From positions 1 through 31,772 of the IMG/VR virus record IMGVR_UViG_3300042518_000811: a stretch of 31,772 bases of DNA; one strand, 5' to 3'. The translations under genes and the position numbers were made by a program. Under the pieces are notes generated by a model that worked only from the letters and a program-made list of their open reading frames with translations, ran no database searches and had not been told where the DNA came from. The stretch is from a virus. Position 1 is the first letter of the stretch. Each line of letters begins with the position of its first letter. Below are positions 1 to 31,772 of the stretch, piece by piece.

Positions 1-239
1 GATGCGCCGTAGGCAAAATCGGCGTCCTCAAAGGAAAACGAGACGCCGCTTCCAGCAATTACTGGCCCGCTTATGGTCATGTCGCCGCCAAAAGCCACGC
101 CTGCATTGGTAAACGTGAGCGTGTTCGTGGTATTAGCGACTACCTCTCCGTTGGTGGTGTTAAATCCGAGCGATTTGATCGTCTGCCCGAAGCTGGTGGC
201 CGCGCAGAGGGTGGCGAGAAGGATGCAAAAGAATTTCAT
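1..239 (-). CDS. Secreted or exported tail-region protein, 3' part cut by window edge
   Basis: The frame is open from an ATG at 239 to the window edge, giving 79 codons without a stop. The first 19 residues (MKFFCILLATLCAATSFGQ) look like a Sec signal peptide: a lysine, a hydrophobic core, then a small-residue cleavage region. What follows is rich in Thr, Asn and Gly (NTTNGEVVANTTNTLTF), as in beta-structured adhesins or tail fibres. It starts 4 nt after the 365-aa tail gene, so it is probably co-transcribed with it. Function is unknown. A tail fibre or an exported protein of the infected cell are both possible. No clear Shine-Dalgarno sequence is seen. Confidence 0.6.
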   Translation of the reverse strand, partial: MKFFCILLATLCAATSFGQTIKSLGFNTTNGEVVANTTNTLTFTNAGVAFGGDMTISGPVIAGSGVSFSFEDADFAYGA

Positions 240-243
240 AATG

Positions 244-1341
244 TTAGAGTTTTGCGGCGGTTAGCGAGCCGTCATTCGCTACACTAATGCTCCACGTAGA
301 GTTGTCCGGTGACTGAAGATAAAAGAAAGCAGCGGGACTTACCGTGACCGGAACGCCCCCGGTTGTCGCAATAATGTCATTGCCGAGGGTAACGAGGGCT
401 TGCGTCACGGTTTCGATCTTGCCGCTCTGGCTTACCTCCACTTCCATCGTTGCCTCAATGCTGGCCGATGCGCTAATCGCGTTGATCAGCTCGGTCGTGT
501 TGAAGTTAAGCGTAGCCGTTTTGCCGTAGACCGGGGTTAAGGCTTGAGCTACGGTCATAAGGGGGAGCGCGACTTGGCTTTTCGCTCCGGTAAAGGCTAT
601 GCGATAAATTCGCCCCGCAATCCCGGTCACGCGCACGTTGCCCGTGCCGATAGGCGAAATTGCTTCAAGCGCATCCTCTACCGCCGTAGTCGCGGCCCGC
701 GCCTCAATAACGCTGGTCGTGGCGGTAAGGGTGTATCCTGTTCCCGCTGTGGCCGCCGTGTAGCTGGTAATCGCGGTAGTTGTCGCCGTTGTGTTGGCGT
801 AGAACTGACTGCCTGAGACAAGCTGCGCGGTGTAGAGCGTCGATCCGTTACTGAACCCCGTTGGCGTCCCGAATCCCGTGACCACAAAAGCCTGCCCCGC
901 AGCAAGTCCGTGCGAACCGCTCGTCGTAAAAAGCCCGCCTGTGACGCTGGAAAAGGTCAGAGCTTGGCTTGGGAAAGTAAGCGCAAAGGTTCCATCGTAA
1001 GCGTCCGGGTTGAAGGAAAGCACTTGCTGCTCATTGGCGGCGGTTCCTCCGGTAATCGTGCGCGCGAGTGTCGCGCTGACCGTTATAGGCAGATTCGACC
1101 ACGCCTGCGCGGCAACGTAGGCTGTAGCCGTCGAGGGCGGCTTTGGGCCAATGTGCAGTTTGACCGACTTGGACGAGTAATCCAGCGGCTCGTATGCGCT
1201 GCTGCCCGTGCCTGCGGTTAGGAAATAAAGCTCGTAATCGGCATTGTCGCCCTCAAAGGCAGATAAATTAGGCGGCACGCCGCCGCTGAGTCCTGCGACG
1301 AATCTGCCTGTATCGACATCCAAGTAGAGCTTGCGCGCCAT
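244..1341 (-). CDS. Distal tail or baseplate structural protein (365 aa)
   Basis: I do not recognise a named family. The sequence is rich in Ala, Thr, Ser and Gly, with few charges and no transmembrane helix, as expected for beta-rich virion proteins. A segment around residues 130-195 (reading SHGLAAGQAFVVTGFGTP and on) resembles the short beta modules of phage fibre and baseplate proteins. The frame can be extended to a TTG at 1362, but that TTG is the first triplet of the recurrent TTGACA box, so I place the start at the ATG at 1341. Its position downstream of the tape measure gene supports a tail role. The exact role is unknown. Confidence 0.7.
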   Translation of the reverse strand: MARKLYLDVDTGRFVAGLSGGVPPNLSAFEGDNADYELYFLTAGTGSSAYEPLDYSSKSVKLHIGPKPPSTATAYVAAQAWSNLPITVSATLARTITGGTAANEQQVLSFNPDAYDGTFALTFPSQALTFSSVTGGLFTTSGSHGLAAGQAFVVTGFGTPTGFSNGSTLYTAQLVSGSQFYANTTATTTAITSYTAATAGTGYTLTATTSVIEARAATTAVEDALEAISPIGTGNVRVTGIAGRIYRIAFTGAKSQVALPLMTVAQALTPVYGKTATLNFNTTELINAISASASIEATMEVEVSQSGKIETVTQALVTLGNDIIATTGGVPVTVSPAAFFYLQSPDNSTWSISVANDGSLTAAKL

Positions 1342-1356
1342 TTCTGGCGAGAGGGA

Positions 1357-1362
1357 TGTCAA
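1357..1362 (-). promoter_or_regulatory. TTGACA start-associated box, 15 nt before the ATG at 1341
   Basis: TTGACA on the minus strand, followed by 15 nt and the ATG of the 365-aa tail gene. It is one of nine such boxes in the window. It begins 9 nt after the stop codon of the preceding gene. Confidence 0.6.
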
Positions 1363-1371
1363 AGGGGGCGG

Positions 1372-2049
1372 CTAGGTTGACGGGAAGGGGCGAAGCTGCT
1401 CGCCTGTTGTGCTGTCGTAGATTGGGCCGAGGCCGTCGCCGGGGTCGTAGGGCCAATATGCGGTTGCTGTAATAGAACCTGATACGGGAGTGCTGCCAGA
1501 TTCACCGTATACAGTTATTTGTTTGGAGTAATAGCGCGACGTTCCTTGCGGGCCAAAAGAAAAGTCAATAGCACCCACCGCCGCATTAGCGCCATTGAAT
1601 GGATCAGTTGACCACACATAAAGCAAATCTTCGTTTGGCTCCGGTTGTGGCTTTGATCCACGTAAAAACAGCACTGGCCCGAGCGGATTAAAGGAAGAAG
1701 CTTGCCGCAGATTTATTTCTAACAGCGAATCGCCTGTTTCAAAGCTGCCTACGGTCTTGCGTTTATCCAAATAGAGATCACAGCGCAATAAATCCAGCTC
1801 ACTTGATGGCGTAAATTCACTGCTGCTGAAATTACCAAGGCCAATCAGTTGTGTGTTAATCTGCAATCCATTCCACGGGCAATCAAATTCAAAACTTGCT
1901 ACTTGCCAAAACAAACACATGGCCTTGGCAAGCGACATTCGCGTATCTGGGATGTTTTCATCTTCATCTTGAATGTAGCTAGAACTCCAGCATGAAACTC
2001 CTAACTTTTGGTCGTATGGAAACAAGCCCAAGTGCCGCACGCTCGCCAT
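1372..2049 (-). CDS. Hypothetical minor tail protein (225 aa)
   Basis: A 225-residue protein of no recognised family, starting MASVRHLGLFPYDQKLG. It has no signal peptide or transmembrane segment, has scattered aromatic residues and ends in a Pro/Gly-rich tail (AYWPYDPGDGLGPIYD). It follows the 110-aa gene after 2 nt and precedes the 365-aa tail gene, inside the block downstream of the tape measure gene, where distal tail, hub and baseplate proteins are normally encoded. A structural role is inferred from position only. Confidence 0.7.
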   Translation of the reverse strand: MASVRHLGLFPYDQKLGVSCWSSSYIQDEDENIPDTRMSLAKAMCLFWQVASFEFDCPWNGLQINTQLIGLGNFSSSEFTPSSELDLLRCDLYLDKRKTVGSFETGDSLLEINLRQASSFNPLGPVLFLRGSKPQPEPNEDLLYVWSTDPFNGANAAVGAIDFSFGPQGTSRYYSKQITVYGESGSTPVSGSITATAYWPYDPGDGLGPIYDSTTGEQLRPFPST

Positions 2050-2051
2050 GA

Positions 2052-2384
2052 CTAAACAAGGCTCCCCCCGCCGGTTCCTCCGGTTGTGTTAATGGCAAGC
2101 AGTGCATTTTTCTTCTGCCCGAGCAGGCGATACTTTTCGGGCTGGCCGTTCTCGCAAACATCGAACTCGTAGCCCCAAAAGCGCAATTCCGTTCCGTCTT
2201 TTTTGTATTTCGGCACGTAGTCAGGGACGTATCCCGCTGGATTGTTGGTAGGGACTACAGCGGTGACCTTCTTGTAGTTCTCGTCTAGGTCTTTTGCCCG
2301 GATGCTTACCGGAGGAGCATTGCTTCCGGGCGCGGGGCGATTCTTTAGATCGTCTCTGAATTTGTGCAGATCGGGAGCGGCCAT
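2052..2384 (-). CDS. Hypothetical small tail-module protein (110 aa)
   Basis: A 110-aa protein with a charged N-terminal helix-like stretch (LHKFRDDLKNRP), a middle rich in Pro, Val and Tyr, and a flexible Gly/Thr-rich C-terminus (TTGGTGGGSLV). It lies 1 nt downstream of the 244-aa gene and 2 nt upstream of the 225-aa gene, which suggests tight translational coupling. The family is not recognised. Placement in the distal tail module is the only functional hint. Confidence 0.65.
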   Translation of the reverse strand: MAAPDLHKFRDDLKNRPAPGSNAPPVSIRAKDLDENYKKVTAVVPTNNPAGYVPDYVPKYKKDGTELRFWGYEFDVCENGQPEKYRLLGQKKNALLAINTTGGTGGGSLV

Positions 2385-2385
2385 G

Positions 2386-3120
2386 CTATTCGATGTAGTA
2401 GCGGCGGGTCACTTCTTTGACGCTGGGAGTAAGGTCGTTGGTTTTTATATCTTCCAGCATTACTCTGCCCTCAATTTGATTAGTGAACCATTCGCGGGGG
2501 TAAGAAATGAATTTGAGGCCGCTCCATCCAAGCTCTGGCGCTTGCATGGGAATACTGCTTGAAAAAGACAGCAGGATATACAATGCCTGTGGCGCTGGCG
2601 GTGTTGGAATTCCGGTAGTTTCCGCACCAACTTGCACATATTCGTAAATGTGAACTATCGGCATGAATGAGTAGGCAAATCGACTTGTAAGATTGCTCGC
2701 TGTAACAGTGCTATCTGGGTTGTCTGGGTTCTGACGTTGTATGGAAAACGGTTCGCTGACAAAACTAAAGCTAACGGGGCTTTCGCGTTCTTGAGTTTTG
2801 AAAATGTAGGAACCGCCGCGAACAAGGCCACCCGCATAAGTGGCGGAAACGTAGGTCAATCCATTTTCCTGCGAAAGCGAGCGTTCTACCATGAAAAGCT
2901 GGCGCGCTAGCAGGTATTCGCGATTCACGCTTGACGGAAAAATGGGAGGCGGCGCATCTGGGTAAAAAAGTTTGTCTATCTGCAAAGACTGCGCGGCAGT
3001 GCAAACAAAGTTGCACGATACGGTGACTAGTCCATTGACTTGCTCTGAAACGCTTTGCGATACCAAGGCAACGCCGGGAGAACCCGTGAGGCGGGAGGAT
3101 GCGTGGACGAGGGAAGGCAT
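2386..3120 (-). CDS. Hypothetical distal tail protein (244 aa)
   Basis: This is the first gene downstream of the tape measure gene, 6 nt after its stop. In siphophages that slot usually holds the distal tail protein or first minor tail protein. The 244 residues are rich in Ser, Val and aromatics with alternating hydrophobic patterns (YILLSFSSSIP, SFSFVSEPFSI), which suggests mostly beta structure. There is no signal peptide or transmembrane helix. I cannot name the family, so the distal-tail role is inferred from gene order. Confidence 0.7.
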   Translation of the reverse strand: MPSLVHASSRLTGSPGVALVSQSVSEQVNGLVTVSCNFVCTAAQSLQIDKLFYPDAPPPIFPSSVNREYLLARQLFMVERSLSQENGLTYVSATYAGGLVRGGSYIFKTQERESPVSFSFVSEPFSIQRQNPDNPDSTVTASNLTSRFAYSFMPIVHIYEYVQVGAETTGIPTPPAPQALYILLSFSSSIPMQAPELGWSGLKFISYPREWFTNQIEGRVMLEDIKTNDLTPSVKEVTRRYYIE

Positions 3121-3126
3121 GACGGA

Positions 3127-5541
3127 TTAGCTCAAGGCGTGTTGAGGAAGTTTGTTGTCGATGTTTTTTAGCAAATCGCGGCACTGTTGAAGTGTTGCCT
3201 CTAGGGCAAGTGCTTGTTGTCCTTGGTTAGTAAGACCCTGCACTGCGTTTTTCAACGCATCGGCTGCCTGTTGGCCGCCCTGTTTAACGGCGTCTGCGGC
3301 TTCTTGTGTTTTGCCAAAGAAGTCCTCGGCAGCGTTCAGTTGTCCTTCCCTAATGCGATCTGCCGTTGCTTGATCTTCTTGATTTAAGCGGTCATTCATC
3401 TCATTCATTCTTTGTTCGTGATCCGCGTCCGCTTGGCGTTGAGCATCAAGCCGCTCCCCCAAAGAGTCTTTTTCTTCAGCCATTTGATAGTCTCTAGCCC
3501 GAAGCTCTTCAGAGTGTTGCTCGTATTCTAACTGCCGTTGAGTTCTCTCAAATGATCCCTGCGCTCTTTGGCGCGCGTTATCTGCCGCCGACCACTGACC
3601 TCGGCGCTCTAGGTCATTTATGTTATCTTGTGCTCGGTCGTATCTGCGAGCGGCTGAATCCATGTCTCTTTCGGCTTTTCGCATATAAGCGTCATCTTCA
3701 TTTACAATCTGCAAAGAGCCGATGGTTTCTTTAAGCTCCTGAACGCGATCCATTGCTTGATTGAAGCGATCCGTCAATCCGTTGGGGCCGACCATAAGGT
3801 CAACGGATGCTTGAATATTTCCCTTAGCGTCACGGATGCTGCTGGCAAAGGCGCTGCCATCGCCTGCTATCTCGGAGGTTTCTAACTGAGCAACTTCTGC
3901 GCTCATCTTTGCCTCGTCAAACGATTGCTCCAATTTGCCCGCATCTTGAGCGGAAGTGTTTAGGTCAAGCGGGACGCCGTTAATGGCATTTGCCGCATTT
4001 TGCATATCCGCCCTTAACCCCGCTCCCGATAGTTGCGCGCTTGCTATGCGTTGTTCAATTCGCGCAGCGGCTTCAGCGGAATTAAAAAAATCGGTATCGA
4101 CTTGACCGCTTTTTTCTGCCGCCACATTTGCCGCCGATGTGACCTTGCTTTGAAAGTTGTCCGAAGCCGCGTCCATGTTGGATTTGGTTGTTGCAATGAC
4201 CGGAAGCAGTCCGCCCCTCAGACCTTCAATCACATTTCCAAAGCTGGCATTGTATCCGGTTTGAAACTCTCTAGCGGTGGATGTTGCCGCGCTACTAAGG
4301 GCAGACGCAAAACTGCTGGCGACAAAGGCAACGGGGTTGGAAAGAAACTGAACAAAGTCACTTGCTAAAGCATTAAGCACAGCAGAAAACGCCTGCGAAA
4401 ATAGATTCTGCGCGTCTGATGCGCTCATTGAAAGAAGAGACGTAATGGCTGGGGCAATCGTATTTTGCAGCATATCAAGCATGGCAAGATTGAACTGTGC
4501 CACTGCATTAATAAGGGCATTGGCAAGGTAATCCATTGCGCTATTGATGGCCCCGCTTTGAAAGATTTGAGAAAAGAAGTTGCCCGCAAAACTAAATGCC
4601 TGCGCTAGTTTATCGGCCAAAAAATCCGCAACAACCGATATAGTGTCGCGCATATTGCCAAGCAACAGTTGAGCAATTTCTGGCCCCTTCATGCTCAACA
4701 TTCCGACCCAAGTGTCGATTGTGCTAGTTAACGTCTGCCCAAGGTTTTGACCCATCCCCGCAAAATCAACCCGCGCGGCGGCTTCTGCAATGTTACTCAG
4801 CAACGGCTCTAAGGCGGCAAGCGCGCCTGTGGTAAATTGATTAACCTTGTCTTGAACTTGAACAATGTTGTCGTTTAATCGGCCCATTGCCGCTGCGCTA
4901 CTGTTGAGAATTTCGGGGTAGCTGCCAAGTTGGCCCCGCGCATTGGCAAGTTCCGGTTGCAATTGCGTAAGCACATTGACCAAGGACGCTCCGCTGCGAC
5001 CAAAAAACGCCATTGCCGCTGCGGTTTGGTCGGCGGGCGTAGGTAGCTCTTTAATTGCGTTGCCAACCGCCAGCAGTTGCTCGGTCGGACTCTGCGTTTT
5101 GAGAAGTTCAAAGTTTAATCCGAGGCGAGAAAACTTCTCCTGCGCCTCGGCCGATCCTTGAGACGCCTTGCCTAGCTCGTTGTTGAGGCGGTTAATCGCT
5201 GGCTCAAGGGCGTCCGCGCTGCTTCCAGCGTTTTGAAACGCCGTTTGCAGCAGGGCCAAATCTCCCGGCAGCGCATTGACCCTGTTGGCAAAGTCATTGA
5301 GCGCATCGGTGTTTTCCAAGGTTTGCTGGAAAGAAGAAAGGGCGGCTTGAACACTGCGAAACACTCCGACCACCGCGCCGACCGCAATGCCGATCTTGGT
5401 AAAGGTAGCCCCAATGTTGGCAACTTCGTTATTAAAACCCTGCAAGCCGCCTTGAAAACTATTCAAGCGGTTCTGAAGCTGCGTGACGGTAGAGTTGAAG
5501 CTCTCGTCCCTCGCCGCAAATGTTGCTGTTACATCGGCCAT
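3127..5541 (-). CDS. Tail tape measure protein (804 aa)
   Basis: This is the longest gene of the tail module. The product is predicted to span the tail tube lumen, set tail length and be ejected with the DNA. The N-terminal 45 residues are helical, then comes a hydrophobic stretch at about residues 50-61 (IGIAVGAVVGVF). A long Ala/Leu/Gln-rich helical middle has further hydrophobic segments around residues 335-380. The last 200 residues are a highly charged coiled coil (around RMNEMNDRLNQEDQATADRI). Its place after the chaperone frameshift pair matches siphophage order. The start has a Shine-Dalgarno-like AGGAAAAG directly before the ATG at 5541. At the usual rise of about 1.5 A per residue the tail would be roughly 120 nm long. 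Confidence 0.9.
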   Translation of the reverse strand: MADVTATFAARDESFNSTVTQLQNRLNSFQGGLQGFNNEVANIGATFTKIGIAVGAVVGVFRSVQAALSSFQQTLENTDALNDFANRVNALPGDLALLQTAFQNAGSSADALEPAINRLNNELGKASQGSAEAQEKFSRLGLNFELLKTQSPTEQLLAVGNAIKELPTPADQTAAAMAFFGRSGASLVNVLTQLQPELANARGQLGSYPEILNSSAAAMGRLNDNIVQVQDKVNQFTTGALAALEPLLSNIAEAAARVDFAGMGQNLGQTLTSTIDTWVGMLSMKGPEIAQLLLGNMRDTISVVADFLADKLAQAFSFAGNFFSQIFQSGAINSAMDYLANALINAVAQFNLAMLDMLQNTIAPAITSLLSMSASDAQNLFSQAFSAVLNALASDFVQFLSNPVAFVASSFASALSSAATSTAREFQTGYNASFGNVIEGLRGGLLPVIATTKSNMDAASDNFQSKVTSAANVAAEKSGQVDTDFFNSAEAAARIEQRIASAQLSGAGLRADMQNAANAINGVPLDLNTSAQDAGKLEQSFDEAKMSAEVAQLETSEIAGDGSAFASSIRDAKGNIQASVDLMVGPNGLTDRFNQAMDRVQELKETIGSLQIVNEDDAYMRKAERDMDSAARRYDRAQDNINDLERRGQWSAADNARQRAQGSFERTQRQLEYEQHSEELRARDYQMAEEKDSLGERLDAQRQADADHEQRMNEMNDRLNQEDQATADRIREGQLNAAEDFFGKTQEAADAVKQGGQQAADALKNAVQGLTNQGQQALALEATLQQCRDLLKNIDNKLPQHALS

Positions 5542-5550
5542 CTTTTCCTA

Positions 5551-6444
5551 TTAGCTTGCTCTCAACCCCGCCTGTTGCCTCAAGACGTAGCGGATTTGCC
5601 GATCCATCATCTTGACGAACTTGCCGCGCGCTATTTGCAGCGCCATCATGGCCGAGCTTGCGGAAAGATTCTGACTCGTCCACGGCACGGCATTGGTCAT
5701 GCGAACAGAGGGGTTAATAGAATTGGTAAAGGTGCTAGAGGCATCCACCGAGCTTGCGGCGGGGATGCGGTGCCCCTTGTTTCGCGTGACCCACTGCGGA
5801 ATGCCGCGAGTCTGCACAGAGGCTAGGTCAAGCTCCGGTATTTTCTCCGCGCACACCGCCCACCCCGCCTTGGTCATGCCGACCTTGCGCTGCACTTGCT
5901 TGATATAGGCGTCCAGCTTGGTGCGCTTCTGCATGAGCAAATGCATATTGCCTACCCGCTTCTTGACCTTCATGCGTGACCCGCCGCGCGCCGACCAATG
6001 CAGTTGCGGATCAACCTCATCAATCATTCCCTGCCACCCGAAGTTCTCGAATATCTTGCGCAGGGCTTTCATGTTGCCAGCGGCGGCGTAGCCATTGACT
6101 CGATCCGTGAACCGCAACGTGGCTTCGTCGGCGTTAAATCCGCGCTTGGACTGAGAAGCGCGATAGTTGTTAAACTTGCTGGCAAGCTCATGGAGTTGCT
6201 CAACCGCTCCTCCGTAGGGTTCCGGAGTGTAGAACACCTTGCTGATATCGACCTCGACGGCCTTCTCGCCTAGCTCTTTGGCCGCTTTGTCCTTGCCGAA
6301 TGGTTGCGTGGTATTGGCAAGCTCGACGCAGGCAATACGAGCATGGCGACGAAGCTCTTGTTGAACGTCCTTGCCGACAATCTCGGCATATCGCTTCATG
6401 CGCCCCCGCAAATCGGAGGTATCAATTTGTGCCGTTATCTTCAT
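5551..6444 (-). CDS. Hypothetical minor tail protein (297 aa)
   Basis: A basic protein of 297 aa between the chaperone pair and the tape measure gene, with about 9 nt to the latter. The N-terminus (MKITAQIDTSDLRGRMKRYA) looks like the start of HK97-gp10-like or minor tail proteins, which commonly begin with a beta strand and then a helix containing DLRxRM. The middle is rich in Lys and Arg (SRMKVKKRVGNMHLLMQKR) and the C-terminus is helical. Its ATG overlaps the end of the frameshifted chaperone reading frame by 23 nt. The family call is uncertain. A tail completion or assembly role is inferred from position. Confidence 0.65.
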   Translation of the reverse strand: MKITAQIDTSDLRGRMKRYAEIVGKDVQQELRRHARIACVELANTTQPFGKDKAAKELGEKAVEVDISKVFYTPEPYGGAVEQLHELASKFNNYRASQSKRGFNADEATLRFTDRVNGYAAAGNMKALRKIFENFGWQGMIDEVDPQLHWSARGGSRMKVKKRVGNMHLLMQKRTKLDAYIKQVQRKVGMTKAGWAVCAEKIPELDLASVQTRGIPQWVTRNKGHRIPAASSVDASSTFTNSINPSVRMTNAVPWTSQNLSASSAMMALQIARGKFVKMMDRQIRYVLRQQAGLRAS

Positions 6445-7125
6445 CGGTATCGGCCTTTGCCAGAGTCATTCTTATCTCGGCGGCAATGTCCACCCCACCG
6501 GACTCGCGCATGGCTTTTGTCCAACGCATGACACTGCCCTGTGCGTTGTCGTGCCAGAGGATGAGTTGCAGCCCCGTAGTCAGCGCAAGCTCGTTAAGAA
6601 TATAGTCCGCGCTCCAGCCCGTCTTAGCGGCAATACTTGCTAGGTAGCTTGCTTGCCAACACGGGCTTGCTCTTTTCCCGCGATAGGAACCTTCGGCCCC
6701 TTGACCTTGCGGATGGCTTCGGTTTGCACGGCAAAGTAGCCAAGCACCATTTCTTCGATGAGAGGAAGGGCATCGCTCAAGAGCTTTGGATCGTTGAGCG
6801 GCCCGCCAAGGAAGTCGCCCACCGCCTGCCGCCATTGACTGCGGAGCCAGACGTTGTGACGCACCTCCTGCGGGTCGCCGCAGTGTATGTAAAGAAACTC
6901 GGCGGTTGACCAGATAGCGTTGGCGTTTTGCGCGCTGACCCGCTCGCCCTTCATGCCGCGAATAAAGAAGTTTTCGACCTCAAAGAGATACGAAAGCGTT
7001 TCTGCGGTCATGGGGCGGATGGTCAGCGGGCCAAGGCTGCGGCCCTTGGTCAGCGTGGATTTTGCCAGCACTTCTAGGCGTGACGGCGTGGCGATTGCTT
7101 CTTCGTCGGAAAGGTGATCGTTCAT
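6422..7125 (-). CDS. Tail assembly chaperone, -1 frameshift fusion form (gpGT-like, 234 aa)
   Basis: The second chaperone frame has no convincing start of its own, but it joins the upstream gene by a -1 shift at the GGGAAAA site. Residues 1-151 come from the gpG-like frame. After Lys151 the frame moves to AGA and reads RASPCWQASYLASIAAKTGW onward for 83 residues, ending at 6422. The second part resembles a folded helical domain (WSADYILNELALTTGLQLIL) with an acidic end. The arrangement copies lambda G/GT, where a small share of ribosomes shifts and the fusion bridges tape measure and tube subunits during tail assembly. Neither product is expected in the virion. Confidence 0.8.
6640..7125 (-). 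CDS. Tail assembly chaperone, unshifted form (gpG-like, 161 aa)
   Basis: A 161-aa soluble, mostly helical protein directly upstream of the minor tail and tape measure genes. No named family is seen in the residues. The assignment rests on gene order and on the perfect slippery heptamer at codons 149-151, ten codons before the stop. Predicted role: to coat the tape measure protein and keep it soluble before the tube assembles. It starts in an ATGA overlap with the 153-aa gene, which implies coupled translation. Confidence 0.8.
   Translation of the reverse strand: MNDHLSDEEAIATPSRLEVLAKSTLTKGRSLGPLTIRPMTAETLSYLFEVENFFIRGMKGERVSAQNANAIWSTAEFLYIHCGDPQEVRHNVWLRSQWRQAVGDFLGGPLNDPKLLSDALPLIEEMVLGYFAVQTEAIRKVKGPKVPIAGKEQARVGKQAT
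6673..6679 (-). promoter_or_regulatory. GGGAAAA slippery site for -1 programmed frameshift
   Basis: The minus strand reads gcG GGA AAA gag in the 161-aa gene frame, a perfect X XXY YYZ heptamer. Lambda uses GGGAAAG at the same place in gene G. A -1 slip here enters the frame that stays open to 6422. Confidence 0.85.
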
Positions 7126-7583
7126 AGGTAATTTTGCATCTTGCGGATTTCTTCTGAGGTTGCGTCTTCGCGGATAAAGCCCATGCCGTCACCCGCGCTG
7201 ATCTCGACCATGCGCGGCGTGCTTTTGACGATGGAAAGCGCGATGTCGCGCCATCCCGAATTAGCGTAGGCAAATTCTAGGGCGTCATCAGAGGCGGCTA
7301 GTTTCTGAAGCCATTCCACGCGATCTGTTAAGTCCTCGGGCGTCCGGTCGCCGGGGTCTGCCTCCTCAAGGCGCAACCATTGCGAGGCGAGCTTGCCGCA
7401 GGAATCCGTTGCCCCCTCGGTCGCGGGATTAAAAAGGAAAGTAACGATCGTTTTGCCATCGCGGCGAACTTGGCGGGTGCAAGGAGGACGGCGAAGCGTA
7501 TGCCCCAAGCAAAGAAGCGCGGTAGCGAGCTTTGTGTTAGAGGTCAAAAAGACCTCATCATTGGTCGAAGTATCTTCAATCAT
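7122..7583 (-). CDS. Hypothetical tail-module protein (153 aa)
   Basis: A 153-aa protein between the candidate tail tube gene and the chaperone pair. It starts MIEDTSTNDEVFLTSNTKLA and ends in an acidic helical region (DATSEEIRKMQNYL). The middle (QVRRDGKTIVTFLFNPATE) looks like a small alpha/beta unit. There is no recognised family. It ends in an ATGA overlap with the chaperone gene, so the two are probably translated together. Role unknown: it may be an accessory tail assembly factor. Confidence 0.65.
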   Translation of the reverse strand: MIEDTSTNDEVFLTSNTKLATALLCLGHTLRRPPCTRQVRRDGKTIVTFLFNPATEGATDSCGKLASQWLRLEEADPGDRTPEDLTDRVEWLQKLAASDDALEFAYANSGWRDIALSIVKSTPRMVEISAGDGMGFIREDATSEEIRKMQNYL

Positions 7584-7601
7584 TTAAATGTGGAATTTAG
7601 C

Positions 7602-7623
7602 GCGGGGAATTGCGCGCCCCCGC
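7602..7623 (-). terminator. Stem-loop after the candidate tail tube gene
   Basis: GCGGGG (7602-7607) pairs with CCCCGC (7618-7623) around a 10-nt loop, 17 nt past the tail tube stop codon on the minus strand. The downstream T-rich tract is weak, so it may attenuate transcription or protect the 3' end rather than terminate fully. Confidence 0.35.
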
Positions 7624-7639
7624 TGCGCGTGGTGGGAAA

Positions 7640-8011
7640 TTAGAGGCTCGGATACTGCGTGGCCGAAACGCTAAAGGAGGCAAACCCCTCGCTCGTTTCG
7701 CTGCGGCTAACCGAATCAACAATGATCGAACCGCCCGTGATGCCGTTGCCCGAAGTCGTGCTGTTAAGCGAGAGAGCAACGCCGGGAGCAGCGCCCATTA
7801 CGCCCGTCGATCCGTTGATGACTCCTTCGATGCTAATGCTGGCGGTTGGTTTGAAATACGAAACGGCAACAACGTCTCCGTCATTGTCCATGACCTCGGC
7901 CTTTTCGCGGCTGATTTCACGGGAAAAAGTAGAGATGAGGATGCCTGTCTCGGCGGTGCAGCCGAAGACAACGCTCGCGGCGGCGGAAGAGGTGACTGTA
8001 GTAGCGGCCAT
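7640..8011 (-). CDS. Candidate major tail tube protein (123 aa)
   Basis: A 123-aa protein made almost entirely of short polar and hydrophobic beta-like segments rich in Ser, Thr, Val, Ala and Gly, with no cysteine-rich or membrane region. It lies between the neck genes and the chaperone pair, which is where siphophages encode the tail tube. It is followed by a stem-loop and has its own start-associated box, both fitting a highly expressed structural gene. It is short for a tube protein (often 140-250 aa). A small tail or head decoration protein is the alternative. Confidence 0.5.
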   Translation of the reverse strand: MAATTVTSSAAASVVFGCTAETGILISTFSREISREKAEVMDNDGDVVAVSYFKPTASISIEGVINGSTGVMGAAPGVALSLNSTTSGNGITGGSIIVDSVSRSETSEGFASFSVSATQYPSL

Positions 8012-8024
8012 GCTTGACCGCGAC

Positions 8025-8030
8025 TGTCAA
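8025..8030 (-). promoter_or_regulatory. TTGACA start-associated box, 13 nt before the ATG at 8011
   Basis: TTGACAG on the minus strand, 3 nt after the stop codon of the 164-aa gene and 13 nt (counted from the hexamer) before the tail tube ATG. No Shine-Dalgarno sequence lies between the box and the ATG. Confidence 0.65.
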
Positions 8031-8033
8031 CCT

Positions 8034-8528
8034 CTACACGAGGCGAGAAACGTGGACGTTGAAACGCAGCCCGCGCACGGCGTGGCGATCCTGCCGCGAA
8101 AACTCCATGCCGCTCTGACGAACAAGGCCGTGAAAGGTCACAGACGAGCGCGAGTCCTTGAGGACAAGCAAAAGCTGCGGGTCTTCCATCATGGCGACAA
8201 GGGCCGACCACAGCCGATCCGTGTATTCCTCCGGGGAAGGATCGCTGTCGTTGAGCTTATCCATCAAGGTCATGGCCGAGACGGCGACTTGCACCTCATA
8301 GACATCTCCGGTCGGAATCGACTCGCGCAGGCGGGCCGCGCGCACGACCACGGCGGGAAGCTCAAGGTCGGTTCCGACATCGGCGCGGGTCACATTGACC
8401 TCGCTTAACTGGTAAGCGCGCAGATTAAAGTCGATCATGTCCGCGACTGCTTTTTCGACCGCTTCCTCTAGCGGCTCGGGAGCGCGGCGTTGGATCGTTT
8501 GATAATTTAGCGGCGGTGACTCTGGCAT
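8034..8528 (-). CDS. Neck / tail terminator-like protein (164 aa)
   Basis: A 164-aa protein following the 107-aa connector gene with a 22-nt overlap. The layout (EKAVADMIDFNLRAYQLSEV, a beta-rich middle with TGDVYEVQVAVSAMTLMD, then DRLWSALVAMMEDPQLLLVL) fits the alpha/beta fold of tail terminator or minor tail proteins such as lambda gpU, which cap the tail tube and join it to the head. No exact family is recognised. Gene order (connector, then this, then tube) supports the call. Confidence 0.55.
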   Translation of the reverse strand: MPESPPLNYQTIQRRAPEPLEEAVEKAVADMIDFNLRAYQLSEVNVTRADVGTDLELPAVVVRAARLRESIPTGDVYEVQVAVSAMTLMDKLNDSDPSPEEYTDRLWSALVAMMEDPQLLLVLKDSRSSVTFHGLVRQSGMEFSRQDRHAVRGLRFNVHVSRLV

Positions 8529-8830
8529 GATAAGATGAGTTCTTGCCCGTCTTGCGAGCGTTCGATGGAAATGACGCGATAAGTAGTCGTGACCCCGGCG
8601 CTGGCAACGTCGAGCTTGCTTCCTACCTTGACCGAGCGTGTGGTCGTGGTGGACTTAACGTGCAGACCGACATCGCGAGCGGGTAGAAATCCGCCCTCTT
8701 CTATGTCCGCGCCCGTAGTCGATTGCGTAACCGCCGCACTGAATGTCGCCTCGCCAAAGGTCACCGTTGCCGGGAGGTCGGCAATGATGCTGTCGAGTTC
8801 GGTAGCGAGCCGCGCTGTGTCGAGGGCCAT
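8507..8830 (-). CDS. Head-tail joining protein (107 aa)
   Basis: A 107-aa protein with an N-terminal helix (MALDTARLATELDSIIADLP) followed by beta strands (ARDVGLHVKSTTTTRSVKVG, TTYRVISIERSQDGQELILS). This pattern is typical of head-tail joining or head completion proteins of lambda gpFII or HK97 gp10 type. It starts 7 nt after the end of the glycan cassette and overlaps the next gene. It has the start-associated TTGACAG box, which here lies inside the 3' end of the upstream gene. The family is inferred from layout and position. Confidence 0.55.
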   Translation of the reverse strand: MALDTARLATELDSIIADLPATVTFGEATFSAAVTQSTTGADIEEGGFLPARDVGLHVKSTTTTRSVKVGSKLDVASAGVTTTYRVISIERSQDGQELILSCQSHRR

Positions 8831-8837
8831 GCTACGG

Positions 8838-9755
8838 CTACACTGTCAAGGCTTTGCGGGCGGCTTCTAAAAGGCGGGCAAATCCGACTTCGGCGCAGAA
8901 CTCCCGGTGCGCCAAGGCGCAGCCCGCCTCGGCAATGCCGCGCAGCCTGTCGTAGTCAAGGGCGCGGATGAAGTCGCACAATTCGGCTTCGGGCAATCCT
9001 TGCGGAAACGTAACGCGATGCTGGCCGTCCAAGAAAAGCTCGTTGCCTTGGTCAAGCGGCTGGCACTCGACAATCAACGCCCCGCTAGCGGCAGCCTCGC
9101 AGCAACGGATGCTGTGAGCGCGCCCGTGCGCGGGCGGGCAAAGCACGGCGGAAAATTCGCGGAACAACGCGGCGACCCCATTGGCCCCGGCCAAGTTGCG
9201 CGGGGCGCTAAAGGCGCGCAACAAGCCCGCGCGATGCAGGATTTCCACAATGCGGATGCGCTCGGTTTTCCATGCGTTGTTGTGACCGATATAGCACAGT
9301 TCTTTTATGCGATTGTGCTGCGGGACGGCAGGGAACAGGTCGCTGGCAAACATGATCGGGGCAAAGTCGGCCTTCATGCCCAAGGAACGAAACCACGCGA
9401 CATCGCTCATTTGCGCGGCGGCGTAGTAGTGCAGCCAGTTGTGTTCTGCGTGGAACTCCCGCCCGCCGGGGAAAACGTCATTGCCCGCAATCCATTCGGA
9501 AACATAGCCAAGCAGGGGTTTGCCCAGCGCCAGCAAGTCGGCATGATGGCGGCGAATAAAATCCGCGTGCATATGCGGTGAAAGGAAGACCACGCAATCG
9601 GCGCTGCTTTGCCGAAGGATTTGCAGCACCCCGGCATGATCGTAGGGCATGGCAATAGCCGCGTTGCACATTCCATGCCGAAAAAGTTGCTGGCACAAAC
9701 CGGAACCAAAGCTCACGGGCTCGTCGTGCCAGAAAACAATGTCGGCCACTTTCAT
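8838..9755 (-). CDS. Glycosyltransferase, CgeB / GT-B type (305 aa)
   Basis: The 305 residues look like a GT-B glycosyltransferase of the CgeB/spore-maturation class. The N-terminal half has KVADIVFWHDEPVSFGSG and GKPLLGYVSEWIAGNDVFPG, and the C-terminal half has the donor-domain pattern HSIRCCEAAASGALIVECQ, equivalent to the E-x7-E loop (RxxEAxASGA) that binds the nucleotide sugar. It would transfer a sugar from an activated donor. It is the last gene of a four-gene glycan cassette and starts by ATGA overlap with the GT2 gene. The acceptor is unknown; virion protein or host surface glycan are the main options. Confidence 0.75.
   Translation of the reverse strand: MKVADIVFWHDEPVSFGSGLCQQLFRHGMCNAAIAMPYDHAGVLQILRQSSADCVVFLSPHMHADFIRRHHADLLALGKPLLGYVSEWIAGNDVFPGGREFHAEHNWLHYYAAAQMSDVAWFRSLGMKADFAPIMFASDLFPAVPQHNRIKELCYIGHNNAWKTERIRIVEILHRAGLLRAFSAPRNLAGANGVAALFREFSAVLCPPAHGRAHSIRCCEAAASGALIVECQPLDQGNELFLDGQHRVTFPQGLPEAELCDFIRALDYDRLRGIAEAGCALAHREFCAEVGFARLLEAARKALTV
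8844..8849 (-). promoter_or_regulatory. TTGACA start-associated box, 13 nt before the ATG at 8830
   Basis: TTGACAG reads through the last codons of the 305-aa glycosyltransferase (Leu-Thr-Val-stop) and ends 12 nt before the connector ATG. The box therefore also constrains coding sequence here. Confidence 0.65.
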
Positions 9756-10327
9756 TTCTGAAGGGTGGTCTTGCTGCTGTCGAAGTTGTAGCGGTGCAGG
9801 ATTTGCGGAATGTGCGCTTCCGTCTCAGCCTCGGCCCACAAGTGACGCAGCCAGAGGATGTCTTCATTCCTCCGCACTTGCGGGACTGCATAGGCACAAG
9901 CCAACTCGCGCCGCCACGCGCACCAAAACCACGGCGGGCGCTTGGTCACGCCTCCGGGGCGGAATGGTTCGACCTCATGGCCGAGGCGGCAGTTGATGCG
10001 CCCCGCTTCACCATCGACCGTGGCCCACTGGTCGTAAGTGATTACGTCCTTGTCGTGGCGGATGCTGTCGAGAACGAGGGTGAAGTAGCCTTCGCATAGC
10101 GCGTCATCGTCATCCAGAAACGTGATGTATTTGCCTCCCGATGCGCGCAGGAGCTTGTTTCGGGCCTCGCCAATGCCGCACAGAAGGTTCTCGCGCAGCA
10201 TGATAATCTCGACGTTGCGGCCTTTGACCCGCGCTTCCAGCGACCGGAATAAGGCATTGGCCTCCTGCTCCCGCTCGGTGATGGTCGGGATGAGGACGGA
10301 CAGATCGGGTGTCGGTGCGCGCTTCAT
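9752..10327 (-). CDS. Glycosyltransferase family 2 (191 aa)
   Basis: A GT-A fold family 2 glycosyltransferase. The N-terminus has the nucleotide-binding strand LSVLIPTITERE, then GIGEARNKLLRASGGKYITF followed by the metal-binding LDDDD motif. A C-terminal RRNEDILWLRHLW segment supplies the usual ED acceptor-side motif. The open frame extends further upstream, but the ATG at 10327 forms an ATGA overlap with the methyltransferase stop, so I take that start. At 191 aa it is a compact single domain. It lies in the middle of the glycan cassette between the methyltransferase and the GT-B enzyme. Confidence 0.8.
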   Translation of the reverse strand: MKRAPTPDLSVLIPTITEREQEANALFRSLEARVKGRNVEIIMLRENLLCGIGEARNKLLRASGGKYITFLDDDDALCEGYFTLVLDSIRHDKDVITYDQWATVDGEAGRINCRLGHEVEPFRPGGVTKRPPWFWCAWRRELACAYAVPQVRRNEDILWLRHLWAEAETEAHIPQILHRYNFDSSKTTLQK

Positions 10328-10854
10328 TGTTTGACCCAGCAGCGACCCGCGATGACGTAGGGCTGCGGAATAGCAGCGGCTACGGATGGCGCGTCTATGT
10401 CGTGACCCGCAAAGACCCCACCGGGGGCAATCTTCGGTTGCCATGCGGCAAAGTCCCGGCGCACGGATTCGGTCGCGTGATCGGCGTCGATGAAGACTCC
10501 CCACACCGACCCATCGGCAAAGAGCTTGGCCGAGTCCGCGCTGTCGCCTTCGATGATCTCGACCAGATCAGTCACGCCCGCAAGGCGCAGGGTTTCATCA
10601 AAGGCCGCGCGGAAGGTTCCCCCACCCTGCGTGGCAAGGCCCGTCTGCACGGCGTCATCCGGTGCGCCTTGGAAGGTGTCGATGGCAACGATGCGGCAGG
10701 GCTTACCGAGAGCCTTAATCGTCAGCGCAAAGTGCGCGATGGAATGCCCGACCCATGACCCGACTTCCACGAAGGTTGCCCCCTCCGGTAGCTCGCGGGC
10801 GATGGCTTCGTAAAGCGGGGCGTAATCAAACCAGCACGGGATGTCGTTTTGCAT
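10324..10854 (-). CDS. Class I SAM-dependent methyltransferase (Methyltransf_24-like, 176 aa)
   Basis: A Rossmann-fold methyltransferase. Motif I is FVEVGSWVGHS (about residues 28-38), motif II is RIVAIDTFQGAPDD, motif III is DLVEIIEGDSADS, and motif IV is VFIDADHATESVRRD followed by APGGVFAGHDID. This arrangement matches the Methyltransf_24 family, often found in glycan biosynthesis clusters where it methylates sugar hydroxyls. It overlaps the preceding large glycosyltransferase by 29 nt and the following GT2 by 4 nt. The likely substrate is the sugar added by the neighbouring enzymes (inference). Confidence 0.8.
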   Translation of the reverse strand: MQNDIPCWFDYAPLYEAIARELPEGATFVEVGSWVGHSIAHFALTIKALGKPCRIVAIDTFQGAPDDAVQTGLATQGGGTFRAAFDETLRLAGVTDLVEIIEGDSADSAKLFADGSVWGVFIDADHATESVRRDFAAWQPKIAPGGVFAGHDIDAPSVAAAIPQPYVIAGRCWVKQ

Positions 10855-12514
10855 AGATTGCCTTGGCTCTTTCGTATTCGGCGCAGTCGTTTCCGCGCTC
10901 GTAGGTTGCGTCCATCTTCACCTTGTCGTTAAAGAACGGATGATGGTGGCGGATGACGATTTGCGGGGCTTCGATGATTGCCCCGGCCTTGGTCGCGGTT
11001 GCGGTAAGATCGTTGTCGGAATACACGTTGCGATATTCTCCGTGGAACAATCCGTGCTGCTCATACCAGCGGCGGGTCACGATGGCGCAAGTCAGCAAGC
11101 CGTCTGTGCGGTTGCCGTCTGCTACGCGCAGCACGCGCGGCGTGAAGATGTTGCCGCCGAGCGCGTCGAGGATTTGCCGATCCCAGCCCGCAGGCGGCTC
11201 AAAGTCATCAGCCATCTGAATCAAGACATCGCCCGTCGAGCAGAGCGCGGCCACGTTCCACGCCTGCACCGAGTAGCCGCCCTGTGCGGAGATTGTGCAA
11301 CGGAATCGCCGCAGCTTGTCTTGGGATTCTTCGTCATCGGCGTCGATGGCAAAGATGTGCTCGACGGACATCGGGTTTTCAGCGCGAGACATCCACAAAT
11401 TCATTGCCTGTATTGCCTGCGCCCAGCGCCCGCGCGTGGCGTGCAACAGAGAAATGCGGGGCTTGCCGCCTTCCTCTAGCATCTTCGTTTCAATCTTCGC
11501 GGCTTCGTCCTCGTTGTCCGCCAGACGATGCGCCCATGCGAGGGTTGCGTAGCCCTTCCAGTTGTAGCAATCGGGGCGGTGCGTCCATTCCGGTATCTTA
11601 GGCAGCGAGACAGTCAGCGTATGCTCGGCGGTCTTTAGTGCGTCCTCCGTCTGCCCTGCGTCCATTTGCAGCAAGGCGAGGATGTTGTGTGCCTCGCGGC
11701 GTTGAGGGTTGAGCTTTATTGCGCGCTGGCAGAGGTCTTGCCCGTGGGCGTTCTCCCCGGCGAGCAGGGCAAGGTTGAGCATGACCTCGTAGCGATACAC
11801 GCCGTCCAAGTCCTGCATCCGCAAAGCCTCTAAGCCGTAGCGCACAGCCTCGTCGCGCTTACCGAGGAGGTAGTATTCGTAATGAAGGTAGAAAGCTAGG
11901 TGCTGCGCCTCTTGGTAGCGCCAGCGCAGGATGTTGATGTTGCGTTCCTGCGATCCGGTTTTCTCGCCTAGCGGTTCATGGATGACCCGGATGTTGCGAT
12001 TGACTCGCACCTTGAGCGAGTCCTTGTCCTTGTCGTTGCTGACCGGGACGCACTTTTCATGCACGCCGTGAAACCATGCGGCGGTTCCGGTGCGGAATAA
12101 CCTCTCGCGCCAAACGGCCTTGCCGTGATTGGGCAGGACATACTCGGCCAGAATCCAATCCTCGGCGGTTTCCTCGCAGGCTTTACGGATCGTCTCGCCC
12201 ATGCCTGCGGGCAAAGTATCGTCGCAGTCCATCCACATCAGCCACTCGGCCCCGGTATCCGCGCCAAGGCGGAAGGCTTGGTTGCGGGCGGCGGCGAAAT
12301 CGTCCACGAAGGGCCACGCTGCGGTGGCGGGGCTGTTGCGGTATTCCCCGACAATGCAACCACGCTGGCGGGCAACGTCGAGCGTGGAATCGGGGGTCTG
12401 GCCCCCTACGGCGCGGACAACAACAACGGTATCGGTAACGGAGAAGGCAGAGTCGAGGGCGCGATCAATTAGCCCCGCCTCGTTGCCTGCAATCAAGCAG
12501 ACGGCAATTTTCAT
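10826..12514 (-). CDS. Two-domain GT2 glycosyltransferase with central TPR repeats (562 aa)
   Basis: The N-terminal GT2 domain begins KIAVCLIAGNEAGLIDRALD and has the metal-binding motif MDCDD at about residues 95-99. Residues ~210-300 are TPR-like helices (QRAIKLNPQRREAHNILALL). A second GT2-like domain follows (RISLLHATRGR, with VLIQMADDF at ~431-439). The two transferase domains could add two sugars in sequence. The frame extends to a TTG at 12535, but that TTG belongs to the TTGACA box, so I use the ATG at 12514. It opens the glycan cassette just after the capsid gene terminator, which suggests separate or reduced expression relative to capsid. Confidence 0.8.
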   Translation of the reverse strand: MKIAVCLIAGNEAGLIDRALDSAFSVTDTVVVVRAVGGQTPDSTLDVARQRGCIVGEYRNSPATAAWPFVDDFAAARNQAFRLGADTGAEWLMWMDCDDTLPAGMGETIRKACEETAEDWILAEYVLPNHGKAVWRERLFRTGTAAWFHGVHEKCVPVSNDKDKDSLKVRVNRNIRVIHEPLGEKTGSQERNINILRWRYQEAQHLAFYLHYEYYLLGKRDEAVRYGLEALRMQDLDGVYRYEVMLNLALLAGENAHGQDLCQRAIKLNPQRREAHNILALLQMDAGQTEDALKTAEHTLTVSLPKIPEWTHRPDCYNWKGYATLAWAHRLADNEDEAAKIETKMLEEGGKPRISLLHATRGRWAQAIQAMNLWMSRAENPMSVEHIFAIDADDEESQDKLRRFRCTISAQGGYSVQAWNVAALCSTGDVLIQMADDFEPPAGWDRQILDALGGNIFTPRVLRVADGNRTDGLLTCAIVTRRWYEQHGLFHGEYRNVYSDNDLTATATKAGAIIEAPQIVIRHHHPFFNDKVKMDATYERGNDCAEYERAKAIYAKRHPVLV

Positions 12515-12529
12515 CTGCCCGAGGGCGTC

Positions 12530-12535
12530 TGTCAA
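12530..12535 (-). promoter_or_regulatory. TTGACA start-associated box, 15 nt before the ATG at 12514
   Basis: TTGACAG follows directly on the T-rich end of the terminator behind the capsid gene (CTTTTTGACAG) and precedes the glycosyltransferase ATG by 15 nt. Confidence 0.6.
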
Positions 12536-12543
12536 AAAGCAGA

Positions 12544-12565
12544 AACCCCGCCTCCCGGCGGGGTT
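12544..12565 (-). terminator. Rho-independent terminator behind the major capsid gene
   Basis: AACCCCGCC (12544-12552) and GGCGGGGTT (12557-12565) form a perfect 9-bp stem with a 4-nt loop. On the minus strand it is followed by TTTCTGCTTTTTG. It lies about 25 nt past the capsid stop codon and before the glycan cassette. Confidence 0.8.
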
Positions 12566-12589
12566 CCAGTGAACACACGGAACAGTTTT

Positions 12590-13552
12590 TTAGGCGTAGG
12601 AGGTGTCGATGCCGATGGCGCAGCTGGTGTCGATCAGCTTCTCCGCCGTGTTGTGGCGGCAGCGGATGACGTTGCTGCGGCGAGCCTCGTCGCGGTAAGT
12701 CTCGGTGACCAGCGGTGTCGGGCTATCCTCGTTCCAGAGGAGGGTGCGACCCAGACCGCCAGCGGTGAACTCACCTGCGCCAAGCTTGGCGAGGACGATC
12801 TTGCTGTTGCCCCAGATGAAGGAACCGGAGTAGCTCTGGCCCTTCTTCGCGCCGTTCTTGGCAGCGCGACCGATGAGGACGCGCGAAACATTAAGAGCGG
12901 CGGCAACTTCCTCGGCGGAGGCAGGGCGGGCCTGCGCCACGTTTTTCACGGGGCCGAAGATGTTGTTGAGAAGCTTGGTGCTGCGGCGGATGCGGTTGAA
13001 CACCGGGAGAGAAAGGATCACCGTGTCGGCAACCACGTTCTTCTTGGCGAGTTCCGTCATCGCGTCATCGACATCTTTGGCAACGTCGAGGGTATCGACC
13101 GAGCCAGCGGTGTAAGCGGCGTTTGCGCTGATCGCGCTGACGCTGCTACCGAAAACTAGGTCGGCAACGCGCTGCTCATGCGAGAGCATAAGCGAGTTGT
13201 TGAGGAAGGTCGCGCTCGACACTTCAACGTCAAAGTAGCGGCCAAGGTCAGCAGATGTCTCGTCGGGCAGAAGCTCTTCAAGTTCAAAGCTGGTGGTCGC
13301 GTAGTTGTCGGTGGTGAAGCGGCGAGTGACGCGCGAGCGGTTCGCGCCGGGATCGGTCTTCAGCGCGTCGAGGTTATAAGCCTCACCGCCGCCGAGCTCG
13401 ATCTTCACGTATTCACCGGAGCGGGCGGCAACCGAGTAGATCGGAAGCACCTCAAGGCCGATGAAGGGAAGGGCGTTGCTGTTGCTCGCCGCCTCGAAAA
13501 CAGCTTGGCTGATTTCCGCGCGGGGAAGTGCGTTAGAGTTTGCGTATGCCAT
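12590..13552 (-). CDS. Major capsid protein (320 aa)
   Basis: The 320-aa product is the best candidate for the HK97-fold coat protein. It follows protease and decoration genes, precedes a strong terminator, and has typical coat size. Recognisable features are a helical N-arm (LPRAEISQAVFEAASNSNAL), a run of beta strands (GEYVKIELGGGEAYNLDALK), a region of acidic residues (ELEELLPDETSADLG) like an extended loop and spine helix, and a C-terminal half with ILSLPVFNRIRRSTKLLNNI followed by beta strands. No membrane segment is present. The specific sequence family is not identified. Confidence 0.8.
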   Translation of the reverse strand: MAYANSNALPRAEISQAVFEAASNSNALPFIGLEVLPIYSVAARSGEYVKIELGGGEAYNLDALKTDPGANRSRVTRRFTTDNYATTSFELEELLPDETSADLGRYFDVEVSSATFLNNSLMLSHEQRVADLVFGSSVSAISANAAYTAGSVDTLDVAKDVDDAMTELAKKNVVADTVILSLPVFNRIRRSTKLLNNIFGPVKNVAQARPASAEEVAAALNVSRVLIGRAAKNGAKKGQSYSGSFIWGNSKIVLAKLGAGEFTAGGLGRTLLWNEDSPTPLVTETYRDEARRSNVIRCRHNTAEKLIDTSCAIGIDTSYA

Positions 13553-13564
13553 AGTGGTATCCGA

Positions 13565-13918
13565 TTAGAAGCTCTTGCTCGGCACGGCGACTTCAATGAT
13601 GTCGTTGGTCGTGCCAGCGTTGATTGCGAAGCCCACGGTAACACCGCCAGCGGAAGCGACTTTGCCGTCGGCAATGGCGTGAATCGCCGAGCCGACCGCA
13701 ACGCCTGCGCCCGAAACGGTGGCGAGGAAGGTGGGGTGAAAGAGTTTGACGTTCACAGTCTGATCCGCCGAAGCGTCATCTTGTGTGAACCCGATGGCGG
13801 CTCCGTTGGTTGCAGCCACGACTTCGTTTTCCGTGGTGTGCAGTTTGACCAAGCGGAACGCGCTGATTGCAACGTCAGCGACGAAGCTGCGGTTTAGGGA
13901 GTCAACTTGTGATGCCAT
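13565..13918 (-). CDS. Capsid decoration protein, DUF2190-like (117 aa)
   Basis: A small Ala/Val/Gly-rich beta protein with the pattern of DUF2190/head-fibre decoration proteins: an N-terminal FRLVKLHTTENEVVAATNGA, then a GFTQDDASADQTVNVKLF strand pair and a GVAVGSAIHAIADGKVASAG turn. It lies between the prohead protease/scaffold and the coat gene, matching head operons in which the decoration protein (lambda gpD position) precedes the coat. It probably binds the outer capsid surface at three-fold sites. It is spaced 12 nt from each neighbour. Confidence 0.75.
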   Translation of the reverse strand: MASQVDSLNRSFVADVAISAFRLVKLHTTENEVVAATNGAAIGFTQDDASADQTVNVKLFHPTFLATVSGAGVAVGSAIHAIADGKVASAGGVTVGFAINAGTTNDIIEVAVPSKSF

Positions 13919-13930
13919 AGTAGTTTTAGG

Positions 13931-14365
13931 TTAGAGAGTGCGGATACCGCTGTTACGGGCAGCGATGAAAAGATCAGGGAAGCGAGCGATGACGGCTTTG
14001 GTGGCCGATGTGCCGCTCAAGCCTTCGGACTTAACGAGGTCGAGGGCTTCGTTGAAATTGGTAGGAGTCTTAGGCTCGGCCTTGACTTCGGTGGCAACGG
14101 CAACCGAAACGGGCTTTGCGCCGAAATTGGCGACGAGGGCTTTCAGTTCGGAGACTTCAGCGGCCAGCTTGGCGCTCATGTCTTCTTTCTCTTCGTCGTG
14201 CTCGACCATCGCTTTGTCTTCGGTCATTTCCTCGGACTTGTCCTCGGTCATTTCCTTCTCCTCGTCCACTTCCAGAGCGGCGAGCTTGGCCTGCATTGCG
14301 GCCATTTCTTCGATCACCGGAGCCAGAGCGGCAGCGATAGCGTCAGCGATTTGCTTTTCGTCCAT
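13931..14365 (-). CDS. Nested scaffold protein from an internal start of the protease gene
   Basis: An in-frame ATG at Met164 of the protease gene would give a 144-residue product covering only the acidic, helical C-terminal part: Ala/Glu/Lys heptads, the repeated MTEDK-type acidic block, then a C-terminal tail for coat contact. The ATG has AAAAAGG just upstream and a TTGACAG box 14 nt before it, matching the boxes at other gene starts. Lambda C/Nu3 uses the same trick to make scaffold in excess over protease. This product has not been shown; the start is inferred. Confidence 0.55.
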   Translation of the reverse strand: MDEKQIADAIAAALAPVIEEMAAMQAKLAALEVDEEKEMTEDKSEEMTEDKAMVEHDEEKEDMSAKLAAEVSELKALVANFGAKPVSVAVATEVKAEPKTPTNFNEALDLVKSEGLSGTSATKAVIARFPDLFIAARNSGIRTL

Positions 14366-14854
14366 AGCCTTTTTCTCGCTGTCAACCTTGACCGAGAACA
14401 AACCCGCATCGTTTGCGGCTGGAGCATCAACGAGGTCTGCGGAATAAATTTCGGAGCAGCGGGCAAAAACTGTGCCGTCTTCTGATTCTTCGTGTTGTCC
14501 GCTAAAGCTAATCGAAAGCCCGAAAGTGTCGGGCATCAGTTCGGCCATCTCCAAGATGCGAGCGGTCGCATCGTGGTTCTTAAGAAGAAACAGGTCGGCG
14601 CGTAGTTGGTCGCCGTCGATTCGGAAGTTTTTTAGCGTTCCGACAATCTCGTTGAATCCGCTGTAGTGATCAGTCTTGACCTTCAGCCCGCCCGCGTAAG
14701 TCTCGGCAGCGGCCTTCACTTCGACCAGCGTCTGCTCGTCAATCATCAAGCCGTGGCCCTTGGCTTCGCCCACCGTAATGACGCTAACGTCCGTAATGGT
14801 CGCAGCCTGCGCGTCGATCTGTCCTTGCAGAACAGCGAAGTCGGTCTTGGTCAT
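13931..14854 (-). CDS. Prohead maturation protease fused to scaffold (307 aa)
   Basis: Residues ~25-160 look like a capsid maturation serine protease: GHGLMIDEQTLVEV, then KTDHYSG with candidate catalytic His63, and DTFGLSISFSG with candidate nucleophile Ser114 or Ser116. Residues ~164-250 are an acidic coiled coil (LAPVIEEMAAMQAKLAALEV and repeated MTEDK blocks), typical of scaffold, and the rest is a C-terminal tail. The protease would cut scaffold and coat delta domain inside the prohead. It lies between portal and decoration genes in the usual order. It has a TTGACAG box upstream of its ATG. Confidence 0.8.
   Translation of the reverse strand: MTKTDFAVLQGQIDAQAATITDVSVITVGEAKGHGLMIDEQTLVEVKAAAETYAGGLKVKTDHYSGFNEIVGTLKNFRIDGDQLRADLFLLKNHDATARILEMAELMPDTFGLSISFSGQHEESEDGTVFARCSEIYSADLVDAPAANDAGLFSVKVDSEKKAMDEKQIADAIAAALAPVIEEMAAMQAKLAALEVDEEKEMTEDKSEEMTEDKAMVEHDEEKEDMSAKLAAEVSELKALVANFGAKPVSVAVATEVKAEPKTPTNFNEALDLVKSEGLSGTSATKAVIARFPDLFIAARNSGIRTL
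14380..14385 (-). promoter_or_regulatory. TTGACA start-associated box before the nested scaffold ATG at 14365
   Basis: TTGACAG lies inside the protease coding sequence, 14 nt (from the hexamer) before the internal ATG at 14365. This is the same geometry as the boxes at ordinary gene starts. Confidence 0.55.
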
Positions 14855-14867
14855 GCAAGACGCAATC

Positions 14868-14873
14868 TGTCAA
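14868..14873 (-). promoter_or_regulatory. TTGACA start-associated box, 13 nt before the ATG at 14854
   Basis: TTGACAG in the intergenic region between portal and protease genes, directly after a G/C stem-loop and a short T tract (CCTTTTGACAG). Confidence 0.65.
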
Positions 14874-14883
14874 AAGGTGGAGG

Positions 14884-14921
14884 CGGGGGGCTTTCACCCC
14901 CGTGCCAGACTCCGCAGAGTC
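14884..14921 (-). terminator. Two stem-loops between portal and protease genes
   Basis: GACTC/GAGTC (14908-14921, 4-nt loop) and CGGGGG/CCCCCG (14884-14902, 7-nt loop) lie side by side in the 94-nt gap. On the minus strand the second is followed by CCTCCACCTTTTG, a weak T tract. They could be a partial terminator or an mRNA processing or stability element. Confidence 0.45.
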
Positions 14922-14948
14922 GGTCGAAGCAATCGCCCCCGTTAAAGT

Positions 14949-16805
14949 TTAGCCTTCATCGTCATCGACGGCATCCATCTGTGCCGCGCGGGCCGCAGCC
15001 CATGACGCACCCGCATCGCCGCCCCACAAGGCCCACGCGATACGGCCAGCAGACGGATAACCGTCCTGCCCCGGCTTGAATCCTTCGCCCTGCTTATCGA
15101 CTTCGTGACGGGCAAAATAGCTGTTCATGCGGCGAATCGTGTCCGGTGAAAGATTGGCGCGGTTCATTAAGTCACGCGCGCGGGCGACTCCGACTTCCGT
15201 GCCGCCGCGTCCGTATTCCTCGCGCCACTCAAGGCCGCGCTTGGCCTCGACCGCGAGGGCGGCGGTTGGCTTAAAGTTGATGTGTGCGTATTTCTTGGGG
15301 ATCGCAAACTGCGATAGCTCCTGCTCCGGTGCGGACGGCGCGGGAGCCGTGACCGGGGCGCGGTTGGGATCGGTAGCGATAGACTCTTTGCCTCCGCTAA
15401 TCTCGGCAGGGCTTACGTCCATTTCTTCCGCAAGCTCGCGGATATAAGCCGCCTCCTTGGCGCGCTGCCTCATGCTCGCCTGCCAATCGTGGCCTGCCTC
15501 GCCGTAGAGTTCGGCGGCGGTCGCCAGACCCATGCGCCAGAGTTCGATGTCGGCGCGCGCGTCACGGCCTGCGTCGATGCTGACTGACCCCGGCCATTGC
15601 CATTGACCGAGAGTGACTTCGGGGCGGTTCGGCAGGAGGCGCTTTGCGGCGGCATCCATCAAGGCGAGGCGCACGACCTTGTTCAAGAATTGCGCCTCCA
15701 ACTGATAGCGCCAGAAGTCGAAAGTGCGCTCGGCTTGGCGAAGGTCTTTGCGCGCTTCCGGGCCTGCGCTGGTGCGGTCGAGGATGACGCGGGCGGAAGC
15801 ACCAAGGGCGCGGCACATCCGGTTCTCCAAGTATTGCACGAAGTTGGCGAAGGCGGCGGCAGGACGGTCGCCGCTCTTGAACATCTCCATCGACTCGCCC
15901 GTGTTGAGGTAGTTAATGCGCCCCGGCTCCAGCGCCGTCAGCTTAATCTCGTTGCCAAATTGGTCTTTCTCCCCGCGCAGCACGGAAGCAAGTTCCTCGT
16001 CCGCGCCGTATTCGGTCTTGACCACGCCCGCCTGTGAGGACGCCCACCGCGCGGCGAGCTTTTCGTATTCGATCAAGTCGGCTACGTCCTGCGCGTCATC
16101 GAGCATCGGCGCGAGAACCGAGCGGCCCCGGTATTCGTCGGGACGGGTGAAGTTGGCGATGTGGCAGAAGTTCTCCGCGTCGATTTCCTCAAAGTTCAGA
16201 TAGCTGCCTGCGCGGTTGCGCTCGTAGACGCGGTATTTCAGCGGACGCCCGCGCGGGTCGATCTGCACCCCGCCGATATAGGCAGGGTCGTTAAGGTCGA
16301 GGTCAATGTCCCGCCCGATCCGGTCAGCGGTCACGGTCTGAAGTTTGAGGTCATCCCCGTCGCGGACAAGGATGACGCCGCAATCGCCATCGACAAGGAC
16401 GGCGCGGAAGACTAGTTGCGTAAGGCAAAGGAGCGAGTGGCGTCCGGTCAAGTCGCAGTTGGCGAACCACTGATTCAGATACGCCTCAACGTCTTGGTCG
16501 AGAGCCGTGTCGCCCGTGCGAGCTTGGTAGGAAAGCGTGCCTGCCGTGTGAATGACGAAATGAGTGAGGATCGCGCGAACGGTGGAGAAGTTATCGTCCA
16601 AGTCGCGGGCGCGATTCATTAACCGGATGCGCTCGGTCGTTCCCCCGATCTGCTCGGCGGGCATATTCTGGCGAGCCTGCGGGCGGGCGCGGGTAATCTT
16701 GGCCGCGTCGAAGCGCGAAAAAGCGGTTAGCTTCTGCCGTGCAACCTCCCGGCGCAGGGCTGCGCGGGGGCTGAACAGGGCGATGGTCTGATCAACAAGG
16801 TTCAT
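14949..16805 (-). CDS. Portal protein, lambda gpB type, with an extra C-terminal domain (618 aa)
   Basis: Residues ~1-480 match lambda-type portals: a basic N-terminus, NRARDLDDNFSTVRAILTHF, FRAVLVDGDCGVILVRDGDD, the stem/crown pattern DRPAAAFANFVQYLENRMCR followed by SARVILDRTSAGPEARKDL, and QWQWPGSVSIDAGRDARADI. It forms the dodecameric DNA channel at one capsid vertex. From about residue 511 there is an added domain (GLEWREEYGRGGTEVGVARA, then YPSAGRIAWALWGGDAG), a module I recognise from other phage head proteins but whose function I do not know. The start is a TAATG overlap with the gpW-like gene. Confidence 0.85.
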   Translation of the reverse strand: MNLVDQTIALFSPRAALRREVARQKLTAFSRFDAAKITRARPQARQNMPAEQIGGTTERIRLMNRARDLDDNFSTVRAILTHFVIHTAGTLSYQARTGDTALDQDVEAYLNQWFANCDLTGRHSLLCLTQLVFRAVLVDGDCGVILVRDGDDLKLQTVTADRIGRDIDLDLNDPAYIGGVQIDPRGRPLKYRVYERNRAGSYLNFEEIDAENFCHIANFTRPDEYRGRSVLAPMLDDAQDVADLIEYEKLAARWASSQAGVVKTEYGADEELASVLRGEKDQFGNEIKLTALEPGRINYLNTGESMEMFKSGDRPAAAFANFVQYLENRMCRALGASARVILDRTSAGPEARKDLRQAERTFDFWRYQLEAQFLNKVVRLALMDAAAKRLLPNRPEVTLGQWQWPGSVSIDAGRDARADIELWRMGLATAAELYGEAGHDWQASMRQRAKEAAYIRELAEEMDVSPAEISGGKESIATDPNRAPVTAPAPSAPEQELSQFAIPKKYAHINFKPTAALAVEAKRGLEWREEYGRGGTEVGVARARDLMNRANLSPDTIRRMNSYFARHEVDKQGEGFKPGQDGYPSAGRIAWALWGGDAGASWAAARAAQMDAVDDDEG

Positions 16806-17050
16806 TATGAGCGGACGCCCGCAAAGGAAGCGTAGGTCGTGCGGCGGCGGCTACCGGAGGCGCGGTCGATGGCGGCGGTAAGATCGCCAAGCGTATTCCT
16901 CATTTCCGTGAGATTGGCGCGGGACAGGCTGCGACCGCCGATGGAATAGCTAACGCCGTTGGTGGCAATCGCCTTGATGGCGGCAACATACTCGTCGCGC
17001 AACTCCTCTAAAGTGGCGACGGGTAGTCCGTAGAAGTCAGAACGAGCCAT
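16805..17050 (-). CDS. gpW-like head-tail connector (81 aa)
   Basis: An 81-aa protein with the gpW pattern: a helix (TLEELRDEYVAAIKAIATNG), a beta hairpin (VSYSIGGRSLSRANLTE) and a second helix (MRNTLGDLTAAIDRASGSRR). gpW closes the filled head and helps form the tail attachment site. It sits immediately upstream of the portal gene, as W does in lambda (A-W-B), and ends in a TAATG overlap. Its TTGACAG box lies inside the 3' end of the preceding 65-aa gene. Confidence 0.75.
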   Translation of the reverse strand: MARSDFYGLPVATLEELRDEYVAAIKAIATNGVSYSIGGRSLSRANLTEMRNTLGDLTAAIDRASGSRRRTTYASFAGVRS

Positions 17051-17205
17051 GACTCTGACGAACTGTCAAAGCGGTCGAAGTCCTTGAGCGATGGCCGGAC
17101 GCGCAAAAACTCTTCGATGCCGACATTGTCGTCGCCAAACCAAAGCTCTTCTTCGTCTTGCTGAAGCTGGCTGCGATACTCAACATCGCAATAGGCTCTG
17201 TGCAT
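17008..17205 (-). CDS. Hypothetical acidic protein (65 aa)
   Basis: An acidic 65-aa protein, starting at the ATG at 17205 (a GTG at 17211 is possible). It has clustered Asp, Glu and Trp residues (QQDEEELWFGDDNVGIEEFL) and a Ser-rich end that reads through the gpW start box. It overlaps the gpW gene by 43 nt. It could be an inhibitor or DNA mimic given its charge, but that is a guess. The open frame and even codon use make it a probable gene, with modest certainty. Confidence 0.5.
   Translation of the reverse strand: MHRAYCDVEYRSQLQQDEEELWFGDDNVGIEEFLRVRPSLKDFDRFDSSSESWLVLTSTDYPSPL
17064..17069 (-). promoter_or_regulatory. TTGACA start-associated box, 13 nt before the ATG at 17050
   Basis: TTGACAG within the 3' coding end of the 65-aa gene, upstream of the gpW start. 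No Shine-Dalgarno sequence lies between box and ATG. Confidence 0.65.
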
Positions 17206-17218
17206 AAGCACATAATCC

Positions 17219-17338
17219 CTAAAGCCCTAGCAATCGCAAGACCACTTTCGCCGTGGCCTCGACCGACCAGACAAAGCCCAAGGCAGCAAAGCAAAACAGG
17301 AAGACCGGGATCATGCTCCCGCGCGGTTGGTCGTTCAC
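17219..17338 (-). CDS. Small single-pass membrane protein (39 aa)
   Basis: A GTG at 17338 forms a GTGA overlap with the stop of the 181-aa gene and opens a 39-residue frame. Residues ~9-26 (MIPVFLFCFAALGFVWSV) form one clear transmembrane helix, flanked by a short polar N-terminus and a basic C-terminal helix (TAKVVLRLLGL). It may be a membrane anchor, holin-like or superinfection-exclusion peptide; nothing identifies it further. The overlap with the upstream gene is the main support for it being translated. Confidence 0.55.
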   Translation of the reverse strand: MNDQPRGSMIPVFLFCFAALGFVWSVEATAKVVLRLLGL

Positions 17339-17880
17339 AAGCCAAACTCCGTCTTGAGTTGCATCGCCAGTTTCGCCAAGCGGTCGAACTCGTAGAGGAA
17401 GTCACGGGCTGCGTCCCGTTGCCATTCGGAGGGCAAGCGGTATTGCGTCTTGAACGAGAGCGTGAAGGGCGGGCGATCCTTCTCCCCTTCCCCGCCTTCG
17501 GCCTTCGGCTCCGGGTCGGGCAGGATGCCCGTGATTCGGTAAGCGTCATTCAGTCCCTTCGGGTTCTCGTTCAAAAGCGAATCTAGATTCGTTTTTGCGA
17601 GCTTCATCCATTTTTGCAGTGTGCGGATTCCGCGCTCGCCAGCGTTAGCCTCAAGCCATTCTTGAAACTCGCCGTGCGGCACGACTTCCTTTGCCTTGAG
17701 ACAGACGGCCCCCGCGTTCCATGCGTGGCGGATGGCAAGCTCGGCCCCGGCTTGAGCAAGGGCCGCGCAGCGGTCGGCTTCGTCGGCGCAGCGTTTTAGC
17801 TCTGCGGCACAAGTGTCTGCATCAATGCAGAGCGCAAGGTCGAGAGACGGTTGTATGAGTTGGAGTTCGGTTGTTTGCAT
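17335..17880 (-). CDS. DUF3102-like protein (181 aa)
   Basis: The central block, about residues 40-100 (HAWNAGAVCLKAKEVVPHGE, FQEWLEANAGERGIRTLQKW, MKLAKTN), is the signature I associate with DUF3102, a helical domain common in phage and plasmid proteins of unknown function, possibly DNA-binding. A Pro/Glu linker (PDPEPKAEGGEGEKDRPP) leads to a C-terminal helical part. The N-terminus overlaps the 3' end of the HTH gene by 85 nt. The leader before the ATG is A-rich (AAAAGAAAAATT). It belongs to the cassette between terminase and gpW. Confidence 0.65.
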   Translation of the reverse strand: MQTTELQLIQPSLDLALCIDADTCAAELKRCADEADRCAALAQAGAELAIRHAWNAGAVCLKAKEVVPHGEFQEWLEANAGERGIRTLQKWMKLAKTNLDSLLNENPKGLNDAYRITGILPDPEPKAEGGEGEKDRPPFTLSFKTQYRLPSEWQRDAARDFLYEFDRLAKLAMQLKTEFGL

Positions 17881-18419
17881 AATTTTTCTTTTCGTATTTG
17901 GTGAACCCGCAGGGCGCGGGTTCGATATGATTCGCGGGCGGTGTCAGACTTCATGTGCCGCGCGGTCGGCAAATCCAAATCGTCCTTGATCGAAACGATG
18001 ACCTTGGAGACGGCGGCACGGGTCACGCCGTATTTCTTGGCAATCTCGGTCTGCGACTCGGGCTTGCGGTTGATGACGGCGAGATAACATTCCGCTTTCA
18101 TCGCGGTCTGCCGTGTCTGCGAGTTGGTCAACGCTTGCAGGAGGCGGATCGCCGCCTCATCCCCGAAGGTGCGCGAGGCTTGGCCCCCGCCCTCCTGCTG
18201 CTCGTAGTCCTTCCAGAACTCCTTGAAGACTTCCAGTGACCACCAATCCAGCAAGGCGCGAAAAGACGCAAGCTGCGCGGGAGCGGCTACGCGACAGCGT
18301 GCGTCTAAAAATAAATCTTCCGCAGTATCGTGCGGCAGTTCCGGGCCGCAGGATGCTTCGTTGTAATCAGCGGGATCAGCGTGTTTGGAGTCGTGGGTTA
18401 TCACGACTCCGGGCGGCAC
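17796..18419 (-). CDS. Helix-turn-helix DNA-binding protein (207 aa)
   Basis: A 207-aa protein with a clear helix-turn-helix at about residues 122-142 (SQTEIAKKYGVTRAAVSKVI), the pattern of small phage or plasmid regulators and sigma-like domains. The N-terminal 60 residues are polar, the middle helical (LLDWWSLEVFKEFWKDYEQQ), and the C-terminus basic. The start is a GTG at 18419; no in-frame ATG lies close upstream. It could regulate late transcription or bind packaging DNA like a small-terminase relative. It overlaps the next gene by 85 nt, a long overlap for this genome. Confidence 0.6.
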   Translation of the reverse strand: MPPGVVITHDSKHADPADYNEASCGPELPHDTAEDLFLDARCRVAAPAQLASFRALLDWWSLEVFKEFWKDYEQQEGGGQASRTFGDEAAIRLLQALTNSQTRQTAMKAECYLAVINRKPESQTEIAKKYGVTRAAVSKVIVSIKDDLDLPTARHMKSDTARESYRTRALRVHQIRKEKLCKQPNSNSYNRLSTLRSALMQTLVPQS

Positions 18420-18460
18420 GTAGGCTCATGGCGCGGAGATTACCACAAAGCGGGAATCGG

Positions 18461-18631
18461 TCAAATGGCCCCCCGGCGTTGCAACGCCTTGAGGCGGCGA
18501 ACCTCCCCGGACTTCTTCCCCGCTTCGGAGTAATGCGCCTTGCTGCGGGCCTTGGCCTTGCCCGTGCCTGCCGCCCCGCCTTTGCGCCCAAGGGCGGCGG
18601 CGGCTTTGCTGATGTCGGTTGCTTTGCTCAT
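18461..18631 (-). CDS. Small basic protein (56 aa)
   Basis: The ATG at 18631 is part of an ATGA overlap with the 47-aa gene. The 56 residues are very basic and Ala/Gly-rich: LGRKGGAAGTGKAKARSKAH, then SEAGKKSGEVRRLKAL. Similar short Lys/Gly proteins occur in many phages and plasmids, and they may bind nucleic acid. Function is unknown. Confidence 0.65.
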   Translation of the reverse strand: MSKATDISKAAAALGRKGGAAGTGKAKARSKAHYSEAGKKSGEVRRLKALQRRGAI

Positions 18632-18771
18632 ACGGCGCAAGGGCTGGCGGTTACGATATACTCGTCGCGGTCGAACTCGACCACGATGATGTTCTGCGGC
18701 TCGGCCTCGTCAAGCTCGGCCTTGGGGGCGGCGGGCTTGATCGGGAAGGGAATGATCTTGTCGGGTTTCAT
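18628..18771 (-). CDS. Hypothetical protein (47 aa)
   Basis: A 47-aa acidic protein with ATGA overlaps at both ends: its start overlaps the 61-aa gene and its stop overlaps the basic 56-aa gene. It has a Pro-rich N-terminus (KPDKIIPFPIKPAAPKAELD) and a short beta-like C-terminal part (NIIVVEFDRDEYIVTASPCA). Family not recognised. The double coupling is the evidence that it is translated. Confidence 0.6.
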   Translation of the reverse strand: MKPDKIIPFPIKPAAPKAELDEAEPQNIIVVEFDRDEYIVTASPCAV

Positions 18772-18953
18772 GCCGCCTCCCCGTCTAAGTCGATGGGCAA
18801 CTCAAGTTGCGGATCGGCGGCTTTGATGCGGGCCAGTTGCACGGTGTGCGCGTGGCGTATGATGATCTCAGTCAGCTTGAGAGCGGACGGGAGATCGTAG
18901 TCGTGCTGCGCGTTGAAGTGCGCGGCGGCGTGTGCGATTTCGTTGATGTTCAT
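18768..18953 (-). CDS. Hypothetical protein (61 aa)
   Basis: A 61-aa helical protein (AHAAAHFNAQHDYDLPSALK, then EIIIRHAHTVQLARIKAADP), histidine-rich, of no recognised family. It is the first of a short coupled set (61, 47 and 56 aa). Its leader carries the AACACAGAAC motif five bases before the ATG, one of the marks of the early/regulatory genes in this genome. Confidence 0.65.
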   Translation of the reverse strand: MNINEIAHAAAHFNAQHDYDLPSALKLTEIIIRHAHTVQLARIKAADPQLELPIDLDGEAA

Positions 18954-18958
18954 TGTGT

Positions 18959-18968
18959 GTTCTGTGTT
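18959..18968 (-). promoter_or_regulatory. AACACAGAAC leader motif before the 61-aa gene
   Basis: An exact 10-mer on the minus strand, 5 nt upstream of the ATG at 18953, inside an A/C-rich leader. The same 10-mer occurs at three other starts. Confidence 0.6.
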
Positions 18969-18986
18969 CGGTGTGTTGATAGAAAA

Positions 18987-19730
18987 TTAGGCGGCGACCG
19001 CCATGAGCTTTTCTTCGATGGCCTCGTAAGCGGCGTTATATGCCTTGCTGTTGCGGCGTCCGCTCCACTTGGCGACGATTTCCATCAAGATGCCGATGGC
19101 GCGGTCGCTCGGCTCGCGGCCCGCAAGGAGATCGCGGCAAACGCTACCGGAAAAATCCTCGCCCTCGGAGCAGGCGCGGATAGTGTCCTCGCCAAAGGCG
19201 GCGATGATGGCTTGGCATCTGCTCTCGCGAACGGCCTTCGCAGCGGCGTGCATGGGCGCGACAAGTTCCCCGCAAAGCGCCTGCGTGCGAAGACGGCCCT
19301 CGCCGGTAGCAAAGCTGCCAGCGAACCAATCGACGTAGTCTGGGTCTTCGGCAAAGACGTCGCGCACGGAGCGGCCTTGGTATTTGCCAAACTGAAACAC
19401 GCTCCAGTCGGTTTCGGCCAACTCGCGCTCGCGCTTGGCCTTAACCTCGGCAACTTCAGCGTGCGTTCGCTTGGTGCGAATCTGCGCGGCGTCGAGGCCA
19501 ACCTTGGTCGCGCAATCGGAGCCAATAGCGCGCACAACGCCGTTCTCATCGCGGATGATAACGTGGTGAATGATGCCCATGCCGCAATGCGAGCAGCAGC
19601 CCGCGTTGCGCGGAGCAGACATCAGCGCGAGGTTGTAAGCGGTCGGGTTGTGTTCGGCCAAGCTCGGAGACGGCAGCGAGTAGTAGCCGATGATTTCCGC
19701 GGTGCGGATGGTGCGGGATTGCGTGGTCAT
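18987..19730 (-). CDS. Zinc-binding protein with DUF3820-like segment (247 aa)
   Basis: Two recognisable parts. First is a cysteine cluster at about residues 44-49 (GCCSHCG), with a further Cys near residue 73 (IGSDCATKVG), that could bind zinc. Second is the segment WSVFQFGKYQGRSVRDVFAE followed by DPDYVDWF, the pattern of the DUF3820 domain found at the end of some exonucleases and helicases. The C-terminal half is helical. It starts 2 nt after the stop of the 78-aa gene. A role in DNA metabolism or regulation is possible but not shown. Confidence 0.6.
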   Translation of the reverse strand: MTTQSRTIRTAEIIGYYSLPSPSLAEHNPTAYNLALMSAPRNAGCCSHCGMGIIHHVIIRDENGVVRAIGSDCATKVGLDAAQIRTKRTHAEVAEVKAKRERELAETDWSVFQFGKYQGRSVRDVFAEDPDYVDWFAGSFATGEGRLRTQALCGELVAPMHAAAKAVRESRCQAIIAAFGEDTIRACSEGEDFSGSVCRDLLAGREPSDRAIGILMEIVAKWSGRRNSKAYNAAYEAIEEKLMAVAA

Positions 19731-19731
19731 G

Positions 19732-19968
19732 TTAGGCGACCTCCGTTGAATTCACCAACGTGAGCCGCTGCTTGGCGACCCACGTTCTGACGTTGAGAGA
19801 AAACGCTTTGCCGCCGCGAATGTCGCCGGGGCTGACAAACCACTCGCGCGTCCAGTGAACGCGAGCGCGGTTGCCGTTTTCTTCGATGATGGTTCCCTCG
19901 CGAGTGCAGCGCGGCGAATACGCATAGCGCACGACTTGCGAGGCGGGTTGGGTGTTCTGTGTGCTCAT
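19732..19968 (-). CDS. Hypothetical SH3-like protein (78 aa)
   Basis: The frame is open further upstream, but the ATG at 19968 lies just downstream of a good promoter and its first codons carry a near-copy of the AACACAGAAC motif (MSTQNTQP), so I start there. The 78 residues have short alternating strands (CTREGTIIEENGNRARVHWT, then REWFVSPGDIRGGKAFSLN), resembling a small SH3-like or beta-barrel domain. It is the first gene of the cassette between terminase and gpW. Function unknown. Confidence 0.6.
   Translation of the reverse strand: MSTQNTQPASQVVRYAYSPRCTREGTIIEENGNRARVHWTREWFVSPGDIRGGKAFSLNVRTWVAKQRLTLVNSTEVA
19954..19963 (-). promoter_or_regulatory. Variant of the AACACAGAAC leader motif
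   Basis: CACACAGAAC, one base different from the 10-mer, lies just inside the coding start of the 78-aa gene, as the exact motif does at the ERF gene. Confidence 0.4.
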
Positions 19969-19977
19969 AACCCCGAC

Positions 19978-20007
19978 AAGATAAAGCCAAGCGTTTGCCC
20001 TTGTAAA
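19978..20007 (-). promoter_or_regulatory. Sigma70-like promoter of the mid-genome cassette
   Basis: TTTACA (20002-20007) and TATCTT (19978-19983) are separated by 18 nt on the minus strand. Transcription would begin only a few bases before the ATG at 19968, giving a very short or absent leader. GCCCTT/AAGGGC repeats overlap the -35 box and could be an operator. Confidence 0.55.
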
Positions 20008-20069
20008 GGGCATAAGGTCACTTTTTTCATCTTTTTTTTCATCCCCCTAAACCCCTGCAAATGACCGCT

Positions 20070-21881
20070 TTACGGGGTCGCCTTCTCTGACGGACGCTCG
20101 GCGGCGGGGGTCAAAACCTTGGCGAGCAGGGCGGCGACCACTTGCATTTTCTCGCAGTCGCGCAAGTGGTTGTCTTTGCCTTTAGGCACAACCCATTTGT
20201 ATGACACTGCTCCGGTGGCAGCGTTGCGAACGCGCTTCTTGACGGTGCTTGCCATGTGCTGATGCCAATCAACCGGGAAGTCGCGCGGGAACTCCCATCG
20301 CGGCGGATCGGTTCGACGCAACGCGGCAAGGATATCTTCACAGGTCGGGGCGCTGAATTTAATCACCGGACAATTCCTGCGCGGCAATGTGCCAGCGTCC
20401 CACCTCCCGCCGCCCGCAGGATCGCCGCGCTCTGGCTTGGCATACGCTCGCTGCACGCGCTTGCCGCCGTCGATCCATGTGAAGCTCTCGTTGTCCGATC
20501 CGCGCAGGGAAACCCATCCGAAACGGCAGCACATGAAATAGACCTCGCGGGTGGCGAAGGCGCTATCGACAAACACGCACGGCTGGCGGATTTCATTATC
20601 GGCGCGGATGCGCTCCAGATCATCCCATGTCTCGACGCGCCCCGCCCATCGGCCCCGGCTGCGCCCGTCTTTCGACCAATCACGGATAACAACCCAAAAG
20701 TGCCGACCGCCTGCGTCTTGAACGTCAATGGTCATGGCGCTGAAGTCGGCCTCGCCCCATCGGTCGCCCATTAAGTAGTCGCTCGCCGTGCGCGGCGTCT
20801 CTTGCTCTTTCTCAGCGTCATCTTCCCACGGCTCGGCCAGCACCGAGTTCACGTAGTCCTGCAAGCCCATAAGGCTTTGCTTGTCCTGCAAGAACTTCAC
20901 GGCGAGGTTGCCGAAGGTGCGGCGTGGTGAATAAAAGCCGTTCAAGTGGTAACCGACATTCCCCGGCATGGCCGCGTCATTGGTGGCAACCCATCGCCCC
21001 TCGCGCAGCATCACGGTCTTGGCCCCGTCACGGATCACGCCCGCGCACTTGGGACATTCCATGCGTGCGCTATTGCGGACGGCTTTCAAGTCCCACGATC
21101 CATCCTCCTGCCGCGCGGACTGATCCCACTTGAGCATCGATTGCTCGAAAGTGATTAGCTCCCGGCAGTGCGGGCAGGGCATAAAGTAGCGGCGTTGATC
21201 GCTCTCAAGGTAACTCTGCCATGCGGCCTCGTCTGGCGTCACCGGGGTCGTGGTGATGACGATCAAGTGCATCGGGTAGCTCGTCGTGCGCTGGATCGCC
21301 AACTGCACACTCGACGCTTCGCCGCGCGCCTTGGCGGGATATTTTCCAGCCTCGTCCATAACCAAAAGTCCCACGCTGCGTGACGCCAGGTTGCCCGGAC
21401 TGTTGCTGCCCGCGAACCAAAGCGGCATGGAGTTGAAGTGCATCTCCATGTTTTTGAATTTGTCCGGATCGCTCGGCTTGTGCTTGGCGAGGACGGCGTT
21501 GGCCTCGATGAGTCGTTGCCATCTCGATTCGCTGAAGCTCTGCGCGTTGCGGCTGTTGTCCATGACCCACAAAGTCGGCGCAGGCGATCGGTCGAGGCGG
21601 TAGGCAATGCCGAGCATGATGGCCGTGGATTTGTTGCTCTGCGCGGCCCAGATCAGCGTCATCTTGCGAACGCCGCTCTTGGGATGGAACGCATCCATCG
21701 GCTCGTTCATGTAGGGGAACATAGCCGTGCGAAACGGCCCCGGCGCGCTCGTCATGCCGCGCGGCAGTTCGATGTGAGCCTCGGCCCACTGCGTCACGGT
21801 CTGGTCTTGGTGCGGCTTATGGGTTGCACACGCCGCTTCCCAAATCCAACGGCGGTCAGACTTGATCCACGGCAAGGACAT
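20070..21881 (-). CDS. Terminase large subunit, GpA family (603 aa)
   Basis: The packaging motor and nuclease. The N-terminal ATPase has a Walker A-like WAAQSNKST at residues 78-86 and Walker B GLLVMDEAG at ~171-179. Two CxxC pairs (CPHC at ~236, CPKC at ~276) may bind zinc. The C-terminal nuclease has an acidic residue in MTIDVQDAGG (~383-392) and a second in CVFVDSAF. Length and motif order match lambda gpA-type terminases, which act at cos sites. Its start overlaps the small subunit gene by 26 nt. Confidence 0.9.
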   Translation of the reverse strand: MSLPWIKSDRRWIWEAACATHKPHQDQTVTQWAEAHIELPRGMTSAPGPFRTAMFPYMNEPMDAFHPKSGVRKMTLIWAAQSNKSTAIMLGIAYRLDRSPAPTLWVMDNSRNAQSFSESRWQRLIEANAVLAKHKPSDPDKFKNMEMHFNSMPLWFAGSNSPGNLASRSVGLLVMDEAGKYPAKARGEASSVQLAIQRTTSYPMHLIVITTTPVTPDEAAWQSYLESDQRRYFMPCPHCRELITFEQSMLKWDQSARQEDGSWDLKAVRNSARMECPKCAGVIRDGAKTVMLREGRWVATNDAAMPGNVGYHLNGFYSPRRTFGNLAVKFLQDKQSLMGLQDYVNSVLAEPWEDDAEKEQETPRTASDYLMGDRWGEADFSAMTIDVQDAGGRHFWVVIRDWSKDGRSRGRWAGRVETWDDLERIRADNEIRQPCVFVDSAFATREVYFMCCRFGWVSLRGSDNESFTWIDGGKRVQRAYAKPERGDPAGGGRWDAGTLPRRNCPVIKFSAPTCEDILAALRRTDPPRWEFPRDFPVDWHQHMASTVKKRVRNAATGAVSYKWVVPKGKDNHLRDCEKMQVVAALLAKVLTPAAERPSEKATP

Positions 21882-22467
21882 CGGGCGGCTGGCTCATGGT
21901 GACCATGTATTTGTTGTTCGACCAATCGGTCATCACGTTGGCCGACAACTGCGGATCGGACGGGTTGCACTGTGCCGCCAACTCCTGCGGCATGGACTCG
22001 ACCAAGGCCCGCGCCTTGCCCAAAAATTCGTTGAAGACGGCCAGCACATCGTCGCGCCGAATCAAGTTGCCCGCTTCGATTTCCGTTTCGGCCATGTCGC
22101 GCTTGGCGATGCGAACGGTATCGCGGGCCTCTTTGAGCGCGCGGTTGGCGGCGGCAAGCTCGGCGGTCGAAGCGGATTGCTCGGCGGCTTCCATGCAGCG
22201 GATGACGATGGCTTGCAGGCGCTCAAGTTCCTGCGGCCCGCCCTCTGGATCGTAGGTCGGCAGCTTGGTATGGACTGCTCCGCTCGGTTTGTCGGGCTTG
22301 CCCCCGGCAGGACGGCGGGTTGTGGCGCTGTCGATGCGGGCGCGGCGGTTGGCTCGACGCCACGCCTGCGCGGCTTCGGGTGAGTCTGTCGGCATCCCGT
22401 CCTTCGCATCTCTGGCGATGGTAGCAATTCCGACTCCGAGTTGTTCGCTTAGTTTCCGGTAGCCCAT
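21856..22467 (-). CDS. Terminase small subunit, Nu1-like (203 aa)
   Basis: Directly upstream of the large subunit, overlapping it by 26 nt. The N-terminus is a short winged-helix type DNA-binding segment (YRKLSEQLGVGIATIARDAK), as in lambda gpNu1, followed by a basic linker. A long helical region follows (EAAEQSASTAELAAANRALK, then EARDTVRIAKRDM) for oligomerisation, and a C-terminal part likely contacts the large subunit. A GTG at 22479 is possible, but the ATG at 22467 has the TTGACA box at the standard distance and starts MGYRKL. Confidence 0.75.
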   Translation of the reverse strand: MGYRKLSEQLGVGIATIARDAKDGMPTDSPEAAQAWRRANRRARIDSATTRRPAGGKPDKPSGAVHTKLPTYDPEGGPQELERLQAIVIRCMEAAEQSASTAELAAANRALKEARDTVRIAKRDMAETEIEAGNLIRRDDVLAVFNEFLGKARALVESMPQELAAQCNPSDPQLSANVMTDWSNNKYMVTMSQPPDVLAVDQV

Positions 22468-22568
22468 GCGAACGTTCACATTGTCAAATGCGAACAGATC
22501 ACAAAAAAACGTCGAGAGTCGCGTGCAACCCCGATGGCGTTAAAGCGGAAGCCTTCAAACTCAACGAC
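22468..22568 (-). other. Intergenic region upstream of the small terminase; possible cos region
   Basis: A 101-nt gap between HNH and small terminase genes, otherwise rare in this genome. It holds the palindrome GAACGTTC (22470-22477), repeated GCGAAC/GTTCGC elements, and the TTGACA box. GpA-type phages often carry cos just upstream of the small terminase gene. A cos is plausible here but no cohesive-end sequence can be identified by eye. Confidence 0.3.
22482..22487 (-). promoter_or_regulatory. TTGACA start-associated box, 14 nt before the ATG at 22467
   Basis: TTGACAA lies 14 nt (from the hexamer) upstream of the small terminase ATG and 2 nt before an alternative GTG start. Confidence 0.55.
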
Positions 22569-23300
22569 TTACAACAAATCAAACTGACCGACAGGCATCC
22601 GGTCGCTCTTGCGTCGATTGTCCTCGCGCCAGAGCGGCTGAAGGTTTGAGTAGTGATTGACCCGCCGCACGTGCGCGTCATTCGACAGATCAAACGCCGC
22701 AATCGGGATCACGTGGTCAATCTCCCATTCGCCTGCGTTGTGCCATCCCATGCCCCGCCTAAACTTTGATTCGATCCACGCGCGAGCCTCGGCATAGCTA
22801 CAGCCAATCAACTCGTTTGTAGTCAGCGACCGCTTCCCCATGCGCTTGAGCGGTTGTTTGATTCGCCGCGCTTGGCATCGCAGCATCCGCTTGATGCGTT
22901 GTTCCACCGTCAGCATCCGCTTGTGCGCGCCATCCCATAGCTGTGCCTTGGCCGCAACGCCCGGATGCGTTGCGGGTAACCCGTGCCTGTTACGCTCCCG
23001 CAGTATCCAATAGCGCCGACCCCCAAGCAGCACCGCCGATTGCGTGGTCGGAATAGACAACAAAGCATGGCACTTGATGCATGGCCCATATCGTGCGCGC
23101 ATCGCTTCCTGCTTCAGCCCCATGTTGTAGCGTGTGGCACATTGGTTGTTGCAGAACTTCTTGTGAACATCGTCCCTGCCTCGCCTGCGGATTGCGAATC
23201 CTGTGCCGCATAGAAGGCAGCACTTGTGTATCGGCGGCAGCGGCTTCGGGCCACGGCGTTTGGGCGCGTTGACAGCGCCCGACAAGCAAGCATTTCCCAT
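22569..23300 (-). CDS. HNH endonuclease (243 aa)
   Basis: An N-terminal zinc ribbon (CCLLCG at ~27-32, then FCNNQC at ~49-54, and a further CIKC) precedes a basic helical middle and a C-terminal HNH nuclease. The nuclease signature is WEIDHVIPIAAFD with HYSNLQPLWREDNRRKSD, giving the D-H pair and the later N and H-type residues. Such enzymes next to terminase can be homing endonucleases or the packaging-associated HNH nucleases of cos phages. The position upstream of the small terminase favours a packaging role, but the zinc-ribbon layout is also common in free-standing homing enzymes. Confidence 0.8.
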   Translation of the reverse strand: MGNACLSGAVNAPKRRGPKPLPPIHKCCLLCGTGFAIRRRGRDDVHKKFCNNQCATRYNMGLKQEAMRARYGPCIKCHALLSIPTTQSAVLLGGRRYWILRERNRHGLPATHPGVAAKAQLWDGAHKRMLTVEQRIKRMLRCQARRIKQPLKRMGKRSLTTNELIGCSYAEARAWIESKFRRGMGWHNAGEWEIDHVIPIAAFDLSNDAHVRRVNHYSNLQPLWREDNRRKSDRMPVGQFDLL

Positions 23301-23305
23301 GCCCG

Positions 23306-23332
23306 CCCCGTGGTGTCAACGATGCCACGGGG
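23306..23332 (-). repeat. Inverted repeat (stem-loop) upstream of the HNH gene
   Basis: CCCCGTGG (23306-23313) and CCACGGGG (23325-23332) form a perfect 8-bp stem with an 11-nt loop that contains TTGACA. No T tract follows, so it is probably regulatory rather than a terminator. Confidence 0.6.
23314..23319 (-). promoter_or_regulatory. TTGACA start-associated box, 13 nt before the ATG at 23300
   Basis: TTGACAC in the loop of the stem-loop at 23306-23332, 13 nt before the HNH ATG. Here the hexamer could be presented or hidden by RNA folding. Confidence 0.6.
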
Positions 23333-23340
23333 CTTACATT

Positions 23341-23532
23341 TTAGACCGCCGCGACCCCTTGCTCCTGCTCCTGCGCCCTGCGTCTGCGCGCATCCTCCCT
23401 CGCCACCGCATCAAGCAACTGGAATGTCGCCATGCCCTTCAACGCCTTCACGATCTTGCTGTATTGCCTTCCGCCCCGCCCGACATTCCTGCCGAGATAC
23501 TTATGTCCGCTCTGCCTGTATGCCTCCCTCAT
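23341..23532 (-). CDS. Hypothetical basic protein (63 aa)
   Basis: The ATG at 23532 forms an ATGA overlap with the 57-62-aa gene, so I prefer it to the longer frame. The protein is basic and helical (KYLGRNVGRGGRQYSKIVKA, then LLDAVAREDARRRRAQEQ) and could bind nucleic acid. No family is recognised. It is the last gene of the early operon before the HNH gene, separated by the 23306-23332 stem-loop. Confidence 0.6.
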   Translation of the reverse strand: MREAYRQSGHKYLGRNVGRGGRQYSKIVKALKGMATFQLLDAVAREDARRRRAQEQEQGVAAV

Positions 23533-23717
23533 TTCCCCGCCCTCCGATACTCCCGCATATCCCGCCCCAACAACCACCGCAGGCACTCGCCCCCATTGCC
23601 TACGTCCTCGACCTCGACGCACAAGTCAGAGCATTTGCCGTGATCTTGCAGCGCGTTCATAACGAGGCGCGGATCAAGGTTGTTGTCTGCGATCCATCGC
23701 ATAAGCGTCTTGCTCAA
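23529..23717 (-). CDS. Hypothetical protein (62 aa, or 57 aa from the ATG at 23702)
   Basis: A small acidic protein downstream of the DpdA-like gene. The TTG at 23717 would start in a TTGA overlap with the DpdA-like stop; an ATG at 23702 is the alternative. It contains MRWIADNNLDPRLVMNALQD and an acidic, Cys-containing middle (CSDLCVEVEDVGN). No family is recognised. It may belong to the modification cluster by position, but nothing in the sequence says so. Confidence 0.55.
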   Translation of the reverse strand: MSKTLMRWIADNNLDPRLVMNALQDHGKCSDLCVEVEDVGNGGECLRWLLGRDMREYRRAGK

Positions 23718-24355
23718 AGCAAAGCCTCCATGACCATCTGCGGCCTTTTGTCGTTGCGGGTGGACAAGCGCAGGTATCGCTCAAGGCCTGCCAGTTGATC
23801 TTGGTCGCCGCGAAACCAGCCCGTGCCGTCACACGATTCTGCTCCCGCTTCGTGAGCCATCCACAAAAGCCGCTCGGTGTTGACCCGCCCAACGTGGACG
23901 CGAGCATGATGTTCAGTGAAGTGCCGAAGGTTCCGCCATTTCCACTCGGTCGAGCCACCCACAAAGACCACATCCGCCGTTAGCGGCACGTCATCGGTGG
24001 TCATGCCGTCCTGCACTACAAAGGCCAGCGGCACGTTGATGATGTCTTTGATGCGCCTGTGCCACTCGACCCACTTGGCCTTGGTCGCCTCCGCATCGGC
24101 TACCACATCCGGCGCGGCCACCCACATCGGGCGAGCATGAGGGCGCACGCGGTCAAGAAGGTCGATAAACGCCTGCTCGTCCCACTCGCGCTTGTTTAGC
24201 CATGCGCCGAAAGCGCCGTTGTCGAGAGCGTAAGGCATCCAAGACGGTGGCTTTTTCCACGAACCGGGAGAGATCAGCCATCCCAAGCGATTTGGATACT
24301 TGCCGCACAAGTAACCTGCTTCGATGCCGCTGTTATTTGAGGGCATGACCAGCAT
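23714..24355 (-). CDS. dpdA: DpdA-like tRNA-guanine transglycosylase family protein (213 aa)
   Basis: The sequence resembles the phage DpdA (DpdA2-type) branch of the TGT superfamily, which swaps guanine in DNA for a 7-deazaguanine. Ordered blocks are YALDNGAFGAW, AAPDVVADAEATKAKW, LAFVVQDGMT, DVVFVGGSTEWKW, VHVGRVNTERLLWMA and ESCDGTGWFRGD, consistent with strands of a TIM barrel carrying the catalytic and base-binding Asp residues. It is short (213 aa) compared with bacterial TGT. It overlaps the QueC gene by 23 nt. The start is the ATG at 24355; 24346 is also possible. Family recognition is from memory. Confidence 0.6.
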   Translation of the reverse strand: MLVMPSNNSGIEAGYLCGKYPNRLGWLISPGSWKKPPSWMPYALDNGAFGAWLNKREWDEQAFIDLLDRVRPHARPMWVAAPDVVADAEATKAKWVEWHRRIKDIINVPLAFVVQDGMTTDDVPLTADVVFVGGSTEWKWRNLRHFTEHHARVHVGRVNTERLLWMAHEAGAESCDGTGWFRGDQDQLAGLERYLRLSTRNDKRPQMVMEALL

Positions 24356-24947
24356 CGGCAATGGCTTTCAGTCTCACTTGGCACGCACCGCATTGGCCGC
24401 ACGGCTCGTCGCCGCCTGCGTAGCATGACCACGTTTCTTCCAGCGGCACGTTTAGCCGCCATGCAATATCGACCACCTTGGCCTTGGTGCGGACGATGTA
24501 GGGCAAATGCACCTCCATTCGCCGCGTGTGGCAGCACCGCAGGGCAAAATTGAGGTGCTTCATAAAGTCGGCGCGGCAATCGGGATAAACCTCGGCATCG
24601 TCACCGTTGACCGCGCAGGAAACCGCCGTGCATCCGTGCGAAAGCGCATAGCTTGCCGCCATTGCGATCAGCACCATGTTGCGGTTTGGCACTACGGTTG
24701 GCTTACCGACCAGCGGCTCGGTTCCTGTGGTCAGCGCCGACCGCTCAAATAGCTGCGGCGGCAGGGTGATTTTGTCGTAGGCCACGCCCAGCTTGGCGCA
24801 AGTCGCCTCGGCAAACGTCAGTTCTTTGATGTGCCGCTGTCCGTAGTCGTAGAGCAGGCAATGGGCTTTGTGGCCTTGATGCAGAAGGTCGTAAAGCAGG
24901 GTGGTGCTATCCAGCCCGCCCGACATGAGATGAGTGAATTTAGCCAT
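24333..24947 (-). CDS. queC: 7-cyano-7-deazaguanine synthase QueC (204 aa)
   Basis: QueC converts 7-carboxy-7-deazaguanine to preQ0 using ATP and ammonia. The PP-loop motif SGGLDSTT is at residues 9-16, VPNRN at ~86-90, a conserved NGDDAEVYPDCR in the middle, and the zinc-binding Cys175, Cys183, Cys186 and Cys189 (CGQCGAC region) at the C-terminus. Length is close to bacterial QueC. It is not fused to an amidotransferase domain, unlike the Gat-QueC of some phages. It lies between QueD and the DpdA-like gene, 1 nt after the QueD stop. Confidence 0.92.
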   Translation of the reverse strand: MAKFTHLMSGGLDSTTLLYDLLHQGHKAHCLLYDYGQRHIKELTFAEATCAKLGVAYDKITLPPQLFERSALTTGTEPLVGKPTVVPNRNMVLIAMAASYALSHGCTAVSCAVNGDDAEVYPDCRADFMKHLNFALRCCHTRRMEVHLPYIVRTKAKVVDIAWRLNVPLEETWSCYAGGDEPCGQCGACQVRLKAIADAGHALK

Positions 24948-24948
24948 A

Positions 24949-25302
24949 TCAGTTCTTGGTCAGAATCACGTTTGAGGTTGGTGTTTCGCGGACTTCGACG
25001 CGGGAAAGCAGCGGCAATCGCGGCTGCAATTCGCGCCAAAGCCACGCGGCAAGGTTTTCGGCAGTGGTCGCGCATGGCAGGATGTCGTTGAGGTTTCGGT
25101 GATCGAGGGACGCCACGATCGGCTTCACCACGGCGCTGATGTCCGCGTAGTCCTGCACCCATTCGTTAGCGATTGGGCCGCACACGCCGATCAGCACTTC
25201 GTAGCTGTGACCGTGCAGGCGATGGCATTGATGGTCTGCCGGGAGATGCGGCAGCGAGTGAGCCGCCTCAAAGCGGTAGGTTTTAGTGATTTCGTATCTC
25301 AT
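24949..25302 (-). CDS. queD: 6-carboxy-5,6,7,8-tetrahydropterin synthase QueD (117 aa)
   Basis: QueD makes 6-carboxytetrahydropterin from dihydroneopterin triphosphate. Zinc-ligand His15, His30 and His32 are present (FEAAH at ~11-15 and CHRLHGHSYEV at ~26-36), with catalytic Cys26, the Asp-His pair LDHRNLND at ~66-73, and ATTAENLAAWLW plus a final Glu (VREtp, ~104-108). Length is typical (about 120 aa). It precedes QueC in the same operon. FolE and QueE are not seen in this window, so those steps must come from the host or from outside the window. Confidence 0.92.
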   Translation of the reverse strand: MRYEITKTYRFEAAHSLPHLPADHQCHRLHGHSYEVLIGVCGPIANEWVQDYADISAVVKPIVASLDHRNLNDILPCATTAENLAAWLWRELQPRLPLLSRVEVRETPTSNVILTKN

Positions 25303-25306
25303 AAAT

Positions 25307-25837
25307 TCACCACGAATACTCCGCGCTGGCCGTCTCGGCGTTGGTCGGTGCGTCCTTGGGTCGTTCCAGCGTCAGCGTAGAAAAAGCCCGCAGCGGCCCT
25401 TTGTAGCGCCAATGCGGGCGTCCCTCGCCCTTCATGTGCCATTCGTCCGTCATAGCTTCGATTCCGTAGCACCAGCCCTTGACCTCAAAGCCTGCCATCG
25501 GGTCGCAGATGACCAGCACATACCGCCGCCCCGGATCGTCGTTGTCGCGCAGGATCAAGCTCCCGTTAAGGTGCGGAGTTGAGCGCACTTCGATATCCTC
25601 GCCAACGTCTGCTTGATTGTGAAACGTGTTGATCGCCGGGAGGAACGTGCGGCTGAACTTCCGCCCGACTACTAACTCGGCAAGGATGCCGCCAACGTCA
25701 CGTGACATGACCTCGACGAAATCACTTTGGTAAGTCGTGGCGTTATTCATCCCGCCAACCCGCGCTTCCAGATAGCGAAGCTCGGCAACCTTGACGGCCT
25801 CCATGATCGTTGCGAGGCGGAACGGGCGCAGACTCAT
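25307..25837 (-). CDS. Hypothetical protein, PD-(D/E)XK-like pattern (176 aa)
   Basis: I start it at the ATG at 25837 in an ATGA overlap with the coiled-coil gene. The protein has an alpha/beta look with GILAELVVGRKFSRTFLPAI, then NQADVGEDIEVRSTPHLNGS and YVLVICDPMAGFEVKGW. The D-x-G-x-D-IEVR stretch resembles the D-xn-E-x-K core of PD-(D/E)XK nucleases with Arg in place of Lys, so a nuclease or degenerate nuclease fold is possible. It is directly upstream of QueD and could belong to the modification cluster. Function unproven. Confidence 0.55.
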   Translation of the reverse strand: MSLRPFRLATIMEAVKVAELRYLEARVGGMNNATTYQSDFVEVMSRDVGGILAELVVGRKFSRTFLPAINTFHNQADVGEDIEVRSTPHLNGSLILRDNDDPGRRYVLVICDPMAGFEVKGWCYGIEAMTDEWHMKGEGRPHWRYKGPLRAFSTLTLERPKDAPTNAETASAEYSW

Positions 25838-26127
25838 TTGCCCTCCTTCATCATTACGCGAATCCACCCGCCGACCTCAACGTGAATGGCGTTAAGCGAT
25901 TCCTTTGCGGCAGCGAGCAGCTTGCGCGCCTCGTCCCGCTCGCGCTCCATCTGCTCTCCAAAGTTGCGAGCGATAGCCCGTTGCTTACGTAGTCGCAAAA
26001 CCGTGTCCCGCGCCTCGTCGCGCTCGCGCTCCAGTTTGCGAGCAAATTCAACATCTACGCAGTGGAGCTTCGCGCCGCTGACTGAATGAATAAGCTCCTG
26101 CGCGTCTGTTTCGGGTGTGTCTCTCAT
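25834..26127 (-). CDS. Coiled-coil protein (97 aa)
   Basis: A 97-aa protein that is nearly all charged helix: the repeated ERERDEAR motif occurs twice (RKLERERDEARDTVLRLRKQ and QMERERDEARKLLAAAKESL), giving a strong coiled coil. It starts in an ATGA overlap with the replication protein gene and ends in an ATGA overlap with the next gene. Similar short coiled-coil proteins with RERDEAR repeats are common in phage early regions; function unknown. Confidence 0.7.
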   Translation of the reverse strand: MRDTPETDAQELIHSVSGAKLHCVDVEFARKLERERDEARDTVLRLRKQRAIARNFGEQMERERDEARKLLAAAKESLNAIHVEVGGWIRVMMKEGK

Positions 26128-26996
26128 GCCGCCACCCCCACCCCTGCTATGCGCTGCCGCATTTCGCTTATGCTTGCCTTGAGCGCCCGCACCTTTGCCA
26201 TCGGTTCCGCTTTGAGGCGGCGGTCGAAGCTGTCCTCGACCTGTTCCTTGTTCGATGGGTTAGCTTGGATGCGTTCGATTTCCTTGGTTGCTGCGTCAAT
26301 GCGCTGTTGCGTGGCCCATACGCTCTCTGGCGCGGCTTTTCCGTTCCCGTTAGGTCTTCCTGCCCCGTTGCCCCTCCGGGCGCGAATCTGCGAGGCTCGC
26401 GCCATCATGTTCGCCTGCCACTTGACGATGGGGTTGCCGCGATAGTCCGTCCACTGGCCGTAAGGGGTGATGGGTCGGGATTCGTTGTCGTGCCAGATTT
26501 CCTCGGCAATCTCCCGCTCAATCCCTGCTTGCCTCCCCGTCTCTATAAATTCCTCCAAGGTGGGGGTCTGAAAAACCATATGGTTTCCATTTGGTTTGCA
26601 TATAGGTGAAGAGGAAGAGGAAGAGGATGTATTAGGGGAAGGGAGTATGAGGGAAGGGGGGGCGGCTTTCGGCCTCCCCCCTTTGCGCCCGATCTCCCAT
26701 AGGCGAATAATCTGCGCTTGATGCTCGGCGTAGCCGTGCAGCGACCACGTGCCGTCCTCTGCCCCGTCCAGCCACGGCGCGGCGGGGTCGGTCATGGTCG
26801 CCCACAGCAACGCCTCGTCGCCGGGGTATTCCATCACGGCGGCGAGCTTGGTCGGGTTAAGGACGAGGCCCGTGTATTGCCGCTTGATCTTGGCCTGCCC
26901 CCACAAGCGGAGCAGGCCCAAGACCGCCTCGGCCCCGCAAATGCGGTGCAGGCGCTTTGTTTTCCAATGGTCGCAGAAGCTCGGCTCAATCTTCAT
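26124..26996 (-). CDS. Phage replication initiation / replisome organiser-like protein (290 aa)
   Basis: The ATG at 26996 (ATGA overlap with the methyltransferase stop) opens MKIEPSFCDHWKTKRLHRIC, followed by a helical winged-helix-like N-terminal domain (CGAEAVLGLLRLWGQAKIKR and so on to ~120 aa) resembling DnaD/replisome-organiser N-domains. A Ser7 linker (from GAAGAG repeats) leads to a C-terminal domain (GQWTDYRGNPIVKWQANMMA) similar to the DnaD-like C-domain of phage replication proteins, and a final coiled coil. Probably binds the origin and helps load the replicative helicase. The family is inferred from layout. Confidence 0.6.
   Translation of the reverse strand: MKIEPSFCDHWKTKRLHRICGAEAVLGLLRLWGQAKIKRQYTGLVLNPTKLAAVMEYPGDEALLWATMTDPAAPWLDGAEDGTWSLHGYAEHQAQIIRLWEIGRKGGRPKAAPPSLILPSPNTSSSSSSSPICKPNGNHMVFQTPTLEEFIETGRQAGIEREIAEEIWHDNESRPITPYGQWTDYRGNPIVKWQANMMARASQIRARRGNGAGRPNGNGKAAPESVWATQQRIDAATKEIERIQANPSNKEQVEDSFDRRLKAEPMAKVRALKASISEMRQRIAGVGVAA
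26608..26625 (-). repeat. Three tandem GAAGAG hexamers encoding a Ser-run linker
   Basis: Plus strand reads GAAGAG three times in a row followed by GATG; in the coding (minus) frame this gives the Ser run in the interdomain linker of the replication protein. Slipped-strand length variation could change linker length without a frameshift when six bases are gained or lost. Confidence 0.6.
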
Positions 26997-27729
26997 GCCG
27001 CGCCTCCCAAGAGATGCCATGCGAGTCGCACCACTGCGCTGCATTGGCCGTTTCCAATGGCGCGCAATCTGTCCACCCTATCGGCCACCCCATCAGCCAC
27101 TCGCTGAATATCGGGGGCGGCGGTGCGCCAAAAAGCACATCGGCCAAAGCCCCCGGCAGAGAGTGTCGGTTCCCCCAACGCTTGCGGCATTCGCCCTTCC
27201 AGTCCCGTGTGCGCGGGGTCGGATACTTTCGGCCAGAATAAGCCCCAGAATCGCTTGCGCTGATGTGGTGCTCCTGCTTCTTGCGCCGATATAACTCCCC
27301 ACCGACCATTGAACCCCATTGCGGCAAGGTCAGCGAGAACGTTGGCAAGTCCTCCGCGAATAAGTCGCGGACTGTTTTCCACGAACACGTAGCGGGGTCG
27401 AACTTCACCGATAATGCGAGCCATGTGTCGCCATAGCTGCATGGATTCGCCCTCGTAGTCGTTGCCTCCGTTGTGCTGATGTTTGCCAGAGCTATGATCG
27501 GTGCAGGGGAATCCCCCGCTAATGACATCGACCCGTCCGCGCCACGGCTTTCCGTCAAACGTGGTGACGTTGTCCCAGATCGGGAATCGCGGCAGGAATC
27601 CATCCCGCTGTCGGGCAAGCAATACCCGGCGGCAGTAGGGATCAAGCTCGACAGCGCAGACGGTGCGCCATCCAAGCAACTTGCCCCCCAAGATGCCTCC
27701 TCCTGCTCCTGCAAAAAGTGCCAACTCAT
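26986..27729 (-). CDS. Overprinted second reading frame of the methyltransferase locus (247 aa)
   Basis: An ATG at 27729, 4 nt inside the methyltransferase start (GTGAATG), opens a 247-codon frame that ends 7 nt beyond the methyltransferase stop. The conceptual protein carries blocks I know from a phage family often annotated as methyltransferase-related: LALSVKFDPATCSWKT, FSLTLPQWGSMVGGELY, KYPTPRTRDWKGE and IFSEWLMGWPIGWTDC. Each lies opposite a methyltransferase motif in the other frame. It may be a real overprinted protein, or that database family may be a reading-frame artefact. Translation is not shown. Confidence 0.4.
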   Translation of the reverse strand: MSWHFLQEQEEASWGASCLDGAPSALSSLIPTAAGYCLPDSGMDSCRDSRSGTTSPRLTESRGADGSMSLAGDSPAPIIALANISTTEATTTRANPCSYGDTWLALSVKFDPATCSWKTVRDLFAEDLPTFSLTLPQWGSMVGGELYRRKKQEHHISASDSGAYSGRKYPTPRTRDWKGECRKRWGNRHSLPGALADVLFGAPPPPIFSEWLMGWPIGWTDCAPLETANAAQWCDSHGISWEARHED

Positions 27730-27733
27730 TCAC
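26993..27733 (-). CDS. DNA (cytosine-5) methyltransferase (246 aa)
   Basis: Start is the GTG at 27733, in a GTGA overlap with the winged-helix gene. Motif I is LALFAGAGGGILGG (residues 4-17), motif IV GGFPCTDHSS with catalytic Cys77, motif VI VFVENSPR (~117-123), motif VIII GAPHQRKRFW (~154-163), and the C-terminal motif RVDRLRAIGNGQ (IX-X region). Gln after Pro-Cys is replaced by Thr and ENV by ENS, both known variants. The target-recognition region is very short. It may protect phage DNA from host restriction. It overlaps the replication gene by 4 nt. Confidence 0.85.
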   Translation of the reverse strand: MNELALFAGAGGGILGGKLLGWRTVCAVELDPYCRRVLLARQRDGFLPRFPIWDNVTTFDGKPWRGRVDVISGGFPCTDHSSGKHQHNGGNDYEGESMQLWRHMARIIGEVRPRYVFVENSPRLIRGGLANVLADLAAMGFNGRWGVISAQEAGAPHQRKRFWGLFWPKVSDPAHTGLEGRMPQALGEPTLSAGGFGRCAFWRTAAPDIQRVADGVADRVDRLRAIGNGQCSAVVRLAWHLLGGAA

Positions 27734-27987
27734 TTCGTGCCTCCGGTTAGCGAATACTCCGCAATCCGCTTGCCGCTGGCCGTCTCGACCGTGCGCTCCA
27801 CGATTGCCCAACCTTCCCGCCGCAACTCATGGACGCGCGCAGCCAGACGGAAGCATCCGAATAGCTCCAGCGCGTCGAGCGGGGTAAGCCGATGACCCTC
27901 CTGCAAGAAGCGCAGAATGCGGCCCGCTTGTGTCGGACGTTTGTGCGTCTCGGCAGGCGCAAACGTCAGTTCGGGTTGCCAAGTCAT
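27730..27987 (-). CDS. Winged-helix domain protein (85 aa)
   Basis: An 85-aa protein whose main part (QAGRILRFLQEGHRLTPLDA, then LELFGCFRLAARVHELRREG) matches the small winged-helix domain common in phage proteins, with a beta wing at WAIVERTVETASGKRIAEYS. It could be a DNA-binding regulator or replication accessory. It has ATGA/GTGA overlaps with both neighbours, starting in the 60-aa gene and ending in the methyltransferase gene, so all three are translated together. Confidence 0.7.
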   Translation of the reverse strand: MTWQPELTFAPAETHKRPTQAGRILRFLQEGHRLTPLDALELFGCFRLAARVHELRREGWAIVERTVETASGKRIAEYSLTGGTK

Positions 27988-28166
27988 TGCTTACGTCCTC
28001 CCATGTCCCGCAGCTTCGAGGTTGCGTTGTGAAGTTCACGGGTTGTTGCCTCCAACTCCCACGCAAGCCTTTCGCAATGCTCGCGCAGCCAATCCATGTG
28101 CGAGGCAATCGGTGTGTCCTCGTCCGGGGCGAGGCCGTCACAAGCTCGGCGTTCGTCAAGGTTCAT
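27984..28166 (-). CDS. Hypothetical helical protein (60 aa)
   Basis: The ATG at 28166 is in an ATGA overlap with the zinc-ribbon gene and is preferred over an upstream ATG. The 60 residues are acidic at the N-terminus (NLDERRACDGLAPDEDTP) and then form a coiled-coil helix (DWLREHCERLAWELEATTRE). Family not recognised; similar short coiled coils recur in this early region. Confidence 0.6.
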   Translation of the reverse strand: MNLDERRACDGLAPDEDTPIASHMDWLREHCERLAWELEATTRELHNATSKLRDMGGRKQ

Positions 28167-28453
28167 ATTCTGTCCCTCCGATCCTCCCAATCCGTGCGCG
28201 AGCCACAGATTTGTTCTTCCAGCGAAGGCAAGTCAGCGCGCTTGTGCGGCTTTGCCTCGACCTTTTCCGGTTTTGTTTCCTGCGGCATCCCCCAGACGCC
28301 CGCGCCGTTGCAGGCGTAGCAGAGGTTTGTGGGGTAGTAGCCGCGCCATTGCTGCTCTCCGGTCGCGTAGAGGTCGGTCATTCCAGCCTCGCGTCCGTTG
28401 CGGCCCGTGCCGCCGCAGTCCTCGCAGATGTAGCTTTGTGTTCTTGTGGGCAT
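28163..28453 (-). CDS. Zinc-ribbon protein, DnaJ-like CxxCxGxG motifs (96 aa)
   Basis: Two cysteine pairs typical of a DnaJ-type zinc centre: CEDCGGTGRNG at ~10-20 and CYACNGAGVWG at ~45-55, each a CxxCxGxG-like knuckle. The C-terminal part is charged and helical (KPEKVEAKPHKRADLPSLEE). Such short phage zinc proteins are common, and their function is unknown; protein or nucleic acid binding is likely. It starts 3 nt after the SSB-like gene and ends in an ATGA overlap. Confidence 0.7.
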   Translation of the reverse strand: MPTRTQSYICEDCGGTGRNGREAGMTDLYATGEQQWRGYYPTNLCYACNGAGVWGMPQETKPEKVEAKPHKRADLPSLEEQICGSRTDWEDRRDRI

Positions 28454-28456
28454 GGG

Positions 28457-28735
28457 TCAGAACGGATCGTCGCCCTCCGGTTCGCTGTTGCGGTTGCCGC
28501 CGTTGCCGCCTGCGCTTGCCCCTTGGCCCGTGTATCGCCAATTGCCAATAATCTTTCCGCGAACGCCTTTGTCGCGGAGTTCCTTGCTCACGCCTTGCAC
28601 GGCGAATCCGTCATCGCCATATTTTCCTCTGCCGTCTTTGTTTTCAAACAGCACCACGGAAACGATTTTGCCGTTCTTTCCGATGATGATGTGCTCTGGT
28701 TCGATTTCGTAGGTTTTGATGCTAAGACTAATCAT
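28457..28735 (-). CDS. SSB-like ssDNA-binding protein with acidic C-tip (92 aa)
   Basis: Start is the ATG at 28735, directly after the AACACAGAAC motif. The first ~60 residues look beta-rich (SLSIKTYEIEPEHIIIGKNG, KIVSVVLFENKD and so on), followed by a Gly/Asn-rich flexible tail (GQGASAGGNGGNRNSEPE) ending in GDDPF, the acidic-phenylalanine tip typical of bacterial and phage single-strand binding proteins. It sits directly after the ERF annealing protein. The OB-fold itself is not certain from sequence; the tail and neighbours are the main evidence. Confidence 0.55.
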   Translation of the reverse strand: MISLSIKTYEIEPEHIIIGKNGKIVSVVLFENKDGRGKYGDDGFAVQGVSKELRDKGVRGKIIGNWRYTGQGASAGGNGGNRNSEPEGDDPF

Positions 28736-28745
28736 GTTCTGTGTT
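28736..28745 (-). promoter_or_regulatory. AACACAGAAC leader motif before the SSB-like gene
   Basis: An exact 10-mer touching the ATG at 28735 with no spacer, preceded by further A/C-rich sequence (AACACAAACACAAAACG). Confidence 0.6.
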
Positions 28746-28764
28746 CGTTTTGTGTTTGTGTTGA

Positions 28765-29304
28765 TTACCAAGGCAGCGCTTCGTCTGCCTCGTTCGTAGC
28801 GACCGCCGCTTTTGCCGAGCGACTGCCGTTAGATTTTTCTGCCGCCTCATCCGTCATGCGCGGGGCGGGTTTGCTTGGTTTTGCGTAGGCCACAGGCTTC
28901 GATGCGGCATGTCCGTCATCGTCTTCCGGTGCGATACCGCAAGCGGCCATGAGCGAATAACGCCGCGCATAGGTCAGCGCGCTCCCGTAGCCTTGTGCGT
29001 CTTGCTTCTGCGCGGGAACGTGCAGCGGGCCACTGCTCAATGTCTCTCCGCTCGTATGGAGGAAGACGGTTTCGACCGTGACGCCGCTTTCGCAAGGCAG
29101 GGTGCGCTGAATGAGCGCGATGCCGTTGGCGTTAAGGGCTTCGATGACCGCTTCAACGCAAGCTGCCAAGTCGGCGTATTTGCTTTTGAAATGCGGGTTC
29201 TGTGATGTCTTCAAGGCTGGCCCGAAAGCCATTTGCGCCTTGACGATTGCACCCGCGATGGCTTTGCCTACGGGCTGCACTTGGTTCACTTGTTCTGTGT
29301 TCAT
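28765..29304 (-). CDS. ERF family single-strand annealing protein (179 aa)
   Basis: The N-terminal ~115 residues show the ERF pattern: VKAQMAFGPALKTSQNPHFK, SKYADLAACVEAVIEALNAN, GIALIQRTL, and YGSALTYARRYSLMAACGIA. These proteins form rings and anneal complementary single strands, for example in phage recombination or circularisation. The C-terminal third is a disordered Lys/Ala/Ser-rich tail. It is followed by the SSB-like gene, its usual partner. The start codon lies just before an AACACAGAAC motif, and a strong stem-loop lies upstream. Confidence 0.85.
   Translation of the reverse strand: MNTEQVNQVQPVGKAIAGAIVKAQMAFGPALKTSQNPHFKSKYADLAACVEAVIEALNANGIALIQRTLPCESGVTVETVFLHTSGETLSSGPLHVPAQKQDAQGYGSALTYARRYSLMAACGIAPEDDDGHAASKPVAYAKPSKPAPRMTDEAAEKSNGSRSAKAAVATNEADEALPW
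29292..29301 (-). promoter_or_regulatory. AACACAGAAC motif immediately inside the ERF start
   Basis: An exact 10-mer directly following the ATG of the ERF gene, so it also codes for Asn-Thr-Glu. Its position near the start matches the other copies. Confidence 0.55.
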
Positions 29305-29316
29305 ATGTGCTAATCG

Positions 29317-29340
29317 CGCCGGGGGTTGCCGCCCCCGGCG
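29317..29340. terminator. Perfect 9-bp stem-loop between nuclease and ERF genes
   Basis: CGCCGGGGG (29317-29325) pairs with CCCCCGGCG (29332-29340) around a 6-nt loop. On the minus strand no T tract follows; on the plus strand TCTTTGTTT does. It may attenuate or process the early transcript, or stop plus-strand transcription. Confidence 0.5.
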
Positions 29341-29352
29341 TCTTTGTTTGGG

Positions 29353-29712
29353 TTAAGTCCCGCCTGCCCTTGCCTCCTTCAGCTCGGTTTCAAGGCGGGA
29401 AATCTTCTGGCGCAGCGCGAGGTAGTGCTTGAAAGCGCAGTAGGTCATCCACGGCGTTGCGTTTGCGCGCGTCACGACGAGCGGTTCCTTGTCGATCCCG
29501 GCGTCCGCGCAGGACTGCCGATAAGCGGCGGGAAGGTTGGGGCGTTCGGTGCGCTTAACTTCAAGATGAACGTCGAGGTTGACCACAACATCGGGCGAAT
29601 CGGGCGATCCGCTAAATTGCTGGCCGCGCCGTGCGGCAAAGCCGTAGCGATTGCAAAGCTCGGCTACCTCGCGCTCGCCCCTCTTCCCTTTGTCGCGGGA
29701 CATCCTGCTCAT
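29353..29712 (-). CDS. PD-(D/E)XK endonuclease, Holliday-junction-resolvase-like (119 aa)
   Basis: The pattern DKGKRGEREVAELCNRYGF, then SPDVVVNLDVHLEVKRTERP gives the E...D...ExK catalytic core of small PD-(D/E)XK enzymes (Hjc/VRR/phage resolvase type). It would cut branched or single-strand-containing DNA and is near the ERF annealing protein, which suggests a recombination or replication-repair role. It starts in an ATGA overlap with the 69-aa gene. The 119 aa length is normal for such enzymes. Confidence 0.7.
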   Translation of the reverse strand: MSRMSRDKGKRGEREVAELCNRYGFAARRGQQFSGSPDSPDVVVNLDVHLEVKRTERPNLPAAYRQSCADAGIDKEPLVVTRANATPWMTYCAFKHYLALRQKISRLETELKEARAGGT

Positions 29713-29918
29713 TTCTTCCGTCCTCCCCGCATCAACTTTCCCGCTGCCGCCTTGTAAAAGTCTCGCTCTGCTTCGGCTTGTTCAATCTTTGCGCTGGCGT
29801 AGCGCACCAGTGCGGCCATAAGCGCGTAGGGGTTTGCCGAGGCAGTTTTGTTTGCAGCCCCCAAAGCTGCACCGCCTCGGCGTTTCTTGCCCCCCGGCAG
29901 ATTCGTTTTGCGCTTCAT
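29709..29918 (-). CDS. Hypothetical basic protein (69 aa)
   Basis: A 69-aa basic protein with a Lys/Arg/Gly-rich N-terminus (KRKTNLPGGKKRRGGAALGA) and a helical remainder (LMAALVRYASAKIEQAEAER, then FYKAAAGKLMRGGRKK). Both ends overlap neighbouring genes by ATGA. It may bind nucleic acid. Not recognised as a named family. Confidence 0.65.
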   Translation of the reverse strand: MKRKTNLPGGKKRRGGAALGAANKTASANPYALMAALVRYASAKIEQAEAERDFYKAAAGKLMRGGRKK

Positions 29919-30154
29919 AGCCCCGCCTCCTCCTCTTGAGCGCGTATCGCGTTGCGAGCGCGCACGATTGCCAGCGCGTCATCAAGAGCCACAGTTAGGT
30001 TGCGGACTTTCTCCTCAAGTTGCAGGACTTTGCGCCCATTTTCCTGCTGGACGCGCAGGGCAGCGAGCAAGCGATCAATCTCTTCGTTGAGCGCGGCGAC
30101 TTCCGCGCGATAGCGAACGCTTAACTCGCTTTGATCTTCAATCCACGTGCTCAT
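29915..30154 (-). CDS. Coiled-coil protein (79 aa)
   Basis: The ATG at 30154, in an ATGA overlap with the 129-aa gene, is chosen over the longer frame. The whole protein is helical with clear heptads (VAALNEEIDRLLAALRVQQE, then NGRKVLQLEEKVRNLTVALD). Resembles the coiled coil of the 97-aa gene in style. Function unknown. Confidence 0.65.
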   Translation of the reverse strand: MSTWIEDQSELSVRYRAEVAALNEEIDRLLAALRVQQENGRKVLQLEEKVRNLTVALDDALAIVRARNAIRAQEEEAGL

Positions 30155-30540
30155 TTCTTTGCTCCGTGTTTTCGCACAATGCGCCAGAAAATTTCCGGTG
30201 CAGGGCAGCGAAAATTGACCCAATCGCAAAGTTGCTGCCCGACTCCATCCAAGAAAAACTTTCGCAACTTGCGATGGTCGTTCGGGTCGCGCATTCCTGC
30301 GATGTTCATGAAATAGCTATGCGAGTGGCCTCGGTTGTCTGTGCGCGGAAGTTTCGGCCACGGCTTGCAACGCCCCTCTCGCGTAACGAGTCCGTATCCG
30401 CAAAGGATTTTTAGATCGTTGACGGCTTGCAAAAGCGCCTGCTTGCCCACGCGAACCTCGGCAGAATCATTGTCGCCGCTTTCGCCTGTAATAGCGCGGA
30501 AACGTCCGTTGTATGTCGATGTGCCGATGGGATCGTTCAT
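30151..30540 (-). CDS. Hypothetical protein (129 aa)
   Basis: A 129-aa protein with a mixed alpha/beta look: QALLQAVNDLKILCGYGLVT, basic RCKPWPKLPRTDNRGHSHSY and a C-terminal helix set (LCDWVNFRCPAPEIFWRIVR). Three Cys residues are spaced too irregularly to call a zinc site. No family recognised. It is coupled by ATGA overlaps to the 32-aa membrane peptide upstream and the coiled-coil gene downstream. Confidence 0.6.
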   Translation of the reverse strand: MNDPIGTSTYNGRFRAITGESGDNDSAEVRVGKQALLQAVNDLKILCGYGLVTREGRCKPWPKLPRTDNRGHSHSYFMNIAGMRDPNDHRKLRKFFLDGVGQQLCDWVNFRCPAPEIFWRIVRKHGAKK

Positions 30541-30635
30541 TTCCAGTATTCGATCAACCAGATCACCGCAAAGCCGATGCCGACCAAAACCAACGCCGCG
30601 ACCACGGCTTCATCTGGGGGGAGGTGTGGCATCAT
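30537..30635 (-). CDS. Small single-pass membrane protein (32 aa)
   Basis: Start at the ATG at 30635 (ATGATG; the second ATG is at 30632), overlapping the upstream stop. The sequence is nearly one transmembrane helix (EAVVAALVLVGIGFAVIWLI) with an acidic/proline N-terminus and a short YWK end. The stop overlaps the 129-aa gene by ATGA. It might be a tiny membrane effector or holin-like peptide; function unknown. ATGA coupling at both ends supports it. Confidence 0.6.
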   Translation of the reverse strand: MMPHLPPDEAVVAALVLVGIGFAVIWLIEYWK

Positions 30636-30808
30636 CGCGCGGCGTCCATTTCGCGGGCGAGGCGGTCAATGCCAGCCCACGGGTCGGGTTTTGCTAATTG
30701 CTCGTTGCTGAGTCGCTCGCGCAGTTTGTCGAGGAGTCGACCTAAAATGTGCGGCGGCAAGCAGGGGGCGGTTCCGTCATTGTCGCGGATGGCGGGGGCG
30801 ATGCTCAC
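30632..30808 (-). CDS. Hypothetical protein (58 aa)
   Basis: A GTG at 30808 forms a GTGA overlap with the stop of the 90-aa membrane gene and opens 58 codons: SIAPAIRDNDGTAPCLPPHI, then LGRLLDKLRERLSNEQLAKP and DPWAGIDRLAREMDAAR. It appears helical in its C-terminal half. The stop overlaps the 32-aa peptide start. No family recognised. Confidence 0.6.
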   Translation of the reverse strand: MSIAPAIRDNDGTAPCLPPHILGRLLDKLRERLSNEQLAKPDPWAGIDRLAREMDAAR

Positions 30809-31077
30809 AATGCTGTTACCTCCACTCCCGGCAGGCGGGAGTTTAGAAAACGAATCGTCCCGACCTTGCGCGCATCAACCTTGCGATAGACAAGGCGTTT
30901 GCGCTGGCGAGGGTTGCGCTCGTTTTCCGATGCGATGACTCCTTGCACCCGACGATCCGCGAGTTGCCGCTCGCGTTTCGTCCCAGCTTCGCAACCAAAC
31001 GCAAATGCGACTTGCGCGGTTGCTGCAACGAAGGCCAGCGCGAAGAACGCGAGGCCGATGATCTCTGCTTGGTTCAT
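30805..31077 (-). CDS. Membrane-anchored basic protein (90 aa)
   Basis: The N-terminus has one hydrophobic helix (IIGLAFFALAFVAATAQVAF, residues ~6-25) and the rest is a strongly basic cytoplasmic-type domain (GTKRERQLADRRVQGVIASE, then NPRQRKRLVYRKVDARKVG). A likely topology is N-out or helix-anchored with the basic part facing DNA or RNA. It is the first gene of the early operon after the RHH regulator. Its ATG follows the AACACAGAAC motif by 10 nt. Function unknown; superinfection exclusion is one idea without evidence. Confidence 0.65.
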   Translation of the reverse strand: MNQAEIIGLAFFALAFVAATAQVAFAFGCEAGTKRERQLADRRVQGVIASENERNPRQRKRLVYRKVDARKVGTIRFLNSRLPGVEVTAL

Positions 31078-31087
31078 GGTTTTGTTT

Positions 31088-31097
31088 GTTCTGTGTT
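31088..31097 (-). promoter_or_regulatory. AACACAGAAC leader motif before the 90-aa membrane gene
   Basis: An exact 10-mer, 10 nt before the ATG at 31077, overlapping the stop codon of the RHH gene upstream. Confidence 0.6.
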
Positions 31098-31266
31098 ACT
31101 GCTCTGCCGCGCCGTTGAGGCGTTGCATAAGCAAAAGTTTAACGAACATCGAGAGTGTCATACCGCGCTCGGTTGCGAGCTTCCGTGCGGTGCGAATGAG
31201 ATCGGGCGGCAAAGAAATGCCTGCGCCACGTGACCTCTTGTGCGGTGGGATTTTGGGATGCGCCAT
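31096..31266 (-). CDS. Ribbon-helix-helix regulator, minus strand (56 aa)
   Basis: A 56-aa CopG/Arc-type ribbon-helix-helix protein. The basic N-terminus leads to the beta-strand pattern GAGISLPPDLIRTARKLATE, then GMTLSMFVKLLLMQ, which forms helices A and B around the dimer core. It would bind the operator region between it and the plus-strand RHH gene and probably regulates the early promoter. The ATG at 31266 is preferred over the one at 31284, which lies within the -10 region. It is the first gene of the minus-strand early operon. Confidence 0.75.
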   Translation of the reverse strand: MAHPKIPPHKRSRGAGISLPPDLIRTARKLATERGMTLSMFVKLLLMQRLNGAAEQ

Positions 31267-31282
31267 AGGTAATATGGGGCGC

Positions 31283-31312
31283 ATCTTATTAGACCTTAAT
31301 AAGGGTTGTAAA
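31283..31312 (-). promoter_or_regulatory. Sigma70-like early promoter
   Basis: On the minus strand TTTACA (31307-31312), 18 nt, then TAAGAT (31283-31288). This geometry equals that of the promoter at 19978-20007. Transcription would begin about 10 nt before the RHH ATG at 31266 and drive the early operon. Confidence 0.55.
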
Positions 31313-31362
31313 GGGAAAAAATGGGGACTTTCCCTACCTTTTTTAGGGGGGTCTTTTCCCTT
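31311..31362. repeat. Operator-like inverted repeats in the divergent control region
   Basis: AAGGGAAAA (31311-31319) and TTTTCCCTT (31354-31362) are a perfect 9-bp inverted pair, with an additional TTTCCCT (31329-31335) between them and TTTTCCC (31391-31397) near the plus-strand -10. The repeated AGGGAAA/TTTCCCT boxes overlap or flank both promoters and suit dimeric ribbon-helix-helix binding. Confidence 0.6.
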
Positions 31363-31365
31363 AAA

Positions 31366-31394
31366 TTGTCAATCCTTGCTAAACGTGCTATTTT
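31366..31394 (+). promoter_or_regulatory. Promoter of the plus-strand regulator gene
   Basis: TTGTCA (31366-31371), 17 nt, TATTTT (31389-31394) with an extended TG (TGC) before the -10. The predicted transcription start is about 31401, only a few bases before the ATG at 31405, so the mRNA would be leaderless or nearly so, as for lambda cI from PRM. Confidence 0.6.
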
Positions 31395-31404
31395 CCCATT
31401 GCTC

Positions 31405-31668
31405 ATGAGTGCCAAAAAACCAGACGGCGAAAAGGCCGTCCCAACAGGGATTTCCCTTCCGGGGGATCTGATTACCCGCGCCAAGGCTTACGCTGCGGCG
31501 GGGGGCTATGGAGGACTCAGCGGGTTAGCCCGCCACCTCATCACTACGCACTTGGCAAAAGCCGCACAGGACGCGCAGGACGCGAGCTATGAGGCCAAGG
31601 CAAAGGGCAAGAAGAAGGTAAGCAACGCCGCTCGCAAACTCCGCAAGCGCCGAAAGAATGAGGAATGA
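31405..31668 (+). CDS. Ribbon-helix-helix regulator, plus strand (87 aa)
   Basis: The only plus-strand gene. From the ATG at 31405 it reads MSAKKPDGEKAVPTGISLPG, then DLITRAKAYAAAGGYGGLSG and ARHLITTHL, the same beta strand and two helices as the minus-strand regulator. It has a Lys/Arg-rich C-terminal tail (SYEAKAKGKKKVSNAARKLR). The shared GISLPxDLI core suggests the two are distant paralogues. The frame can be extended upstream to 31321, but that region holds the promoter and operator repeats. It could be the lysogeny repressor or the antagonist of the facing gene. Confidence 0.75.
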   Translation: MSAKKPDGEKAVPTGISLPGDLITRAKAYAAAGGYGGLSGLARHLITTHLAKAAQDAQDASYEAKAKGKKKVSNAARKLRKRRKNEE

Positions 31669-31725
31669 TTTTTTCATGTCGTGGGGCTGTATTCATATTA
31701 GGCGGCGTAGGACATCCGCAGTTCT

Positions 31726-31749
31726 GGGGGGCCCCCCCCCCCCCCCCCC
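31726..31749. repeat. G6-C18 homopolymer tract near the window end
   Basis: Six G (31726-31731) are followed directly by 18 C (31732-31749). Nothing else recognisable lies in 31669-31772. Homopolymers this long are unusual in phage DNA and may be an assembly or sequencing artefact at a contig end, or a terminal feature. Confidence 0.5.
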
Positions 31750-31772
31750 GCCCGGAGGGGCGGACGCGGGTG

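Follow-up and report, generated by a model that had tools for sequence, protein, structure and literature searches.

The window analyzed here, the complete stretch of 31,772 nucleotides (nt) of the IMG/VR virus record IMGVR_UViG_3300042518_000811, carries two almost completely overlapping open reading frames (ORFs) on its minus strand, on which all features described here are located. Frame A (26993..27733) starts with GTG at 27731-27733, ends with a stop codon at 26993-26995 and encodes a protein of 246 aa, predicted to be the alpha (catalytic) subunit of a C5-cytosine methyltransferase. Frame B (26986..27729), an ORF of 247 aa in the +1 frame, starts with ATG at 27727-27729 and terminates at 26986-26988, 7 nt past the stop codon of A; its match to the family phrog_1008, the depletion of stop codons and a reversal of the wobble pattern mark it as the predicted beta subunit. 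The two starts overlap in the heptanucleotide GTGAATG (27727..27733), with B beginning 4 nt behind A. A Shine-Dalgarno-like GGAGG site (27740..27744), the role of which is inferred, is located 6 nt ahead of the GTG of A and 10 nt ahead of the ATG of B. The gene directly upstream (27730-27987) encodes an 85-aa winged-helix protein (PF14090, E=8e-14), and its TGA stop codon (27730-27732) overlaps the GTG of A and directly precedes the ATG of B, which suggests translational coupling. Each codon of B is composed of the second and third bases of an A codon and the first base of the next one, so that the wobble position of A is the second base of a B codon and the wobble position of B is the first base of an A codon.

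Frame A contains the C5-methyltransferase motifs I-VIII and X. It meets membership of the Pfam DNA_methylase family PF00145 by motifs I (FAGAGGG), IV (GGFPC), VI (ENS), VIII (QRKR) and X (GNG), aligning to the family only at residues 4-162 (E=6.6e-23), and it matches phrog_363 over its length in a PHROG profile search. Motif IX is absent from A and sits in B; A thus does not meet the definition of a single-chain C5-methyltransferase with a target recognition domain (TRD) and motif IX in one chain. An AF2 model of A reached a pLDDT of about 90 across most of the catalytic domain and was good except at residues 78-91 and 173-208; the latter stretch fell below a pLDDT of 50 and is predicted to be disordered. 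The best PDB fold matches of the model were M.HaeIII (E=1.5e-11) and M.HhaI, and the motif X helix is visible in it. The disordered stretch is part of residues 165-221 between motifs VIII and X (27071..27241), which by the wobble reversal and the low pLDDT is a passenger reading opposite the recognition-like region and motif IX of B. Motif X of A (RLRAIGNGQCSAVVRLA) follows at 27020..27070, where the A wobble position is dominant again and stop codons in B are not avoided.

Three parts can be distinguished in B. Residues 1-106 (27412..27729) are open without detectable constraint on the amino acids, as judged from stop depletion, third positions behaving as in control genes, and pLDDT; the model shows a short N-terminal helix followed by low predicted order, with a pLDDT below 50 in most of residues 25-106. 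Residues 107-202 (27124..27411) form a variable target-recognition-like region (DPATCSWKT ... PQWGSM ... YPTPRTRDWKG), supported by the phrog_1008 match at residues 81-187 and by the reversed wobble pattern facing residues 165-221 of A. Motif IX, around FSEWLMGWPIGWTD, occupies residues 203-225 (27055..27123) and was identified by a pattern survey and by the same motif lying in frame in A of Streptomyces and in gp5 of mycobacteriophage Firecracker. The C-terminal motif has the form NPxWVEWLMGWPxGWTD and resembles motif IX of M.HhaI (LHPRECARVMGYPDSY). The family phrog_1008 (E=2.5e-18) is named 'DNA methyltransferase', yet its sequence is that of frame B; apart from it, only small PHROGs of unknown function were matched. 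No Pfam family was matched by B in a Pfam scan, including those B forms which carry motif X, and a B profile run against PDB sequences yielded an unrelated best match (E=0.33). As the B model is of low confidence (mean pLDDT 58.5) and found no match among PDB folds, the TRD role of residues 107-202 remains without structural confirmation and is inferred from their place between motifs VIII and IX.

The initial annotation had described the coordinates, lengths, start codons and stop offset of both frames correctly, and the sequence blocks it named in B are all present in the B translation. It had assigned motifs I-X to A, which is true for I-VIII and X but not for IX, and it overlooked that B supplies the motif missing from A.

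In another part of the window (23714-25302), QueC (PF06508, E=3.7e-50) is encoded beside a QueD-like PTPS protein (PF01242, E=1.6e-29) and a third protein with a weak match to the queuine tRNA-ribosyltransferase family (phrog_887, E=1.3e-6). This cluster is probably a module for 7-deazaguanine modification of DNA, carried by the phage alongside the methyltransferase.

Selection on the two reading frames

Stop codons in B were counted in 73 homologues retrieved with A alone, a set which is for that reason not biased to B, and compared with a null obtained by permutation of synonymous codons. Only 12 stops were observed in B compared to 344 expected, 11 of them at the 3′ end of B, whereas the +2 frame contained 1058 compared to 892 expected. 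The sole A-selected homologue with a stop in the body of B (L060, 3001-3717; at about codon 99) has an intact A frame. In an enlarged set of 132 loci, combining A-selected and B-selected ones, B stops numbered 6 (150 expected) opposite A residues 2-80, none (249 expected) opposite 81-164 and none (177 expected) opposite 165-224; from motif X onward, where B ends, 94 were found compared to 67 expected.

The start codon of B is likewise preserved. Codon 2 of A is AAT in 124 of 124 cases encoding Asn across the 132 loci and never AAC, which would destroy the ATG of B, although AAC is the more frequent codon elsewhere in the same genes (AAT:AAC = 418:631). Codon 3 is GAG in a ratio of 128:3. One of the search patterns spanned MNELALFA; such a pattern selects residues, not codons.

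The frame under selection changes along the gene. In close pairs, the ratio of first- to third-position changes in A was 0.38-0.51 over motifs I-VIII, rose to 2.21 between VIII and X and returned to 0.53 at motif X; the fastest base is accordingly the wobble position of A over motifs I-VIII and that of B (the first position of A) over VIII-X. In 32 independent, non-overlapping pairs, 377 first-position and 892 third-position changes were counted over I-VIII compared to 463 and 318 over VIII-X (p=2e-7), and the same switch was obtained for the window and a single homologue (L003), with 13 versus 38 and then 25 versus 4 changes. In Streptomyces, the reversal is confined to VIII-IX (2.56) and the pattern of A is restored at IX (0.17), coinciding with the presence of motif IX in frame A. 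In the VIII-X half, the recognition region and motif IX of B are the conserved frame and the A stretch is the passenger. Overprinting had been proposed with B as the added frame; a second coding frame does exist, but in the C-terminal half the direction is reversed.

Since residual ancestry at third positions is lost in the synonymous-permutation null, control genes were used in addition, comparing third-position change at equal first-plus-second-position divergence. Third positions opposite A 2-110 diverged as in the control genes; over A 111-164 their change was lowered (0.33 vs 0.43; 0.40 vs 0.53), and in VIII-X it was strongly lowered (0.08 vs 0.53, with few pairs; 0.19 vs 0.59). Thus the first ~110 residues of B are kept open with no sequence constraint detected, and its C-terminal part is a constrained protein; the predicted order in both models agrees with this map, B being of low confidence at 25-106 and A well predicted outside 78-91 and 173-208. 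Constraint on all of B, which was also considered, found no support, given the control-like third positions opposite A 2-110. The identity of B in this part exceeds that of the permutation null (0.43 vs 0.32), which probably reflects shared ancestry, as third-position divergence there equals that of control genes.

Distribution of the overlapping frames and of motifs IX and X

Among the best 80 bacterial and archaeal genome loci found by B, all 80 overlap an A-type methyltransferase and no free-standing B was detected. They belong to Proteobacteria, Actinobacteria, Opitutales and Akkermansia metagenome bins (MAGs), Planctomycetota, Spirochaetia, Patescibacteria and a Euryarchaeota MAG. Three B queries matched 23, 93 and 46 phage records, including mycobacteriophage SG4 and its relatives, in which the nested frame is unannotated. 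The arrangement is further carried by Leptospira and Acinetobacter plasmids and by 4 of 5,426 E. coli genomes. One E. coli locus (L211, strain PCP07014, 2501-3262) is flagged in RefSeq as a pseudogene, a cytosine methyltransferase with an internal stop; in its translation a stop interrupts both A and B, at almost identical positions.

Which of the two frames appears in public records depends on the choice made by the gene caller. In Pseudomonas phage phPA-G, Vibrio phage 1.236.O and phage Shamal, frame B is annotated as 'hypothetical protein', whereas in near relatives the annotated gene is the methyltransferase of frame A; gp56 of Paenibacillus phage Shelly carries the note 'g55 internal gene', and gp57 of Jacopo is recorded as methyltransferase. 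The initial annotation had offered two explanations, overprinting that creates a second protein or a family arising from frame-shifted annotation. Each is right in part: the former is supported by B being open, its start codon being kept and its C-terminal half evolving as a protein-coding frame, and the latter by phPA-G, 1.236.O and Shamal being represented by B and their relatives by A. The outcomes named as refuting did not occur, neither random stops in B (12 vs 344) nor, among the best 80 genome loci, free-standing B genes.

The assignment of motifs IX and X to the frames was determined by two pattern surveys. Motif IX in B with X in A was found in 128-133 loci, both motifs in B in 4 and both in A in 5, and no locus had IX assigned to both frames; as ~20% of the loci remained unassigned in each survey, these counts are lower bounds. 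In five Streptomyces loci (L178, L179, L182, L186, L187), motif IX (GRLNPPFVEWLMGLPAGHVTD) immediately precedes motif X (LKALGNG) in frame A, so that IX and X are in A and only the recognition-like region is in B. Conversely, the catalytic ORF gp6 of mycobacteriophage Firecracker stops after motif VIII, and the overlapping gp5 comprises the recognition-like region, IX and X; in a Spirochaetia (L175) and a Euryarchaeota locus (L188), A also ends after VIII and B carries IX and X. In the phrog_116 alignment, motifs I-VIII of A are located at 212-378 and IX-X of Firecracker gp5 (beta) at 441-482. Motif IX in Firecracker gp5 and in B of L175 and L188 gave no match to Pfam DNA_methylase; the motif IX link therefore rests on the PHROG profiles and the in-frame Streptomyces case. 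The frames of IX and X vary while the combined set stays whole, which indicates that a complete motif set is kept across A plus B.

Several loci show frame swaps or interruptions. In Mycobacterium phage Llama (L210, 1432-2191), an indel of one base compared with SG4 exchanges the frames mid-gene, as a result of which the annotation lists two 'DNA methylases', gp74 and gp75; what follows of B falls into the third frame, and the same indel occurs in several records. Loci in a Fibrobacter MAG (L164) and a Gallionella MAG (L168) also contain mid-gene swaps, with one ORF consisting of the first part of one protein and the second part of the other, which are either real variants or assembly errors. 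In L110, L111 and L150, an in-frame stop interrupts A close to motif VIII or behind it, while B continues without interruption there and motif X is found downstream in the A frame; X is possibly translated separately, or the gene is decaying.

A predicted split methyltransferase

We consider it very likely that the locus encodes a split C5-cytosine DNA methyltransferase of the M.EcoHK31I kind, with A as alpha and B as beta subunit, the genes of which are reciprocally overprinted. The dual open frames, the preserved start codon, the selected frame of each segment, the partition of IX and X across lineages and the constant association of B with A are direct observations; translation of both frames, the heterodimer, the TRD role of B and enzymatic activity are inferred. 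Both polypeptides would be synthesized from one mRNA with one ribosome-binding region and starts 4 nt apart. A would provide S-adenosylmethionine binding and catalysis via motifs I-VIII as well as the motif X helix, B would contribute the target-recognition-like region and motif IX, and the two would assemble into one working enzyme. This enzyme is supposed to methylate the phage DNA, most likely shielding it from host restriction. Reciprocal overprinting would mean that over motifs I-VIII A is constrained and the N-terminal ~110 residues of B are a passenger needing only to lack stops, and that between VIII and X the constraint is on B with the A stretch as passenger. Against this model, there is no direct evidence for translation or enzyme activity, and the ~110 N-terminal residues of B show no constraint other than openness.

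Programmed ribosomal frameshifting could also account for motifs in canonical order over two frames (I-VIII in A, IX in B, X in A): ribosomes would read A up to motif VIII, continue in B after a +1 shift to translate the recognition region and IX, and return to A for X, yielding one polypeptide. One +1 shift would suffice for the full enzyme in Firecracker, L175 and L188. However, most members would require two opposite shifts, and neither the preserved B start (AAT in 124/124) nor a stop-free N-terminal half of B would be needed. Moreover, the Firecracker frames overlap by about 200 nt and not at a shift site, and M.EcoHK31I is reported as two polypeptides (PMC3404938). We regard frameshifting as quite unlikely. 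It also appears very improbable that B has a function of its own, such as inhibition or regulation, and merely overlaps the methyltransferase. Its lack of a Pfam match and of any family other than phrog_1008 and small PHROGs without known function would be compatible with such a role, but B holds exactly the motif missing in A, IX and X switch frames between lineages with the set staying complete, and B never occurs without A in the best 80 genome loci.

Shadow conservation, by which B would be open and similar only due to the conservation of A and biased codon use, might explain why the first ~110 residues of B are constrained in openness only, and a shifted frame is indeed bound to retain some similarity (the permutation null gives a B identity of 0.25). 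Selection on A alone cannot, however, yield 12 instead of 344 stops, AAT in 124/124 cases or first positions of A evolving faster than third ones, and we consider this explanation hardly tenable; a chance or shadow ORF was likewise ruled out by the stop counts against synonymous permutation and the wobble reversal. Equally untenable is a hidden homing endonuclease, for which an out-of-frame ORF in a phage methylase, the ShiLan insertion of mycobacteriophages, provides a published precedent (PMC11855218), as no HNH or homing-endonuclease Pfam match was obtained (77 B proteins scanned for HNH) and B covers the whole gene instead of an insertion and includes motif IX.

Beyond this locus, the split, overprinted methyltransferase probably represents a large and mostly half-annotated class in phages, bacteria and archaea, in which the catalytic domain and the recognition region are encoded in two frames, IX and X may be in either and the enzyme stays whole, so that an apparent single, truncated or pseudogene methyltransferase is often a two-subunit enzyme. 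In the searchable literature, from which most subscription papers are missing, the ShiLan case was the only overprinted phage methyltransferase found, and neither the family-wide extent nor the reciprocal pattern nor the frame changes of IX and X were encountered. As gene callers retain one frame and discard the other, cloning or modelling of many phage methyltransferases would omit the recognition half, and the enzymes would be deemed inactive. The locus is in addition a clear prokaryotic example of long genes which overlap on one strand and have a definable role, and in which the selected frame can be read for each segment.

Comparison with known systems

M.EcoHK31I, a bacterial two-polypeptide C5-methyltransferase reportedly documented biochemically by Lee, Kam and Shaw in 1995, is said to consist of polypeptides of about 309 and 176 aa, the small gene lying inside the large one in another frame, and to require both for methylation of YGGCCR. 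The window resembles this reported layout in that the beta gene lies inside the alpha gene in another frame of the same strand; it differs from the reported sizes in that its two subunits are about equal in length (247 aa for beta, 246 aa for alpha). Among C5-methyltransferases, M.EcoHK31I is regarded as a rare exception; such an arrangement is now found in many phages and prophages, the hosts of which include Acinetobacter, Pseudomonas, Vibrio, Salmonella, Klebsiella, Paenibacillus and Mycobacterium, and also in Streptomyces, Leptospira and an archaeal MAG. The division of motifs is shared as well: in M.EcoHK31I the large polypeptide carries I-VIII and X, and the small one carries IX (PMC3404938), as in alpha and beta of the window. 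Its predicted TRD was placed in alpha, not beta (PMC3404938), whereas the recognition-like region of the window is in beta by the wobble pattern, again as a TRD lacking structural support.

In M.AquI, alpha carries I-VIII and beta IX-X (PMC3404938). This partition is not met in the window, where X is in A and the genes overlap almost completely, but it is met in L175, L188, L201 and L204; the forms of Firecracker, L175 and L188, with A ending after VIII and B carrying IX and X, resemble M.AquI. A plasmid methyltransferase of Picosynechococcus PCC 7002, considered as a possible M.AquI, is not of this type.

Two further phage systems contain an additional ORF inside a methyltransferase gene. Shelly gp56 and Jacopo gp57 of Paenibacillus phages are nested +1 ORFs with motif IX in a phage C5-methyltransferase gene and match phrog_1008 strongly (E=8e-74); unlike in the window, their B starts about 180 nt inside A and not 4 nt past its start, and they are known from annotation only. 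The ShiLan domain is a hidden HNH endonuclease inserted in a mycobacteriophage methylase (PMC11855218) and shares with the window an out-of-frame ORF inside a phage methylase gene, but it is a mobile nuclease insertion, whereas B is part of the methyltransferase itself; with no HNH match among 77 B proteins in Pfam and B spanning the whole gene, the locus does not fit the ShiLan type. M.HhaI and M.HaeIII, finally, have the catalytic motifs and the predicted catalytic-domain fold in common with A, but hold all motifs and the TRD in one chain encoded in one frame.
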